Origin: Mesoflavibacter sp.
Lineage (GTDB): Bacteria > Pseudomonadota > Alphaproteobacteria > UBA8366 > Aestuariispiraceae
Reading direction: 5' to 3'
Assembly: GCA_017792345.1 (NCBI GenBank)
Contig: CP051228.1
Location: forward strand, 4,246,148-4,310,147
Length of the DNA stretch: 64,000 nucleotides
Shown here: positions 1 through 64,000 of the stretch, in pieces
Numbering within the stretch: position 1 is the first letter of the stretch
Layout: each line of letters opens with the position of its first letter
The notes under the pieces: model-generated
What the model was told of the DNA's origin: nothing
Seen by the model: only the letters and a program-made list of their open reading frames with translations
Databases searched by the model: none
Position numbers and translations under genes: made by a program

Positions 1-680
1 CCATGAAGCAAAGGCTCGCCTCACCCAGCGATCTCGTATCGCTGCGCGGCTGCCGCGATCTGGTCGGAATCGCATCGGACGGGTCAACCGTCACCATCGG
101 GGCGATGACGACACATGGGGCCGTCGCGGCCTCCGCCGACGTCAAAGCGGCAATCCCTGCCCTCGCCGCGCTGGCCGGCGGGATCGGCGATCCGCAGGTG
201 CGCAACCGGGGAACGATCGGCGGATCACTGGCCAACAACGATCCGGCGGCGGATTACCCGGCGGCGGTTCTCGGTCTTGGGGCTACCGTCGTGACAACCA
301 AACGCGAGCTGGCGGCGGAGGACTTCTTCCAGGGTCTGTTTGAAACCGCCCTGGAAGAGGATGAAATCATTACCGCGATCCGCTTCCCGGTACCGAAGTC
401 GGCCGCCTATGTGAAGTTCGACAACCCGGCATCGCGCTATGCCCTGGTGGGCGTTTTCGTGGCACATACCAGTGGCGGCATCCGTGTTGCCGTCACCGGT
501 GCCGGTCAGGATGGCGTCTTCCGGGCGGATGGGATCGAGGCCCAGATTTCGGCCGGACAGACCCCGGACAGTAGCTCGATTGACGAAGGCGGTCTGAACA
601 CCGACATCCACGCGTCCGCCGCCTACCGGAAACACCTGATCGGCGTCATGGCCAAACGCGCCGCGGCCGCCGCTTCCTGA
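1..680 (+). CDS. coxM: CoxM-type FAD-binding subunit of a molybdenum hydroxylase (5' end outside window)
   Basis: This is the medium, FAD-binding subunit of a CO-dehydrogenase/xanthine-dehydrogenase-type enzyme, which passes electrons from the Mo and 2Fe-2S subunits to an acceptor. The reading frame is open to the left edge, so the gene starts upstream. The visible 225 residues carry the FAD signature [14 protein letters not shown] at about 61-74, then the CO_deh_flav C-terminal domain. The other FAD motif (AGGxS/T-L) normally lies just before the first visible residues and is missing only because of the window edge. A strong terminator follows, so it is the last gene of its operon. Accessory genes of the same system (coxD, coxE, XdhC-like) resume at 7.4 kb. 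The true substrate (CO, purine, aldehyde or other) cannot be told from this subunit. Confidence 0.85.
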
Positions 681-708
681 CGCCGGTTCTCCCGGTCATC
701 GTTTTAGA

Positions 709-744
709 GGGACCCGCCCATCGTGGCGGGTCCCTTTTCTTTTC
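709..744 (+). terminator. Rho-independent terminator after coxM
   Basis: Perfect 10-bp stem (GGGACCCGCC / GGCGGGTCCC) with a 6-nt loop, followed by TTTTCTTTTC. It lies 28 bp after the coxM stop. Confidence 0.9.
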
Positions 745-796
745 GCGCGCGTCTGGGCAAACTAATGCCGCTACGGAGGAATTGGGATTTGCGGCC

Positions 797-1636
797 ATGG
801 CCCTGCGGTTTCTGACGATCCTCGCGGTCCTCGCGATACTGACGCCTCCGGCGAGCGCTCAGGATTTCCAGGAAATGGAAACCGTTTGCACCGACGGCAC
901 CCGCGACGCCGAGACGCGATCACGGGCCTGCACAACCCTGATCGACGGCGCCGCGTTCACAGATCTGTCGGACTATGCCCGCACCCATCTCAATCGCGCG
1001 GAGGCGCGACAGTCCGTGGGTGACCTGCAAGGCGCTCTGGCCGATTTGGACACCACACTGGATTACGACCCTTACAGTTTTCAGGCCTATATGGTCCGGG
1101 GCGATGTGCTGCTGCGGTTGGAGGAACCCTATCGCGCGATCGCGGATTTCAGCGTCGCGGCGGGCCTGAACCCGCTTTCCGCGATTCCCTATGCCCGGCG
1201 CGGACTGGCGCTTTACGCCCATCGGGAATACGCGTCCGCGATCCAGGACCTGGAGACCGCCCTTAGTTACGATGCAGACCATTCCGAGGCGCGTCGGACG
1301 CTGGCCTGGATTCTGGCAACAGCCCCGGATGCGAGCCTTCGCGACGGTGCCCGCGCGGCGGACCTGCTGGGCGATATCGACCGGAACGACCCCCAGACCA
1401 TCCTGGTCGAGGCAGCGGTCCTGGCCGAGTCCGGCGACATTGCGGGTGCTCTGGCGCGCTATAGGGATATTGCCGAAGGCAACGACGCGGCGACCAAGCG
1501 CTTTCAGACCTATCTTCAATCATCCGGATATTTCGACGGATCGATCGACGGCAAGTTCGACCCGACACTGGAAGCGGCGCTGACCCGGTGCCTGGAGGAA
1601 GGTTGCCGGATCGGCGCACCACGCGCTTCGCCATGA
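797..1636 (+). CDS. Exported TPR-repeat protein
   Basis: Protein of about 279 residues with an N-terminal Sec signal peptide (MALRFLTILAVLAI..., likely cleavage after ASA) and at least three TPR repeats in the first half, including the pairs ADLDTTLDYDPYSFQAY and AIADFSVAAGLNPLSAIPY. Its C-terminal part ends in a short segment resembling a peptidoglycan-binding fold (YLQSSGYFDGSIDGKFDPTLEAAL), though this is weak. Start choice: a GGAGGA box at 775-780 is too close to the in-frame TTG at 782 and rather far (16 nt) from ATG 797. ATG 797 gives the cleaner signal peptide. The stop overlaps the ydbH start as ATGA, so the two are translationally coupled, and a role in the cell envelope together with YdbH is inferred. 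Confidence 0.75.
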   Translation: MALRFLTILAVLAILTPPASAQDFQEMETVCTDGTRDAETRSRACTTLIDGAAFTDLSDYARTHLNRAEARQSVGDLQGALADLDTTLDYDPYSFQAYMVRGDVLLRLEEPYRAIADFSVAAGLNPLSAIPYARRGLALYAHREYASAIQDLETALSYDADHSEARRTLAWILATAPDASLRDGARAADLLGDIDRNDPQTILVEAAVLAESGDIAGALARYRDIAEGNDAATKRFQTYLQSSGYFDGSIDGKFDPTLEAALTRCLEEGCRIGAPRASP

Positions 1637-4545
1637 CGGAGCCTGAGCCGAGTACCCTCAACGCCGAAGACCGCCCGCCGCAGGACTCCGCTCGTTCCGA
1701 ACGACTGTACACGGCCCTGATAGCCAAATGGCTGCTATTTGCGATTCTGGGAATTCTGATCGTTCTCGGGTCGGCATGGCCGTTCCGGGTCGATCTCCTG
1801 AACCGTTTCGGGCCGGAGACGGTCCGGTACCTCACCGACATTCCGGTCTCTTTCACGGTCACACGAGCGGATTTCGACCGAATTGAAGTGAACGATATCG
1901 CCATTGCCGGCGGCCCGGCGGCCCGAACGGTTTCGGCGGCCTTGGCGATGAATGCGTCGTCGACGCCAACCCTGCAACGCGTTCAAGTCGATGGATTGCG
2001 TCTGAAAGTCTCCGCCGGGGAACAAGGGTTGGCCATAGACGGTTTTGCCTTACCCGCAGCGGATGACCCGGGCGGCGACATTTCGGTGCCCATGCATGAA
2101 CTGGTCCTAACGGATCTGCAGGTGGAGGTCGAAAGTCCGCTGGGAACAAGCCGGGTCGTTGGAGACGTCGATCTTACCTTCCCCGCGGCGCCGGGCCTCT
2201 TTCCAGTCACGGGGCGCGTACGGCTGGAAGACAAGGTTTCCCAAAGCGCCCTCCTGGCCGAGTTCCGATCCAGCGCGGATAGCGTCACTGCCAGCGGGAC
2301 CGCGGACCTGTCGTTGGGCCATTGGCTTCCTTTGGCGCCGCAAATCATCGCCGCGCAAGGTCGGGCGACGGCACGTTTCGATCTGGCAATGCTGGGACAG
2401 GCAGCCAATCCCACCCCTGACCTTCTTAGCGGCGGACTGGAATTGGCCTGGACAGGCGCGCGCGTATCGCCAAAGGACTATCCGGACCTTGTTCTGGCCG
2501 ACGGCATAGTCGAAATGCGGACCGATGGCGAAGCTCTGGCGATCCGAATGCCGCAATCGATCGAAATCGGCGCCGCGCGGGTTCCGGACGACCTTCTGGC
2601 CCTGATCCCCGACAATCTGCTCCCATATCTGACCGGTGCGCCGCAAATGGTCCTGGATGGAAATTCAGACGCTGCCGCCGTTATCTTGCGCCCGGAACCC
2701 GGCGGCGGTGCCCGGCTGGACTTCGACATGACGACGGCATTGACCTTGGGCCCGATCGCCGCGGAGATCGAACCGGTCTCTCTGACACTGGACCGGACCT
2801 GGGCGCCGACATTCGTGTTTCTGCGGCGAACCGAGTTGTCCGTGCTGCGCGGCGTCGACCTGCCGCGGGATCTGGCGGCGCATCTGGAACTGGGCGCGGC
2901 GGAACTGGATGTCGCTACCCTTCTGACCGGCGAAATCCCCCGGATGGAGATACCGTACCGCCTGGAGGGAACCTTAACCGGTACAATCTTGGATCCGCTC
3001 TGGGTGCGTCAAGCGACCTTTCGGGGAGAAGGCCTTGCCAGCATCTCTCAAGGCATGGCCGGCATAGCAGTGACCGTTGAACCGGGCGGCCAGATCAGGG
3101 CGGATGGCCTCACCGGAACGGGCGATTTGCGACTGTCTCCCAATCTACGGCTTGATGTCGCCGGACGCGACCCGTTGCGAATTTCCGCCGATTTCGACGA
3201 TCCGGAGGGGTCGCTCGCCGTCGCGGGCACTTTTCGGATCGGCGAAATGAGCGTCGCCTTACCGTCGGACGACGGTTCGACGCCGTCCCTCGTCTTCGGC
3301 CGCCAACCTGCCTCGGTGACTTACACATCCGGCGCCTTGGGGCTCGCCCTGGGACCGGTGGATATCCAGTCACCGGATCTCGACTTGGCCGTGAACCGGA
3401 CAGTGATACGGGCCCAATGGCGTGGCGATACGGGATCGCTTTCGGTGCAAAGCGCAGAACTGATCAGTCGGGGCAGGCCCTTCGCAACGGGTGCCGCCTC
3501 CGCGTCCTTCAGCGTCTCAATCGGCAAGGATGGGACGATTGCGGCGGATGGTCCGATATCAATCGCGGGCGGCGCCATTTCCGCGCAGGCCGAATTGGTC
3601 CATTCGGCTCAGCCAGGCGGGTCGACGGCTCTAAAGGTTATGACGGAACCAGTTCGGTTCGGTCCTGACGGCACGCGTTTGAGCGAATTGTTACCGGCAT
3701 TCATGGCGATCCGGTTGCCGGTTATTCCCGACTTGGACGGCACGGTTTCCGCGTCTCTCGATGCGGCAATTCAGGAAGGAGCCATCTCCGGTGAACTGGC
3801 TGTAAACCTGACCAACCTAGCCGTTGAAACGCCGGACGGCGATATCCGTGGCCTTAATGGACCGATCCTATTCGATCTCGGGCGATTTCCGGCGACCAAA
3901 GGTATGACGCAGTTTTCCGCGACGGCGCGTATGCCGGGCCTGGGTTCCGTTCCGGTCACCGCCAGTTTCACGATAACACCCGATGCCGCGATCGCCATTC
4001 ACAATGCCGAGTTATCGGTTTTCGGCGGATCAATCGCATTGATCGACGCCGTCGCGGATCCGTCCGCCACAAGCCTGAATGGGACGATCCGGATGCGGCG
4101 CATTTCCCTGCGCGACGCAATCGATCTGATCGACATAGAAGGCGTCGAAGCCACGGGCCAAGTGTCCGGTCTGCTGCCAATCCGCGTAACGTCCGGCGAC
4201 GCCATTATTCAGGGCGGCAGTGTCGGCGCGGAGGGCGGCGGGGTGCTGAAGATCGACAACCCGTCCGTCAATCAGGCCCTGGCCAGCGACGAAGAGACCG
4301 TCCAGATGATGACCGATGTTTTGAAGGATTTTCATTATGACAGTCTCAACGCGGAGGTCGACCTGCCCCCCGGCCGGGACGGCAAGATTCTGCTTAGTCT
4401 TGGCGGTCGGAATCCGGCGGTCCTGGACGGTCATCCTTTCCGTCTGAACATTGCACTGGAGAGCGACTTTCGGAAACTTTTCAGTATCTTGCGTGATGTG
4501 TTGGACCTGTCGTCCACGATTCTCGGGCGACGGGGGAATGGGTAA
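1633..4545 (+). CDS. ydbH: YdbH-family AsmA-like intermembrane protein
   Basis: Protein of 970 residues with one N-terminal membrane helix (about residues 31-50, AKWLLFAILGILIVLGSAWP). A long, beta-rich, Asp/Gly-rich body follows, typical of AsmA-like bridge proteins, with the YdbH C-terminal domain (GGSVGAEGGGVLKIDNPSV... and SLNAEVDLPPGRDGKILL). In E. coli, YdbH is one of the redundant TamB/YhdP/YdbH bridges that carry phospholipids from inner to outer membrane. The family assignment is strengthened by ynbE- and ydbL-like genes directly downstream, the same gene order as in E. coli. ATG 1633 overlaps the upstream stop by ATGA. An earlier in-frame start at 1588 lies inside the TPR gene and is unlikely. 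Confidence 0.85.
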   Translation: MTEPEPSTLNAEDRPPQDSARSERLYTALIAKWLLFAILGILIVLGSAWPFRVDLLNRFGPETVRYLTDIPVSFTVTRADFDRIEVNDIAIAGGPAARTVSAALAMNASSTPTLQRVQVDGLRLKVSAGEQGLAIDGFALPAADDPGGDISVPMHELVLTDLQVEVESPLGTSRVVGDVDLTFPAAPGLFPVTGRVRLEDKVSQSALLAEFRSSADSVTASGTADLSLGHWLPLAPQIIAAQGRATARFDLAMLGQAANPTPDLLSGGLELAWTGARVSPKDYPDLVLADGIVEMRTDGEALAIRMPQSIEIGAARVPDDLLALIPDNLLPYLTGAPQMVLDGNSDAAAVILRPEPGGGARLDFDMTTALTLGPIAAEIEPVSLTLDRTWAPTFVFLRRTELSVLRGVDLPRDLAAHLELGAAELDVATLLTGEIPRMEIPYRLEGTLTGTILDPLWVRQATFRGEGLASISQGMAGIAVTVEPGGQIRADGLTGTGDLRLSPNLRLDVAGRDPLRISADFDDPEGSLAVAGTFRIGEMSVALPSDDGSTPSLVFGRQPASVTYTSGALGLALGPVDIQSPDLDLAVNRTVIRAQWRGDTGSLSVQSAELISRGRPFATGAASASFSVSIGKDGTIAADGPISIAGGAISAQAELVHSAQPGGSTALKVMTEPVRFGPDGTRLSELLPAFMAIRLPVIPDLDGTVSASLDAAIQEGAISGELAVNLTNLAVETPDGDIRGLNGPILFDLGRFPATKGMTQFSATARMPGLGSVPVTASFTITPDAAIAIHNAELSVFGGSIALIDAVADPSATSLNGTIRMRRISLRDAIDLIDIEGVEATGQVSGLLPIRVTSGDAIIQGGSVGAEGGGVLKIDNPSVNQALASDEETVQMMTDVLKDFHYDSLNAEVDLPPGRDGKILLSLGGRNPAVLDGHPFRLNIALESDFRKLFSILRDVLDLSSTILGRRGNG

Positions 4546-4648
4546 CGAATCTTCAATATTGCTTTCGGAACCTGATTTTCCCGCCTAGTCTTTCAATAGT
4601 CAGGCGGACACACCCCGCCTCACCCGCGACAGAAAGGTGCCGACCTCC

Positions 4649-4852
4649 GTGTGTGGACTTGATCGAAAATCGTTTTGGCGCATCGCCGTTCTGTTCGGTG
4701 CGGTTGCGATTTCCGCCTGTACGCCCAAAGTCCAAGTGGAAGCACCGCGCGAGCCGATCACCATCAACTTGAATGTTAAATTGGACGCGGATGTCCGTCT
4801 GCGGCTAATCGAAGAGGCAAATGATGACGTCGATTCGAACCCGATTTTCTAA
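4649..4852 (+). CDS. ynbE: YnbE-like small outer-membrane lipoprotein
   Basis: Small lipoprotein of about 67 residues. A short basic n-region and hydrophobic stretch lead to a lipobox (AISAC). The mature part has the YnbE signature PREPITINLNVKLDADVRLRL. In E. coli, YnbE is the outer-membrane partner that adds beta strands to the C-terminus of YdbH. Start choice: GTG 4649 has AGAAAGG upstream at about 11 nt, while GTG 4637 overlaps that box. The gene sits between ydbH and ydbL and overlaps the ydbL start region. Confidence 0.8.
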   Translation: MCGLDRKSFWRIAVLFGAVAISACTPKVQVEAPREPITINLNVKLDADVRLRLIEEANDDVDSNPIF

Positions 4853-5216
4853 GCACCAATCGGCTGTGGATATGCCCGACCGTCGGCGGCTGCTCCTGGC
4901 GGCGGCGGGCTTGACGGCGGGTGCCTTGCTGCTGCCGTCGCGGGTCTGGGCCGCCGACCCCCTGGACGCGCCGCGTTCTATCGGGACGGTCGGGGAACGA
5001 CATGACGGCTATGCCGTCGCCCGCGATGGTGCGACATCGGACACGCAACAGTTGGTGAACAATATCAATCAGAAGCGTCAGGCCTTTTACCAATCAAAGG
5101 CCGATGAGCAGGGTGTATCAATATCGGCAGTTCAGGAAATCTATGCCAAGGCGATCTTCGACAAAGCGCCATCCGGCTGGTGGTTTCTGACCCCCGGTGG
5201 CTGGAAACAGAAGTAA
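4821..5216 (+). CDS. ydbL: YdbL-like (DUF1318) periplasmic protein
   Basis: DUF1318/YdbL family, up to 131 residues, exported. The signal region contains an arginine cluster (DRRRLLLAAAG) and a cleavage site after VWA, and could be Tat- or Sec-dependent. The conserved part runs through NNINQKRQAFYQSKADEQG and ends in GWWFLTPGGWKQK. In E. coli, YdbL modulates assembly of the YdbH-YnbE bridge, probably as a chaperone for YnbE. Start is uncertain: ATG 4821/4824 have an AAGAGG box and overlap ynbE, while ATG 4872 would give a shorter signal peptide with a poor ribosome-binding site. Confidence 0.8.
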   Translation: MMTSIRTRFSKHQSAVDMPDRRRLLLAAAGLTAGALLLPSRVWAADPLDAPRSIGTVGERHDGYAVARDGATSDTQQLVNNINQKRQAFYQSKADEQGVSISAVQEIYAKAIFDKAPSGWWFLTPGGWKQK

Positions 5217-5348
5217 CCTTACCAAACCCGGTTAAGCCCCGGCGCGAGATAGATAAAATCCCGACTAGCTTCGCTACACTTTCACCCAGCGATGGCATAC
5301 CCTTTGCCCTTGATCGGCTTGGTTAGGGGTACCTATCGGTTCATCTGA

Positions 5349-5363
5349 AACGGTTGGACCGTT
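5349..5363. promoter_or_regulatory. 15-bp perfect dyad before the cNMP/TPR gene
   Basis: AACGGT-TGG-ACCGTT lies 22 bp before the TTG start of the next gene. It could be an operator half-turn or a 5'-UTR hairpin. The motif GGTTAGGGG also occurs twice in the 70 bp before the start. Confidence 0.35.
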
Positions 5364-5384
5364 ACGGTTAGGGGAGCTTTCGCC

Positions 5385-7343
5385 TTGGAGGGTGAGCTTA
5401 GAAATCTCGGTGACGGGGAAATTGTCTTTCGTCAGGACGAACCGAGTGATTTTGCGTGCCTGATCGATTCCGGCGAGGTCGAGGTCTTCATGGAATCGGC
5501 CGAAGGCGAAATCGCCATCGCGCTGCTGGGGCCCGGTGAAATGCTGGGCGAAATGGGTGTCATCGACGGCCGTCCCCGATCCGCCTCCGCCCGCGCCAAA
5601 GGCCAGGTCAGTCTAAGAGAGTTTCAGGCCCAGACTTTTCTGGACCAGATCAGCGTCGATCCCAAATTCGCATCCGACATCATGACCGTCTTGGTCACAC
5701 GGCTGCGCAAGACCACAGCCATTGTCGAGGGTCTGCCGAAGACCAAACCGGTCACTCCGGCGGAATCCAGCGGGAGCACCATGCCGGAAGCCGGCACCGT
5801 GAATCAGCCGTCCGCCGGCTCTGCGCGTCCTGATGCCGAACCGGCGGCCAGTCGGACGGCCCCTGTGCCTGGTTCCGGTGGTCCGGCCGGGAAACCGGCA
5901 GAGAAATCCGCAAAGCCTGTGTCCGGTGCCCCGTCGCCGAAACCCCTAAAGAAACTGGAGGTTTCGACAGACGCCTCCATGGGCGGACCGCAGCGGGCCG
6001 ACAAACCCATCGGCATGGAGGAATCGGAAACGCCGGGCGTGTCCGGAAATCTGCCGCGCGTGCTGATCGGGCCGTTGCTGGGCGACCCGCAAGGTATCTG
6101 TTTTGAGGCATTGAAGACGTGGCTGGACCGGGCGGACAGTTTCGTTTCGATCACCTGGGCGGACGAAAGGATGGCGGAGCCGGGTCTATCCTGGGATTCA
6201 CGCATCTCTCAGGCGCGCCGGTCGATAGCGGAGGCTGGGGCAGCTCTGGCCCTGATTGGCGCGGTGCAAAGCCCGGAGAACCCGCGCCTGATCGAACTGG
6301 CGGTCGTCACGCCCTGGCCGGACGAGGAAGCCCGGGTCGGCGGCTTTTCCGTCCATGACCGGTTCTTCGTGCCGATAGACGCCAGCAACGAGACCCTGAC
6401 GTACTGTCACGCGTTAATCCGTGCTGCCATTCCAGGCCGCGCACAGGGACTGTTCGAGGCGTTGGAACGCGACCTGCCGCTCGACCTGCCTCGCGCCAGA
6501 ACCGCCGGTGTGCTGAATGAGCATCGGCTGTCCAATCAGGCAATTGGCCGGCAGTTGGTTTCCTTCGGCAACGCGATCGCCAGAGCCGCGCTGTTGGAAC
6601 AGGGAACAAACGCGTTGGACGATGCGGCGGAAGCGTATCGGGAAGCGATCAAATTCATGCCCCGCGAAGATGCGCTGGGCCGCGGTATGGCCTTTCTGCA
6701 TCTGGCGCTTGTCCTCAACGCAAAAGCCGAACGGGCTGAGAGCCTGCCGGACCGAATGCTGGCGCGGGATGCCGTCGCGCAGGCGGCAAAGCATTTCGAC
6801 GGGAAGAAGCACACATATCAGTACCTCACGGCCCACGCGCGCCACGGCGCGATCCTGTATCGCTGCGCCTTGGAAACCGCCGATCTGGATGCCTGCAAAC
6901 AGGGTGTCGAGGCGTTCAACCGGGCGCTCGCGGTTTGCGACAAGCGGGTCATGCAGGACCCCTGGGCGGACACAATGAACGGATTGGGCCAGATCCTGAT
7001 CCTGCTGGGCCGCCTGGCAAAGAATACCGAGTTTCTGACTTGGGCGTCGCAGGTCTGCCGCAACGCGATGGAAATCCGCAACCGGGAACACAATCCGCTG
7101 GGATGGGCCAGGACGCAGAACAACCGGGCGACGGCGCTCTATCTGCTGGGTCGTGCGGAAGGCCAGGCGGCACTTCTGAAAGAGTCGATAGAGGCCTTTA
7201 CCGCGGCGGCCGCGGTATTTCAGACCTATCGGGCAAAGACTTTGGCCGATACCGCCAAGCGCAACCGCAAACATGCCGAAGGCGCCTTGGATCGGGTCCA
7301 ATCCGGCAAGATGGCCAAGGACGCGGAATGGTGGGCCGGTTAA
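5385..7343 (+). CDS. Cyclic-nucleotide-binding domain protein with C-terminal TPR-like region
   Basis: Protein of 652 residues, start TTG 5385 preceded by GGGGAG with 8-nt spacing. Residues about 5-110 form a CRP/CAP-type cNMP-binding domain with a recognisable phosphate-binding cassette (GEMLGEMGVIDGRPRSASAR). A Pro/Ala/Ser/Lys-rich linker (about 120-220) follows, then a middle region of unknown fold (about 225-370). Last is an alpha-helical, Ala-rich part with TPR-like periodicity (about 390-635, e.g. ALDDAAEAYREAIKFMPRED). No DNA-binding, kinase or channel module is visible, so cyclic nucleotide or another ligand probably controls a protein-protein scaffold. It stands alone between ydbHL and coxD with gaps on both sides. 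The cognate cyclase is unknown. A class III cyclase is encoded at 35.6 kb. Confidence 0.7.
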   Translation: MEGELRNLGDGEIVFRQDEPSDFACLIDSGEVEVFMESAEGEIAIALLGPGEMLGEMGVIDGRPRSASARAKGQVSLREFQAQTFLDQISVDPKFASDIMTVLVTRLRKTTAIVEGLPKTKPVTPAESSGSTMPEAGTVNQPSAGSARPDAEPAASRTAPVPGSGGPAGKPAEKSAKPVSGAPSPKPLKKLEVSTDASMGGPQRADKPIGMEESETPGVSGNLPRVLIGPLLGDPQGICFEALKTWLDRADSFVSITWADERMAEPGLSWDSRISQARRSIAEAGAALALIGAVQSPENPRLIELAVVTPWPDEEARVGGFSVHDRFFVPIDASNETLTYCHALIRAAIPGRAQGLFEALERDLPLDLPRARTAGVLNEHRLSNQAIGRQLVSFGNAIARAALLEQGTNALDDAAEAYREAIKFMPREDALGRGMAFLHLALVLNAKAERAESLPDRMLARDAVAQAAKHFDGKKHTYQYLTAHARHGAILYRCALETADLDACKQGVEAFNRALAVCDKRVMQDPWADTMNGLGQILILLGRLAKNTEFLTWASQVCRNAMEIRNREHNPLGWARTQNNRATALYLLGRAEGQAALLKESIEAFTAAAAVFQTYRAKTLADTAKRNRKHAEGALDRVQSGKMAKDAEWWAG

Positions 7344-7424
7344 CTTGCCGCCCGCAAATCGGTTGAGGCCACCGGGGCTCGCGCTATATCGTGCGGTTAA
7401 ACCACACCGTATGAAAGAGGCCGC

Positions 7425-8351
7425 ATGACCTCCCTTCCCGACTCCGTCGACGACACACTTTCCTTGCTTGCAACCGGCAGCTATGTGGCCGACCGCTCGC
7501 TGGCTACCGCCCTGTTCCTGTCCTTGAAGCTGAACCGGCCGCTGTTTCTCGAAGGCGAGGCTGGGACCGGCAAGACCGAGATCGCGAAGGTTCTGTCCCG
7601 AACGCTCGACCGACCGCTGATCCGGCTGCAGTGCTATGAGGGTCTGGATGTTTCGTCGGCGGTCTATGAATGGAATTACGGCCGTCAGATGATGGAAATC
7701 CGGTTGTCCGAAGCCTCCGGAAACAGTGACCGCCAATCCATGGAAGACACGCTGTTTTCCGAAAAGTTCCTGATCAAACGCCCGATCCTGCAGGCCTTGG
7801 AAAGCGCACAATCCGGCAAGCCGCCGGTCCTGCTGATCGACGAATTGGACCGAACCGACGAACCGTTTGAAGCCTTCCTGCTGGAGGTACTGTCGGATTT
7901 CCAGGTCACGGTCCCCGAACTGGGCACGATCAAGGCGGAGGAACCGCCTCTGGTCGTGCTGACATCGAACCGGACGCGTGAAATCCACGACGCGATCAAG
8001 CGCCGCTGTTTCTATTACTGGGTCGACTATCCCGACGCGGCGCGGGAATTGGAAATTCTTGCGATCAAAGCGCCGCAGGCACCGACGGAACTGTCCCGTC
8101 AGATCGTCGCCTTCGTTCAGAAAATCCGGACCCTGGACCTTTTCAAACTGCCGGGCGTGGCGGAAACCATCGACTGGGCTCAGGCCCTGACACAGTTGGA
8201 CCGCCTGGCCCTGGACCCGGACACGATCAACGATACGTTGGGCGCGCTGCTGAAGTATCAGGACGACATCGCCAAGCTGCGCGGATCGGAAGCCGCCCGT
8301 ATCCTCGAAGAAGCCAAGGCTGAACTGGCCCGGGAAGGCGCTGCGGCGTGA
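7425..8351 (+). CDS. coxD: MoxR-family AAA+ ATPase, CoxD type
   Basis: Protein of 308 residues. Walker A is GEAGTGKT at 44-51 and Walker B is VLLIDELDRTDE at about 140, with sensor-1 VVLTSNRTRE. MoxR ATPases work with a VWA-domain partner. In carboxydotrophs, CoxD helps build the sulfurated copper-molybdenum centre of CO dehydrogenase. The next gene encodes exactly such a VWA partner (CoxE), and their ends overlap by 4 bp (8348-8351), indicating coupled translation. The same pair also occurs in operons of other molybdenum hydroxylases, so the assignment is to the maturation system rather than to CO oxidation as such. Confidence 0.88.
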   Translation: MTSLPDSVDDTLSLLATGSYVADRSLATALFLSLKLNRPLFLEGEAGTGKTEIAKVLSRTLDRPLIRLQCYEGLDVSSAVYEWNYGRQMMEIRLSEASGNSDRQSMEDTLFSEKFLIKRPILQALESAQSGKPPVLLIDELDRTDEPFEAFLLEVLSDFQVTVPELGTIKAEEPPLVVLTSNRTREIHDAIKRRCFYYWVDYPDAARELEILAIKAPQAPTELSRQIVAFVQKIRTLDLFKLPGVAETIDWAQALTQLDRLALDPDTINDTLGALLKYQDDIAKLRGSEAARILEEAKAELAREGAAA

Positions 8352-9616
8352 CCGAAACCCGCAATCCCGGCCCGTCCCAACCGGTGGCCAACCTTGTGGT
8401 TGGCCAGGCCGACGGTGGGCGATTGGCGGAAAACATTATGCATTTCGCACGTGTCCTGCGGGCGGCGGGCCTGCCGGTCGGACCGGGCAAGGTCATGGCG
8501 GCGTTGGAAGCCGTTGCGGCGGTCGGCGTAGACAATCGCAAGGATTTCTACTGGACCCTGCATTCGGTCTTCGTGAACCGCCGCGATCATCGCGATCTGT
8601 TCGACCAGGCCTTCCATTTCTTCTGGCGCAACCCGAACCTGCTGGAAAAGGCCATGGCGATGATGCTGCCCGCCATGAAGGGGGAGCAGGAAGCGCCGAA
8701 ACAGGAAATGGCAACGCGCCTGGCCGAGGCCTTGGCGAAGGAATCCCCTCCCGGTGGAACGGATGAGGACGATGGCGAGGATGATGAATTCGACATCGAC
8801 GCCTCGCTGACCTTCTCCAAACGCGAAGTTCTGGCCGAAAAGGACTTCGAGAAGATGACCGGGGCTGAACTGGACGCCGCCCGGAAGGCCATCCGGCGCA
8901 TGCGGCTGGCCTTCACACCGGTCCCGACCCGGCGGTTCCGGCCCGATCCCAATGGGCGCCGGACGGATCTGCGCGCCACCTTGCGGCGCGCCGCGAGAAC
9001 CGGGGGCGACCTCGGGAAACTCGCGATGCGTAAGCGCCGTCGCCGCGTCCCGCCCCTGGTCATTCTGTGCGACATTTCCGGATCCATGGACCGCTATGCC
9101 CGGATGATGCTGCATTTCATCCACACGGTGACGAATGACAGGGATCGCGTGCAGAGCTTCCTGTTTGGCACCCGCCTGACCAATGTCACTCGCACCATGC
9201 GCCGCAAGGATCCCGACATCGCCGTCGATCAATGTGCGTCCCTGGTCGAGGACTGGGCAGGCGGCACCCGGATCGGCGTGACCTTGGAGGAATTCAACCG
9301 GGTCTGGTCGCGCCGGGTGATGACCCAGGGTCCCATCGTTCTGTTGATCTCCGACGGGTTGGATCGGGACGGCGCGGCGGGGCTGGCGCAGGAAATGGAA
9401 AGGCTTCAAAAATCCTGCCGACAGCTTATCTGGTTGAATCCCCTACTGCGCTGGGACGGCTATCAACCCAAGGCCAGCGGCGCACGGGTCATGATCGATC
9501 ACGTCGACAGTTTCCGTCCGATCCACAATCTGGACAGCCTGTCGCAACTGGCGGATGCTCTGTGCCGCGACCCAGGGCCCCGCGCCCCATCGGGATGGAA
9601 GGACCAAGCCGCATGA
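8348..9616 (+). CDS. coxE: VWA-domain protein, CoxE type
   Basis: Protein of 422 residues with a C-terminal von Willebrand A domain. The metal-ion-dependent adhesion site motif DISGS is at 242-246. The N-terminal half carries the conserved CoxE region (VGPGKVMAALEAV..., FYWTLHSVFVNRRDH). An acidic stretch lies at about 135-155 (GTDEDDGEDDEFDID). It is the partner of the MoxR-type ATPase upstream in metallocentre maturation of aerobic CO-dehydrogenase-like enzymes. It starts with GTG inside the coxD stop and ends in an ATGA overlap with the next gene. Confidence 0.88.
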   Translation: MTETRNPGPSQPVANLVVGQADGGRLAENIMHFARVLRAAGLPVGPGKVMAALEAVAAVGVDNRKDFYWTLHSVFVNRRDHRDLFDQAFHFFWRNPNLLEKAMAMMLPAMKGEQEAPKQEMATRLAEALAKESPPGGTDEDDGEDDEFDIDASLTFSKREVLAEKDFEKMTGAELDAARKAIRRMRLAFTPVPTRRFRPDPNGRRTDLRATLRRAARTGGDLGKLAMRKRRRRVPPLVILCDISGSMDRYARMMLHFIHTVTNDRDRVQSFLFGTRLTNVTRTMRRKDPDIAVDQCASLVEDWAGGTRIGVTLEEFNRVWSRRVMTQGPIVLLISDGLDRDGAAGLAQEMERLQKSCRQLIWLNPLLRWDGYQPKASGARVMIDHVDSFRPIHNLDSLSQLADALCRDPGPRAPSGWKDQAA

Positions 9617-9939
9617 CGACCAGCATCAACGACCCGCTTCAAGCGGCCAAATCCTGGCAGGACGACGGTCTCGCCGTTGCGATTGCAACCGTCGTCGAAA
9701 CATGGGGCTCCTCCCCGCGCCCTGCCGGAAGCCAGTTGGCGGTAAATGAGAAGGCCGAATTCGAAGGTTCCGTCTCCGGCGGATGCATCGAAGGAGCGGT
9801 GGTGACCGAAGCCCTCGACGTGATGGAAAGCGGTGTGCCGAAGCTCATGGAATTTGGCGTTTCCGACGCAATGGCCTGGGAAGTCGGCCTGGCCTGCGGC
9901 GGCACCGTCCGGGTCTTTGTCGAAAAGCTGGAGCGATAA
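9613..9939 (+). CDS. XdhC/CoxI N-terminal-domain protein
   Basis: Protein of 108 residues corresponding to only the N-terminal XdhC_CoxI domain: VAIATVVETWGSSPRPAGSQ, the conserved GSVSGGCIEGAVV, and GLACGGTVRVFVE near the end. XdhC proteins bind sulfurated molybdenum cofactor and insert it into the apo-enzyme. The C-terminal Rossmann part is encoded by the next gene, so the usual two-domain protein is split in two here. ATG 9613 overlaps the coxE stop (ATGA). Confidence 0.85.
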   Translation: MTTSINDPLQAAKSWQDDGLAVAIATVVETWGSSPRPAGSQLAVNEKAEFEGSVSGGCIEGAVVTEALDVMESGVPKLMEFGVSDAMAWEVGLACGGTVRVFVEKLER

Positions 9940-9940
9940 C

Positions 9941-10636
9941 GTGAAACGCGACCTTCTGGATCGCCTGGACACTTTACGGGCGGAAGGCCAGGCCGTCGTG
10001 CTCGCGACACGAATTGCGGACGGTACGCAAGGATTGATCCATGACGGCCGGGTTGTTGCGGGCGATCTTCCGGTAAGCGAAACACTGCTCGCGGCGGCGG
10101 AATCCGCGCTGCGCCGGGACAAGTCCGGGCCCGCAGAAGACGGTCTGTTCGTCCAGGTCTTCAACCCGCCGCTTCGGATGATCCTGATCGGCGCGGTCCA
10201 TATCTCGCAGAACCTCGCTCCGATGGCGGCGATGGCGGGCTATGCCGTCACGATCATCGATCCGCGCGGCGCCTGGGCCAGCCAGTCGCGGTTTCCGGAT
10301 ATCGACGTCGTTCAGGATTGGCCGGAGGAAGTCATGACACGACTGGCACCCGACCGCAGGACAGCCGCTGTCGCGCTGACGCACGATCCGAAACTGGACG
10401 ACCCGGCACTGGTAGTCGCCCTGCAATCGGATGCATTCTATGTCGGCGCGTTGGGCAGCAAGAAAACAGCGGCCGCGCGGGCCATTCGGCTTCGGGAGAG
10501 CGGGGTCGAACCGGATGCAATCGACCGTATTGACGGTCCCATCGGACTGGATATCGGGGCGGTATCTCCGGCGGAGATCGCCATCGCCATCCTAGGCAAG
10601 GTGACCCTGACTTTGCGGGGCCCAAAGGGGCACTGA
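9941..10636 (+). CDS. XdhC-family protein with C-terminal Rossmann domain
   Basis: Protein of 231 residues, GTG start 2 bp after the previous stop. The first 70 residues match the N-terminal XdhC region weakly (AVVLATRIADGTQGLIHDG). The rest is the XdhC_C Rossmann domain (MILIGAVHISQNLAPMAAMA, VALTHDPKLDDPAL, FYVGALGSKKTAAAR, GLDIGAVSPAEIAIAILG). It probably acts with the upstream small protein in loading or sulfurating molybdenum cofactor. The stop overlaps the start of the next gene (TGATG). Confidence 0.85.
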   Translation: MKRDLLDRLDTLRAEGQAVVLATRIADGTQGLIHDGRVVAGDLPVSETLLAAAESALRRDKSGPAEDGLFVQVFNPPLRMILIGAVHISQNLAPMAAMAGYAVTIIDPRGAWASQSRFPDIDVVQDWPEEVMTRLAPDRRTAAVALTHDPKLDDPALVVALQSDAFYVGALGSKKTAAARAIRLRESGVEPDAIDRIDGPIGLDIGAVSPAEIAIAILGKVTLTLRGPKGH

Positions 10637-12261
10637 TGGATTTCGGACCGGTTCCATCCGACACTGCCGCAGGTGCGATCCTCGCCCATTCCATGGATGC
10701 GGGCGGGAAGAGATTGAAAAAGGGCCGCATTCTGTCGACCGAGGATTGCGATACTCTGGTCGCTGCCGGGATCGCCCAGGTCACCGTCTGTCGCCTTGCC
10801 GATGGCGACATTCATGAAGACGAAGCGGCCGACCGCCTGGCCGTCGCCGCCACCGGCCCTGGCATGACGTGCAGCGCGGCCTTCACGGGCCGGGTCAACA
10901 TGATAGCCGACGCGCCCGGCATTCTTTCCTATGATCCCGGGGCCCTGACCGCACTGAACCGGATCGACGAGGGGATCACCCTTGCGGCGCTACCGCCCTT
11001 CAGCCGTGTTGCGGCCCGACAGATGGTCGCGACGGCCAAGATCATTCCCTTTGGCGTTCCGGTCGAGGCGCTCCAGGCCGCCCTGCCCGCCCAGCCCATT
11101 TTAACGCTGCACCCGTTTCGGCCGGTATCGCTGGCTTTGATCCAGACCGTGTTGCCGGGGCTGAAACCCACCATTCTCGATAAGACGAATAGGGTTATGG
11201 CGGACCGGTCCCGGTCCCTCGGCGCCAGCCTGTCGGCATCCACCCGGTGCAATCACGATGCCCGCAGCCTCGCCGCCGCCCTGTCCACCGCCGCCTCCAA
11301 AGGTCCCGCCGCCATCACGATTGTCGGGGCCTCAGCCATCGTCGACCGCCGCGACGTCATTCCCGCGGCAATCGAGTCGGCGGGCGGGACGGTCTTGCAT
11401 TTCGGCATGCCGGTCGACCCCGGAAACCTGCTGCTTTTCGGTGATGTCGCTGGAATTCCGGTGATTGGTGCGCCGGGCTGTGTCCGATCCCCCAAGCCGA
11501 ATGGTTATGACTGGGTCCTGGAGCGACTGGTCGCGGGACTTGCCATCGACGCTTTCGCCATCATGGACATGGGTGCGGGCGGATTTCTGAAAGAGATTCC
11601 GACGCGTCCCCTGCCCCGCGCGGAAGCCGATCCAACCCCGTCCGTAACCACCGCTCCCAAGATAGCGGGCGTTCTCCTGGCGGCCGGACAATCGCGGCGC
11701 ATGGGTCCAGCCAACAAGCTTTTGGAGGAACTGGACGGCAAATGTCTGGTTCGGCACGTCGCCGAGACCCTTCTGACGTCGGGAATATCTCACGCAACGG
11801 CGGTAACCGGGCATGAATCGGACCGCATTCGGGACGTTCTGGGCGATCTGGACCTGTCCTTTGTCGATAACCCGGATTTCGCCAAGGGTCTGGCGGAGAC
11901 CGTGAAACGGGGCATCGCCGCCTTGCCTCAGGACGCCGACGGCGCCTTGATCTGTTTGGGTGACATGCCACGGGTAAAGCGATCCACGATGCGCAAGCTT
12001 CTCGCGGCTTTCGACCCCGTCGAGGGACGCTCGATCTGCGTTCCGGTCTACAATGGAAAGCGCGGCAACCCAGTGCTCTTGGCCCGCCGTTTCTTTGCCG
12101 AGATCATGGAACTGTCGGGCGATACCGGCGCCAAGGCTTTGATCGCCGCCTATGAGGATCAAGTCGCCGAAGTCCCTGTCGACGATCCCGCCATCTTTCT
12201 GGATCTCGATACGCCCGAAGCTTTGGCGCACGCGCGTGCCGGTGTTGAATTCAAGGGTTGA
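10636..12261 (+). CDS. Molybdopterin-binding domain fused to MocA/MobA-like nucleotidyltransferase
   Basis: Protein of 541 residues with two modules. Residues 1-330 are a MoeA/MogA-like molybdopterin-binding module (TIVGASAIVDRRDVIPAAIE and GIPVIGAPGCVRSPKPNGYD). Residues 340-541 are a MobA-type nucleotidyltransferase (VLLAAGQSRRMGPANKLLEE, ICLGDMPRV). MocA makes molybdopterin cytosine dinucleotide, the cofactor form used by CO dehydrogenase and many xanthine-oxidase-family enzymes, which fits the coxDE-XdhC genes it is coupled to. The fused form is known in alphaproteobacteria. It is last in this operon, with 71 bp to the next gene. Confidence 0.85.
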   Translation: MDFGPVPSDTAAGAILAHSMDAGGKRLKKGRILSTEDCDTLVAAGIAQVTVCRLADGDIHEDEAADRLAVAATGPGMTCSAAFTGRVNMIADAPGILSYDPGALTALNRIDEGITLAALPPFSRVAARQMVATAKIIPFGVPVEALQAALPAQPILTLHPFRPVSLALIQTVLPGLKPTILDKTNRVMADRSRSLGASLSASTRCNHDARSLAAALSTAASKGPAAITIVGASAIVDRRDVIPAAIESAGGTVLHFGMPVDPGNLLLFGDVAGIPVIGAPGCVRSPKPNGYDWVLERLVAGLAIDAFAIMDMGAGGFLKEIPTRPLPRAEADPTPSVTTAPKIAGVLLAAGQSRRMGPANKLLEELDGKCLVRHVAETLLTSGISHATAVTGHESDRIRDVLGDLDLSFVDNPDFAKGLAETVKRGIAALPQDADGALICLGDMPRVKRSTMRKLLAAFDPVEGRSICVPVYNGKRGNPVLLARRFFAEIMELSGDTGAKALIAAYEDQVAEVPVDDPAIFLDLDTPEALAHARAGVEFKG

Positions 12262-12332
12262 GCCGGGACAAAAACCAGTGTCATAGTCGCGGCGACGTTT
12301 ATGTCTGAACAAAATACCCAGAAGGTTTCACA

Positions 12333-13637
12333 ATGACGGAACAGTTTGACGCGATCATCATCGGCGCGGGCGTGATCGGCTCCGCGGTCGGTCTGGAATT
12401 GGCGCGCAAGGGCTATAAGACCCTGAATGTCGACAAACTGCCGGCCGCCGGCTACGGCTCGACGTCGGGTTCCTGTGCGATCATTCGCACCTACTACTCC
12501 ACCGTCGACGGGTCCGCCCTGGCCTATGAAGGGTATTTCTATTGGAAGAACTGGAAAGAATTTCTCGGCGCGCCGGATGACGAAACCCTCGCCTATTTCC
12601 ATGAAACCGGGACGATGGTCACCAAGTGCGAAGCCAACGGCTACATGGCCCGCGCCAAGGAAATCGCCGACGAGATCGGCGTCCCCTATGAGGAATGGAG
12701 CAACGACGACATCCGTCAGAAGATGCCGCATTACGATCTGCGCTGCTTCTATCCGGCCAAACGTCCGGAAGACGAAGGCTTCGGCGAACCGACCGGTGGC
12801 GAGGTCGGCGGCGCGGTCTTCTTCCCGAAGGGCGGCTATATCAACGATCCGCAATTGTCGGCGCAGAACCTGCGTAAGGCGGCGGAACGCGCCGGAGGCA
12901 AATTCCGCTTCAATGCCGAAATCACCGACATCCGCAAGGACGCCAACGGCGCAATCGCCGGGATCACGCTGAAGGACGGCACCCAAATTGACGCGCCGAT
13001 CGTCGTTAACGTCGCCGGCCCGCATTCCGCCAAGGTGAACGCCATGGCCGGCGCGCTGGACGACATGAATGTGAAGACCCGCGCGTTGAAGCAGGAAGTC
13101 GTCCACGTCCCGATGCCGGTCGAAGGCTGGTATGAAAACGGTTGGGTCACGTCCGACAGTGATATCTCCTGCTATACCCGGCCGGAGAAGGGCAATTTCC
13201 TGCTGATCGGGTCCGAAGATCCGCCTTGCGACGAACAGGCGGAGGTCGATCCGGACGATTGGGACCGGAATTTCTCCGAACAATGGCGCGTTCAGGCCTT
13301 GCGCGTTGCGCAGCGCATGCCGTCGCTGGGCATTCCCAGCCAGATGAAGGGCGTGACGGAATTATACGATACCGCCGACGACTGGATCCCGATCTATGAC
13401 AAGTCGCAGGTGCCGGGCTTCTATATGGCCATTGGGTCCTCGGGCAATCAGTACAAGAACGCGCCCGTAGCCGGTAAGATGATGGCAGAACTGATCGACG
13501 CCGACCGGAACGGTCAGGATCACGACAAGGATCCGGTTCAGTTCAAGATGGATTACACCGGCCGCACGCTGAATCTCGGCTTCTTCTCGCGCCGCCGGAC
13601 CATCAACAAGGACAGCTCCTTCTCCGTCTTGGGCTGA
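12333..13637 (+). CDS. FAD-dependent oxidoreductase of the DAO family
   Basis: Protein of 434 residues. An N-terminal dinucleotide-binding motif (IIIGAGVIGSAVGLELARKG) starts at about residue 9, and a C-terminal FAD/substrate region includes FYMAIGSSGNQYKNAPVAGK. Family members (glycine oxidase, sarcosine or dimethylglycine dehydrogenase relatives) oxidise secondary amines or amino acids with FAD. No neighbouring gene shows which substrate. ATG has an AGAAGG box. A terminator follows at once, so it is monocistronic. Confidence 0.8.
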   Translation: MTEQFDAIIIGAGVIGSAVGLELARKGYKTLNVDKLPAAGYGSTSGSCAIIRTYYSTVDGSALAYEGYFYWKNWKEFLGAPDDETLAYFHETGTMVTKCEANGYMARAKEIADEIGVPYEEWSNDDIRQKMPHYDLRCFYPAKRPEDEGFGEPTGGEVGGAVFFPKGGYINDPQLSAQNLRKAAERAGGKFRFNAEITDIRKDANGAIAGITLKDGTQIDAPIVVNVAGPHSAKVNAMAGALDDMNVKTRALKQEVVHVPMPVEGWYENGWVTSDSDISCYTRPEKGNFLLIGSEDPPCDEQAEVDPDDWDRNFSEQWRVQALRVAQRMPSLGIPSQMKGVTELYDTADDWIPIYDKSQVPGFYMAIGSSGNQYKNAPVAGKMMAELIDADRNGQDHDKDPVQFKMDYTGRTLNLGFFSRRRTINKDSSFSVLG

Positions 13638-13644
13638 TTGAGTG

Positions 13645-13670
13645 AACCGGGGCATCGTCCCCGGTTTTCT
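13645..13670 (+). terminator. Terminator after the FAD oxidoreductase
   Basis: Stem AACCGGGG / CCCCGGTT with a 6-nt loop, running into TTTTCTTC. Confidence 0.85.
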
Positions 13671-13892
13671 TCATTTTCAGTATCTTGGCTTGTGGGGCTT
13701 GCCGGAATGGCGGGCGCCAACTTCCTGCTATGCAAAAAACGGGTGGGCCCCTTGCAAAAAGCAGGAAAGCCAGATGTCGATTTATCATTGAACCTGAATA
13801 CGGATCGAGTAGATAGGCGATATGAACATTGGGCTTCGGCCCGCCCTGCAATTGAGGCGCCCCGCGCCGGAACGAAGAGAAGGAGACGATCG

Positions 13893-14012
13893 GTGGATAA
13901 AGATGATCTGATCCGCATGTACCGCAACAACGCCGCCTCTTGGCCGGCCGTCGTCGGTCTCTATTCGATCCTGGTCGGTGGGCTGATCGCCTCGGCGTCG
14001 GCGGTTCTGTAA
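13893..14012 (+). CDS. 39-residue membrane microprotein
   Basis: Small gene with GTG start and a good AGGAGA box at 13881-13886. The product (VDKDDLIRMYRNNAASWPAV...) has a charged N-terminus and one hydrophobic helix (about residues 18-39) that runs to the C-terminus. It is followed by a terminator and lies convergent to exoD. I do not recognise it. The open frame continues upstream without a better start. Confidence 0.5.
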   Translation: MDKDDLIRMYRNNAASWPAVVGLYSILVGGLIASASAVL

Positions 14013-14045
14013 GCCGACCGCGCCCCGTCGCGCGATAGTCATAGG

Positions 14046-14080
14046 AAAGGGCCGCACCGGAAACGGGCGGCCCTTTCGCT
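14046..14080. terminator. Terminator between the microprotein and exoD
   Basis: Perfect 10-bp stem AAAGGGCCGC / GCGGCCCTTT with an 11-nt loop between convergent genes. It probably works in both directions. Confidence 0.8.
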
Positions 14081-14086
14081 TTGGTC

Positions 14087-14695
14087 CTAGAAAAACTCCG
14101 GCAGTTCGGCCGCCCCGAAGAACAGGAACGCACCGAATGCCGCGGATAATGCCGCGACGAACCCCGCCCCGAGCGCCAGGATTCCGTCACGGCTGATGAT
14201 CCCCAGCCCGAACAGTGCCACCGCCAGGCCTGCGACAGACGCGGCAAAGGGGATGAAGGCATAGGGGACCATCAACAGGGACAGCGCCGCACAAAGCGCG
14301 ATACCGAAATTCAAGAATGGCGGGACGAACAGGAAAGTCAGCCTTTGGCTGAGAAACCGGTCCACAAACCGAGCGACCGGCCGGGACCAACGGATCGCAA
14401 AGTCCATCTTAGCAGCCCCGATCTCCATGCGCGTCAGACGGCCCGGCATCCAGGGCGTTCTGGGCGACAGGACGATCTGCACCGATATCAGAAAGATCAG
14501 CAACGCGCCGCCAATGGAAACGCCGGGAATCGCGCTGGTCGGCGCGGCCACCAAAAATCCAGGAAAGAACAACAGCGCCCCGTGACTGCGCCGTCCAAAC
14601 CCGTCCAGGATTTCACGTACGGTCACCGACCCCTTTTGAGACTTCTCCGACAGGGAATCCAAAAGGTCCGTCAAGTTCTGGGGATCATGCGTCAT
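14087..14695 (-). CDS. exoD: ExoD-family exopolysaccharide synthesis membrane protein
   Basis: Protein of 202 residues with the ExoD layout: a short cytoplasmic N-terminus (LTDLLDSLSEKSQKGSVTVREILDGFGRRSHGALL, shown in part), then about four or five hydrophobic segments, including FFPGFLVAAPTSAIPGVSIG and the C-terminal ILALGAGFVAALSAAFGAFL. ExoD is needed for exopolysaccharide production and nodule invasion in Sinorhizobium, with unknown biochemistry. It is monocistronic and isolated by terminators on both sides. Confidence 0.85.
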   Translation of the reverse strand: MTHDPQNLTDLLDSLSEKSQKGSVTVREILDGFGRRSHGALLFFPGFLVAAPTSAIPGVSIGGALLIFLISVQIVLSPRTPWMPGRLTRMEIGAAKMDFAIRWSRPVARFVDRFLSQRLTFLFVPPFLNFGIALCAALSLLMVPYAFIPFAASVAGLAVALFGLGIISRDGILALGAGFVAALSAAFGAFLFFGAAELPEFF

Positions 14696-14720
14696 TTCGA
14701 TCTCCCCCGCCCCAAGGAAA

Positions 14721-14747
14721 GGGCGTCCCGCCAGTGGCGGGACGCCC
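14721..14747 (-). terminator. Terminator of the 105-residue exported protein gene
   Basis: Perfect 12-bp stem GGGCGTCCCGCC / GGCGGGACGCCC with a 3-nt loop. On the minus strand it is followed by TTTCCTT. Confidence 0.85.
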
Positions 14748-14795
14748 GGAACATGCCGACGGCGCGTTACGCCGCCGCATCGTCAAACGGCCGCG

Positions 14796-15113
14796 TTAGG
14801 AATTGTCAGCCGTCATTTCGTCCCATTCCTGCTCGAACTCTTCCCAGTTCTCCTGGAACGTCGTCTTCGCGGCTTCCCAGTTTTCATCGGCCGCCTGGGT
14901 CAGGTCGTCCCAGCTTTCCTCGACGGCATCCCAGGCGTTCTGGGTTTCTTCGTTCAGATCCGTGTCCTTCATGGAGGCCTGGTGTTCCTCCATCATCTGG
15001 TTCATGCGCGCCTCATAGGCATCGCGGGTGTTCGTCGTGTCTCCGGCGAGAGCCATCGGCGCGGAAAAACCCATGGCAACAGCCAGCGTGGCAGCGGTGA
15101 GAAGCGGTTTCAT
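14796..15113 (-). CDS. Exported acidic, Trp-patterned helical protein
   Basis: Protein of 105 residues. A clear signal peptide (MKPLLTAATLAVAMGFSAPMALA) is followed by a very acidic, alpha-helical mature part. Five tryptophans sit at residues 61, 68, 79, 90 and 97, with spacings of 7, 11, 11 and 7, a mix of heptad and hendecad steps expected of a coiled coil. No cysteine and no catalytic motif is present. ATG 15113 has an AAGGAG box. It is transcribed away from a helical gene at 15543 that also has Trp residues 11 apart. I do not recognise the family, and an envelope stress or chaperone-like role is only inference. Confidence 0.7.
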   Translation of the reverse strand: MKPLLTAATLAVAMGFSAPMALAGDTTNTRDAYEARMNQMMEEHQASMKDTDLNEETQNAWDAVEESWDDLTQAADENWEAAKTTFQENWEEFEQEWDEMTADNS

Positions 15114-15542
15114 AATAGGCTCCTTTCCTTTTGCGCCCGCACCCGGAAATTGTCTTGCGATCCAATCCGGGTCAGGCGTTGTCGGCGGCATCTCCCGATC
15201 TGGGCGCCGCCATCTCATGACCGAAAACTCCGGCCTTTCCCGATCAACGCCTCACCGGCCACATGGTTGCAGCCTCTGCCGCCGCAACGCCAAATATTTG
15301 AGATATCACGGAGTTTTCACAATCCTGCCCGGATGCCGTCGCACATTGGCGACGCTTTCGCCCCATCCATGGAAAATTCAAGGCATTGCCGGACGTCTTG
15401 TTGTCGGCGGAAAAGCCGACCCGACATTGGACAGAACCTGTTCCTGATCCTCAGGAAAGGCACGATTGCAGAAACCGATGCCGCATTCGGCAAGCTTCAC
15501 CGGTCGGGCTCCCTGGTTCGCCAGACGAAAAGGAGAAAAATC
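15114..15542. other. 429-bp divergent intergenic region with two hairpins/dyads
   Basis: No gene is supported here. It separates two divergent genes for helical proteins. Two perfect inverted repeats lie near the right-hand gene: GTCGGC-N6-GCCGAC at 15403-15420, and TTCCTGA-TCC-TCAGGAA at 15441-15457, about 86 bp before the ATG at 15543. They could be operators or leader hairpins. Confidence 0.5.
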
Positions 15543-15827
15543 ATGGCCTTACGCGATGCCTATCTGGATAAGCTGGACGCGCAACTGCGCGAGTCCCAAG
15601 CGGAAATTCAACGCCTCACGGCCAAGGCGAACTCTGCCCGGGCGGATGCTCGGGTTGTCGTCGAAGAGAAGATCACCGAACTGCATGCCCGGCAGGAGGC
15701 GCTGACCCGGCGGGTCGAATCCTTGCGAAATGCGGGGGACGACGCCTGGCAAGACCTTGTTTCCGGTGCGGAAACGGCGTGGAGCGAGTTGCGGTCGTCG
15801 GTCCGGTCCGCGTCTCAGCGGTTCTGA
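15543..15827 (+). CDS. sll1863-type small coiled-coil stress protein
   Basis: Protein of 94 residues without a signal peptide. It starts MALRDAYLDKLDAQLRESQA, forms a long coiled coil (about 5-62), and ends in an amphipathic AWQDLVSGAETAWSELRSS segment with Trp at 69 and 80. This matches the small family annotated as sll1863-type stress response proteins. ATG 15543 has an AGGAG box. Its stop lies 4 bp from the convergent dnaE stop. The molecular role is not known. Confidence 0.7.
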   Translation: MALRDAYLDKLDAQLRESQAEIQRLTAKANSARADARVVVEEKITELHARQEALTRRVESLRNAGDDAWQDLVSGAETAWSELRSSVRSASQRF

Positions 15828-15831
15828 TTGA

Positions 15832-18800
15832 TCAGAGGTCCTGAACGTCGACGACGCCGGGGATCGACTTGACTGCCTGACGGAACTGGGCGGTCACCTG
15901 AAATCCCCGATCCAGGGCCAGATCGACATCGCCTTGGAGCGTATTCAGCGCGCGCAGTTCGATCCGCCCGCGTCCCGGCTTCGCATGGCCGTCGAAGATC
16001 GCCTTCAGCTTCTCAATATCGCTGTTTTCGTTCAGGACAATCCGCATGCCCTTGGCCGCCTGGGCCGCTTCCTCATCCAGGCTTTTCACCGCATTGGCGG
16101 TCAGACGCAGTTCCGCATCCGGCCCCTCGCCCTTTTTATCGACATTGACCGTGACCAACAGCGGCTGACCGCTGTCCAGCAGATCGCGCGCCGATGACAG
16201 GGTTTCAGAGAACAAGGTGACTTCGAAATTCCCGCTGGCATCCGACATGGCGACAAAGGCCATCTTGGAACCCCGCGACGTCGTCATTATCCGCCGGCCG
16301 CCAACGATGCCCGCCAGTTTCACGCCTTTGGACAGGGGTACGCGGCCTGAAAGCACGTCCGACCATTGCGACACGCCCAATTTCCGGCAGGACGCGGCAT
16401 AGGCCTCCAGCGGATGCGCCGACATGTAAAAGCCGATCGCGTCAAATTCATTGGAGAGTTTATCGTTCGGCGCCCATTCCGGCAGGTTCGGCAGTTTGGG
16501 CCGGTTCGCGGTCGAAAGATCGCCGCCAAAAAGCCCCGCCTGCGCGCTGACCTTGTCGGCCTGGGTGGCGGCGCCATGGCCCAGGATGGACTCGAGCGCT
16601 TCAAACAGGCGTCGGCGATTGGGTTCCAGGGAATCGAAGGCCCCCGCCTTTACCAGGTTTTCGACCAGACGCTTGTTCAAAGCCTTGGAGTCGACCCTTT
16701 CGGCAAAGTCGAAAATGTCCTTGAAGGGACCGCCGTCGCGCCGCGCCGCGACCACGGATTCCATGGCGCCGGACCCGACATTCTTAAGCGCCGCGAGGGC
16801 ATAGCGCACACAGCGTTCGCCGTTCTCGTCCTTCTCAACACTGAACGCCACTTCGGACTTGTTCACGTCAGGTGGCAGGAGACCAATTCCAAGACGCTGA
16901 ATTTCCTCGCGAAACACGTTCAGCTTATCGGTGTTATGCATGTCGAGCGTCATCGACGCAGCCATGAACTCCACCGGATAATTGGCCTTCAGCCAGGCCG
17001 TCTGATAGGCGACCAGCGCATAGGCGGCGGCGTGCGACTTGTTGAAGCCATACCCCGCGAAGGCGTTGATCATGTCGAAGATCTCGTTCGCCTTCTTGGC
17101 GTCGACATCCGAATGCTGCTTGGCGCCTTCGACGAAAATCTGGCGCTGCTGATCCATCTCGGCCTGGATCTTCTTGCCCATGGCCCGGCGCAGCAGGTCC
17201 GCACCGCCCAGCGTATAGCCGGCCAGGACCTGGGCCATCTGCATCACCTGCTCCTGATAGATCGGAATCCCGAAGGTTTCCTCCAGAACCGGCTGCAATT
17301 TGGGATGGGGGTAGCTCGGCTTCTCCTCGCCGTGCTTACGCTTAATGTAGGTCGGGATATTCTCCATCGGCCCCGGACGGTACAGGGCCACGACGGCGAT
17401 CAGATCCTCCAGCCGGTCAGGCTTCATCGTCTTCAAGACGTCGCGCATGCCCGAGCTTTCCAACTGGAACACCCCGGTCGAGATCCCCCGGCAGAGCATT
17501 TCGAAGCTTTTCGCGTCATCGAGCGGGATCTTGGCGATATCCAACGGCTCGTCGCGGTCGTCGCGCAGATCGATCAACCGCCGCGCCTTGTCGATGACTG
17601 TCAGCGTCTTGAGGCCCAGGAAGTCGAACTTCACCAGCCCGGCCTGTTCGACGAACTTCATGTTGAACTGCGTCACCGGCATGTCCGAGCGCGGGTCGCG
17701 ATAAAGCGCGACCAGATCGTCCAGCGGGCGGTCACCAATCACAACCCCCGCCGCATGGGTCGAGGCATGGCGGTACAGGCCTTCCAACGCCTTCGCCATT
17801 TTGACCAGACGAGCAACGGACTCGTCCTCGTAAATCTGGGCTTGCAGCAGCGGTTCGCCATCGATCGCCTGCTGCAGTGTCACCGGATTGGCCGGGTTGT
17901 TCGGCACCAGTTTGCAGATCCGGTCAACCTGGCCATAGGGCATCTGCAACACGCGGCCCACATCGCGCAGTACGGCACGGGCCTGAAGCTTCCCGAAAGT
18001 GATGATCTGGGCGACCTTGTCGGTGCCGTATTCGTTCTGGACGTAGCGCAGCACCTCGTCCCGACGATCCTGGCAGAAGTCGATGTCGAAGTCGGGCATC
18101 GACACACGTTCCGGGTTTAGGAAGCGTTCGAACAGCAACTGATACTTCAAGGGATCCAGATCGGTGATCGTCAGGGCCCAGGCGACCAGAGACCCCGCCC
18201 CCGACCCGCGTCCCGGCCCGACCGGAATGTCATGACCCTTGGTCCATTGGATGAAGTCCGCAACGATCAGGAAGTAACCGGGAAACCCCATCTGATTGAT
18301 GATGCCCAGTTCGAAATCCAGTCGGGCCCAGTAAGGTTTGGCCGTCTCTTCGCGGGCGGCCTCATCCATATCCTCGGTGAAGACCTCCTCCGCCAGGCGG
18401 ACCTTCAGCCCTTCGACGGATAGATCACGCAGCGCCTCCTCCGACGTACGATCGCCCCGTTTCGTATAATCCGGCAGCAGCGGTTTGATTTTCTCCGGCA
18501 TGTAGGCGCAGCGCCGGGCGACCACGAGCGTATTGTCGGCCGCCTCAGGCAGATCCGCGAACAGGGCACGCATCTCTTGCGCCGACTTAAACCGGTGGTG
18601 CGGCGTCAGCTTACGTCGGTTGCCGTCGGTCAGGACAGTTCCCTGGGCGATACACAACAGCGCGTCATGCGCCTCATACATATCCTCCGTCGGGAAATAG
18701 CAGTCATTCGTGGCAACCAATGGAATGTCATGGTCATAGGCCAGTTGGACGAGAGCATCTTCGATCCGGTCTTCATCGACCAGATGATGGCGCATGATCT

Positions 18801-19332
18801 CGACATAGAGGCGATCGCCGAAGATCTCCTTCAGACGCAGCAGCGCCCCCTCCGCCGCCTTGGCCTGGCCATCGATCAACAATCGTCCGACCGGACCGTC
18901 CGTCCCGCCTGTCAGCAGGATCAGCCCGTCATGCCGTGCGGCCAGGTCCTCAATCCCGACCTGGGGCAGTTCCCCCGCTTCGGACTTCAGGAAGGCCCAG
19001 CTCACCAGGGTCATCAGGTTCTGATAACCGGCCTCGTTCTGGGCCAGAAGTACGACCTTGTCCGGTGGGGGTTTGATACCGTGCTGAGCCGGGCCGTCCC
19101 GTTCTTCGCGGCGCAGACTCAATTGTACACCGGTAACTGGCTGGACCCCTGCCCCGGCGGCGGCCTGCGCAAATTCCAGGGCGCCGAACATATTGTTTGT
19201 GTCGGTGATCGCGACCGCCGGCATGCGCTGTTCGGCGCAAGTCTTGACCAGATCTTTGACGCGGATCGCCCCTTCCGCCAGGGAATAGGCGGAGTGAACA
19301 CGCAAATGGACGAAATCGGCAGGGGCGCTCAT
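15832..19332 (-). CDS. dnaE: DNA polymerase III alpha subunit
   Basis: Replicative polymerase of 1166 residues, the usual length of bacterial DnaE1. It has an N-terminal PHP domain (HLRVHSAYSLAEGAIRVKDL, AITDTNNMFGALEF), and polymerase active-site motifs GRGSGAGSLVAW and PDFDIDFCQDRRDEVL. Also visible are YQEQVMQMAQVLAGYTLGGA, FNKSHAAAYALVAYQTAWLK, the helix-hairpin-helix region, and a C-terminal OB domain (KLAGIVGGRRIMTTSRGSKM). Start choice: ATG 19332 gives the conserved N-terminus, although its ribosome-binding site is weak. An in-frame start at 19407 would add 25 unconserved residues. It is essential for chromosome replication. Confidence 0.95.
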   Translation of the reverse strand: MSAPADFVHLRVHSAYSLAEGAIRVKDLVKTCAEQRMPAVAITDTNNMFGALEFAQAAAGAGVQPVTGVQLSLRREERDGPAQHGIKPPPDKVVLLAQNEAGYQNLMTLVSWAFLKSEAGELPQVGIEDLAARHDGLILLTGGTDGPVGRLLIDGQAKAAEGALLRLKEIFGDRLYVEIMRHHLVDEDRIEDALVQLAYDHDIPLVATNDCYFPTEDMYEAHDALLCIAQGTVLTDGNRRKLTPHHRFKSAQEMRALFADLPEAADNTLVVARRCAYMPEKIKPLLPDYTKRGDRTSEEALRDLSVEGLKVRLAEEVFTEDMDEAAREETAKPYWARLDFELGIINQMGFPGYFLIVADFIQWTKGHDIPVGPGRGSGAGSLVAWALTITDLDPLKYQLLFERFLNPERVSMPDFDIDFCQDRRDEVLRYVQNEYGTDKVAQIITFGKLQARAVLRDVGRVLQMPYGQVDRICKLVPNNPANPVTLQQAIDGEPLLQAQIYEDESVARLVKMAKALEGLYRHASTHAAGVVIGDRPLDDLVALYRDPRSDMPVTQFNMKFVEQAGLVKFDFLGLKTLTVIDKARRLIDLRDDRDEPLDIAKIPLDDAKSFEMLCRGISTGVFQLESSGMRDVLKTMKPDRLEDLIAVVALYRPGPMENIPTYIKRKHGEEKPSYPHPKLQPVLEETFGIPIYQEQVMQMAQVLAGYTLGGADLLRRAMGKKIQAEMDQQRQIFVEGAKQHSDVDAKKANEIFDMINAFAGYGFNKSHAAAYALVAYQTAWLKANYPVEFMAASMTLDMHNTDKLNVFREEIQRLGIGLLPPDVNKSEVAFSVEKDENGERCVRYALAALKNVGSGAMESVVAARRDGGPFKDIFDFAERVDSKALNKRLVENLVKAGAFDSLEPNRRRLFEALESILGHGAATQADKVSAQAGLFGGDLSTANRPKLPNLPEWAPNDKLSNEFDAIGFYMSAHPLEAYAASCRKLGVSQWSDVLSGRVPLSKGVKLAGIVGGRRIMTTSRGSKMAFVAMSDASGNFEVTLFSETLSSARDLLDSGQPLLVTVNVDKKGEGPDAELRLTANAVKSLDEEAAQAAKGMRIVLNENSDIEKLKAIFDGHAKPGRGRIELRALNTLQGDVDLALDRGFQVTAQFRQAVKSIPGVVDVQDL

Positions 19333-19430
19333 GATTGCCCAGTCTAGGCGAGTCTCCCGCCCTGTCACCGGGAACGGACGCGAACGAATGTCATCTTCTG
19401 GGGACAAGTCTGGGGAGAACTTGGCTTCCG

Positions 19431-20324
19431 TCAGGTATCCTTGCAGGCCGACTTCAAACTCAAGACATAGCCCGGCATTTCATGGGCCTGCACCTTCGCC
19501 GCCCGGACAAGTTCGTCGAAGTGATCCGTTAGCGTACGAATGTGCTCTCGCGTGTTGAAGACGAAATACATCTGGCCCAGGAACACTGCCGCCCGTTTCG
19601 GCCCGAAGACCGTATAGGGGATGGAATAGACACGTCTGCCGTCGAACAGGAACAGGCGGACGCGCGGATAGAGTTCTCGCAACAGCGCCGCCATGTATTC
19701 CAACTGTTCCAGGCGGTCGTCGCGCGGAAAGTCCGCCCAGACGCCCTCGCCGATGGCAAATGACCGCAGGGCCTGCCAGGAACAGCAGATCTCCATCTCC
19801 ATTTCCGGATTCCGCGACAGGGCCAGGCGGTTCTCGGTGGTGACCTTCATATCGTCGGCGGATTTCGCCTGGTAATCGGCATATTCAAACGCCAACAGCC
19901 GATCCGATTTCAGGAGATCCGGCAGGGAGGACGGCACATAGCGGACTTTGTAGCCGACGGCTTCGGTGTGCCATTGCTCCAGCAGTCTGTCTGATCCGCC
20001 TATGGCATCCGGCCGGGCGATCTCAACGGATTCCCGCAGAATGGCCGCTCCCTGTCCCGGTTCCTCCGCCAAGCCCAGCAACCAATCAGTGCTGACCTGA
20101 AGCGCTATAGCCATGGACGCTACAGTATCCGCCCGCGGCAACCGGTCGACGGACCGTGACAGCAATTGCGACAAGGTGGAACGGTCAACGCCAATGGCGC
20201 GAGCCAGGCCGGATTGATTGACGCCAACCTTATCCATCGCCTTTTCAAGCCGGGTGCGGAAGGCCGCGACCGTCTCGTTCCGGTCTGCGCTGCGCCCGAT
20301 GGGCACGCCGGGTTGTTTTGCCAT
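19431..20324 (-). CDS. XRE-family regulator with an unassigned ligand-binding-like C-terminal domain
   Basis: Protein of 297 residues. A Cro/CI-type helix-turn-helix lies at about residues 25-90 (NQSGLARAIGVDRSTLSQLLSR). A domain of about 180 residues with no motif I recognise follows (VRYVPSSLPDLLKSD, AVFLGQMYFVFNTREHIRTL). The C-terminal layout suggests signal sensing rather than a short phage repressor. It is transcribed divergently from a fatty-acid desaturase gene across 135 bp that holds a perfect 22-bp palindrome over its own extended -10 box. Autoregulation and control of the desaturase are therefore likely. RBS AAGGTGG. Confidence 0.85.
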   Translation of the reverse strand: MAKQPGVPIGRSADRNETVAAFRTRLEKAMDKVGVNQSGLARAIGVDRSTLSQLLSRSVDRLPRADTVASMAIALQVSTDWLLGLAEEPGQGAAILRESVEIARPDAIGGSDRLLEQWHTEAVGYKVRYVPSSLPDLLKSDRLLAFEYADYQAKSADDMKVTTENRLALSRNPEMEMEICCSWQALRSFAIGEGVWADFPRDDRLEQLEYMAALLRELYPRVRLFLFDGRRVYSIPYTVFGPKRAAVFLGQMYFVFNTREHIRTLTDHFDELVRAAKVQAHEMPGYVLSLKSACKDT

Positions 20325-20351
20325 TACGCCACCTTGTTTCTAAAACAGTAC

Positions 20352-20373
20352 GTTGGTGAATTATATCACCAAC
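20352..20373. promoter_or_regulatory. 22-bp palindromic operator over the XRE-gene promoter
   Basis: GTTGGTGA-ATTATA-TCACCAAC: 8-bp perfect arms around ATTATA. On the minus strand the centre reads TGATATAAT, an extended -10 element placed 36 bp before the XRE start codon. A third half-site (TTTTGGTGA, 20381-20389) lies further toward the desaturase. Confidence 0.75.
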
Positions 20374-20459
20374 TGCGGTGTTTTGGTGACAAGTATATCG
20401 TTCTCAAAACATCTGTTTCAATGCAAATACCCGGTATCACAAGGATGTGAGGAGGGCAT

Positions 20460-21398
20460 ATGGCGACACTGGCTGGCATTCGATCCAATACCTTACCGGA
20501 CCCCACGGTTCCGCGCGGCCGCACGGCCCTGGCGGAATGGCCGACCTGGTTTCTCTGGGCGGCGCATTACGGCGGGTTCGCGGCAGCGACCTATTACTGG
20601 TCCAACCTGCCGGTATGGATTGTCATTCCTTTGATCGCCTATCTGATCTGTTTCCACGCGCATCTGACGCACGAGCTGATTCACGGTCACCCGACCCGCA
20701 GCCGGCTGTTCAACCGACTGATGGTGCTGCCCAATCTGACGGGCTGGGTGCCTTATGAAATCTACCGCGACAGCCATATCGAACATCACCAGACCGGACA
20801 TCTGACCCATCCGTTGGAAGATCCGGAAAGCTACTACATCCGCGCGACCGTTTGGGACCGGCTGCCCGCGCCGGCGCAGTGGTTCCTGACCGCGAACAAT
20901 ACGCTCATCGGCCGGATGATCATCGGCCCGGTACTGATGATCTCTCAGTTCTTCGTGTTCGAGACCCGCCGTTTGTTGGGGGGTGACTTCCGCTATGCCG
21001 GTGCCTGGGCGGGTTTGATCGCCAGCAATGTCGCAGTCGGCTACTGGCTTTTCGCGATCTGCGGCGTGCCGGTCTTGGAATTCTGCCTGGCCTTCTATGC
21101 CGGGACGTCCCTGATGACAGTGCGGTCCTTCATCGAACACCACCTCGCCGATGGCCAGGACGAACGCTGCGCCATCGTCGAAGCCGGACCGCTGATGCAG
21201 TTGCTGTTCCTGAACAACTGCTTCCATCTGGTCCATCACGACCGCCCGTCGCTGGCCTGGTACGAGATCCCGAAAGTGTACGCGGCTGACCGCGACACCT
21301 GGCGTGCGCGTACGGGCGGACATTGGTTCCGCGGTTACTGGGACGTTTTCCGGCGCACAGCCCTGGTCCCAAAGGACAGCCCGCGCTTCCCCGGTTAA
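20460..21398 (+). CDS. Membrane fatty-acid desaturase
   Basis: Integral membrane di-iron desaturase of 312 residues. The three histidine boxes are visible: HELIHGH (about 77-83), HIEHH (about 103-107) and the C-terminal FHLVHHDRP (about 258-266). An extra HH lies at EHHLADG. Hydrophobic segments flank them. The family introduces double bonds into acyl chains or hydroxylates alkyl chains. Without alkane genes nearby, a lipid desaturase is the better reading. GAGGAGG ribosome-binding site. The gene lies divergent to the XRE regulator, with the palindromic operator between them. Confidence 0.85.
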   Translation: MATLAGIRSNTLPDPTVPRGRTALAEWPTWFLWAAHYGGFAAATYYWSNLPVWIVIPLIAYLICFHAHLTHELIHGHPTRSRLFNRLMVLPNLTGWVPYEIYRDSHIEHHQTGHLTHPLEDPESYYIRATVWDRLPAPAQWFLTANNTLIGRMIIGPVLMISQFFVFETRRLLGGDFRYAGAWAGLIASNVAVGYWLFAICGVPVLEFCLAFYAGTSLMTVRSFIEHHLADGQDERCAIVEAGPLMQLLFLNNCFHLVHHDRPSLAWYEIPKVYAADRDTWRARTGGHWFRGYWDVFRRTALVPKDSPRFPG

Positions 21399-21419
21399 TC
21401 AAGCGAGCGGGGATTTGGG

Positions 21420-22421
21420 TCAGGCGTATTCCAGTGTCTGACCCAGGCCTAACTTCTCCGCCTTCGCCAGCATGGCCGCACCCAGGGCGATATCACTGAG
21501 CGACAGGCCGCGATGCCAGAACAGGATGGTCTCATCCTCGCGCTCCCGTCCTGGAACACTCCCGACGGCGACCTCGCCCAATTCACCATGAATGCTGGTC
21601 TCACTGACTTTTCCGGCATCGATATGCGGCCGCAGCGCGCCCAGATGGCCGGCCCGCATCTGGCCGCGGTCGTCGACGACGATCTTGTCCATGATGTCGG
21701 TGAAGTCCAGCGGCAGCGTGCTCATGGTGCCATAGGGGACGACAAAGGCCCCCTTCTTGACCCATTCCCTTTTGAACAGCGGCTTCGGTTCCGGCAAGCG
21801 TGAGGCCTCGACCAGAATGTCCGCCTGATCGAGGCAGGATTCCCAATCCTCGGTCGCCGTCACCGGCTTGCCCAGATCGGCGCTGAGTTTTTCTGCAAAG
21901 GGATCGCGGCTTTCCTTGCGGCGGGAATGGACACGGATGTCCTCGAAGTCATAGATCGAATCCAGCAGGCGGACATTCCAATAGGCCGTTCCCCGCGCCC
22001 CGATATGCCCCAGGCGCTTCGCCGTTTTGGGGCCGAGGTATTTCGCGCCAAGGGCGGTCAGCGCCCCGGTCCGCATTTCCGTGATCGCCGTCGCGTCCAG
22101 AATGGCCTTCGGCATCCCCGTTTCGGGATCGAACAGATTCAGCAGCGCCATCTCGGACGGAAGGCCGCGTTTGTAGTTATCGACATAGTCGCCGACGATC
22201 TTCACCCCGGCGTAATTCAAGGGCGCAACATAGCCGCGCAACACATTGAAATGTCCGTTGAAAGCAGGATCCGGCGTCAGATGCATGCGCGGTTCGATCA
22301 CGCATTCGCCCTTGCCTTGCGCAATCAACCCGGCCTCGACCGCCGCCAGGATTTCCGCGTCGGTCATCGCCAGTTTTTCGATGTCCGGTCCGTTTAGATA
22401 TGTGAAGTTGATCCCTGCCAC
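21420..22421 (-). CDS. Ornithine cyclodeaminase / mu-crystallin family protein
   Basis: Protein of 333 residues with the OCD/mu-crystallin fold: a substrate region (VIEPRMHL, FNVLRGYVAPLNYAGVKIVGDY), then an NAD-binding Rossmann domain (LGHIGARGTAYWNVRLL), in which the usual GxGxxA is altered to GARGTA. Relatives include ornithine cyclodeaminase, alanine dehydrogenase and ketimine reductase, so the substrate is open. It is longer and less canonical at the Rossmann loop than true ornithine cyclodeaminase. It is convergent with the desaturase and divergent from the NUDIX gene. Confidence 0.8.
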   Translation of the reverse strand: MAGINFTYLNGPDIEKLAMTDAEILAAVEAGLIAQGKGECVIEPRMHLTPDPAFNGHFNVLRGYVAPLNYAGVKIVGDYVDNYKRGLPSEMALLNLFDPETGMPKAILDATAITEMRTGALTALGAKYLGPKTAKRLGHIGARGTAYWNVRLLDSIYDFEDIRVHSRRKESRDPFAEKLSADLGKPVTATEDWESCLDQADILVEASRLPEPKPLFKREWVKKGAFVVPYGTMSTLPLDFTDIMDKIVVDDRGQMRAGHLGALRPHIDAGKVSETSIHGELGEVAVGSVPGREREDETILFWHRGLSLSDIALGAAMLAKAEKLGLGQTLEYA

Positions 22422-22508
22422 GCCGTCGCCCTTTGTTGATGGTCACCTCTATGCGAGTGGATATACTCCGCCCGCCCCCGTCCAGTCACAAGCTTGGGAA
22501 AAACACTT

Positions 22509-23114
22509 ATGCCAGATGATCGGAAGGTCGAATTGATCCGGAAGGAAACACCGTTTCAGGGCTATTTCCGGGTTGATCGATACCATGTGCGCCATAGTCA
22601 ATTTCGCGGCGGCATGGGTCCGGAAATTTCTCGCGAAGTGTTCGAGCGCGGGCATGCCGGTGCCGTTGTTCCCTACGATCCTCGAACCAATGAGATCGTT
22701 CTGATCGAACAATTCCGCGCCGGCGCCTTGGCCGCGAATGATCCCGAGCCATGGCTTGTAGAAATTGTTGCCGGTATCATCGAACCCGGAGAAACGGCGG
22801 AAAACGTGGTGGAACGGGAAACGATGGAAGAGGCCGGGGTCTCCGTCTTCGATCTGATTCCACTCGGGAAACACTATATGACACCGGGCGGCAGCAGCGA
22901 GAGTATCGCCTTCTTTGCCGGCCGGTGCGACGCGACGTCCGTCGGCGGAGTGCACGGGCTGATTTCCGAGGGGGAGGACATCCGCGCCTTCACCCTGCCC
23001 CTGCCCGACGCCGTCGATATGGTCCTCGATAACCGCATCCGTAACGCCACCGCTGCCTTGGGGGTCATGCTGCTGCAGGCGCGGCTGGAAGACTTGCGGC
23101 GGCGATGGCGCTGA
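22509..23114 (+). CDS. NUDIX hydrolase, ADP-ribose pyrophosphatase type
   Basis: Protein of 201 residues with a complete NUDIX box GIIEPGETAENVVERETMEEAG (the residues of GX5EX7REUXEEXGU are all present, at about 92-114). N-terminal features match the ADP-ribose diphosphatase group (NudF/TrgB-like), with FERGHAGAVVPYDP and IVLIEQFRAGA. It hydrolyses ADP-ribose or related nucleoside diphosphates. ATG 22509 has GGGA at 9 nt. The upstream TTG 22494 overlaps that box. It leads a five-gene run in one direction (NUDIX, cysK, alaX, sseA, GNAT). Confidence 0.85.
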   Translation: MPDDRKVELIRKETPFQGYFRVDRYHVRHSQFRGGMGPEISREVFERGHAGAVVPYDPRTNEIVLIEQFRAGALAANDPEPWLVEIVAGIIEPGETAENVVERETMEEAGVSVFDLIPLGKHYMTPGGSSESIAFFAGRCDATSVGGVHGLISEGEDIRAFTLPLPDAVDMVLDNRIRNATAALGVMLLQARLEDLRRRWR

Positions 23115-23169
23115 CCTATTTACGGTGGACCGCGCGCAAACCGAATAATTCACACCGGGGTTTCGTCAA

Positions 23170-24171
23170 ATGACCGTTCGTTCCGATTTTACCGATGCCG
23201 TCGGCAACACGCCGCTGATCAAGTTGAAACGCGCTTCCGAAGAAACCGGCTGCACGATCCTTGGAAAGGCGGAATTCCTGAATCCCGGCGGTTCGGTCAA
23301 GGACCGCGCGGCCAAATACATCATCCTGGACGCGGAGGAACGCGGCGAGTTGGAGCCCGGCGGTCTGATCGTCGAAGGCACGGCAGGGAATACCGGCATC
23401 GGCCTTGCCAGCGTCGGCAATTCGCGCGGCTACCGCACCCTCATCGTCATTCCCGAGACCCAAAGCCAGGAAAAGAAAGACGCGCTGCGGCTTCTGGGCG
23501 CCGAGCTGGTCGAGAATGTCGCCGTGCCGTTCAAGGATCCGCGCAACTATGTCCATACGGCGCAGCGTATCGCCGAGGAACGTAAGGCCACGGAACCCCA
23601 TGGCGCACTCTACGCCAACCAATGGGACAATCTGTCGAACCGCGAAGCCCATATCCGGTCGACCGGGCCGGAAATCTGGGAACAGACCCAAGGCAAGATC
23701 GACGGCTTCAGTTGCGCCATGGGCACCGGCGGCACCTTGGCCGGCATGAGTCTGTTCCTGAAAGGCAAGAGCAAGGACATTCAGGTCGCGGCCGCCGATC
23801 CCTGGGGCGCGGCCATGTATAACTGGATCAAATCCGGCGAGTTGAAGGCCGAAGACGGCGGGTCGATCGCGGAAGGCATCGGCCAGGGCCGCGTGACCGG
23901 CAATATCGACGGCGCGGTCTTCGACGACGCCTATAAGATCAAGGACGAAGAAGCACTGCCGATCGTCCATCGTCTGCTGAAGGAAGAAGGCCTGTGCATG
24001 GGCCTATCCACCGGTGTGAACATTGCCGGTGCAATCCGGCTGGCAAAGGAAATGGGGCCGGGCCACACCATCGTGACCATCCTGTGCGACTGGGGCCACC
24101 GCTATATGGGCAAGGTTTGGAACCCCGCCTTCCTGAAGGAAAAAGGGCTGCCCGCGCCGGAGTGGCTCTGA
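23170..24171 (+). CDS. cysK: Cysteine synthase A
   Basis: PLP enzyme of 333 residues making cysteine from O-acetylserine and sulfide. The PLP-binding lysine is K44 in NPGGSVKDRAA. The phosphate and substrate loops EGTAGNTGIG and CAMGTGGTLAGMS are present, as is the C-terminal GLSTGVNIAGA. It is slightly longer than the E. coli enzyme. It lies next to alaX and a mercaptopyruvate sulfurtransferase, so cysteine and sulfane-sulfur metabolism is the theme of this run. Confidence 0.92.
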   Translation: MTVRSDFTDAVGNTPLIKLKRASEETGCTILGKAEFLNPGGSVKDRAAKYIILDAEERGELEPGGLIVEGTAGNTGIGLASVGNSRGYRTLIVIPETQSQEKKDALRLLGAELVENVAVPFKDPRNYVHTAQRIAEERKATEPHGALYANQWDNLSNREAHIRSTGPEIWEQTQGKIDGFSCAMGTGGTLAGMSLFLKGKSKDIQVAAADPWGAAMYNWIKSGELKAEDGGSIAEGIGQGRVTGNIDGAVFDDAYKIKDEEALPIVHRLLKEEGLCMGLSTGVNIAGAIRLAKEMGPGHTIVTILCDWGHRYMGKVWNPAFLKEKGLPAPEWL

Positions 24172-24260
24172 TCCCTTTCGGTTAAAATCCGGTCTGGCAA
24201 AATCGGTCGCCTTCATTAGGCTGTGACGCAATCCGCGCGCATGCTGAGTTGGAGGCGACC

Positions 24261-24977
24261 ATGACCGAAAGAACCGAAGAGCTCTTTCGAGACGATTCCT
24301 ATCTGAGAACCTGCGACGCCAAGGTCGTCGAAGTGAACGATCGCGGCGGTATCGTGCTGGACCGAACCGTCTTCTATTACACCGGCGGCGGCCAGCCGGG
24401 CGATACCGGTACGCTGTCTTTCGATGGCGGCTCCTTTCGCATCGGCACGACAATTCAGGTCGACGGCGACATCATCCACGTCCCGGAAGAAGGGCAGTCC
24501 CTACCTGCCCCCGGCACATCGGTGAAGGCTGAAATCGACTGGGACACCCGCTACAGCCTGATGAAGATGCATACTTCCATGCATCTATTGTGCTCTTTGG
24601 TGCCCTGCGGGGTTACCGGTGGTCAGGTCGGACCGGACAAGAGCCGCCTGGATTTCGACGTCGGCGAGCACACGCTGGACAAGGAAGCCCTGACCGAGGC
24701 GCTGAATCGGCTGATCGAAGAAGATCACGCCTTGGAGACCATGTGGATTTCGGACGCCGAATTGGACGCCAATCCGGACCTGGTTCGGACCATGTCCGTC
24801 CAACCGCCGCGCAATGCCGGCCGGGTCCGGTTGGTGAAGATCGGTGATGCCGTCGATCTACAGCCCTGCGGCGGCACGCATCTGGCCAGAACCGGGGAAA
24901 TCGGGCGGCTTCGCATCGGCAAGATTGAGAACAAGGGCGCGCGGAACCGTCGCGTGAACATCCATCTGGGAGATTGA
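24261..24977 (+). CDS. Alanyl-tRNA editing protein, AlaX type
   Basis: Free-standing editing domain of 238 residues, homologous to the AlaRS C-terminal editing domain, which hydrolyses mischarged Ser- or Gly-tRNA(Ala). The two zinc motifs are visible: HTSMH (HxxxH, about 108-112) and CGGTH (CxxxH, about 208-212), as well as the glycine-rich YYTGGGQPGDTG. ATG 24261 follows GGAGG at 5 nt. The earlier TTG 24249 overlaps the box. It lies between cysK and sseA with only 3 bp to the latter. Confidence 0.9.
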   Translation: MTERTEELFRDDSYLRTCDAKVVEVNDRGGIVLDRTVFYYTGGGQPGDTGTLSFDGGSFRIGTTIQVDGDIIHVPEEGQSLPAPGTSVKAEIDWDTRYSLMKMHTSMHLLCSLVPCGVTGGQVGPDKSRLDFDVGEHTLDKEALTEALNRLIEEDHALETMWISDAELDANPDLVRTMSVQPPRNAGRVRLVKIGDAVDLQPCGGTHLARTGEIGRLRIGKIENKGARNRRVNIHLGD

Positions 24978-24980
24978 GAT

Positions 24981-25838
24981 ATGAGTGCCTTCCCTCTGGT
25001 CTCGGCACAGTGGCTGAAAGGCCGTTTGGACGACCCGAAAACAATCGTCCTGGACGCGACGTTTCATCTTCCGACAATGAAACGGGACGCCTTTGCGGAA
25101 TTTCAGGCCGAACGTATCCCGGGGGCGCGGTTCTTTGATGTGGATGGAATCAAGGACACCGACAATCCCCTGCCGCATATGATCCCATCGCCCGAGACCT
25201 TCGCCGAACATGCGGGCCGCTTGGGCATTTCGAAAGACAGTCACGTGGCGTGCTATGACACCTACGGCCTGTTCTCCGCCGCGCGTCCCTGGTGGATGTT
25301 CCGCCTCTTCGGCCATGATGCGGTATCCGTTCTGGATGGCGGATTGCCGGCCTGGAAAGCGGCAGGCATGCCCGTTGCGACCGATCCTCCAGGCCAGTTC
25401 GATGCCACGACATATCAGGCGGATTTTCGCCCCAACCTTGTCCGGCGGGTAGAGGAAGTCATGCAGAACCTCAACGACCCGAAAGAAGTGGTTCTGGATG
25501 CCCGCCCCGCCGACCGTTTCGACGGCAGCACCCCGGAACCGCGCCCTGAAGTCCGGGGCGGCCATATTCCGGGATCTCTGAATCTCCCGTTCAACCAGTT
25601 GACCGATCCGGACACAAAGAAGGTGCGGGACGTTCACGCCCTTGCCGAGCTGTTCCGTGATGCGGGGATCAAGGTCGGCCGGGACAAGGTCGTCGCAAGC
25701 TGCGGATCGGGCGTCACCGCCTGCGCCCTGGTCCTGGGGCTGCATCTGCTTGGCGACGAGACCGCGGCGGTCTATGACGGGTCCTGGTCCGAATGGGGCA
25801 CGCGCACGGACACGCCGATCGACAATCCCTCCGCGTAA
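24981..25838 (+). CDS. sseA: 3-mercaptopyruvate sulfurtransferase
   Basis: Protein of 285 residues with two rhodanese domains. The C-terminal active-site loop is CGSGVTA (about 236-242), the form typical of mercaptopyruvate sulfurtransferase rather than thiosulfate rhodanese (CRxGxR). Other motifs: RIPGARFFDVDGIKD, HVACYDTYGLFSAARPWWMF and RGGHIPGSLNLPF. It transfers sulfur from 3-mercaptopyruvate to a thiol. It lies in an operon with cysK and alaX. Confidence 0.9.
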   Translation: MSAFPLVSAQWLKGRLDDPKTIVLDATFHLPTMKRDAFAEFQAERIPGARFFDVDGIKDTDNPLPHMIPSPETFAEHAGRLGISKDSHVACYDTYGLFSAARPWWMFRLFGHDAVSVLDGGLPAWKAAGMPVATDPPGQFDATTYQADFRPNLVRRVEEVMQNLNDPKEVVLDARPADRFDGSTPEPRPEVRGGHIPGSLNLPFNQLTDPDTKKVRDVHALAELFRDAGIKVGRDKVVASCGSGVTACALVLGLHLLGDETAAVYDGSWSEWGTRTDTPIDNPSA

Positions 25839-25871
25839 GTCCGCGCCGCCGTACAAGACAAGGATACCGTT

Positions 25872-26891
25872 ATGGAAATTCGGGAAATCGCCGATGGCGA
25901 TGAGGCTCATATCGTCCCATTGTGGAAGGCCTGCGGCCTGACCCGACCCTGGAACGATCCCGAAAGCGATATCCGCCTGGTGCGCGAGGCACCCGGCGGC
26001 ACCATACTGGTGGGGGAACTGCAGGGCACGATCATCGCTACGGCCATGCCCGGCTTCGACGGTCACCGTGGCTGGATCTACTATGTCGCCGTTCGGCCGG
26101 ATCTGCAGGGCAAGGGCTATGGCCGCAAAATCCTCGCCGCAGCCGAAGAATGGCTGAAAGCGACGGGCTGCCCGAAGGTCGAACTGATCGTCCGAGAGGA
26201 CAATTACCGGATCATCGATCTCTATAAGGCCCTGGATTATCGCCAGGAGCCCCGCGCGCTGCTGGCGAAATGGTTGAAGGAGCCGCCGGCCCAATCGCCC
26301 GACATGGCCGGTCCCCGCCTGCTGGACGTCACCATCACCTATCTGGAAATGCGCGAACCGCCGGCGAGACCGGCCGCGAAGCCGCCCCGCACGCCGGTTC
26401 CCATGGCACTGCAACGTGTCCAGTCGCCAACCGTTTCCTACTACCGCTACATTCAGCACACGGTGGGCGATCCCTGGCTGTGGTGGGAACGCCGGTCCTT
26501 TACGGACGACGACCTGCGGAAAGTCATCCAGGACGAGGCCGTTGAGCTCTACGTTTTAAGCGTCGGCGGCGTGCCCGCCGGATTTGTCGAACTGGACTTC
26601 CGCGACATGCCGGACCAGGCGGAAGTCGCCTATTTCGGCCTGATGCCGGAATTTATCGGGCGCGGCCTGGGGCCCTATCTGCTGAATTGGGGGATAGACT
26701 GTGCCTGGAACCGGTCGCCCGCCCCAATGCGCCTGACGGTCAATACCTGCACACTGGACCACCCGAGTGCGCTGGGCGCGTATCAGAAAGCCGGATTTCA
26801 GGTCGTCGACAGGGTCGAAAAGCAAGTGCCGGACCCGGTCGGGACAGGCTTTATTTCCAAGTCCGTTAAGATCCTGAGCCCCGGATATTGA
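25872..26891 (+). CDS. Tandem GNAT protein with two acetyltransferase domains
   Basis: Protein of 339 residues made of two GNAT folds. The first (about 1-150) is YpeA-like, with the acetyl-CoA loop VRPDLQGKGYGRKILAAAEE and the NYRIIDLYKALDY segment. A Pro-rich linker (about 145-178) follows. The second (about 180-335) has FGLMPEFIGRGLGPYLLNWG and HPSALGAYQKAGF. Each domain alone is common. One chain with both suggests two related substrates or an intramolecular pair. It is last in the NUDIX-to-GNAT run, followed by a shared terminator. Confidence 0.85.
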   Translation: MEIREIADGDEAHIVPLWKACGLTRPWNDPESDIRLVREAPGGTILVGELQGTIIATAMPGFDGHRGWIYYVAVRPDLQGKGYGRKILAAAEEWLKATGCPKVELIVREDNYRIIDLYKALDYRQEPRALLAKWLKEPPAQSPDMAGPRLLDVTITYLEMREPPARPAAKPPRTPVPMALQRVQSPTVSYYRYIQHTVGDPWLWWERRSFTDDDLRKVIQDEAVELYVLSVGGVPAGFVELDFRDMPDQAEVAYFGLMPEFIGRGLGPYLLNWGIDCAWNRSPAPMRLTVNTCTLDHPSALGAYQKAGFQVVDRVEKQVPDPVGTGFISKSVKILSPGY

Positions 26892-26904
26892 CCCCGGAAA
26901 GGAG

Positions 26905-26935
26905 AAGGGCGGCCGCGATCGACCGCCCTTCCCGT
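26905..26935. terminator. Bidirectional terminator between GNAT and ccoP
   Basis: Stem AAGGGCGG / CCGCCCTT with a 10-nt loop, between two convergent operons. Confidence 0.8.
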
Positions 26936-26954
26936 CTCCCAGACCAGGCGGTGC

Positions 26955-27824
26955 TTATTGCCCGCCGCCAAGCTCGTGCACATAGACCGTCAGCATCTTG
27001 ATGGTCACCGGGCTCAAACGATTGTCCCAGGCCGGCATAACGCCGTGGCGGGGCCGCGCGATCTGCGTCGCAATTTCGTCGGCATTTCCGGCATAGAGCC
27101 AGACCGCGTCGTTCAAAGCCGGCGCACCGAGGGTCGGATCGCCCGCCCCATCCGCCTTGTGGCAGGCTGCACATTGTTCGGCATAGACGGTTTGACCCGC
27201 CGTCGCCATTGCCGCGTCATGGTCGAGATTCGCCAAGCTTAAGACATACTGTGTCGTTGCGACGATCTGGGCACGGTCCAGTATGCCGTCTCCGAAGGGG
27301 GGCATTTCGGAATAGCGCGTATCCTCATTCTGCTCCCACCGGATGCCATGACGGATGGTTGTTTGAATGGCGTTCAGATCGCCGCCCCAAAGCCAGTCGT
27401 CATCCTGAAGGTTGGGGTAACCCGGCCCGCCTGTCGCGCCCGTACCGTGGCAGGCGGCGCAGTTTTCGGCGAAGGCGGCACCACCGCCGGCGATCGAAAA
27501 GGCCAGCAAGTTCTGGTCGCCGCGGATCGTTTCCAGGTCGGATTCAGCGACTCGGGCCAGAATGTCGCCTTGGGCAGCCTTTGCCTCCGCCAGGCTTTCC
27601 TCAACCTCGACACGCGCGGAATAATCGGCGGTGCCCTTCAGGTATCCATCGCCATACGGCACCGAGGGAAAGATCACCATATAGCCGATGGAGAACACGA
27701 CTGTGGCGTAGAAAACATACAGCCACCAGCGCGGCAGCGGATTGTTCAGCTCGCGCACCCCGTCCCATTCATGACCGGTCGTATCAACGCCGGTCGCCTG
27801 ATCCTTTTCAATCTTGGTCGGCAT
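26955..27824 (-). CDS. ccoP: Cytochrome cbb3 oxidase subunit III (diheme CcoP)
   Basis: Protein of 289 residues. An N-terminal membrane helix (about 33-53) is followed by two class I cytochrome c domains, with heme motifs CAACH at about 127-131 and 216-220 and axial Met regions SEMPPFG and HGVMPAW. CcoP passes electrons from cytochrome c toward CcoO/CcoN. ATG 27824 has GGAGG at 6 nt. It is the last gene of ccoNOQP, and ccoGHIS assembly genes are not in the window. Confidence 0.93.
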   Translation of the reverse strand: MPTKIEKDQATGVDTTGHEWDGVRELNNPLPRWWLYVFYATVVFSIGYMVIFPSVPYGDGYLKGTADYSARVEVEESLAEAKAAQGDILARVAESDLETIRGDQNLLAFSIAGGGAAFAENCAACHGTGATGGPGYPNLQDDDWLWGGDLNAIQTTIRHGIRWEQNEDTRYSEMPPFGDGILDRAQIVATTQYVLSLANLDHDAAMATAGQTVYAEQCAACHKADGAGDPTLGAPALNDAVWLYAGNADEIATQIARPRHGVMPAWDNRLSPVTIKMLTVYVHELGGGQ

Positions 27825-27835
27825 TCTGCGCCTCC

Positions 27836-28027
27836 TCAATTCAGGCGGTCCGGACGGCTCTCCGTCCGATGGCCCGCATCGTCGTCAATCGGGATACGCG
27901 CCGCGTGATCCATCTGCGCCTGCCGCGCCTTGGTCGGCCACAATGCGTATGCGATGGCGACCACGAACATCAGCAACAGCCAGGCGTTCCATCCGGCATT
28001 GGCCAGTTCAACAATCATGTCCCACAT
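27836..28027 (-). CDS. ccoQ: Cytochrome cbb3 oxidase small subunit CcoQ
   Basis: Protein of 63 residues with one membrane helix (about 13-30, WNAWLLLMFVVAIAYALWP) and the typical CcoQ follow-on PTKARQAQMDHAARIP. It stabilises the cbb3 complex. It lies between ccoO and ccoP. A longer frame beginning upstream within ccoO is not the real start. ATG 28027 has a GGGAG box. Confidence 0.88.
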   Translation of the reverse strand: MWDMIVELANAGWNAWLLLMFVVAIAYALWPTKARQAQMDHAARIPIDDDAGHRTESRPDRLN

Positions 28028-28041
28028 GGTTGGCTCTCCCT

Positions 28042-28770
28042 TTACTGGCGCAGCGCGTCGGCGTCGTACTGGCTGAAATCGACCAGCGTGCCGAGCATCT
28101 GCAGATAGGCGACAAGCGCGTCCATTTCCGTCAAACGGGCCGGATCGCCGTCGAAATCGCCGACAACGGCCCCCGGATAACGTGCCTGGATCGCGTCCCA
28201 ATCGCCGTCCTGATCGGCCTGCCCCTTCATGTCGGCCTGCGCCTCCGCGATCATTTCCTGGGTATAGGGGACGCCGACATAGGTCAGCGACGTCAGATGA
28301 TCGGCAATATCCGACGGGTCGATCTTCCGATCTGCCAGCCACGGATAGGCGGGCATGATCGATTCCGGGACAACGGCGCGCGGATCCATCAAATGCAGGA
28401 CCTGCCAATCGTTCGAATACTTGCCGCCTACCCGCGCCAGATCGGGGCCGGTTCGTTTCGATCCCCATTGAAAGGGATGGTCATACATGCTTTCCGCCGC
28501 GATCGAGTAATGGCCATACCGCTCGACCTCATCCCGAAAGGGGCGAACCATCTGCGAATGGCAGTTGTAACAGCCTTCCCGGATGTAAATGTTCCGCCCG
28601 GCCAGTTCCAAGGGGGTGTAGGGCCGCACGCCGTCCACTTCCTCGATCGTGCTTTCGATGGTGAACAGGGGCACCAGTTCGACGATCCCGCCGATGGACA
28701 CCGTCACCAGAACCAGCACGGTCATCAGCGACACGTTGGTTTCAATCAGCTTGTGCTTGATTAAGGACAT
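28042..28770 (-). CDS. ccoO: Cytochrome cbb3 oxidase subunit II (monoheme CcoO)
   Basis: Protein of 242 residues with an N-terminal membrane anchor (about 14-34) and one cytochrome c motif, CYNCH at about 67-71 ([15 protein letters not shown]), with the axial Met in [17 protein letters not shown] box precedes ATG 28770. It lies 17 bp after ccoN in the ccoNOQP operon. Confidence 0.94.
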
Positions 28771-28787
28771 CTTTCATCCCTCCCCGA

Positions 28788-30254
28788 TCATTCGGCCGCG
28801 GCCGGTGCGGGCTGAAGCCGCTCTACCGGGGTTTCGCTGCGCAGGTCGCCGCGAATGGTGCGGCACAGGTTGTAGAGCATGATCAGGGCACCCAGCAGGA
28901 AGAAGATCCCGCCGATCGCACGGATCACATAGAAGGGGTGCATGGCATCGACCGTTTCGACGAAGCTGTATTGCAGGAAGCCGAGCTCGTCATAGGACCG
29001 CCACATCAGGCCCTGCAGGATCCCCGACACCCACATCGAGGTGATGTAGAGGATGATGCCGATGGTCGCGATCCAGTAATGCCAGGCGACGAGACGCAGG
29101 CTGTATAGCCGTTCGCGGTGCCACAGAACTGGAACGAGGTAATAGACCGCGCCAAAGCTGATCAGCGCGACCCAGCCGAGGGCGCCGGAATGGACATGCC
29201 CGATGGTCCAGTCGGTATAGTGGCTGAGCGAGTTTACCGCCCGGACCGACATCAGCGGCCCTTCGAAGGTCGACATGCCATAGAAGGCGACGGCGGTGAC
29301 CATGAAACGCAGGACCGGATCGGTGCGCAGCTTCTCCCATGCACCGGACAGGGTCATGATCCCATTGATCATGCCGCCCCAGCTGGGCATCCATAGCATG
29401 ACCGAGAAAACCATGCCCAGGGTCTGCGCCCATTCCGGCAGCGCGGTGTAGTGCAGATGGTGCGGGCCGGCCCAGATATACAGGAAGATCAGCGACCAGA
29501 AGTGGACGATCGACAGACGGTAGGAATAGACCGGGCGGTTCGCCTGTTTCGGAATGATGTAATACATCATGCCCAGGAAGCCCGCGGTCAGGAAGAAGCC
29601 CACCGCGTTATGGCCGTACCACCATTGCGTCAACGCATCCTGAACGCCGGCGAAGGCGGAATAGGACTTGGCGCCGAAGAACGAGACCGGGACGGACAGA
29701 TTGTTGACCACATGCAGCAGCGCGACCGTCACGATGAAAGCCAGATAGAACCAGTTGGCGACATAGATATGCGGTTCCTGGCGGCGCATGATCGTGCCCA
29801 GGAAGACGATCAGATAGACCACCCAGACCAGGGTCAGCCACAGATCGACATACCATTCCGGCTCGGCATATTCCTTGCCCTGGGTGACGCCGGTGACATA
29901 GCCGACCGCCGCCATCACGATGAACAGCTGATAGCCCCAGAACAAGAACATCGCCACTTCCCGCCCGCCATACAGCGGCACCCGGCAGGTGCGCTGCACG
30001 ACATGCAGGGACGTGGCGAACAACGCGCATCCCCCGAAGGCGAAGATGGCCGCCGACGTATGCAGCGGCCGAAGGCGCCCGAAGGACAGCCAGGGAAGAT
30101 CGAAGTTCAGGACGGGGAACGCCAACTGCAGGGCGATGACCACGCCCACCAGAAAGGCGACGACACCCCATAGGGCGGTCGCAACCGTGAAATACCGGAC
30201 AACGGTTTCATCGTATTGCGGCGCAGCCCCCATTTCGGCATGCGTTGCTTTCAT
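28788..30254 (-). CDS. ccoN: Cytochrome cbb3 oxidase catalytic subunit CcoN
   Basis: Twelve-helix heme-copper oxidase subunit of 488 residues. Heme and copper ligands lie in recognisable motifs: [31 protein letters not shown] (Cu-B His), AGPHHLHYT, and [17 protein letters not shown] (heme ligands). The cross-linked active-site Tyr is expected in [11 protein letters not shown]. It reduces O2 with very high affinity and pumps protons, and is normally induced at low oxygen. That fits the FNR/FixK-type site centred 88 bp before its start. Confidence 0.95.
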
Positions 30255-30307
30255 CTCTCAAATCTCCAACCGCGTTTCGGCCGCCAGATGGCGACTCAAC
30301 TGTCCGG

Positions 30308-30377
30308 TTTATGACGCCGGTGCCGTCGAGCTTCATTGATGCAGGTCAACGCAGGCTCACAAACTCGGCGTCATAAA
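30308..30377. promoter_or_regulatory. Mirror-symmetric divergent FNR/FixK-type promoter
   Basis: The box TTGAT-GCAG-GTCAA lies at 30336-30349, a near-consensus FNR/FixK site. A perfect 12-bp inverted repeat (TTTATGACGCCG at 30308-30319, CGGCGTCATAAA at 30366-30377) has the same centre, 30342.5. Each arm carries CATAAA read outward, a plausible -10 hexamer centred 32 bp from the box centre. This is exactly the class II activator spacing (box at -41.5). One site can therefore serve ccoNOQP on the left and the microprotein gene on the right. Confidence 0.8.
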
Positions 30378-30424
30378 GGCGTCAACGAAACGGGTCCGCC
30401 CGCCGAGATGGAAGGAGTGACGAG

Positions 30425-30589
30425 ATGACAAGTTGGGGATTGGGTATCGTAATGGCCCTGATCGCCTTGGTCGGCCTGGTTCTGGCCGCCGGCGCGGCCG
30501 ACGCCACCATGGAATGGGTCGGACTGCTGCTGACGCTATTCGGGATCGGCTATAATTACGGATTGATCGTCAAAAACACCGGTCACTGA
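30425..30589 (+). CDS. 54-residue two-helix membrane microprotein
   Basis: Small gene with ATG 30425 and an AAGGAG box at 30412-30417. The product has two hydrophobic segments (about 4-22, [18 protein letters not shown], and about 30-48, [20 protein letters not shown]) joined by an acidic turn. It sits directly opposite ccoNOQP across the symmetric FNR-type promoter, so it is probably made under low oxygen. It resembles small subunits or assembly microproteins of terminal oxidases in size and shape only. Its stop overlaps the convergent lhgO stop by 7 bp. I do not recognise a family. Confidence 0.65.
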
Positions 30590-31710
30590 GCCGACAGGCG
30601 GTCCAGGACTTCTGCTGCAATCGCCAGCGAAGACGTCAGTCCGGGGCTTTCAATGCCGCACAGGCCAACAAGGCCCGGCACGCCATGCTGCGCCGGGCCG
30701 TCGATCTGGAAATCGTCGCCAACGGCGCCCTGCGGATTCAGTTTCGGCCGGATACCGGCATAGCCTGGGATTAATACGCCGTCGGCCAGGTCAGGGTAAT
30801 AACGCCGGATCGCCGCATAGAATGCCTCTCCGCGCGCCGGATCGACCTCCAGGACCCTTTCCTCGTCCAGCCCGCCGATCCATTGCGTGTCCGGCCCAAA
30901 CCGCATGCCGCCCGCCATATCCAGCGTCACATGGACGCCCAGCCCCGACCGGACCGGCACCGGATAGATCAAATGGCTGAAGGGTGCCCTGCCCGACGCG
31001 ATGAAGTAGTTGCCCTTGCAGAAATATTGTCCGGGGATCGCGTCGTTCGGGTATCCGGCAATGGACCGCAAGACGGTCTGGCTGTGCAATCCCGCCGCGA
31101 CAACGACCTCTCGTGCTTCCAGGGCCATCGGCGTCGCGCCGCCGGTTTCGATTCGGATGCGTCCCGATACGATTTCGCCCCTGATGACCGGGGTTTCGAA
31201 TGCGACCATCGCCCCCGCCGCCTCGGCATCCCCTTGATAGGCCAGCATCAACGCATGGCTGTCGATTATGCCGGTAGACGGGGACAGCAAGGCCTTTGTG
31301 CAGCGCAACGCGGGCTCCTTACTCATTGCCTCTTCACCGGACAGCCAAATCAAGTCGTCCGGCCCGTCGACACCATTGCCCCGCGCCTTGGCGAGAATGC
31401 CGTCCAGGACCGCCTCTTCCTCATCCGTGGTCGCGACGATCAGCTTACCGCAGCGCCGGTGCGGCACGCCGTGAGAGACGCAATACTCGTAGAGCATCCG
31501 CCGCCCGCGCACGCAAAGACGCGCCTTGAGGCTGCCTTGCGGATAGTAAATGCCGGCGTGGATCACCTCGCTGTTGCGGGAACTGGTTTCGGTCCCAATT
31601 GCGTCCGCCTGTTCGATCACCACGACTTCGCGGCCGGATTCCGCAAGAGTTTTGGCGCATGCCAACCCGACCACCCCGGCGCCGATCACGACGGTTTCGA
31701 CTTCATCCAT
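30583..31710 (-). CDS. lhgO: L-2-hydroxyglutarate dehydrogenase/oxidase-like FAD enzyme
   Basis: Protein of 375 residues, DAO superfamily. FAD motif [20 protein letters not shown] at 7-26, then the LhgO-type sequence [21 protein letters not shown], and the C-terminal GYAGIRPKL and [19 protein letters not shown]. The family oxidises L-2-hydroxyglutarate to 2-oxoglutarate and feeds electrons to the quinone pool. It is divergent from metC and convergent with the microprotein gene. Confidence 0.87.
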
Positions 31711-31810
31711 GCACCTGTTCCCTGACCAGGATTTTCAAACCCGACGAAGGCGCATAGGCTGCACGCCGTTCGGAGAGACAACAACCAGTTTGCAAAGGGT
31801 GGATCGGCCG

Positions 31811-33010
31811 GTGGACGAAAACAAGAAGCATAAGGACGACACGATCGCAGTTCATGCCGGGCGGCGGCCGCTGGACAATTTTGGGGTCGTCAATCCGCCC
31901 GTCTATCATGCGTCCACCATTCTTCATCCGACGATCAAGTCTTGGGAGGGCCGCAAGGAAGGCACTGTCCATAAGGTCGGGCGGCATTCCGTCATGTATG
32001 GCCGGATGGGAACGCCGACCCAATTCGCGCTGCGCGACGCGCTAAGCGAACTGGAAGGCGCCGCCGATACCGAATTGCTGCCCAGCGGCATGTCCGCCTG
32101 CGCGATGCCCTTCCTGGCCCTGGCGGCACCGGGCGCGCATTTCCTGGTCCCCGACAATGTCTATCTGCCGGTCCGGAATCTGAGCAGCGGATACCTGACC
32201 CAGCTAGGCTGCGAAGTTACCTTCTACGATCCCGCCATCGGGGCCGGAATCTCCGAATTGATCCGTCCCGAGACCAAAATGGTTTGGACGGAAGCCCCCG
32301 GCTCGCTGACTTTCGAGATGCCGGATTTGCGCGCCATTGTCGCGGCCGCCAAGGAAAAGGGTGTGCTGACCGGAATCGACAATACCTGGGGCGCCGGTTA
32401 CTTCCTGAAGCCGATCGCGCTGGGGATCGATTTCTCGGCCCATGCGTTGACGAAATACCCCTGCGGCCATTCCGACGCCATGCTGGGTAGCGTTTCCTGC
32501 GCGACCCAGGAACTCTATGACCTGATTCACCAGACGACCCTGTATCAGGGGATCGGCGTCTCGCCGGACGATTGCTACCTGGTTCAGCGCGGCCTGCGCA
32601 CCATGCCGACACGCCTGATGCGTCACCACGAAAACGGCATCCGCATCGCCCAATGGCTGGCGGAGCGGCCGGAGGTCGTGCGCGTCCTGCACCCTGCCCT
32701 GCCCGAAGATCCCGGACACGCGATTTGGAAACGGGATTTCACCGGGGCCTGCGGATTGTTCGGCGCCGTGGTCAAAGCGCCGGACCGCGACCGGTTGGTG
32801 GCGATGGTCGAAGGGTACGATCTGTTCGGGATCGGCGCATCCTGGGGCGGCTTCGAAAGCCTGTGCATCACCGCCTATCCGGAAAAGATTCGCACGGCGA
32901 CCGATTGGCCGCAGGATGGCCAGGTTCTGCGTTTCCATATCGGTTTGGAGGATCCGGAAGACCTGATCCGCGATCTGGAACGCGGCTTCGATCGGCTGGC
33001 CGGTAAGTGA
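31811..33010 (+). CDS. metC: Cystathionine beta-lyase
   Basis: Cys/Met-metabolism PLP enzyme of 399 residues. The PLP lysine is K215 in HALTKYPCGHSD. Other motifs: PPVYHASTI, YGRMGTPTQFALRDAL, LLPSGMSACAMPFLAL, and ASWGGFESL near the end. The pattern fits alphaproteobacterial cystathionine beta-lyase (cystathionine to homocysteine) rather than the gamma-synthase. GTG 31811 is the chosen start. It gives the usual N-terminus KHKDDTIAVHAGR. The stop overlaps the modA GTG start (GTGA). Confidence 0.87.
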   Translation: MDENKKHKDDTIAVHAGRRPLDNFGVVNPPVYHASTILHPTIKSWEGRKEGTVHKVGRHSVMYGRMGTPTQFALRDALSELEGAADTELLPSGMSACAMPFLALAAPGAHFLVPDNVYLPVRNLSSGYLTQLGCEVTFYDPAIGAGISELIRPETKMVWTEAPGSLTFEMPDLRAIVAAAKEKGVLTGIDNTWGAGYFLKPIALGIDFSAHALTKYPCGHSDAMLGSVSCATQELYDLIHQTTLYQGIGVSPDDCYLVQRGLRTMPTRLMRHHENGIRIAQWLAERPEVVRVLHPALPEDPGHAIWKRDFTGACGLFGAVVKAPDRDRLVAMVEGYDLFGIGASWGGFESLCITAYPEKIRTATDWPQDGQVLRFHIGLEDPEDLIRDLERGFDRLAGK

Positions 33011-33765
33011 GACAATTCTTCCCCCGGATCGCCGCAATTGCCCTCGCGGCCGCGGTCATTTGGGTTCTGGATCAATCGCCGTCTTCGGCACAAGATCGCG
33101 TGCGGGTGTTCGCGGCGGCCAGCCTCACTCAGCCGCTGACCGAAATCCTGTCGGCAATCCCGAATGTCGACGGAATCTATGCCTCGAGCGGCACTCTGGC
33201 GCGGCAGATCCAGGCGGGTGCCCCGGCGGATATCTATATCAGTGCGCATCCGAGGTGGACTGAGCACTTGATTGATCAGGGCGTCGTGGCGTCAGGGGAT
33301 GTGACCCCATTTCTGCGAAACGCGCTGGTCCTCGTCGCCGGTCCCGACATGCCGCTTCCGGACGCGTTCGGCAACGATCTGGCGGGACTTCTGACCGAAC
33401 ATCGGCTGGCCATCGGCGATCCGGATCATGTTCCCGCCGGTCAATATGCTCGCCAGGCGCTGACCGCCGTCGGATTGTGGTCTTCATTGGAAGGGAATGC
33501 CGTCCGTGCCACTTCCGTCCGCGCCGTTCTGGCCTATGTCGAACGGGGGGCCGTCGGATACGGTATCGTCTATGAGTCCGACGCGGCGGCATCGCCATCT
33601 GCCGCTCAATTGCGGATTCCGGACGCGCTTCACGATCCCATCCTCTACACAATCGCCCTGCTTCGCGACACACCGGCCGCGCGAACGGTTCTGGACGCTT
33701 TGAAAGGGGCCGACTCGCAGGCTACCCTGTCGCGGTACGGATTCACCATAGCCCCTGTGGAATGA
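33007..33765 (+). CDS. modA: Molybdate ABC transporter, periplasmic binding protein
   Basis: Protein of 252 residues with a signal peptide (cleavage near SSA) and the ModA pattern: RVRVFAAASLTQPLTEI, IYASSGTLARQIQAGAPADIYISA, DPDHVPAGQYARQAL and VRAVLAYVERGAVGYGIVYESD. It binds molybdate or tungstate. It starts with GTG inside the metC stop, so metC and modABC are probably co-transcribed, an odd pairing. The molybdate import matches the molybdenum-hydroxylase genes at the left of the window. Confidence 0.93.
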   Translation: MRQFFPRIAAIALAAAVIWVLDQSPSSAQDRVRVFAAASLTQPLTEILSAIPNVDGIYASSGTLARQIQAGAPADIYISAHPRWTEHLIDQGVVASGDVTPFLRNALVLVAGPDMPLPDAFGNDLAGLLTEHRLAIGDPDHVPAGQYARQALTAVGLWSSLEGNAVRATSVRAVLAYVERGAVGYGIVYESDAAASPSAAQLRIPDALHDPILYTIALLRDTPAARTVLDALKGADSQATLSRYGFTIAPVE

Positions 33766-33768
33766 CGC

Positions 33769-34473
33769 ATGTTGAGCGCCTTCGAGGTCGAAGCGCTGCT
33801 GCTTAGCCTGAAGGTCAGCGCGGCCGCCACATTGGGCGCGCTGCCCTTTGCCATGCTTTTCGCTTTCCTGCTGGCGCGGGGACGGTTTCCCTTCAAGTGG
33901 CTGCTGGACGGTATCGTTCATGCGCCGCTGGTCGTGCCGCCAGTCGTGGTCGGGTATCTGCTGCTGATCGGCCTGGGCCCCAACGGACCCATCGGCGCGC
34001 CATTGAAGGACTGGTTCGGATGGACCTTGGCCTTCACCTGGCAAGGGGCCGCCGTCGCGGCCGCCGTCATGGCGTTGCCGCTGATGGTGCGGGCCATCCG
34101 CCTGTCCCTGGAACAGATCGACTTCAAGCTGGAAGACGCGGCAACGACATTGGGCGCGAGCCGCCTGGATGTCCTGACGTCGGTCACGCTGCCGCTGATC
34201 GCGCCGGGCGTCGTCGTCGCCGTCGTTCTCGGCTTTGCCCGGGCGCTTGGGGAGTTCGGCGCAACAATCACTTTCGTTGCCAATATCCCGGGCGAAACCC
34301 GAACTTTGCCCATCGCGCTCTATACCCTGGCCCAGACACCGGGGGCGGAGTTTGAGGCCGGCCGTCTTGCCCTGATCTCCGTCATCGTGGCGGTCGCCGC
34401 CCTGGTCGCATCGGAAGCGGTTGCGCGCCGTACCCGACGCGCGATCGGTCTACAGGAGGCAAGATCGCAATGA
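33769..34473 (+). CDS. modB: Molybdate ABC transporter permease
   Basis: Inner-membrane permease of 234 residues with about five helices and the EAA loop (EDAATTLGASRLDVLTSVTL, then LPLIAPGV). FARALGEFGATITFVANIPG is typical of ModB. It starts 3 bp after modA and overlaps modC by ATGA. Confidence 0.93.
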   Translation: MLSAFEVEALLLSLKVSAAATLGALPFAMLFAFLLARGRFPFKWLLDGIVHAPLVVPPVVVGYLLLIGLGPNGPIGAPLKDWFGWTLAFTWQGAAVAAAVMALPLMVRAIRLSLEQIDFKLEDAATTLGASRLDVLTSVTLPLIAPGVVVAVVLGFARALGEFGATITFVANIPGETRTLPIALYTLAQTPGAEFEAGRLALISVIVAVAALVASEAVARRTRRAIGLQEARSQ

Positions 34474-35567
34474 TCTTCGCCCGTGTCTCCAGCCGGTTGG
34501 GCGATTTCACCCTGAATGCCAGCCTGGCAACGACCGACGAGCAGCCCACGGTGGCCCTGTTCGGCCGATCTGGCTGCGGCAAGACATCTCTGGTCAATGC
34601 CGTCGCGGGATTGCTGAAGCCGGATTCCGGCCGGATCGAGATCGCGGGCGAAACCGTCCTGGACACGGAACGGGGGATCAACCTGCCGCCGAACAAGCGC
34701 CGCATCGGCTATGTCTTCCAGGAAGGGCGCTTGTTCCCGCATATGACGGTGCGGTCGAACCTGAACTACGGCCGGAAACGCAATGGCGACGGCAGTGTCG
34801 GCTTCGATCAAGCCGTTCAGTTGCTGGGACTGGACCATCTTCTGGATCGGAAACCTTTCGCCCTGTCCGGCGGGGAAAGGCAGCGTGTTGCGATCGGCCG
34901 CGCACTTCTGTCGAACCCTAGCCTGTTGTTGATGGACGAGCCCCTGGCGTCGCTCGACTCCCATCGAAAGAACGAGATCCTGCCCTTCATAGCCCGACTG
35001 AAGGATGAAGTGGGAACGCCGATCCTTTATGTCAGCCATGCGATGGAAGAAATCGCCCAACTGGCGGATGTCGTGGCCCTAATGGATGCGGGGCGCATCG
35101 TCGCGATGGATTCGGTGGAACGCCTGACCGCGCGCCTGGATCTGCATCCGCTGACGGGCCGTTATGAAGCCGGCGCATTCTTGACCGCCCGGATCGCGGA
35201 GAAAAGTGCCGCGACGGGCCTGATGCGCCTCGCCGTCGCCGGAAAGGCGTTCCTGACGGTTCCGGCCGCTCCTTTCCCGCTGGGCAGCGAAATGAAACTG
35301 CGCATCCGGGCCCGCGACGTCAGCCTGTCCCTATCGGAACCGAAGGATATCAGCATCCTGAACCGCCTTCCCGGCACGGTGATCGAAGTCCGCCCGGATG
35401 CGGAGGGGCCCATGGCGGAAGTCCTGGTCGATGTCGGCGCGCCGGTCTGGGCCCGGGTCACAAAACTGTCAGCGGAAACACTGAAACTGGCGCCAGGGCA
35501 GGAAATCTGGGCGTTGATCAAGACCGTAGCCATCGACAGGACCTCGCCCGGCCGGCAAAAATCCTGA
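34470..35567 (+). CDS. modC: Molybdate ABC transporter ATP-binding protein
   Basis: Protein of 365 residues. Walker A GRSGCGKT at 32-39, signature LSGGERQRVAIGRALL, Walker B LLLMDEPLASLD, and a C-terminal TOBE/mop molybdate-binding domain (about 290-360: LKIRARDVSLSLSEP-like and GTVIEVRPDAEGPMAEVLV). CAGGAGG precedes the start. It is last in modABC. Mop domains allow feedback inhibition by molybdate. Confidence 0.93.
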   Translation: MIFARVSSRLGDFTLNASLATTDEQPTVALFGRSGCGKTSLVNAVAGLLKPDSGRIEIAGETVLDTERGINLPPNKRRIGYVFQEGRLFPHMTVRSNLNYGRKRNGDGSVGFDQAVQLLGLDHLLDRKPFALSGGERQRVAIGRALLSNPSLLLMDEPLASLDSHRKNEILPFIARLKDEVGTPILYVSHAMEEIAQLADVVALMDAGRIVAMDSVERLTARLDLHPLTGRYEAGAFLTARIAEKSAATGLMRLAVAGKAFLTVPAAPFPLGSEMKLRIRARDVSLSLSEPKDISILNRLPGTVIEVRPDAEGPMAEVLVDVGAPVWARVTKLSAETLKLAPGQEIWALIKTVAIDRTSPGRQKS

Positions 35568-35619
35568 ACTGGCCTTGTTTCGGATGGATTATGGCCTCCG
35601 GCACCCCATCTTGGCTCGC

Positions 35620-36861
35620 ATGAAACAAGCAAACGATAGCAACGCCCCAATGTCCGTGCGCCAACAGGCCGAGTTGTTGTCGGGCAGCGTCGAGGGCTGG
35701 CCGTTGGCCCCGGTCGTCCACTGGCTGATGACCGAGGGGATCAAGACGAACGATGCCGGCATTCTGATCGAAGGGTTGAGCGAAGCATTGCTGGCCGCCG
35801 GTGCGCCGGTCTGGCGCGTTCGGTTCTCCTTCTGGACGATCCATCCCCTTCTGGCCGCAATGGCCCATCAATGGGTTCGCGGCAAAGGAACGGAAACCTT
35901 TCAGGTCGGGCATGGCATTTTCGAAAGCGCGGCCTATATCGGCAGTCCTGCCGAACAATTGCGCGAGACCGGGAAACCCCTGCGCTATCGCTTAATGGAC
36001 GGGCTCGACCCGGACCGGGACCATTCCGTGCTGTTCGAAATCCGCGAACAGGGCGGTACCGACTATTACGCCATCCCGATGGAAACCTTCAACGGGCAGA
36101 TCGATTCCTTTTTCGTGACGACGGATCACCCGGACGGGTTCGTCGAATCCGACTTCCCAAAATTCGACGCATTGGCGCGCTACCTGCTTCCGGTGATCGA
36201 GACGATTTCGCATCACCGCCTATCCGTCGCCCTGTTGGACACCTATGTCGGTGAACGAACGGGCCGGCGGGTCCTGGAGGGAAAGATCCGGCGGGGCGAC
36301 GGCGAAGAGATCGACGCGGCCCTGTGGTTCAGCGACCTGCGCAATTTCACCCATATGACCGAAACCCTCGCCCCGCCGGAAATGCTGGCGGTGCTGAACA
36401 CCTATTTCGAGTTTGTGTACAACGCCGTTCGGACCTACGACGGCGAAGTCCTGCGTTTTATCGGCGACGCCATGTTGATTGTGTTTCCGACCGATCGCAC
36501 CGGCGGCGCGCGCCAGGCCTGCCGCAATGCCCTATCGGCGGCGGAAGACGCCTTTAGCGGCCTGGCGACCATGAACCACCTGAGACGCCGTCACGGCCAG
36601 CCGGAAATACTGTTCGGCGTCGGATTGCATGTCGGGACGGTCATTTACGGCAATGTGGGCGCGCCCAGCCGGCTGGACTTCACGGTTATGGGGCCGGCCG
36701 TCAACCGAACCGCGCGTCTGGAGAGCCTGACCAAGCAAACCCAGACGCCATTGCTGGTATCCGACCGGTTTGCGGCGCATCTGGATCGTCCCTGCCGCCA
36801 TGTCGGCGCTTTCGACGTCAAAGGCATCGCCCATCCGATCGACGCCTACGCCGTGGACTGA
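35620..36861 (+). CDS. Class III adenylate/guanylate cyclase, soluble
   Basis: Protein of about 413 residues with no membrane helix or HAMP. An N-terminal sensor-like region (about 1-210) of a type found beside cyclase domains in alphaproteobacteria is followed by a class III catalytic domain (about 225-400). The metal aspartates lie in WFSDLRNFT and FIGDAMLIVF, and the transition-state Asn/Arg in GPAVNRTARLE. The substrate-specifying Lys position is Arg (VLRFIGD) and the partner position is Thr (FTVMG), a class IIIb-like pattern, so cAMP is likely but not certain. Start is uncertain: 35575, 35584 and 35620 are all in frame with no good ribosome-binding site. Confidence 0.8.
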   Translation: MKQANDSNAPMSVRQQAELLSGSVEGWPLAPVVHWLMTEGIKTNDAGILIEGLSEALLAAGAPVWRVRFSFWTIHPLLAAMAHQWVRGKGTETFQVGHGIFESAAYIGSPAEQLRETGKPLRYRLMDGLDPDRDHSVLFEIREQGGTDYYAIPMETFNGQIDSFFVTTDHPDGFVESDFPKFDALARYLLPVIETISHHRLSVALLDTYVGERTGRRVLEGKIRRGDGEEIDAALWFSDLRNFTHMTETLAPPEMLAVLNTYFEFVYNAVRTYDGEVLRFIGDAMLIVFPTDRTGGARQACRNALSAAEDAFSGLATMNHLRRRHGQPEILFGVGLHVGTVIYGNVGAPSRLDFTVMGPAVNRTARLESLTKQTQTPLLVSDRFAAHLDRPCRHVGAFDVKGIAHPIDAYAVD

Positions 36862-36863
36862 GA

Positions 36864-38318
36864 CTAGCGCTGCAACCGCGTCAGTACTGATTTCGGCAGG
36901 AAAGGTTCGTAACGCCGCCAGTCTCCGGCCGGTACGCCCTGGCGCACCCCGAAGGCGTCGATCGCTTCCGGCGGTACGGCTCCCGGCAGTCCGAGGAAGG
37001 CCAGGATCGTCGACAGCGTCCCCGCCGGATCGGATTTGGCGTTCTCATAAGAGATTTCCAGCAATCGGTCCTGCAGCTCTCCGGCAGCGGCGATCCAGTT
37101 CGATTGCACCGCGTTGAACAGATCCGCTGCGGATTCGAAACGCAGCAGATAGGACGACACCGGCGTCAGTTCATATCCCCGCATGCTGGAGGCCAAGCAG
37201 GTTTCGATTGGATCCCGATAGAACCGGACGAAACGCGCAGCCGGAAAAAGTTCGGCCAGGAAGCCGGCATAGGCTGACGCGATCGGCATATGGTCGACCC
37301 GCAGTTTCTGCACGCCCCCTAACGCGCCGAAATGCAGATCATAGGCCCGTCGGGATTCGGACAAGGTTTCAGGGCTCAACCCTCGCGGGATGGCGGGCGA
37401 CCCGAAGGCTTGATGGATCGCCTTTTCGACACTGAACCCGTCGTCTCTCAACTTGATCTGGGGATGGCGCCGCAGAACCGCGGCCAATTCTTCCGTCCCG
37501 CTGTTCGGAAATCCGACGAGGAAGACGAGATCCTGGCCGGGCCCCTGTTTCGCACCGGCCAAGGTTTTGTCCTGATACATTGCGCCGATCGATGCCAGAT
37601 CCGCACGCTCGATTGAGGCGCGCTCCAGTGCGTCGGGAAAAAGCGATTCCAATACCTGTCGGCCGGAATCGGCGGATTTCAGCGCCTCCTCAGGCTGGTC
37701 CAAGGCGTCATAAGCCTGGACTTTGGTGTAATGCACAAGTTGCGCAATACGCCGTCCCGCACGGTCTAGGGGCAAGTCCTCCAACCATGCCAGCGCGTCC
37801 GCCGCCCGGCCCTCGGCGATCGCCCCCTTGGCGGCAATTGCGGCAAGCCCCGGATGCTTAGCGAAACGGTTCAGGGCTTCCGCCGCCAGATTGGCGCCAT
37901 CGCGCACCATCCCGACGGATTCCAATAGGGAGGCGAGTGAGAAGACGGCTTGGGCATCGTTTGGCGCACGTGCAATTCCCAGGCGGTAGTTCTCAATAGC
38001 CTGCATCGGCGCAGTCCTGCGATCCAGATTGCCGAGATTGACATAGGGCGCGGAAAACTCCGGCGCCAACGCAACCGCCCGGTTCCAATGGTCGCGCGCG
38101 GCTTTCAGGTCGCCGCGTTGAACCGCGATCATGCCCAGACCATTGATCGCGCCTGCGTGATTGGGGGCCGTCTTCAAGAGCTTATCGAACGCGGATTCCG
38201 CGGCGCTCAACTGGCCGGCCTGTAAAGCGACCAGGCCCGACCGGAAGAGCTTGTTCACCGCCTCAACCGCTTTTGCGTTCATCGTTTCGTTCATTGAGCT
38301 GCCCGCCGAAGTCTGCAT
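36864..38318 (-). CDS. TPR-sulfotransferase
   Basis: Protein of about 484 residues. The N-terminal half has TPR repeats (AGQLSAAESAFDKLLKTAPN, GDLKAARDHWNRAVALAPEF). The C-terminal half is a sulfotransferase domain with the 5'-phosphosulfate loop FLVGFPNSGTEELAAVL (about 300) and a 3'-phosphate region (ARFVRFYRDPIETCLASSM). It transfers sulfate from PAPS to an unknown acceptor, in such fusions often a polysaccharide or protein. ATG choices at 38318 and 38294 are both possible. It is divergent from a binding-protein gene. Confidence 0.8.
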   Translation of the reverse strand: MQTSAGSSMNETMNAKAVEAVNKLFRSGLVALQAGQLSAAESAFDKLLKTAPNHAGAINGLGMIAVQRGDLKAARDHWNRAVALAPEFSAPYVNLGNLDRRTAPMQAIENYRLGIARAPNDAQAVFSLASLLESVGMVRDGANLAAEALNRFAKHPGLAAIAAKGAIAEGRAADALAWLEDLPLDRAGRRIAQLVHYTKVQAYDALDQPEEALKSADSGRQVLESLFPDALERASIERADLASIGAMYQDKTLAGAKQGPGQDLVFLVGFPNSGTEELAAVLRRHPQIKLRDDGFSVEKAIHQAFGSPAIPRGLSPETLSESRRAYDLHFGALGGVQKLRVDHMPIASAYAGFLAELFPAARFVRFYRDPIETCLASSMRGYELTPVSSYLLRFESAADLFNAVQSNWIAAAGELQDRLLEISYENAKSDPAGTLSTILAFLGLPGAVPPEAIDAFGVRQGVPAGDWRRYEPFLPKSVLTRLQR

Positions 38319-38428
38319 TCCCGTTCCCAAGGCTGTACCGTCTTCGCCGCTGCAAATCAAACCGGGTAGCGGTGGAAATTCGGTACGCTATACTGGTCAT
38401 GGGCGCAGTGGTTGCAGGGGGCAAGAAG

Positions 38429-39184
38429 GTGATCACCAGAATTCTTTGGGTATTTGTCGTCATGGTTCTTTGGGCCGGCGTTTCGCATGGTCCGGCAAAG
38501 GCGGTCGAACTGGTGACCGGCAACAATTACTTCCCATACGCCGATGAACGGATTCCCGGCGGCGGTTTGGCAACCGTCCTGGTCAAGGCGATCTTTGAGA
38601 AGATGGGCCACACCGCCACCGTATCCTTCGCCCCATGGCCGGATGGCTTTCAAGCAACGAGAGAAGGCCGGTTCCTCGCCACGTACCCCTATATCAAAAC
38701 CCCGGAACGGGAAGCGGAGTTTCTCTATACGGATGAGCTCTTTTCCGTTCGCCCGCACATCTTCATGAACTACAGAAATGCTCCCGGTCTGACGCAACCG
38801 TCCGATCTGGCCGGAAAGATCCTTTGCGTCCCGGTCGGATGGGGGATCGACGAGTATCTGAAGGATGTGACGGCATCCGGCCAGGTTCGGGTCTACGACC
38901 AGACAACCGTCGTCGGCTGTTTCCAGTTGCTGGCTCAGGGCAAGGTGGATGCCATTTCCATCGACCGCCGCCTCGGAACCGCGGCCGCCAGGGCTGTCCA
39001 GCAAGGCGCATGGTTCAAGGTCCGGCGCCTGACCATCGATTCCAGTCCGAATTATGTGATTGTTCCGAAGTCCCTGCCCGGCGCGCAGGATTGGGTCAAA
39101 CGCTTCAACGCCGCGAAGGATTCTCTACGGAGGGATGGCACCGTCGCGCGATTGATTCAGACGTATTACGAAAACTATCCCTGA
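38429..39184 (+). CDS. Periplasmic amino-acid-type substrate-binding protein (SBP_bac_3)
   Basis: Protein of 251 residues with a signal peptide (VITRILWVFVVMVLWAGVSH) and the family 3 fold: VTGNNYFPYADERIPGGGLA, TYPYIKTPEREAEFLYTDEL and a C-terminal hinge. No ABC permease or ATPase is adjacent, so it is an orphan that may act as a sensor or pair with a remote transporter. GTG 38429 has AGGGGG at 7-nt spacing. ATG 38399 has no visible box. It overlaps the TetR gene stop by 10 bp (convergent). Confidence 0.75.
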   Translation: MITRILWVFVVMVLWAGVSHGPAKAVELVTGNNYFPYADERIPGGGLATVLVKAIFEKMGHTATVSFAPWPDGFQATREGRFLATYPYIKTPEREAEFLYTDELFSVRPHIFMNYRNAPGLTQPSDLAGKILCVPVGWGIDEYLKDVTASGQVRVYDQTTVVGCFQLLAQGKVDAISIDRRLGTAAARAVQQGAWFKVRRLTIDSSPNYVIVPKSLPGAQDWVKRFNAAKDSLRRDGTVARLIQTYYENYP

Positions 39185-39861
39185 TCCGAAGGGCGCGGGT
39201 CGACGACCACAGGTCGCAGAACCGTCTCAACAGCCCAGTCTTCTAATTGACGCTGTCCCGTGGCGGAGTTCAAACGATCGCCAAAAATCAGGGAGAATGT
39301 CGCGCGGTTGGACACGTTGAAGAAGCTCATCGCGCTGATTTGCCAGTGAATGGTCAGGGGGTCGGCGTCCTGCCGGAAGACCCCTTCGTCGCGGCCCCGC
39401 TTCAGAATACGCTCAAGTTGATCAACTGCCCCCCGGTTCATGTCGCGGATCGTGGCCGATTGCGCCAGATAGGTGCCGTGGTGGATGTTTTCGATCATTA
39501 CTAGCCGAATGAAATCCGGATTTTCGCTGTGATGGCGAAAGGTAAACCGAATCAGCCGTTCCAGAGCCGCGCGCGGATCAAGATGGTCTAGATCGAGGTC
39601 GACCTCTTTCTGACGAACCTTGCGGTAGGCCTCCTCCAAAGTCCGCCGATACAGGCCTTCCTTGTCGCCGAAATAATAGTAGACCATCCGTTTCGACGTT
39701 TCGGTCATTGCCGCGATCTCGTCGACACGGGCACCGGACAAGCCGTTCTTGGCGAATACCTCTTGCGCGACGCGCAGAATGTTTTCCTGCACGGCTTGCG
39801 GATTCTGTTTCCAGCTGTTCTTCCGGCTCGATTTTGGCTTTGTGCCGCCGCTATTCGCCAT
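39175..39861 (-). CDS. TetR-family regulator of the quinate/shikimate cluster
   Basis: Protein of 228 residues. A Lys/Arg/Ser-rich N-terminus is followed by a TetR helix-turn-helix (VFAKNGLSGARVDEIAAMTETSKRMVYYYFGDKEGLY, shown in part) and a ligand domain with conserved RLVMIENIHHGTYL. It is divergent from the shikimate dehydrogenase gene across two operator-like repeats. Regulation by a shikimate- or quinate-pathway compound is inferred from position. ATG 39861 has GAGG at short spacing. Confidence 0.85.
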   Translation of the reverse strand: MANSGGTKPKSSRKNSWKQNPQAVQENILRVAQEVFAKNGLSGARVDEIAAMTETSKRMVYYYFGDKEGLYRRTLEEAYRKVRQKEVDLDLDHLDPRAALERLIRFTFRHHSENPDFIRLVMIENIHHGTYLAQSATIRDMNRGAVDQLERILKRGRDEGVFRQDADPLTIHWQISAMSFFNVSNRATFSLIFGDRLNSATGQRQLEDWAVETVLRPVVVDPRPSDQG

Positions 39862-39894
39862 CGTCCTCACTCCCTGCAAACTCGCAGTCTATCG

Positions 39895-39947
39895 AATTAA
39901 CCGTGCCGTACAATTCATCTTGACCAAATTAACCATCTCGTACAATT
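39895..39947. promoter_or_regulatory. Two tandem 21-bp operator-like repeats
   Basis: Copies at 39895-39915 and 39927-39947, 32 bp start to start (three helical turns). Both begin AATTAACC and end CGTACAATT. Copy 1 fits the dyad AATT-N3-CG-N3-CG-N3-AATT. Copy 2 has one changed half (CA for CG). They lie between the TetR gene and the catabolic operon. Confidence 0.7.
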
Positions 39948-39992
39948 TGATCCTGGGAGAAACGTCGAAAGACCCCGAACGGGGCAAAGACA

Positions 39993-40871
39993 ATGCATCA
40001 CACCGCAAGTTCAGACCGGGCAGAGACTGTGTCCATCCGCGCCGCCCTGATCGGCCGCGGTATCACGCAGTCACGCACGCCGGCTATGCATATGGAAGAA
40101 GGCAGGGCCCTAAACGTCGCCTATGACTATCGGCTATTCGATACGGATGACGACGCATTCAAAGGGCAATCACTCGTAGACCTTCTGCAACGGGCGGAAT
40201 CGGAAAACTTCGCAGGACTGAACGTCACTTTCCCCTACAAAATCGAAGTCTTGAGTCTCCTCGACGGATTATCCGAAAACGCCCGGAATGTCGGTGCGGT
40301 CAATACGATCGTCCTTCGCAATGGCAAACGCCTCGGACACAACACAGACCTCTGGGGTTTCGCCGAAAGTTTCAGACGCGGCATGGCGGATGCCTCCACC
40401 GAAGATGTCCTGTTGATCGGCGCCGGAGGCGCCGGCGTTTCAGTGGCATTCGCCCTTTTAAGCTTGGGTGTGGAGAAATTACGGGTCTTCGATATCCAGC
40501 CCGACCGTGCGACCACACTGGCGGCGGCCCTTACCGAAAAGTTCGGAACAGGACGCGCGATCGTTTCCGATGGGTCCGATTTCGAGGACCCCAGCATTGA
40601 CGGTGTGGTGAACGCGACGCCCGTCGGAATGGAAAAATTCCCCGGCACGCCCTTTCCCAAACGCTTCCTGCGCCCGGAGATGTGGGTGGCGGATATCGTT
40701 TACTTTCCGTTGGAAACGCAGTTTCTGCGGGACGCTCGGGAAACCGGCTGCCGCACTCTGCCCGGATCCGGCATGGCGGTGTTCCAAGCCGTCCGCGCCT
40801 TCAAACTCATCACCGGTATCGATCCGGACGCCGCGCGCATGCGACGGACCTTCGATTCATTCGGCACCTGA
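39993..40871 (+). CDS. Shikimate dehydrogenase-family protein, probably catabolic
   Basis: Protein of 292 residues. The substrate-binding domain has LIGRGITQSRTPAMHMEEG and the catalytic Lys in NVTFPYK (about residue 83). The NADP/NAD domain starts at LLIGAGGAGVSVAFALL, and the C-terminal PGSGMAVFQAVRAF follows. The SRTPAMH form, in place of the usual SLSP, is seen in quinate/shikimate dehydrogenase-like paralogues. With a TRAP importer and a dehydroshikimate dehydratase downstream, it most likely oxidises shikimate or quinate to the 3-dehydro compound. The biosynthetic aroE would then be elsewhere. Confidence 0.85.
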   Translation: MHHTASSDRAETVSIRAALIGRGITQSRTPAMHMEEGRALNVAYDYRLFDTDDDAFKGQSLVDLLQRAESENFAGLNVTFPYKIEVLSLLDGLSENARNVGAVNTIVLRNGKRLGHNTDLWGFAESFRRGMADASTEDVLLIGAGGAGVSVAFALLSLGVEKLRVFDIQPDRATTLAAALTEKFGTGRAIVSDGSDFEDPSIDGVVNATPVGMEKFPGTPFPKRFLRPEMWVADIVYFPLETQFLRDARETGCRTLPGSGMAVFQAVRAFKLITGIDPDAARMRRTFDSFGT

Positions 40872-40926
40872 CGGGCCGACCCGACGCCGTGCCTAAAAGA
40901 CGGCGCAAACCAAAAGGGAGGATTAT

Positions 40927-41934
40927 ATGATGTTTCGAGTGACTACTTTCCTGACCGCCGGTCTTTTGGCCGCCGGATTGATGGCGTCCCCGGCCCTATC
41001 CCAAACCGTGCGCTTCGCCCATGTCGATCCCGATGACTGGCAGAATTCGAAGAAGGGTGCGGCGGCGCATGTCTTCAAGAATATCGTCGAAGGCGAAAGC
41101 GACCTGAAGGTCGAATTATTCCCGGCCGGTGCCCTGGGCAATGAGGGTGAGCTTGTATCGCAGGCTCAGGAAGGCCTGACCCAGGTCGTCATGGTGTCCG
41201 GCGCGATGTCGAAGATCTGCAAGGCGGCATCGGTCCTGGATATCCCCTATACCTTCCCCTCCGCGCCGGTCGCCTGGAAGGTTCTGGACGGCCCCTTCGG
41301 CGATGAATTGCGCGCGCATTGTCTGGAACAAACCGGTCTGCGCACCCTGGCCTTTGGGGAAACCGGCTTCCGTAACTTCACCAACAATCAGCGCGAAATC
41401 CGGACACCGGCGGACATGGCGGGCCTGAAATTCCGGGTTCAACCGATCCCGCTCTATGTCGAGATGGTCAAGGGACTGGGCGGCGAACCCACCCCGATTG
41501 CCTGGACAGAATTGCCGAACGCCCTGTCCACCGGCGTCGTCGACGGCCAGGAAAACCCGGTCGGCGTGATCTATAACAACGGCCTGCACAAGCTGCAAAA
41601 ATTCATGACCTTGGACGGCCACGTCTATGCGGCCGACTTCCTTGTTGTGAACGACGAATGGTTCCAGTCGCTGGATCCGGCGACGCAGGCCGTCGTACAG
41701 AAGGCCGCGATTGTCGCCGGCACCATGGGGCGGGCCATTCAGCAATGGAACACTGCATCCGGGGTCAACAGCGTCCAGGCGGAGGGCATGCAGGTCTACT
41801 CTCCGACGGCCGACGAACTGGCCATGTTCCGCGACAAGGCCCAGCCCGCGGTCAAGAAGTGGCTGGCCGGGGAACTGGGCGATGACGCCGTCTGGATCGA
41901 GAAACTGGACGCAGCGCTCGCCGCGGCACAGTAA
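40927..41934 (+). CDS. dctP: TRAP transporter solute-binding protein
   Basis: Protein of 335 residues with a signal peptide (cleavage after ALS) and DctP-family signatures: FPAGALGNEGELVSQAQEGL, GLKFRVQPIPLYVEMVKGLGG, PIAWTELPNALSTGVVDGQENP, and the carboxylate-binding Arg in the FRVQ segment. AGGGAGG box. It captures an organic acid in the periplasm. The flanking genes point to shikimate, quinate or a related cyclic carboxylate. Confidence 0.92.
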   Translation: MMFRVTTFLTAGLLAAGLMASPALSQTVRFAHVDPDDWQNSKKGAAAHVFKNIVEGESDLKVELFPAGALGNEGELVSQAQEGLTQVVMVSGAMSKICKAASVLDIPYTFPSAPVAWKVLDGPFGDELRAHCLEQTGLRTLAFGETGFRNFTNNQREIRTPADMAGLKFRVQPIPLYVEMVKGLGGEPTPIAWTELPNALSTGVVDGQENPVGVIYNNGLHKLQKFMTLDGHVYAADFLVVNDEWFQSLDPATQAVVQKAAIVAGTMGRAIQQWNTASGVNSVQAEGMQVYSPTADELAMFRDKAQPAVKKWLAGELGDDAVWIEKLDAALAAAQ

Positions 41935-41941
41935 GCTGACG

Positions 41942-41975
41942 AACGGGCGGCCTGCGCCGGGCCGCCCGTTTCGCA
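41942..41975 (+). terminator. Intercistronic hairpin between dctP and dctQ
   Basis: Perfect 11-bp stem AACGGGCGGCC / GGCCGCCCGTT with a 7-nt loop and a short TT tail. It is more likely a partial terminator or mRNA-stabilising element that raises binding-protein level over the permeases. Confidence 0.7.
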
Positions 41976-42015
41976 TCCCGTTCCATCACTTGATGTGCCT
42001 GAAGGAACAAAGGAC

Positions 42016-42537
42016 GTGCAGTCGATACACCGCTTCTTCGAAAGACTGTTCGCCCTGGGGGCAGGGCTGTCCATGGCCTTGGTATTCGGCATCATCTTTA
42101 TCAATTCCCTGCGCCGGTACGCCGTCGGCAAATCCCTGGAATGGGGTGAGGAATTGCCGATCTATCTGACCGTTTACGGGGTCATGTTCGGGATCGGTTT
42201 CGCCTATCTGCAGAACCGGCATATCCGCTTTACCATTGTCACTGACTTGCTGTCGGATCGTCTGCGCAGGATGCTCTACACGGCCGGAGATGGGGCGGTT
42301 GTGCTGATCGGAATGTCCCTGACATGGTCCGGCATCGTATTCGCCGGGCGCCGGGGCGATGTCGAAGCGTCCGGCCTGATCGGATCGGCCAAGGCGATGG
42401 CCGAAGCGAGCGGGATCGAAGCTCTCGTCATGCTGGGCCAGATGGGCACCTATCAATCGGCCATAGCGGTCGGTGGAATTATCCTGACGATCGCCGCCGC
42501 GTTACGGTTTTGGACACAGATCCGGGAGGCGAAATAA
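42016..42537 (+). CDS. dctQ: TRAP transporter small permease
   Basis: Protein of 173 residues with four membrane helices and the DctQ motif LRRYAVGKSLEWGEELPIYL and RHIRFTIVTDLL. GTG 42016 has AAGGA at 9 nt. GTG 41995 is an alternative. The stop shares one base with the dctM ATG (TAATG). Confidence 0.9.
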   Translation: MQSIHRFFERLFALGAGLSMALVFGIIFINSLRRYAVGKSLEWGEELPIYLTVYGVMFGIGFAYLQNRHIRFTIVTDLLSDRLRRMLYTAGDGAVVLIGMSLTWSGIVFAGRRGDVEASGLIGSAKAMAEASGIEALVMLGQMGTYQSAIAVGGIILTIAAALRFWTQIREAK

Positions 42538-43811
42538 TGGTTTATGCCATCCTCGCCGCCGGTCTGTTGATCGGCATGCCGATCGCCTTCGCGATCCTGG
42601 CTGCCCTGATCTACTTCATGGCGGTGGGTGAGTTTCCCTATCACATCCGCGTCGTCTCGTCGGAGATGTTCCGCGGATTGAACTCTTACCCGCTGCTGGC
42701 CATCCCGCTTTTTGTTTTGGCCGGCGAGCTGATGAATGAAAGCGGGATCACCAGCCGCATCATCGCCTTCGCCAATGTTCTGGTCGGCGGCATGCGGGCC
42801 GGCTTGGCGCAGGTGAATATCTGGGCATCGGTCATTTTCGCCGGACTGTCCGGTTCCGCGGTCGCGGATACTTCCGCCCTCGGCCGGGTCTTCATTCCGG
42901 AAATGGAAAAGCATGGTTATGACCGCGCCTATGCCGCCGCGCTGACCGCCGCCTCGTCCGTCATCGGACCGATCATTCCGCCGTCGATCCCGGTGATCAT
43001 CTATGCCCTGATCGTGTCCGGCGCGTCGGTACCGGCCCTGTTTCTGGCAGGGGTTATCCCCGGACTGCTCCTCGCCGCCTTCCTGTCGGCCTATGTCGCG
43101 CTATCCGTGAAGTCCGACCGGATCTCCGATGCGCCGAACTTGTCGGGCCAGAGCCGGCGCAGCGCCTTGTTCGGCGGCATCCTACCCTTGTTGATGCCGG
43201 TCTTCGTCGTCGGCTCCATCCTGATGGGGGTCGTCACCCCGACCGAAGCGGCCAGCTTCGCAGTCGCTTACGCCCTGGTAATCGGCCTGTTCGTCTTCCG
43301 CACCATCCGTCCGTCCGCCCTGCCCCGCATCTTTTCGGAAGCCATGCGCGACAGCTCGGTGATCCTGATCATCATTTCGGTGGTCGCCGCCGGAAACTGG
43401 CTTCTGACCTATAACCGTGTCCCGAACCTGCTGACCGATTGGGTCCTCAGCAATGTCGACGGCCAGACCGTGTTCCTGCTGGCGACCATCGCAATCTTCC
43501 TGATCGCCGGCCTGTTCCTGGAAGGGATCGCGGCAATGCTGGTCCTGGTGCCGATCCTGCACCCGATTGCCGTGTCCTTGGGTATCGACCCGGTTCACTT
43601 CGGAATCATCGTCATCTTCAATCTGATGATCGGGCTGATCACACCGCCGATGGGCTTATGCCTGTTTGTCGCCGAAGGCATCGCCAGGGTCGGCATGGCG
43701 CGGCTGACTCGCGCAATTCTGCCCTTCTTTCTGGTCGAGGTCGCGGTCCTGTTCGTTCTGACCTTCGTGCCCGAGACGGTCACCTTCCTGCCCCGGTTGC
43801 TGGGATACTGA
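42537..43811 (+). CDS. dctM: TRAP transporter large permease
   Basis: Permease of 424 residues with about 12 helices, Na+-coupled. Hallmarks: LLAIPLFVLAGELMNESGIT, IFAGLSGSAVADTSALGRVFIPEM, GPIIPPSIPVIIYALIVSG, GVVTPTEAASFAVAYAL, and PPMGLCLFVAEGIA. The longer upstream frame lies inside dctQ. The chosen ATG 42537 matches the usual N-terminus. Confidence 0.93.
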   Translation: MVYAILAAGLLIGMPIAFAILAALIYFMAVGEFPYHIRVVSSEMFRGLNSYPLLAIPLFVLAGELMNESGITSRIIAFANVLVGGMRAGLAQVNIWASVIFAGLSGSAVADTSALGRVFIPEMEKHGYDRAYAAALTAASSVIGPIIPPSIPVIIYALIVSGASVPALFLAGVIPGLLLAAFLSAYVALSVKSDRISDAPNLSGQSRRSALFGGILPLLMPVFVVGSILMGVVTPTEAASFAVAYALVIGLFVFRTIRPSALPRIFSEAMRDSSVILIIISVVAAGNWLLTYNRVPNLLTDWVLSNVDGQTVFLLATIAIFLIAGLFLEGIAAMLVLVPILHPIAVSLGIDPVHFGIIVIFNLMIGLITPPMGLCLFVAEGIARVGMARLTRAILPFFLVEVAVLFVLTFVPETVTFLPRLLGY

Positions 43812-43815
43812 CATC

Positions 43816-45708
43816 ATGAAGACGTCCATCGCCACAGTGTCGATCTCGGGCAATTTCGAGGAGAAACTGACGGCGATCCGGGATGCCGGATATGACGGTC
43901 TGGAGATCTTCGAACAGGATTTCATCGCCCATGACGCCGGTCCCAAGGAAGTCGGCCGGATGATCCGGGACCATGGACTGGAAATCATGTTGTTCCAGCC
44001 CTTTCGCGACTTTGAAGGCCTGCCGCCGGAACGCCGACAAAAAGCTTTCGACCGGGCGGAACGAAAATTCGACGTCATGCAGGCGCTGGGAACGGACCTG
44101 GTTCTGATCTGCTCCAATTGCGCTCCGGACAGTCTCGGCGGCATAGACCGCGCCGCCGACGACCTTGCCGCGCTGGGAGAACGCTCTGCCACGCGGGGCT
44201 TGCGTATCGGTTACGAGGCCTTGGCCTGGGGTCGGCATGTCAATGATCACCGGGATGCCTGGGAAATCGTGCGCCGGGCGGATCATCCGAATGTCGGATT
44301 GATCCTGGACAGTTTTCATTCGCTGGCCCGGCGGATCGACCCGGATACGATCCGTCGAATTCCCGGGGACAAGATCTTCTTCGTCCAACTGGCCGATGCG
44401 CCGTGGATCGAGATGGATTTGCTCTACTGGTCCCGGCATTTCCGGAACATGCCCGGCGAAGGCGATCTGCCCGTCGCGGCCTTCCTGTCGGCCGTCGCAT
44501 CGACGGGATATGATGGACCGATCAGCCTCGAAATCTTTAACGATCAGTTCCGCAGCGGCAACACCGCCCTGGTGGCCGAGGATGGATACCGCTCCCTGAT
44601 CGCCCTGATGGACACGGTGCGCCGCCAGGAGCCCGATCTGCGGGTCGATCTGCCCGTTCTCCCGGATCCGGTTGCGATTGAAGGGACGGCCTTCATCGAG
44701 TTCTGCAGCCGCGGCGCGGAGGCCGATGCGCTGGAAACCTTACTGAAAAGTTTGGGGTTCCACCGTGCGGGCGAACATATCGCCAAGCGGCTGACGCTTT
44801 GGCGCCAGGGCGATATCCGCATTCTGGTCAACCGGGAGACCGAGGGCTACGCCGCGAGCGCATATACCATGCATGGCACCTCTGTCTGCGATATCGGCAT
44901 TCAAGTCGCCGACGCCAAGGACACCATCGAACGTGCCCGCCTGTTGGGATCCGCCCCGTTTCACCAGCCTCTGGGACCCAGCGAACTCGACATCCCCGCC
45001 ATTCGGGGGCTTGGTGGCAGCGTCCTGCATTTCATCGACCGGAAGTCCGGCTTGGCCCAAGTCTGGGACGTCGAGTTCGTGGAATCCGCATCTGACGGAA
45101 CCACCGCCAACGCGGGGCTGCGCGCCGTCGACCATATCGCGCAGACCATGTCCTATCAGGACATGTTGAGCTGGTCGCTGTTCTACGTGGCCCTGTTCCG
45201 GATGCGCAAAGCGCCGATGCTCGATGTTATCGACCCGGACGGCTTGATCCGCAGTCAGGCCATCGAGGCCGATGGCGACACCTTACGGATTACCCTGAAC
45301 GGCGCCGAGACGCACCGCACGCTCGCCGGGGAGTTTCTGGCCGACAGTTTCGGCGCGTCCGTCCAGCACATCGCCATGACGACCGCCGATATCTTTCAGA
45401 CGGCACAGCGGCTACGGGAATTGCACTTCGCGCCACTGCCCATGCCGACGAACTATTACGACGATCTGGAGGCAAGACTAGACCTCGATCCTTCGATACT
45501 GGCGCGGATGAGGGCGGAAAACATTCTCTACGACCGGGATGAAGGCGGAGAATTCTTTCAGCTCTATTCCCCACCCTTCTCCAACGGCATGTTCTTCGAA
45601 ATCGTCGAACGCCGGGGCAGCTATGCCGGTTATGGCGCGCCGAACGCCCCTTTCCGGATCGCCGCACAGAAAAGATTTCTGCGGCCAAAGGGCATGCCGC
45701 GCCGCTAG
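43816..45708 (+). CDS. quiC: 3-dehydroshikimate dehydratase fused to HPPD-like VOC domain
   Basis: Protein of 630 residues. Residues 1-275 form an AP-endonuclease-2-type TIM barrel (IRDAGYDGLEIFEQDFI, IGYEALAWGRHVNDHRDAW, GLILDSFHSLARRID, FFVQLADAPWIEMD), with the metal ligands Glu/His/Asp in place. Residues 290-625 are a 4-hydroxyphenylpyruvate-dioxygenase-like VOC region (AVDHIAQTMSYQDMLSWSLFY, FGASVQHIAMTTADI, GGEFFQLYSPPF). This matches QuiC-type dehydratases that turn 3-dehydroshikimate into protocatechuate. The function of the VOC half is not settled. It is last gene of the operon, 4 bp after dctM. Confidence 0.88.
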   Translation: MKTSIATVSISGNFEEKLTAIRDAGYDGLEIFEQDFIAHDAGPKEVGRMIRDHGLEIMLFQPFRDFEGLPPERRQKAFDRAERKFDVMQALGTDLVLICSNCAPDSLGGIDRAADDLAALGERSATRGLRIGYEALAWGRHVNDHRDAWEIVRRADHPNVGLILDSFHSLARRIDPDTIRRIPGDKIFFVQLADAPWIEMDLLYWSRHFRNMPGEGDLPVAAFLSAVASTGYDGPISLEIFNDQFRSGNTALVAEDGYRSLIALMDTVRRQEPDLRVDLPVLPDPVAIEGTAFIEFCSRGAEADALETLLKSLGFHRAGEHIAKRLTLWRQGDIRILVNRETEGYAASAYTMHGTSVCDIGIQVADAKDTIERARLLGSAPFHQPLGPSELDIPAIRGLGGSVLHFIDRKSGLAQVWDVEFVESASDGTTANAGLRAVDHIAQTMSYQDMLSWSLFYVALFRMRKAPMLDVIDPDGLIRSQAIEADGDTLRITLNGAETHRTLAGEFLADSFGASVQHIAMTTADIFQTAQRLRELHFAPLPMPTNYYDDLEARLDLDPSILARMRAENILYDRDEGGEFFQLYSPPFSNGMFFEIVERRGSYAGYGAPNAPFRIAAQKRFLRPKGMPRR

Positions 45709-45736
45709 GCTTCTTTACAGGTCGAATTGAAAAGGT

Positions 45737-45813
45737 TGGTGGCCCCGGCAGGACTCGAACCTGCAACCATCCGCTTAGAAGGCGGGTGCTCTATCCGGTT
45801 GAGCTACGGGGCC
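45737..45813 (-). tRNA. tRNA-Arg (anticodon TCT)
   Basis: 77 nt on the minus strand including an encoded CCA. Acceptor GGCCCCG / CGGGGCC, T-arm GCAGGTTCGAGTCCTGC, anticodon loop CTTCTAA. There is a possible C-A mismatch at the outer pair of the anticodon stem. Confidence 0.95.
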
Positions 45814-45861
45814 GGACGCCGCGGCGGGATGTCTAGTCGCGGCCCCGCGGTCGGTCAACGC

Positions 45862-46167
45862 TCAATGGGTCCAGGGACGCTTACGCCCATTCGCGAAATT
45901 ATCGGCATAGGCCTTGGGTTTGATCCGACGGTCCTTCGGCTTTTCGACCGTATAGGCATAGCCGTGCTTTTCGGCGTAGGAGATCGCTTCTTCAGCCGTA
46001 TCGAAGCTGAGCTGGACCTGCTTGCGGGTGTCGGCCGATCCGACCCAGCCCATCAGCGCATCCGGCCGTCCGGCATCGGTCGGTTCGAACTCCAGGATCC
46101 AATCCCGGGTCTTGCCGCGGCCGGATTGCATGGCGGTTTTTGTGGGCTTGAAGATCCTGACTTCCAC
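45862..46167 (-). CDS. NDUFS4-like complex I accessory subunit (ETC_C1 family)
   Basis: Protein of 101 residues with the ETC_C1_NDUFS4 pattern: VRIFKPTKTAMQSG at the start, WILEFEP, PDALMGWVGSADT, QVQLSFDTAEEAISYAEKHG and the end FANGRKRPWTH. This subunit of respiratory complex I is shared by alphaproteobacteria and mitochondria and is encoded apart from the nuo operon. It lies between two tRNA genes as a single gene. Confidence 0.92.
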   Translation of the reverse strand: MEVRIFKPTKTAMQSGRGKTRDWILEFEPTDAGRPDALMGWVGSADTRKQVQLSFDTAEEAISYAEKHGYAYTVEKPKDRRIKPKAYADNFANGRKRPWTH

Positions 46168-46318
46168 TGTCCCCTCCCTGGGCGAGGCAAATTCCGTAAC
46201 ACACGGGTCTTACCACGCTTCGGCGGGATTATTCCAGCCTGCAAGCACGCGTTTACGACCTCGTCAGGCACGCTTGCCAATCGCTGCGTCATTGCCTATT
46301 GATCCGCGACACAGAAAT

Positions 46319-46395
46319 CGGGGCGTAGCGCAGCCTGGTAGCGCATCTGCTTTGGGAGCAGAGGGTCGTTGGTTCGAATCCAGCCGCCCCGACCA
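46319..46395 (+). tRNA. tRNA-Pro (anticodon TGG)
   Basis: 77 nt with encoded CCA. Acceptor CGGGGCG / CGCCCCG, anticodon stem TCTGC / GCAGA with loop TTTGGGA, T-arm TTGGTTCGAATCCAG. Confidence 0.96.
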
Positions 46396-46447
46396 TTCTC
46401 TAAAATCGACCTGAAATGACGGCGTTGGCCTGCGGCGACGTCGATGA

Positions 46448-47224
46448 TCAGCTCTGTCTGTCTTTGGCGGATTTGGGCCAAGGATCTTGGCGCAGATGCC
46501 GGCGAAGCTCCATGCCGAAGAAGATCGCCCCATAGCCTCCAAACGCAATCGTGCCTCCGGCTTTCAGGGCCAACCAAACATCCGGTTCATACAGCTGAGC
46601 GGCTTGCGCGATCCCAAAGCTAAAGAATAGAGCCATGAATAGCGTACCGGAGAGCTTTGATTCACAAGATTCAAGGAAATTGGGTAGCGATCCGACGTTT
46701 ATCGGCATGATGTAGAGGTGAAGAGCGACGATTGGCAGCGCGCCGACCGCGAAGATGACAATCAAAATGGGCGCCGACCAAATCTGCCACACCTCTGAAC
46801 CGATATGGTCGGTAGAATTGGCGTAGAATGACAGGCCGATGCACGCCGCCGGACCGACCACCAGAAACAGCACAATTGCGACGGCGCGGAGACATTTTCC
46901 AAAGGGCGATGGAACCCTTGGGTCCCAATCATCGGGCAGCTTATCAAACTCCCTATTCTGGGCATCCTTCATCTCAGCCTCGGTAAACAGAAATGGGAGG
47001 CCGGACCGCCGGCAATCTGCGCGACGGCACAGGAAAGTGAGAACCGGGCCGATCACAATCACCAACCCCGCGACCCCAATAGACGCTATGACGGTACGAT
47101 CGTCGATTACGCCCCGCGGCTCCTCGGGAGCAAAGAGCATCACCGGGATCCCTATTAGGCAGAAACAGAGCACAATGGAGTGAAATAGAAATACACAGGC
47201 GGAATACGCCCGTTCATAAGCCAT
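46448..47224 (-). CDS. Unrecognised membrane protein beside tRNA-Pro
   Basis: Protein of about 258 residues with five or six hydrophobic helices: two N-terminal (about 7-30 and 40-62), two central (about 115-140 and 150-175) and two C-terminal (about 198-240). A cytosolic loop contains [13 protein letters not shown] and [18 protein letters not shown], a possible Cys-rich patch. GC and codon use look lower and less biased than in neighbours, and it begins 52 bp after tRNA-Pro. Both points fit acquired DNA. Start ATG 47224 has AAGG at 6 nt. No family recognised. Confidence 0.55.
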
Positions 47225-47690
47225 CCGCATCCTTGGCCACCTCCCCGTCGAATGCCGATCCTGCAAATGATACGCGATCGATCAATCCGCGCTGCTGAAT
47301 TACATCTGCGTCGCCGGGGCCGATACGGCAATCCGTCCATCGTTCGGCATTTGAACGATTCCGGCAAAATCTCTCGAGGTTGTTCGTTATTCGAACGCAT
47401 AGCCTAGGCAGATTGCGAGAAAAGTGACCTCCGGTTTTCCGGTTCCTTCCAACGCCCTTTAGCCTGAACAATTGTAAGCGAACGGTCATAATTCCATGGT
47501 TTTTAATCGCTTTTCGGACATGGCACGAATTGCGGCGTTCTAAGAAGTATTCTCGTTTACCGGGTATCAGAGACTTCGCCTAAAATGCTCCCAAAATCTC
47601 CTTGAAAAGATAAGGGTAAGACTATTACATCCCCCCGGGACATGGAAGTGAGTGCATTGCATTCGCTTAAACAATGAGTTGGTGGGACAG
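47225..47690. other. 466-bp non-coding stretch with two tandem palindromes
   Basis: No gene is supported. Two related 15-bp palindromes, consensus GTTCGNNATTYGAAC, lie at 47342-47356 and 47382-47396, 40 bp apart (start to start). They are about 120-170 bp before the membrane-protein gene and 300-350 bp before the ArsR gene. The region has lower GC than the flanks. Confidence 0.55.
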
Positions 47691-48017
47691 ATGATGACCG
47701 CACATGCAAGCATGGCGGACGAGCGGTCTTTTGACCGGCTTGTCGATTTTGACGCTGCAACGACACTGTTGCGTGCATTTGCCAACCCGCATCGGTTTAA
47801 GATTCTTTGCCTGTTGCGGCAGGGTGAACTGACCGTGGGTGAGCTGGAAATGGCGATTGGTATCCGTCAGCCCAGCATGTCGCAGCAATTGGCCAGGCTG
47901 CGCGAGGACGGAATCGTCGCCTGCCGTCGCGACGGCAAGTCGATGATCTACAGCATTGCCAGCCCGCGGGCGCAACGCCTGGTAGACGCCCTGATCTGCA
48001 TTCACGAAGCGGCTTAA
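47691..48017 (+). CDS. ArsR-family regulator with two SqrR/BigR-like cysteines
   Basis: Winged-helix protein of 108 residues: LRAFANPHRFKILCLLRQGE, recognition helix RQPSMSQQLARLREDG, wing RRDGKSMIYSI. Cys40 and Cys103 sit where the redox pair of the sulfide/persulfide sensors SqrR and BigR sits, with an extra Cys78 in the wing. No classical arsenic site (CxC) is visible. A role in sensing reactive sulfur is plausible, but no sulfide-oxidation gene is adjacent. ATG 47691 and 47694 are equally possible. Confidence 0.78.
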   Translation: MMTAHASMADERSFDRLVDFDAATTLLRAFANPHRFKILCLLRQGELTVGELEMAIGIRQPSMSQQLARLREDGIVACRRDGKSMIYSIASPRAQRLVDALICIHEAA

Positions 48018-48028
48018 TCTTCCCCGCT

Positions 48029-49384
48029 TTAGGACGGACCGTCCGGTACGTCCCCCCGTACGACCTGTACCGGCAACCTCACCGACGAGCGGATATGCAG
48101 ATCGCGCTGCGAGAACGGGAAATCGATGCCGTTCTCACGATAGACTTGCCAGACATTCAGCAGAACCTCGCTGCGGACATTGGCAACCCCGGCCTGTGGG
48201 TCGTCGATCCAGATCCTCAATTCTAGCTCCAACGCATCCGCGCCGAAGGCCATGAAACGGCAGACCGGCGCCGGATCCTTGCGCACCCGCGCTGCCGCTT
48301 CCGCGGATTCTTCCGCCAGGGCCATGGCCCGCTTCACATCGGATTCATAAGAAATTCCGATTGGAATTTTCAAGCGCACCAACGTGTTGGAGAACGACCA
48401 GTTCTCCACCCGCTGCGAAATCAATTCCTCATTCGGGATCAGATGTTCGGTTCCGTCCCGCGTGATAACCGATACATAGCGGGCCCGCAGCGAGTTGATC
48501 CAGCCGAACGTATCGCCAATGGCGATCACATCGCCGGGTTTGACGGATTTATCCATCAACAGGATCAATCCGCTGATCAGATTGGATACGACCTTCTGCA
48601 GCCCGAATCCGACGCCGAGACCGACCGCCCCCGAGAAAACCGCAAGCGCCGTCAAATCGATACCGATACTGTCCAGGGCGGCGACGAATGCGATCGCCAT
48701 CAGCGAGATTCGGACGGTCTTGCCCAACAGTACCTTGGCCGAGGGCGACAGTCCGGTCGCATGTTCGAAGCGGGTTTCGATCAACCGCGATAAAAATCCG
48801 GCGATCCAGAGCAACGCGACCAGGATGAACCCCGCCTTCAGGGCGCTCAACACGCTGATCCGGACGTCCCCCAGGGTGACACCCATCCGGTCCAGCGTCG
48901 CCATGGTCGGTTCCAACAATCCCAGCAGATTCAAGGCCGCGACGGTCCAGGCCAGGAACGCCAAGGATTTCGACCAGCCCGGATCGCGGATGGCCTGGGA
49001 CAACACCCGGATGACGACCCAGGCGGTCAGCAGGCTGACGGCGCTTTCGACCAGATGATGGGGCCATTGCGCCTGTTTCGCGGCGAAGACGCTGAACCAT
49101 TGCAGCACCAGCCAGAGGATCGGCAGCACCAGCGGCGACAGGGTCCGCAACGCCGGATCGGTAAACCGCGCGAAACGCCCCTTCCCTTTCCGGCTGTCGA
49201 TCAACCGGCGACCGGAAGGCGCCAGGATGAGTGCCAGGCCCCAGGCGGCGAGAATGATCAGGAACTGAACAAGCGTCGACGGCACAAGGATCGAGGTATC
49301 GACCCATTGCCAGATCGACGCGGTCAGTTTCGGAACCTCATCCGGATCCAAAAGGCGCTGGAGCAAACCGGCTTCACTATCCAT
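48029..49384 (-). CDS. MscS-family mechanosensitive channel
   Basis: Protein of 451 residues with about six membrane helices, then the MscS pore and vestibule: FSGAVGLGVGFGLQKVVSNL, LMDKSVKPGDVIAIGDTFGW, VITRDGTEHLIPNEELI and a C-terminal alpha/beta domain. It releases solutes on osmotic downshock. The longer N-terminal membrane part places it in the larger alphaproteobacterial MscS subgroup. Convergent with the ArsR gene. Confidence 0.88.
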   Translation of the reverse strand: MDSEAGLLQRLLDPDEVPKLTASIWQWVDTSILVPSTLVQFLIILAAWGLALILAPSGRRLIDSRKGKGRFARFTDPALRTLSPLVLPILWLVLQWFSVFAAKQAQWPHHLVESAVSLLTAWVVIRVLSQAIRDPGWSKSLAFLAWTVAALNLLGLLEPTMATLDRMGVTLGDVRISVLSALKAGFILVALLWIAGFLSRLIETRFEHATGLSPSAKVLLGKTVRISLMAIAFVAALDSIGIDLTALAVFSGAVGLGVGFGLQKVVSNLISGLILLMDKSVKPGDVIAIGDTFGWINSLRARYVSVITRDGTEHLIPNEELISQRVENWSFSNTLVRLKIPIGISYESDVKRAMALAEESAEAAARVRKDPAPVCRFMAFGADALELELRIWIDDPQAGVANVRSEVLLNVWQVYRENGIDFPFSQRDLHIRSSVRLPVQVVRGDVPDGPS

Positions 49385-49433
49385 CCGGCAAGATTAGGCC
49401 CGGATGGACCGCTTGGCTACAGCCGCGGCGCGG

Positions 49434-51002
49434 TCACTCCCACTCGATCGTCCCGGGCGGTTTCGACGTCACGTCATAGACGACGCGGTTGATGCCACGG
49501 ACTTCGTTGATGATGCGGGTCGCAACGCGGCTCAGGAAGGCGTGTTCGAAGGGATAGCTGTCGGCGGTCATACCGTCTGTCGATGTAACGGCCCGCAGAC
49601 CGCAGACATGGTCATAGGTGCGCGCATCGCCCATCACCCCGACCGTCTTGACCGGCAGCAGGACCGCGAAAGCCTGCCAGATCTCGTCATACAGACCGGC
49701 ATTGCGGATTTCTTCCAGATAGATCGCATCGGCCTTGCGCAGGATATCCGCCTTGTCCCGGTCGACGGGACCCGGAATGCGGATGGCGAGGCCCGGGCCG
49801 GGGAACGGGTGGCGGCCGATCATGCTTTCCGGCAGCCCCAGCTCGCGGCCCAGGGCGCGGACCTCGTCCTTGAACAGCTCGCGCAGCGGTTCCACCAGTT
49901 TCATGTTCATGCGTTCCGGCAGGCCGCCGACATTGTGGTGGGACTTGATCGTCACCGACGGACCGCCGGCGAAGCTGACGCTTTCGATCACATCCGGATA
50001 CAGGGTTCCCTGGGCCAGGAAATCGGCGCCGCCGATCTTCTTCGCCTCTTCCTCGAACACGTCGATGAACAGGCCGCCGATGATCTTGCGCTTGCGTTCC
50101 GGGTCGTCCACGCCGCTCAGCTTGCCCAGGAACAGGTCCGATGCGTCGCGATGGACCAGCGGAATGTTGTAGTGATCGCGGAACAGGCGCACGACCTGAT
50201 CGCTTTCGCCCTGGCGCATCAAGCCGTGATCGACATAGATGCAGGTCAGTCGTTCGCCAATAGCCTCGTGGATCAGGACGGCGACAACGGAACTGTCGAC
50301 GCCGCCGGACAGACCGCAAATGACGCGGCCTTTTTCCCCGACCTGACGGCGGACGCTTTCGATCGCCTGTTGTTTGAAGGCGGCCATGGTCCAATCGCCG
50401 GTGCAGCCGCAGACCAGATGCACGAAATTGGAAATCAACCGCGCGCCGTCCGGTGTGTGAACCACCTCGGGGTGGAACTGCACGGCGTAGAATTTGCGGT
50501 CGTCGTTCGCAATGGCCGCGAAGGGCGCGTTGGAACTGCGGCCGACCACGCGGAATCCGTCCGGCAGGCTGTCCACCCGGTCGCCATGGCTCATCCAGAC
50601 CTGAGGCTTGCCGCCCTTCTGCCAGACACCGTCGAACAGGCCGCAATCGTCGACGATTTCCAGTTCGGCCCGGCCGAATTCCTGATGATCCGAACCTTCA
50701 ACCGATCCGCCAAGCTGGGCGCACATGGTTTGCTGGCCATAGCAGATGCCAAACACCGGCACACCGAGGTCGTAAGCAATTTTTGGGGCGCGCGGCGTAT
50801 CGGAATGGGTGACGCTGGCCGGGCCGCCGCTGAGGATGATCCCTTTCGGGGCGAAGGCGCGGATCTGGTCGTCCGAAAACGCGTTGAACGGATGGACTTC
50901 CGAATAGACGCCCGCTTCGCGCACCCGGCGTGCGATCAACTGCGTCACCTGGCTGCCGAAATCGAGGATAAGAATGCGTTCGTCGCCGACAATGTCTGTC
51001 AT
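49434..51002 (-). CDS. guaA: GMP synthase (glutamine-hydrolysing)
   Basis: Protein of 522 residues, full length. An N-terminal class I amidotransferase (catalytic Cys in [15 protein letters not shown], His/Glu in [10 protein letters not shown]) is followed by a PP-loop ATPase ([14 protein letters not shown]) and the C-terminal dimerisation domain ending in KPPGTIEWE. It converts XMP to GMP, the step after GuaB, whose gene lies 2 kb away on the same strand. Between them are rsmB, SemiSWEET and ridA. Confidence 0.97.
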
Positions 51003-51072
51003 GGTCTGAAATCTTCCTTCATCGGACGCGTCTCGCGCCTTGAGCTATCGGACATCCGGAAACCGGATAAGG

Positions 51073-51468
51073 TTAGGGTCGGCGGGCGACCATATCGATC
51101 TCAACCAGGGCGCCGACGGCAAGGCCAGTCACGCCGATGGTCGTTCGGGCCGGCAAACGCCCCGCCTCAAAATACTCCAGATAGGTTCGGTTCATGGCCG
51201 CATAGTCCCGTTCGAACTCTGTCAGATAGATCCGGCATTGCAGGACATCCGACAGCCCCAGATCGAGACCGTCGAGTATCAGGATCAGATTGTCCATGAC
51301 ACGACGTGTCTGTGCCTCGATCCCATCGGGCAGCGGCGCTTGATCGTTTCCGGGATCGGTCGGCATCTGCCCCGTCAGAAAGACGAAACCGTTGACTTCC
51401 GTCGCGTGCGAAAAGGGCGCGACCGGTGTCGGGCCGTCGGCAATCATATGATACAGGATATCGGACAA
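51073..51468 (-). CDS. RidA/YjgF-family enamine/imine deaminase
   Basis: Protein of 131 residues. Family pattern: VNGFVFLTGQMPTDP, VMDNLILILDGLDLGLSDVLQCRIYLTEF, and RTTIGVTGLAVGALVEIDMVA with the catalytic Arg position. These proteins hydrolyse reactive 2-aminoacrylate-type intermediates from PLP enzymes. GGAGG box. It lies between guaA and rsmB. Confidence 0.88.
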   Translation of the reverse strand: MSDILYHMIADGPTPVAPFSHATEVNGFVFLTGQMPTDPGNDQAPLPDGIEAQTRRVMDNLILILDGLDLGLSDVLQCRIYLTEFERDYAAMNRTYLEYFEAGRLPARTTIGVTGLAVGALVEIDMVARRP

Positions 51469-51521
51469 GGTTCCTCCCCTCTATCTTGCGGACGCATTCA
51501 GCCGTAACGGTGCCCGCCCGC

Positions 51522-52859
51522 TCACCCCAGTTTCCGGCCCAGAATGGCGACAAAGAACCCGTCCGTATCATGGTCCTTCGGGGTCAGGCGCAGGAACGGA
51601 TTTTCGGCATCCCCAGGATAGGGCGAACCGGCCACCGCCTCCTTCCAGACATCCGCGGCCGGATGCGTAAAAAAGGACGGGTTCTGAGACAGGAATGCAG
51701 CGACCTGGGCCTCGTTCTCGCTGGGCAGGATCGAGCAGGTTACATAGATCAGGCGGCCGCCGGGCGCGACCAGACGCGCCGCGCTGTCCAGAACCGCCGC
51801 CTGTTTCGCCATCACCTCGTCCAGACCCTCACGGGTCAATCTCCATTTCTGGTCCGGATTGCGCCGCCAGGTACCGGATCCGCTGCAAGGCGCATCGACC
51901 AGGACACGGTCGAAGCCGCCATCGAAACGGGCGGCGCGGCGCTTAACCCATTTGTCCCGTTCGGACGACAAGTGGCGCCGCTCTACCATGAATACGCCGG
52001 CCCGTTTCAGCCGTTGCCCGGCCCGTGTCAGGCGGGCTTCCGATACGTCGCAGGCGACGATGCGTCCGGTATTTTCCATCACCGCGCCAAGCGCCAATGT
52101 CTTGCCGCCGGCCCCGGCACAGAAATCCACGACCTTCATGCCGGGTTTGGCTTCGACCATCAGGGCGGCCAGTTGCGAGCCCTCGTCCTGCGGCTCGATC
52201 AACCCGTCCTTGAAAACGGCGGTCCCGGTCAGCGGCCGCCGTTCGCGCAAGCGCAGCCCAATCGGCGAATAAGGTGTCGAAACCGCGTCCACCCCTTCGG
52301 CCGCCAAGCGCTCAGAAGCAGTCTTCCGGTCCCCTTTCAGCGTGTTGACGCGCAGGTCGACCGGCGCTTCCTCGCCATGGGCGGAGAGTTGCACGGCGGC
52401 AGTGTCGCCATAGAGCGATGTTAGCTCGTCTGACAAGAAATCCGGCACATTCGCCGCCGCGGACAAGGGCTGGCAATCCAGTTCGAAGCCTCGCTGAGAC
52501 GCCAGTTCGACCGCAACGCACTTTTCCGCACCGGTCAGAGGCGGGGGATCGAACCGGTCGCCGGTGAAGGCGCCATCCATATCCGTCAGTTGCTGCCCCT
52601 GCCCCAGCTGCAGCCAGATCAGAATCCGTGCGCGTGCCGTCGGCGCTCCGCCCTGGCAACGCGACAGCCACCAGTCGATCTGCCCCCTGCGGCGCAAAGT
52701 ACCGTAGACCATCCCGGCGATGGCTGATTTGTCTTTGGCCCCGGCATATCGATTATTCCGTGCCCAATCGGCCAGCAGCTTGTCGGCAGGCGGCGCGTCG
52801 GAAGCCTCGAGCCGTTCCAGCAGCCCTATGGCGGCCGAGATGCGTGCCCCTGGTGTCAT
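51522..52859 (-). CDS. rsmB: 16S rRNA m5C methyltransferase, RsmB type
   Basis: Protein of 445 residues with an N-terminal NusB-like region, then a class I methyltransferase. Motifs: VVDFCAGAGGKTLAL, the catalytic cysteine pair in VDAPCSGSGTWRRNPD and VTCSILPSENE. It methylates cytosine-967-type positions of 16S rRNA. Start ATG 52859 overlaps the upstream SemiSWEET stop (ATGA). An in-frame ATG 110 bp upstream lies within that gene. Confidence 0.9.
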   Translation of the reverse strand: MTPGARISAAIGLLERLEASDAPPADKLLADWARNNRYAGAKDKSAIAGMVYGTLRRRGQIDWWLSRCQGGAPTARARILIWLQLGQGQQLTDMDGAFTGDRFDPPPLTGAEKCVAVELASQRGFELDCQPLSAAANVPDFLSDELTSLYGDTAAVQLSAHGEEAPVDLRVNTLKGDRKTASERLAAEGVDAVSTPYSPIGLRLRERRPLTGTAVFKDGLIEPQDEGSQLAALMVEAKPGMKVVDFCAGAGGKTLALGAVMENTGRIVACDVSEARLTRAGQRLKRAGVFMVERRHLSSERDKWVKRRAARFDGGFDRVLVDAPCSGSGTWRRNPDQKWRLTREGLDEVMAKQAAVLDSAARLVAPGGRLIYVTCSILPSENEAQVAAFLSQNPSFFTHPAADVWKEAVAGSPYPGDAENPFLRLTPKDHDTDGFFVAILGRKLG

Positions 52860-53104
52860 CCGTACCGCACCTTCATCCAAAGAATCGACAATACCAGAAA
52901 CAGCGTCACGCCATTCGCCAGGACGAGCGGCAGATCGCCGATCGCCAGGCCATAGGCCAGCCAGAGACACACTCCGGCCGCGAAGATCAGGAACATCGTC
53001 AAGGAGATGTCCCCGGTCGATCGGCTACGCCAACATTTCAATGCCTGGGGCAAGAAGGCGATTGTCGTGCAAAGCCCCGCAATCAATCCGACGAGTTCGA
53101 TCAT
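52856..53104 (-). CDS. SemiSWEET sugar transporter
   Basis: Protein of 82 residues with three helices (about 2-20, 32-52, 58-78), the half-repeat of eukaryotic SWEETs, which works as a homodimer. Conserved PQ motif FLPQALKCWRSRSTGDIS and Asn in VLANGVTLFLVLSILW. It passes sugars passively across the inner membrane. It shares an ATGA overlap with rsmB and lies 10 bp after guaB, a probable co-transcript. Confidence 0.88.
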   Translation of the reverse strand: MIELVGLIAGLCTTIAFLPQALKCWRSRSTGDISLTMFLIFAAGVCLWLAYGLAIGDLPLVLANGVTLFLVLSILWMKVRYG

Positions 53105-53114
53105 CGGCGTCGGC

Positions 53115-54641
<1,527 letters not shown>

Positions 54642-54773
54642 TCAATCGGGTCCGGATTTGCAAAATTTAACCCAAAATTCCTATTCCCGACGGGATCAAC
54701 TGCAACTCAACCGCCAAAACAGACTTTCAGGTCACCTTGCGATGCATTTCGTCGGAATTTGACGTCAAACGAC

Positions 54774-56516
54774 CTAAAGCAGGTCCGCATCCTGCAATTC
54801 AGCCTCGATTTTTGCGATTGCCTTGCCGGTGATCGCGCCATTCAGCAATCCGACGGCCGCCTTCGCCGCGACACGCTGCAGCGAATTGTCCAAATTCTCG
54901 TCGATCAGACGACAGAGAACCTTACCGATCCGTTTCTTCATCCGCCCCTTCAATTCCGGCAGCTTGTCCGCGAAGCCGCTCGGCCAGGGCGGCGTGAAAG
55001 GGCGTAGTCCCAAATCCAATCCGAATAGATCGCGCCGGTTCATGCCGCCCACCAACGGAATGATTGGCACGACTTGGGATCCGTCATCGCGCGCGATCTT
55101 CCAATAGCCGATCTGCTCGTCCGACCAGCATCCCGCGATCAGGCGATGCTCGACGGGGACGGTGAACCAGCTCGCCAGGAACCGCTGAGTGTTGATCCGG
55201 CCCAGAATGTAATCGTGATGGCGAAAGCCGATATCTAGAAACCCGCCGAAGGCACCAAGCGCCCCGCCCGCAACAGCATACTTCGCCGGTCTCTCATTCC
55301 CGGCAGCGTCCAATTCATAGCGGGCGGGCGCGATGACGTATCGGCTGGGCGTGCCATTGCGCAGCACCGCCAAATCCTCTGGCTTGAACCGCGCCTGTTG
55401 CTTCAGGGCGGACATCAGGGCGCCCAGGACGAAGCCGATTGTCGGTTCCCCGTCTTTCGGTTCCCCTTCTTCATGAACATTCGGGAACGGGTCGACCATA
55501 ATGAGCTTCCGTGTGGATTTCACAGGATCTCGCTCGTTCCGGCCGCTTTCGTCCGCGATCAGCCGTCGGCCGATCTCGATCGGCTCGTTATTCATCGTCC
55601 CGCCATCGACCGTCCAATAGGCGAAATCGCCATCGGCGGGCGAGCCCGGGAAATCGGGCCGGATTTTGACGGAACTCATGCATTTGCCGTCGACGGGCTT
55701 ATCCAACGGCACCGGCCAATGCATTTGATTATAGAGGTCCCGGTCGGTCGTGATCCGCCGGGGACGCAAGGCGAAAGGAAATGCCGCCGTGCCCATGGCG
55801 GCATCGGCCAAGGTCCGGAAGGCGGGCGAAGATCCATCTGTATTGAAGTCCAGATAGCCGTGCCCGACCCAGCCCGGATCCTGCGTGCCGAAGGCAAACC
55901 GAGCGTAATCCTTATGCGCCGTCACCGCATGCAGGGTCCCCGCCTCGCCAATAAAGGACAGGTTATAGGGAACTCCGCGCAAATTCGTGGTCGACAGATA
56001 GATCGGCAGAGGGTCGCGCAGCCAGGCCGGAAAGTCGGTGCGGGTCTTCCGGATGTCGACCGCCCGATCCCGAATACCGTCTATACTGTGTTCTCCGAGC
56101 GTGTTGAGCAGCGACACCAGGGGTTTGCCGTCGGTCAGATCATCGTCGCGCAACATGCCGGCGATATCGACCTCCTCCACCCAGGACCGATAGAGCACGG
56201 AGTGTTCGGCGTGCGGATCGTAGTGGGCGCCGGCGACCCCCTTGACCGGACCTCGTACGACGGAAGCGAGCAACGCCCCGCTGATCCCACCGGCCGAAGC
56301 GCCCAGCACGGCATCGACCGTGACGCGGTGGTCCTGGGGCAGCATGGGATCGCCCTCGGCCCGCGCGGTTTCCAGGGCATCCAATGCCTCAATCAGGAAA
56401 TCCAGAACCCCGGCGGTATAGGCCCCCGCCGAAACCGCACCGGCCATGACCAAGGAGAGATGAAAGCCGGTATCGTCTTCCTGCCGCCCCGGCAGGCGCA
56501 TGTCTTCCAAATACAT
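54774..56516 (-). CDS. Patatin-like phospholipase
   Basis: Protein of 580 residues. Patatin fold with the glycine-rich oxyanion stretch GAVSAGAYTAGVLDFLIEAL, nucleophile motif GASAGG (GxSxG, about residue 73), and catalytic Asp in WTVDGGTMNNEP. The C-terminal half is specific to a bacterial patatin subfamily. No signal peptide. ATG 56516 has GAGGGGG at about 7 nt. Expected to hydrolyse acyl lipids. The physiological role is unknown. Confidence 0.87.
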   Translation of the reverse strand: MYLEDMRLPGRQEDDTGFHLSLVMAGAVSAGAYTAGVLDFLIEALDALETARAEGDPMLPQDHRVTVDAVLGASAGGISGALLASVVRGPVKGVAGAHYDPHAEHSVLYRSWVEEVDIAGMLRDDDLTDGKPLVSLLNTLGEHSIDGIRDRAVDIRKTRTDFPAWLRDPLPIYLSTTNLRGVPYNLSFIGEAGTLHAVTAHKDYARFAFGTQDPGWVGHGYLDFNTDGSSPAFRTLADAAMGTAAFPFALRPRRITTDRDLYNQMHWPVPLDKPVDGKCMSSVKIRPDFPGSPADGDFAYWTVDGGTMNNEPIEIGRRLIADESGRNERDPVKSTRKLIMVDPFPNVHEEGEPKDGEPTIGFVLGALMSALKQQARFKPEDLAVLRNGTPSRYVIAPARYELDAAGNERPAKYAVAGGALGAFGGFLDIGFRHHDYILGRINTQRFLASWFTVPVEHRLIAGCWSDEQIGYWKIARDDGSQVVPIIPLVGGMNRRDLFGLDLGLRPFTPPWPSGFADKLPELKGRMKKRIGKVLCRLIDENLDNSLQRVAAKAAVGLLNGAITGKAIAKIEAELQDADLL

Positions 56517-56576
56517 TCGATTGCCCCCTCTTCCCCCGAAGAATGATGGCAATCATATCACGCTTTTATTGAATAT

Positions 56577-57299
56577 TTAACCGTCCTGGTTGTTATCCTT
56601 TCGGCGAAAGCCGAGGGCGACCACATACATTTCCGGAGACTCCTTACGGCTCGAAGGCGGTTTCATATGAAAAACGCGCTCGAAATCGAGCTTCAGAACG
56701 TTGAGCAGCGAACCTTCGGTCCCACCGGAAAAGACCTTCGCGACGAAAGCACCGCCCGGTGCGAGGACCTCCTGAGCGAAGGCATAGGCCGTCTCGACCA
56801 GCGCGACGATGCGCAGGTGGTCCGTCTTTGGATGGCCGGTCGTGTTTGCCGCCATGTCGGAAAGAACAATGTCCGCCTGCCCGCCCAGGGCGGACTTCAA
56901 ACGGTCCGGCGCGTCGTCATCCATGAAGTCGCCGGTCATCAGGATCGCGCCGGGGATCGGATCGCATTCCAGAAGATCGATCCCTACCACGCGCGCGCCG
57001 GAACCACAGCGCTGCAGCGCGACCTGGGTCCATCCGCCAGGGGCGCAGCCCAGATCGACGATCCGGCTGCCGGGTTTCAGCAAATTGTGCTTATCGTCGA
57101 TTTCCGCCAGTTTGAACGCCGCCCGGCCGCGATAGCCCAACCGTCGGGCTTCGGCGACATAGGGATCGTTCAGTTGCCGTTCCAGCCAGAGAGTGGACGA
57201 AAGTTTTCGCCCGCGTGCGGTCTTGACCCGGACCCGGGCGCCGCGCGCGTCCGTGACATTCCGGCTGCCGCCGCCCTTCTTACCTGATTTCTTGGCCAT
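56577..57299 (-). CDS. rlmE: 23S rRNA 2'-O-ribose methyltransferase RlmE (FtsJ)
   Basis: Protein of 240 residues. A basic Gly/Lys-rich N-terminus precedes the FtsJ fold: SAM motif VDLGCAPGGWTQVAL, LSDMAANTTGHPKTDH, and the catalytic K-D-K-E residues, including Lys in FVAKVFSGG. It methylates U2552 of 23S rRNA. GGAGG box before ATG 57299. The tRNA-Gln gene and its terminator lie upstream. Confidence 0.93.
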   Translation of the reverse strand: MAKKSGKKGGGSRNVTDARGARVRVKTARGRKLSSTLWLERQLNDPYVAEARRLGYRGRAAFKLAEIDDKHNLLKPGSRIVDLGCAPGGWTQVALQRCGSGARVVGIDLLECDPIPGAILMTGDFMDDDAPDRLKSALGGQADIVLSDMAANTTGHPKTDHLRIVALVETAYAFAQEVLAPGGAFVAKVFSGGTEGSLLNVLKLDFERVFHMKPPSSRKESPEMYVVALGFRRKDNNQDG

Positions 57300-57320
57300 T
57301 GAGCGGCCTCCCAAAACGAA

Positions 57321-57344
57321 GAAACCGCGCCGAAGCGCGGTTTC
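57321..57344 (-). terminator. Terminator of tRNA-Gln
   Basis: Perfect 10-bp stem GAAACCGCGC / GCGCGGTTTC with a 4-nt loop. On the minus strand it continues TTCGTTTTG just after the tRNA 3' end. Confidence 0.8.
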
Positions 57345-57348
57345 CGTG

Positions 57349-57422
57349 TGGCTGGGGAACCTGGATTCGAACCAGGACTAACGGAGTCAGAGTCCGTGGG
57401 TCTACCGTTAACCTATTCCCCA
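57349..57422 (-). tRNA. tRNA-Gln (anticodon CTG)
   Basis: 74 nt with encoded CCA. Acceptor TGGGGAA / TTCCCCA with discriminator G, anticodon stem ACGGA / TCCGT with loop CTCTGAC, T-arm TGGTTCGAATCCAGG. U1-A72 is typical of tRNA-Gln. Confidence 0.95.
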
Positions 57423-57618
57423 TTGGAGGTCCGGTGCGCCGGACGGGCGGGTTCATAACGATTTCCGCCGACGAGGTCAACGCCTGCGTCCGTACGATTT
57501 CAAGAATAGTATCACAAATCGGTAGCCGGGACGACGCCGCATCCGATTACCGTTTTACACAGGACGTCCAACCCATATATTGGAACGATCATTCCATATT
57601 GACCTGCGGGAGAGTAGA

Positions 57619-58317
57619 ATGACGATCGATCTATATGAACTGCGCGGCAAAGACCCTGACCTGAGGTTCAGCCCGAGCGTCTGGCCGACCCGGATGGCAC
57701 TGGTTCACAAAGGCTTACCCTTCAATTCCGTTCCTTGGCGCTTCACCGAGAAAGATGCGATCGCGTTTTCTGGACAGAAGCTGGTGCCGGTCATCAAGGA
57801 TAACGGCAAATCGGTCCATGATTCCTGGGCAATCGCGAACTATCTGGAAGAAACCTACCCGGATCGGCCCAGTTTGTTCGGCGGCCCGGCCGGCAAGGCA
57901 GGAATTGTGTTCTTCCGTCGATACGTTACCACGGTATACGGCGCGGCTGCGCCTATGGCAGTCCTGCCAGTCTGGTCCCGGCTGGACGAAAAAGATCAGA
58001 CGTATTTCCGCGAGACGCGGGAAGCGCGATTGGGCAAGAAACTGGAAGATGTCTGCGGCGACCCGGCGGCGCGCCTGGAGACTTTCCGTACGACCCTTGG
58101 CCCGGTTCGGGCGATGCTGGACGATCAACCCTTTGTCGGCGGGGATGCGCCTCTCTATTCCGACCATATGCTGTTCGGGGTGGTCCAGTGGCTGCGCTGT
58201 GTGACCGAATTGACGCTGTTCGACGCCGACGACGCGCTCCATGGATGGGTCGAGCGCATGCTGGACGCCTATGACGGCCATGCCAGAAAGGCGAAGACCT
58301 GCCGCGCGGTTGATTGA
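57619..58317 (+). CDS. Glutathione S-transferase family protein
   Basis: Protein of 232 residues. An N-terminal thioredoxin-like domain (MTIDLYELRGKDPDLRFSPS, QKLVPVIKDNGKSVHDSWAI with the cis-Pro and the Glu/Asp-Ser glutathione contact) is followed by an all-helical C-terminal domain. The sequence is nearest to beta-etherase-like or uncharacterised GSTs of alphaproteobacteria. No neighbour suggests the substrate. ATG 57619 follows GAGAG. Confidence 0.83.
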   Translation: MTIDLYELRGKDPDLRFSPSVWPTRMALVHKGLPFNSVPWRFTEKDAIAFSGQKLVPVIKDNGKSVHDSWAIANYLEETYPDRPSLFGGPAGKAGIVFFRRYVTTVYGAAAPMAVLPVWSRLDEKDQTYFRETREARLGKKLEDVCGDPAARLETFRTTLGPVRAMLDDQPFVGGDAPLYSDHMLFGVVQWLRCVTELTLFDADDALHGWVERMLDAYDGHARKAKTCRAVD

Positions 58318-58399
58318 TCGTTTGGGGCGAATGTTCACCCCATCCGCCCCCGATCATCCGCCCTCCACCCGCCATGCTGCAGTGCGGTATTCGATTTTT

Positions 58400-58437
58400 G
58401 CACGGCGACCCTGCCCTTTATGCAATTGTGAAATGTC
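58400..58437 (+). promoter_or_regulatory. Upstream block of DUF1127 gene 1
   Basis: GCACGG-N15-TGCAATTG-N4-ATGTC, with TGCAATTG starting 110 bp before the ATG. The same blocks at the same spacing precede the second DUF1127 gene. Likely promoter or regulator site. Confidence 0.6.
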
Positions 58438-58530
58438 CCGGCGACAGCCATTTCCAGCGCAATCGCCGGGACGCGACGTTCCCCCAACGCAACGGCCCGG
58501 TTCCAATAACTTGAAGTTGGAGTAAGCCAA

Positions 58531-58746
58531 ATGGCCGTAACCACACTCGACGCCGCCCGCAGCGCCCAACCGACAAAAGTCGGCTCTTTCGCCGTTCCTG
58601 CCGTACTGACCGGCATCGTAAACCGCGTCGCGGCTTACATGGAGCGCCGTAAAGCGGTCGCTCAGCTGCAGTCGCTGACGGATCGCGAACTGGCCGATAT
58701 CGGCCTGACGCGGACGGAAATCGAAAGCGCAGTCGCCGGTCGCTAA
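58531..58746 (+). CDS. DUF1127 small protein, copy 1
   Basis: Protein of 71 residues with a C-terminal DUF1127 helix (RRKAVAQLQSLTDRELADIGLTRTEIESAVAGR, shown in part), the Arg-rich small-protein family linked in alphaproteobacteria to RNA turnover, phosphate and stress responses. The N-terminus MAVTTLDAARS matches copy 2 (MAVTTFDTGAR). A terminator follows. Confidence 0.85.
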   Translation: MAVTTLDAARSAQPTKVGSFAVPAVLTGIVNRVAAYMERRKAVAQLQSLTDRELADIGLTRTEIESAVAGR

Positions 58747-58803
58747 GACCCTGCTGCCTGCCGTTCGGCCCGCCTTTCCCTGAGGGCCGGCCGAACCTGT
58801 AAG

Positions 58804-58837
58804 AACCCCCGCCCGGGTGACCGCGGTGGGGGTTTTG
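58804..58837 (+). terminator. Terminator of DUF1127 gene 1
   Basis: Stem AACCCCCGCC / GGTGGGGGTT (one G-T pair), then TTTTG. Loop about 11 nt. Confidence 0.8.
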
Positions 58838-58911
58838 CATTTCCGGTACTCAGAAACCGCGCGACGACGCAAATAGGATAGAACGCGCCGTGCCCGTGCC
58901 ATGCCAAAACC

Positions 58912-58949
58912 GCACGGACCCCCTGCTAATTCTGCAATTGCGGCATGTC
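58912..58949 (+). promoter_or_regulatory. Upstream block of DUF1127 gene 2
   Basis: GCACGG-N15-TGCAATTG-N4-ATGTC, identical spacing to copy 1. TGCAATTG starts 107 bp before the ATG. Confidence 0.6.
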
Positions 58950-59039
58950 GCAAAAACGATCATTTGAACGCCAAACGGAGCCCAGGACGCCCGCGCCCAA
59001 AGCCCGAAATCGAAACCGCTAGTTACTGGAGATCGCATC

Positions 59040-59267
59040 ATGGCTGTTACCACGTTCGATACCGGCGCTCGCGAAATCACGGTTAAGGACCTGATCGCGC
59101 GCGGCGTTTACTCTGTTATCGCCCTTCTGGAAGGCGCCTCTTATGCCGTCGCCGACTATCGCTCGCGCCGCGCCACCGCCGCCCAGCTCTACGCCCTGTC
59201 GGACGAAATGCTGGCCGATATCGGTATGACCCGCGACACGATCGACGAAACGCTCGCCCGCCGCTAA
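59040..59267 (+). CDS. DUF1127 small protein, copy 2
   Basis: Protein of 75 residues, paralogue of the gene 509 bp upstream. Shared N-terminus MAVTT and DUF1127 C-terminus (RSRRATAAQLYALSDEMLADIGMTRDTIDETL, shown in part). The middle differs: this copy has a hydrophobic central segment (IARGVYSVIALLEGASYAVA) that could touch a membrane or form a longer helix. GGAG box. It has its own terminator. Confidence 0.85.
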   Translation: MAVTTFDTGAREITVKDLIARGVYSVIALLEGASYAVADYRSRRATAAQLYALSDEMLADIGMTRDTIDETLARR

Positions 59268-59317
59268 TCGGCAGGGTTGCCCGGGTTCATACCCTGGGTA
59301 GCGACAAATGACGATCC

Positions 59318-59355
59318 GCAGCCCCGCCCGGCCCCGCCGCGGCGGGGTTGCTTTT
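59318..59355 (+). terminator. Terminator of DUF1127 gene 2
   Basis: Stem GCAGCCCCGCC / GGCGGGGTTGC (11 bp with one G-T), 12-nt loop, then TTTT. Confidence 0.85.
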
Positions 59356-59554
59356 GGCTGGATTACCGCATTACACGCCGCTGGACACGCGTTTATGCCG
59401 TAGACGCGCGAACGGATATGCCTTAAGACTATCAGGGTAAACCGGGGCAGGCTTTCAGAGAAACCGCGCCCTACAGTAACGGTTGGGGATTCGGGGGAGA
59501 TTTGCAAGACATCCGTACCCTGGCCAGGGAGTAGCGAAGGAGCGCCAGTTTCCC

Positions 59555-60121
59555 ATGAATCGCCGTTTGCCGCCCGCCATCGTACAAGAGCGGGTGACCG
59601 TTCAAGTAAAGTGGTTCAACCCGACCAAAGGCTTCGGATTCGTCGTTCCGGAAGATGACGACAACAGCGATGCGTTTCTGCACGCATCGGTCCTGCCCTT
59701 GGAAGACGCCGCCATGATCGCCGAAGGTGTGACCCTGGTCTGTGACCTCGCGCAGGGACAGAAGGGTCTGATGGTGTCCACCGTCTATTCCGTCGATGCT
59801 TCGACCGCCGCGCCTCAGCCGAGCCGCGGCCCGAGCCCGGGTCCGCGTCCAGGCGGCTTCGGCGGCGGCATGGATCGGGGGCCACGTCACCACCAATCCG
59901 GTGGACCGCCCGGCGAACCGGGCGAAGGCACTGTAAAGTTCTTCAACGATGCCAAAGGCTTCGGTTTCGTGACCCCGGATAATGGCGGCCAGGACGTTTT
60001 CGTCTCCGCCCGGATCCTGGGCCGGGCCGGTCTGCAGACATTGGAGACCGCACAGCGCGTTCGCTATGTCGCGCGTCAGGGCGACAAAGGCCCGATGGCG
60101 GAGAAGATCGAACCGCTATAA
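59555..60121 (+). CDS. Double cold-shock-domain protein
   Basis: Protein of 188 residues with two CSDs. Domain 1 (about 14-75) has VKWFNPTKGFGFVVPEDD (RNP1-like) and DAFLHASVL. Domain 2 (about 122-186) has TVKFFNDAKGFGFVTPDNG and DVFVSARIL. A Gly/Pro/Arg-rich linker (about 85-120) joins them. Single-stranded nucleic-acid binding, RNA chaperone or transcript antitermination is expected. Two-domain CspA relatives are typical of alphaproteobacteria. AAGGAG lies 12 nt before ATG 59555, slightly far. Confidence 0.88.
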   Translation: MNRRLPPAIVQERVTVQVKWFNPTKGFGFVVPEDDDNSDAFLHASVLPLEDAAMIAEGVTLVCDLAQGQKGLMVSTVYSVDASTAAPQPSRGPSPGPRPGGFGGGMDRGPRHHQSGGPPGEPGEGTVKFFNDAKGFGFVTPDNGGQDVFVSARILGRAGLQTLETAQRVRYVARQGDKGPMAEKIEPL

Positions 60122-60251
60122 ACCCAGCGGCGCGGTCAGGAACCTTTTCAAGGCCGGCGCAAGCCGTAATGAACCGTTGTGCCTTTTCCGCTTATCAAGC
60201 TGGACAGGCTAACGTGGTACGCATTACGCGCCTTGACCCTGAACAAGACAA

Positions 60252-60281
60252 CGGGGCGGCAGGTCTCAACCTGCCGCCCCG
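60252..60281. terminator. Terminator between the CSD gene and GFA gene
   Basis: Perfect 13-bp stem CGGGGCGGCAGGT / ACCTGCCGCCCCG with a CTCA loop between two convergent genes. No strong U run on either side. Confidence 0.75.
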
Positions 60282-60308
60282 ATTCCATTCCGGGCCTTAC
60301 TTCGAACC

Positions 60309-60680
60309 TTAGCCTACCGGGATGTCATAATAGTCGGACCGATCTTCCACAAAGATGTGACGGGTCATCCGTAACCCCGTGGGCAGATCGAGCGTTCCGG
60401 CCGTGACGGAAATCGTCGGCTTTTCCGCCGGATCGAAGAACAGGTTTCCGCCACATCGATTACAGAAGCCCCGACGCACGGCTTCGGACGACTGAAACCA
60501 GGTCAACGTCTCGTTGGACAACAGGGTCAGCTTGTCCTTGGGGACCGAAGTCATCGCAGCGAAATGGCCGGACGTCTTGCGACATTGGCTGCAATGACAG
60601 CCGATAATGTCGCGGCGCGGCCCGTCCAAGCGATAGCGTACGCCGCCGCAATAGCATCCGCCGGTAAGATGATCCGTCAT
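60309..60680 (-). CDS. GFA-family (Mss4-like) zinc protein
   Basis: Protein of 123 residues with the GFA zinc cysteines: GGCYCGGVRY, CHCSQCRKTSG, and FCNRCGGNLFFD. The family was named for glutathione-dependent formaldehyde activation but most members have unknown function. GGGGGA box before ATG 60680. Longer in-frame starts overlap the next gene. It lies just after the CmcJ-like gene on the same strand. Confidence 0.87.
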   Translation of the reverse strand: MTDHLTGGCYCGGVRYRLDGPRRDIIGCHCSQCRKTSGHFAAMTSVPKDKLTLLSNETLTWFQSSEAVRRGFCNRCGGNLFFDPAEKPTISVTAGTLDLPTGLRMTRHIFVEDRSDYYDIPVG

Positions 60681-60708
60681 TTCCGTTCCCCCGATTGTTG
60701 TCTCCGGT

Positions 60709-61515
60709 TCAGTCGAAGCGCAGGAAGCTTCGGACCTCGATACTGTGCCGCGGCGGCGCATCCACCGGCTCTCCCGGCAGCGAGAAGGCGGTATGGGGCG
60801 TGAAACGCGCCCGTCCATCCTCCGCACTGTCATATCCCTTGATCAAGATCGCCTCGTCGCGAGTCATCTCCGGGAAATAGACCCATCTCTGCGCATCATT
60901 GTGGCTCAAATGATAGATATGGCCGACGCGGTCATCATAGATCAGGGCCGTGTCCCGCAGATCGTGGGGACCAATGCTCCGCGCGTCGACAAGCGCCAGA
61001 GGCAGAGTGCGCACCGGTCCTTTCAGCGGACGCCACAGATTGACCTGCGCCACCCGGCCCTTCAGCCATTCAGCAGCCGTATCCGCGCCCAACAACTGCG
61101 CCAACCGGATCGGAGCCGAATTGTGGGTATAGTCGTTGTGGACATGCTGCACCGGCCGGCGGACCGTGTCGCTGCCCGTGATCCGGATCGTATGATCGAA
61201 CAGCAGAACCTCCGACGCGCCGGTCGCACGCCGCAGCGTCTCCTCGACCTCCGGATAATAGAGCGAGCGGATATCCGGATGATCCGGATCCTCGACCGCA
61301 CCTAAAGCCGTCGTGGATTGAATCAATTCAAAGCCGGAACTGTCCACTCCATAATCGTCGGCGCGAATGCGGCCGTCGGCGACCTTCACCGACCGTCGGT
61401 CCGGTTCGTAATTGCGTTCCGCGGCCCCGGTCGCGCCGATATAGCGGGCTTCCGGGTTGCGTATGCCAGCCGGCACGAAATTCATTTCCGCCTGGGTAAA
61501 AGGGTATTGGGTCAT
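60709..61515 (-). CDS. CmcJ/NvfI-family oxygenase-like protein
   Basis: Protein of 268 residues matching the CmcJ/AsaB-like family (cephamycin 7-methoxylation partner, fungal relatives in natural-product clusters). Candidate metal residues are HVHNDYT (HxD at about 137-139) and a later His in RFTPHTAFSLPGEP, a 2-His-1-carboxylate layout. Also NLWRPLKGPVRTLPLALVDA and YHLSHNDAQRWVYFPEM. Function in bacteria is mostly unknown. It is divergent from a LysR gene with a palindrome between. ATG 61515 has AAGG. ATG 61539 is an alternative. Confidence 0.8.
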   Translation of the reverse strand: MTQYPFTQAEMNFVPAGIRNPEARYIGATGAAERNYEPDRRSVKVADGRIRADDYGVDSSGFELIQSTTALGAVEDPDHPDIRSLYYPEVEETLRRATGASEVLLFDHTIRITGSDTVRRPVQHVHNDYTHNSAPIRLAQLLGADTAAEWLKGRVAQVNLWRPLKGPVRTLPLALVDARSIGPHDLRDTALIYDDRVGHIYHLSHNDAQRWVYFPEMTRDEAILIKGYDSAEDGRARFTPHTAFSLPGEPVDAPPRHSIEVRSFLRFD

Positions 61516-61578
61516 CGCTTGCCTTCTTTCAGTTTCCATTAAGTTCCGATCAAGCGCCCCCTCAGGCACACCCCATAT

Positions 61579-61605
61579 TTTGTCGACTTCCAATGCTTCG
61601 ACAAA
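61579..61605. promoter_or_regulatory. LysR-type palindromic operator
   Basis: TTTGTCGA-N11-TCGACAAA, perfect 8-bp arms, between the divergent CmcJ-like and LysR genes (64 and 45 bp from their starts). Size and place fit a LysR recognition site. Confidence 0.75.
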
Positions 61606-61649
61606 CGATGTTTCTTTTTCCAATAATTAAGTTGTGCTAAATAATCGAA

Positions 61650-62558
61650 ATGACCGACCGGATGCCGCCCCTGACCGCGTTGCGGATGTTCGAATCCGTC
61701 GCCCGCAATCTGAGCTTCACCAAGGCGGCGACGGAACTGCATGTCACCCCGGCCGCAGTCAGTCAGCAGATCCGCCTTCTGGAAGACCATTACGGAACCG
61801 CCCTTTTCATCCGGTCGACCCGACGGCTGGAGCTGACCCCTGACGCGGCGGCGGTTCTGCCGTCCGTCCGGGAAGGGTTCTCGGCGCTGCGGGACGTTCA
61901 CAACCGTCTGTCGGCCAGCCGCGACGGGGCCATGCTGACGGTTAGCGTCTATCCCACCCTGGCGGAGAAATGGCTGATCCCGCGCCTGGAGCGCTTCCGC
62001 AAAGCCCATCCGGATATCGATCTGCGCATTCATGCGACGGACGACTTTGCCGATTTTCAGCGCGGCGGGATCGATATCGCCATTCGGTATGGAACCGGAC
62101 GCTATCCGGACCTGACCGTCATCCCGTTCCTGGAAGAGACGGTGTTTCCGGTCTGCAGCCCTGCCCTGGCGGAGCGCCTGAGACATCCGGAGGACCTGCG
62201 CGGTCAGACCCTGTTGCACGCCGAATGGCGCATGGAGCGGGAGGCCGGCGCAAACTGGCGGCTGTGGCTGAAGGCCGCCCATCTGGACGGCATCGATCCG
62301 GCCCGCGGCATGCGCTTCAACATGGAGGCGATGATGGTACAGGCGGCTATCGACGGTCTGGGAGTAGCACTGGCTTCATCGACATTGGTCGGTGGCGACT
62401 TGTCGGCAGGCCGCTTGGTACGTCCGTTCGGCGACTCCCATGAAATTGCGCCGGAATTCGCGCATTATGTGGTCTATCCGAAATCCTCCGAGACCATCGC
62501 CAAGGTCACGGCTTTCCGTGACTGGGCCCTGGATGAAGGTGGTCGGATTACGCCGTAA
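61650..62558 (+). CDS. LysR-family regulator, GcvA-like
   Basis: Protein of 302 residues. N-terminal winged helix: LTALRMFESVARNLSFTKAA, TELHVTPAAVSQQIRLLEDH. The substrate-binding domain includes HATDDFADFQRGGIDIAIRYG, typical of the GcvA group. It probably controls the divergent CmcJ-like gene through the palindrome at 61579-61605. Confidence 0.9.
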   Translation: MTDRMPPLTALRMFESVARNLSFTKAATELHVTPAAVSQQIRLLEDHYGTALFIRSTRRLELTPDAAAVLPSVREGFSALRDVHNRLSASRDGAMLTVSVYPTLAEKWLIPRLERFRKAHPDIDLRIHATDDFADFQRGGIDIAIRYGTGRYPDLTVIPFLEETVFPVCSPALAERLRHPEDLRGQTLLHAEWRMEREAGANWRLWLKAAHLDGIDPARGMRFNMEAMMVQAAIDGLGVALASSTLVGGDLSAGRLVRPFGDSHEIAPEFAHYVVYPKSSETIAKVTAFRDWALDEGGRITP

Positions 62559-63075
62559 GACTGTCGGCGTGACGTTTCGCAAGCTGAACGTAATGGGTTC
62601 GGGTCCAGGTCATCATCTCGATATCCTTGTCCGACAGCACCCTTTTGCAGGCAGCCGGCCATCCGGCCCATAACTCACCGCGCCGCAAGACCTTGCCGGG
62701 GGTGATCAACGCACCCGCCGCGACCATGGCACCGCTTTCCACCGTGGCACCGTCCATCACCACCGCTTTCATGCCGACAAAGCAGCCGCTTTCCAGGGTG
62801 CAGGCATGGATCAACGCCATATGACCGATGGATACGTCGTCGCCGATATAGGTCCCCTGCCCCTTCGATGCGACATGAATGACGGTGCCGTCCTGAATGT
62901 TGACCCGGGCGCCGATCCTGATTTCATTCACATCGCCGCGCAAAACGCAGCCATACCAGATGCCGGTATCGGCGCCGATCTCCACATCGCCGATAACCTT
63001 CGCACCTGGGGCGACGAAGACGGAATCGGCAAGTTTCGGCATGATCCCGTCGAACGGCAGAATATCCTGGCTCAT
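62548..63075 (-). CDS. Gamma carbonic anhydrase-like protein (YrdA type)
   Basis: Protein of 175 residues, left-handed beta helix of hexapeptide repeats (VIGDVEIGADTGIWYGCVLRG, IGARVNIQDGTVIHVAS, YIGDDVSIGHMALIHACTLE). The metal-ligand His residues lie in GTVIHV and in GHMALIHAC. The longer upstream frame is out-of-gene read-through of murI. ATG 63075 overlaps the murI stop by ATGA. Confidence 0.9.
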   Translation of the reverse strand: MSQDILPFDGIMPKLADSVFVAPGAKVIGDVEIGADTGIWYGCVLRGDVNEIRIGARVNIQDGTVIHVASKGQGTYIGDDVSIGHMALIHACTLESGCFVGMKAVVMDGATVESGAMVAAGALITPGKVLRRGELWAGWPAACKRVLSDKDIEMMTWTRTHYVQLAKRHADSLTA

Positions 63076-63971
63076 TGGGCCTCGCTTTCCGCTACCAGCG
63101 TTTCGTTCGGCTCCGGTTCGACGCCGCTCAAATGACGGAACGGCGCCGGCGCGCCATAGAACCGCGCGGCGATCTCGGAAACCGCCTTTGGATCCCCGCT
63201 GGTCAACAGCTCCAGGCCGGGCGTTTCGTCGGGGCGCCGTTTGAACTCCGGATGCCGGGTCAAATAGGCAACAAGGCTCTGGGCCACGACATCCGGCTGA
63301 TCCATTACACGGACATCCCTGGGCAGGGCGGCGCGAAAGTGATCGCCGACCAAGGGAAAATGGGTGCAGCCCAGAACGACGAGGTCGAGCTGCGTGCGGC
63401 CGGCTTTTGCCAGCAACTGACTGACATAGCGTTCGACCCCGCGCCGCAGGGCGTCGTCCGCCAGCCCTTCTTCGATCGCCTCGGCCAATCGCGGACAAGG
63501 CTGCTGGATCACCGACATGGACGGCGCACGGACCTTGATCTCCGTCGGGAAGGAGCGGCTTTCGACCGTCCGGCGCGTTGCGAAGACCCCGACCGTCCGC
63601 GCGGCACGCGGCGGCGCATAGGGCGACGGCCCGCGCACATACCAGTCCTGCGCCGTCAGTGCCTCCACCACCGGCACGAAGACCCCAAGGATCCGCTTCT
63701 GTGGCGCGGCTTTCGGCAGCCAATCCTGCTGCAAACGCCGCAACGCGACGGCCGACGCGGTGTTGCAGGCCAGAACGACCAGATCGCAGCCCCGTTCAAA
63801 CAGATCGGCGATCCTGCGGCGGGTGAGTTGATAGATTTCCTCGTTCGAACGCATGCCATAGGGGGCATAGGCGTGATCGCCCAGATACAGAAACCGTTCA
63901 TCCGGCAGCGTCGCTGTAAGGGCCCGCAAGACGGTCAGCCCGCCATGGCCCGAATCGAAAACCCCGATCAT
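63072..63971 (-). CDS. murI: Glutamate racemase
   Basis: Protein of 299 residues making D-glutamate for peptidoglycan. Start motif GVFDSGHGGLTVLRAL (DSGxGG), first catalytic Cys in LACNTAS, second in LGCTHFPL. Slightly longer than the usual 265-285 because of a C-terminal tail (ending EPEPNETLVAESEAQ). The ends overlap with the carbonic anhydrase-like gene by 4 bp, so the two are coupled. Confidence 0.92.
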   Translation of the reverse strand: MIGVFDSGHGGLTVLRALTATLPDERFLYLGDHAYAPYGMRSNEEIYQLTRRRIADLFERGCDLVVLACNTASAVALRRLQQDWLPKAAPQKRILGVFVPVVEALTAQDWYVRGPSPYAPPRAARTVGVFATRRTVESRSFPTEIKVRAPSMSVIQQPCPRLAEAIEEGLADDALRRGVERYVSQLLAKAGRTQLDLVVLGCTHFPLVGDHFRAALPRDVRVMDQPDVVAQSLVAYLTRHPEFKRRPDETPGLELLTSGDPKAVSEIAARFYGAPAPFRHLSGVEPEPNETLVAESEAQ

Positions 63972-64000
63972 TCGATATGGGCCGGCCGGTCCAATCCCTC

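Follow-up and report, generated by a model that had tools for sequence, protein, structure and literature searches.

The locus described here raises the question whether a single site for an FNR-type activator, lying between ccoN and a small gene of opposite orientation, serves transcription in both directions, and what the small gene encodes. In the window (the complete stretch of 64,000 nucleotides that was analysed), the minus strand carries ccoN (28788-30254; 488 aa, without an N-terminal two-helix extension; COX1, and TIGR00780 with 754 bits against a cut-off of 583), ccoO (28042-28770; FixO), a ccoQ-like ORF (27836-28027; 63 aa when read from an internal Met of the listed ORF, with sequence relatives in other ccoN loci) and ccoP (26955-27839; FixP_N and Cytochrome_CBB3). 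The plus strand carries the divergent gene (30425-30589), which encodes a protein of 54 aa with two predicted helices; past it, on the opposite strand, lies a gene for an FAD-dependent oxidoreductase (30583-31710). Likely ribosome-binding sites could be read from the sequence for both divergent genes: GGAAGGAG (30410-30417, plus strand), seven bases 5' of the ATG of the small gene, and GGAG (30264-30267, minus strand) for ccoN, where GGTTGGAGAT is retained in G012 (the closest relative found, with a CcoN that is 95% identical) and in G013, a genome of the same genus. The window's genome also encodes an FNR-type regulator (L136, 1486-2316) with the motifs CX2CX7C and ETVSR, which we take to be marks of an oxygen-sensing regulator of that type, and a box is found immediately upstream of its gene.

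The FNR/FixK-type box TTGATGCAGGTCAA (30336-30349) is a palindrome of the TTGAN6TCAA type, common to both directions, with no mismatches to TTGATNNNNRTCAA and one to TTGATNNNNATCAA. Its axis, at 30342.5, is also the axis of a perfect 12-bp inverted repeat, of which the left arm TTTATGACGCCG (30308-30319, minus strand) and the right arm CGGCGTCATAAA (30366-30377, plus strand) are exact reverse complements that pair at 24 to 35 from the axis 30342/30343. Each arm contains the hexamer CATAAA, a candidate -10 of ccoN on the left (30308-30313) and of the divergent gene on the right (30372-30377). On both sides the centre of the hexamer lies 32.0 bp from the centre of the box and the hexamer begins 22 bp past the box edge, as is expected for a box centred at -41.5 (class II spacing). 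Judged by sequence, each side of the single activator site thus has a -10 that could be used. The initial annotation had described the box at the centre of the repeat and the mirrored class II geometry of the two -10 candidates, and both descriptions proved accurate. It had also called the common axis hard to explain by chance, and in 100,000 shuffles of the two flanks, which preserved single-base and not dinucleotide composition, arms of at least 12 bp never arose, arms of 11 bp arose in 0.001% and arms of 10 bp in 0.003%. Box-like sites as such (up to 2 mismatches) are not rare in the window (27 versus 17.9 expected, a count reached in 1 of 100 shuffles); the weight rests on the quality of the match and on its position upstream of ccoN.

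A promoter that works one way only would be an alternative, with the box driving ccoNOQP, the right CATAAA being vestigial or there by chance, and the small gene being under its own control. The symmetry beyond that of shuffled flanks argues against it, and no further match to the sigma-70 consensus was found within 30150-30700. The nearest relatives point in both directions. In G012, where the box is identical, GTCATAAA flanks the box on both sides at the same distance as here, though the surrounding far flank differs at many places, which again disfavours a one-way promoter. In G013 the CATAAA on the ccoN side is retained (its distance is unchanged in both relatives), and the far side has TTAAGT at 21 bp in place of CATAAA, as a one-way promoter would allow. 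The flanks in G013 read identical to those of Pacificispira spongiicola (L001).

The perfect arms themselves are confined to very few genomes. Perfect arms centred on the box axis reach 12 bp in this genome, 10 bp in G012 and no more than 6 bp at the other 80 of 82 distinct ccoN boxes, and an identical hexamer at spacing 22 on both sides occurs only in this genome and G012 among 155 loci. The initial annotation had proposed the conservation of both arms upstream of ccoN in relatives as a check; outside the closest relative the arms are lost while the box stays, the outcome it had named as refuting its reading. The arms in G012 comprise 10 perfect base pairs, or 15 paired letters if one extra base is allowed, and the paired letters beyond GTCATAAA differ between the two genomes (CGGC on the inside here versus GCGCAC on the outside in G012). 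From these comparisons the palindrome is best described as a recent, local feature and not a conserved element, the conserved part being the position of the two candidate -10 hexamers. Set beside L134, positions 30308-30377 of the window show arms that differ between the sister species and match within each. Such a pattern, in the one species pair in which it is seen, suggests concerted change, e.g. template-switch correction of a quasi-palindrome.

Another possibility is that a second regulator uses the arms as operators, or that they fold into a hairpin or cruciform, the match with -10 spacing then being secondary. Single-strand DNA folding does exceed that of shuffled sequences in this genome (z -3.1) and in G012 (z -4.9), but the other four family genomes that have the small gene fold ordinarily (z -1.9, -0.6, +0.2 and -0.7), and a structured DNA or RNA element was set aside on that account; Rfam gave no matches. 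The arm core GGCGTCATAAA recurs at two more sites in the genome (G000:C1:2234009-2234019, L148, and G000:C1:4114298-4114308, L149), and L001 has two other dyads near its box, of the form GGTTA-N4/5-TAACC. Those dyads, found upstream of ccoN in L001 and L083 (G013), resemble operators of a second regulator; the copy on the divergent side reads GGTTA-CACT-TAACC, and that in the ccoN leader GGGTTA-AAGTG-TAACCC. Against such a role of the arms stand their near absence elsewhere (longer than 6 bp in just the two boxes named) and their position, as transcripts from these promoters, beginning near 30301 and 30384, would include neither arm. A second regulator with operators here is not needed as an explanation, and we regard this whole alternative as very unlikely.

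We then compared ccoN promoters across the Alphaproteobacteria. The discovery set consisted of 105 ccoN loci (80 plus 25), of which 87 have a TTGAN6TCAA box within 500 bp upstream of ccoN; removal of the 18 without a box and of 5 exact duplicates left 82, near-duplicates being retained. Two loci, L003 and L010, lack a box within 500 bp of ccoN, with one box about 1.1 kb upstream that was not used. The hold-out set comprised 125 further loci (25 loci and 100 regions picked by eye among the matches listed, with genus repeats partly omitted and with the strand and ccoN start of these 100 taken from match coordinates); 41 were dropped for want of a box within 450 bp and 11 for being more than 70% identical to a retained locus, leaving 73 distinct ones.

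Motif-free logos of the 82 discovery loci showed an A at position 23 and a T at position 27 beyond the box, with frequencies of.77 and.44 on the ccoN side and of.61 and.50 on the far side. In the hold-out set, 32 of the 73 loci had both letters on the ccoN side and 13 had them on the far side, a count to be set against a mean of 3.6 and a maximum of 10 for other far-side spacings. The far-side frequencies in the hold-out set were.52 for A23 and.32 for T27, so that T27 taken alone is weak there. A -10-like hexamer at 22 bp from the box is likewise seen on the ccoN side in the combined collection of 155 distinct loci. A -10 matrix of E. coli frequencies was then applied (the logos are independent of it). 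With a divergent neighbour, the far-side hexamer at spacing 22 scored in the top decile for its own locus in 37 of 64 loci of the discovery set and 19 of 43 of the hold-out set; the figure was 3 of 24 for tandem neighbours and 6 of 24 where the orientation of the neighbour was not called. The presence of this hexamer in divergent loci, including those of the hold-out set, speaks against a one-way promoter; the tandem loci, in turn, indicate that a box can work one way elsewhere. On balance we consider the one-way reading unlikely for the window's locus.

The dependence on orientation was also seen for the two letters together (A23 plus T27 on the far side in 42 of 107 divergent versus 2 of 24 tandem loci, Fisher p 0.0035), and not for A23 alone (68/107 versus 11/24, p 0.17). 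A control with the hexamer reversed reached the top decile in 34 of 155 loci versus about 16 expected, a mild rise that is perhaps due to the partial symmetry of -10 hexamers. When neighbours were called by ORF length there was no effect of orientation (11/44 versus 10/37); this procedure labelled the window's own locus tandem because a convergent gene sits behind the small gene, and the homology-based calling used above was adopted after that null result had been seen. A CcoN tree supplied no more than 7 independent pairs, on well supported branches, with neighbours of different orientation, and a test on these was underpowered and not significant: over random pairings the hexamer differed in the same way in 2.6 pairs, the other way in 0.5 and not at all in 3.9.

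The divergent neighbours belong to unrelated groups, named by Pfam matches to the first 150 residues of one member per large group (the hemerythrin and Usp matches being just under the curated cut-offs). The far-side hexamer was in the top decile for DUF2189 (17/35), hemerythrin-like (20/31), DsbD_2 (4/9), the small two-helix gene (5/8), a PUA-domain group (1/5), Usp-like (0/3), four single ones (2/4) and an unnamed group (7/12) in which the first 150 residues of one member gave no Pfam match. L094, one of the eight discovery loci with a divergent small gene, has a poor far-side hexamer, CACCTT. As far as can be read from the promoter sequences, ccoN promoters of the Alphaproteobacteria repeatedly show a mirrored class II plan, and its presence depends on how the neighbour is oriented. 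The initial annotation had presented the locus as a mirror-symmetric promoter with two divergent genes; the geometry, the conservation of the divergent gene and the recurrence of the plan with neighbour orientation uphold this, whereas the perfect arms are not conserved. The promoter reading is right in outline, and the perfect palindrome is incidental to the wider plan.

The identity of the divergent gene is the more interesting result. Its 54-aa product had no match in Pfam above the cut-off and none in NCBIfam; the gene is divergent from and adjoins ccoN in all 6 family genomes in which it was found, among 14 searched. A profile seeded with eight divergent copies detected relatives beside ccoN in many loci, and since this profile is partly trained on its own matches, a separate profile-profile comparison was made between 16 free-standing copies and 16 copies fused to CcoN. 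The two matched at 97.8% (E 7.5e-13, score 60.5, 18% identity), against scores of at most 14.1 for 30 column shuffles and at most 16.6 for 22 windows of the CcoN body. An Asp in the turn of the two-helix family is near-invariant. AlphaFold2 predicts helices at residues 2-23 and 27-52 of the 54-aa protein, with a mean pLDDT of 93.

The domain is fused to the N-terminus of CcoN in 73 of the 155 loci; near the ccoN start of the others, it forms a separate gene on the ccoN strand in 8, a separate divergent gene in 9, and is not found in 65. A wider search located a copy behind the divergent neighbour in 5 of these 65 loci, and tblastn a sixth (L014), which brings the free-standing copies to 23 of 155, 15 of them on the divergent side, and leaves 59 loci without a counted copy (the copy in L158, about 1.1 kb upstream on the ccoN strand, was left uncounted). 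In the six loci concerned (L154, L155, L157, L172, L177 and L014) the position of the free-standing copy behind ccoN's divergent neighbour makes it probably part of the same divergent transcript. On the CcoN tree, the root of which is not fixed, the distribution of fused and free-standing forms takes 2 changes, and that of divergent and same-strand copies among the free ones takes 1. We also considered that in most alphaproteobacteria the small ORF opens the cco operon as a gene of its own; the reading frames ruled this out, since 73 of the 81 copies on the ccoN strand continue in frame into CcoN. As a further observation, the CcoN matches of G004, G009, G010 and G011 (L100, L101, L104 and L111) contain one TAG inside the aligned stretch; G009, G010 and G011 belong to the window's genus and have a more distant CcoN (75-76% identical), with the fused extension in L101 and L104.

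Could the small protein be an unrelated two-helix protein that lies beside ccoN by chance? Short hydrophobic hairpins can resemble one another, the identity in the profile alignment is low, and a profile search of the PDB gave no convincing relative (the best of 10 being an unrelated hydrolase, E 0.036). Yet the profile score is far above that of both controls, the Asp in the turn is near-invariant, free and fused forms both adjoin ccoN, and their distribution fits so few changes on the tree, which makes a chance neighbour distinctly unlikely in our judgement. By profile comparison, then, the 54-aa protein is homologous to the N-terminal two-helix extension of CcoN. The box would most likely co-express ccoNOQP with a detached piece of CcoN, and the small protein may be a physical part of the oxidase.

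We consider it probable that the locus is a bidirectional class II promoter, in which one activator site serves both ccoNOQP and the free-standing CcoN-extension protein. At class II promoters the downstream monomer of the activator contacts the sigma subunit, and a two-fold symmetric dimer presents that surface on both sides. At low oxygen, a dimer of the FNR type (FnrN/FixK family) would bind the single box, and each half-site would act as the downstream subunit for a polymerase with its -10 at 22 bp. As this -10 is present on either side, transcription would start near 30301 on the minus strand, into ccoNOQP, and near 30384 on the plus strand, into the 54-aa gene, both presumably dependent on FNR. 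The small protein being the free-standing form of the CcoN extension, the promoter most likely keeps a detached oxidase piece in step with the oxidase. The two directions would probably fire alternately and exclude each other, because each polymerase reaches past -50 and the box is centred at -41.5 of both, so that two polymerases would overlap at the box.

A more far-reaching reading, which we put forward tentatively and hold to be possible rather than probable, joins these elements: in the Alphaproteobacteria, ccoN would commonly be controlled by a mirrored class II switch, at which a single FNR/FixK dimer sets off two polymerases in turn; on the far side, this lineage would have the free, oppositely facing two-helix N-terminal domain of CcoN, with the shared site holding its ratio to the oxidase; and the near-perfect arms would have been left behind when template switching corrected a quasi-palindrome that the two -10s had seeded. 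If true, this would be a widespread natural case in which a single activator dimer serves a mirrored pair of class II promoters, and at which polymerase competition could be measured directly. It would also draw attention to a two-helix component of alphaproteobacterial cbb3 oxidases that has been overlooked and is fused, free on the same strand or free on the opposite strand, and what the extra N-terminal segment of CcoN does could be tested by removal of the separate 54-codon gene, leaving the catalytic subunit untouched.

Several known systems resemble parts of this arrangement, and the comparisons that follow refer to the parts of the reports consulted. Within a literature that excludes most subscription journals, we found no paper joining a single FNR site, divergent promoters and class II, and no report of a free-standing N-terminal domain of CcoN or of mirrored -10 spacing at ccoN. 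In E. coli, CRP at a single target reportedly activates divergent promoters (El-Robh and Busby 2002). As here, one dimeric activator of the CRP/FNR family serves two divergent promoters; that case is a model system, whereas the present site is a natural ccoN site of the FNR type with equal spacings. In Sphingopyxis granuli an Fnr site lies between ccoN and ompW (PMC7713065); the partner gene is a different one, and the part of that report consulted does not mention a mirrored -10 geometry. In Rhodobacter an FnrL region lies between ccoN and uspA, both of which are in the regulon, so that a divergent ccoN neighbour in an FnrL-bound region is shared with our locus; R. sphaeroides is listed with two separate FnrL sites for ccoNOQP and uspA, versus one box here (PMC4634722, PMC2908626). 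The Usp neighbours among our own loci are without the mirrored -10.

Bidirectional promoters of E. coli show -10 symmetry, and a protein that activates one direction tends to act as a repressor of the opposite one, by way of polymerase competition (PMC12825309). They likewise obtain two directions from one symmetric sequence with competing polymerases, but there the core promoter elements themselves are shared, while the present locus shares an activator site and has a separate -10 on each side of it. At E. coli nrf, FNR represses the divergent acsP1 (PMC5434802). Both cases caution against assuming that the two directions fire equally.

For the small protein, one counterpart is the extra N-terminal CcoN helix TMH0 of the R. 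capsulatus supercomplex, located near TMH3/TMH4 and called species-specific (PMC7876108). It is likewise a part of CcoN that precedes the 12-helix body; compared by description only, TMH0, the coordinates of which were not deposited, is one helix, whereas the family described here has two, and it is found fused or free in the numbers of loci given above. Judged by its distribution in our loci, the two-helix CcoN-extension family is much wider than one species. CcoM of Pseudomonas stutzeri, a cbb3 oxidase subunit of 36 residues (PMC10433244), is also a tiny protein that goes with a cbb3 oxidase, and, again by description only, is shorter than the 54-aa protein. Seen beside these systems, the promoter looks known in kind, and the split, turned-round CcoN domain looks new.
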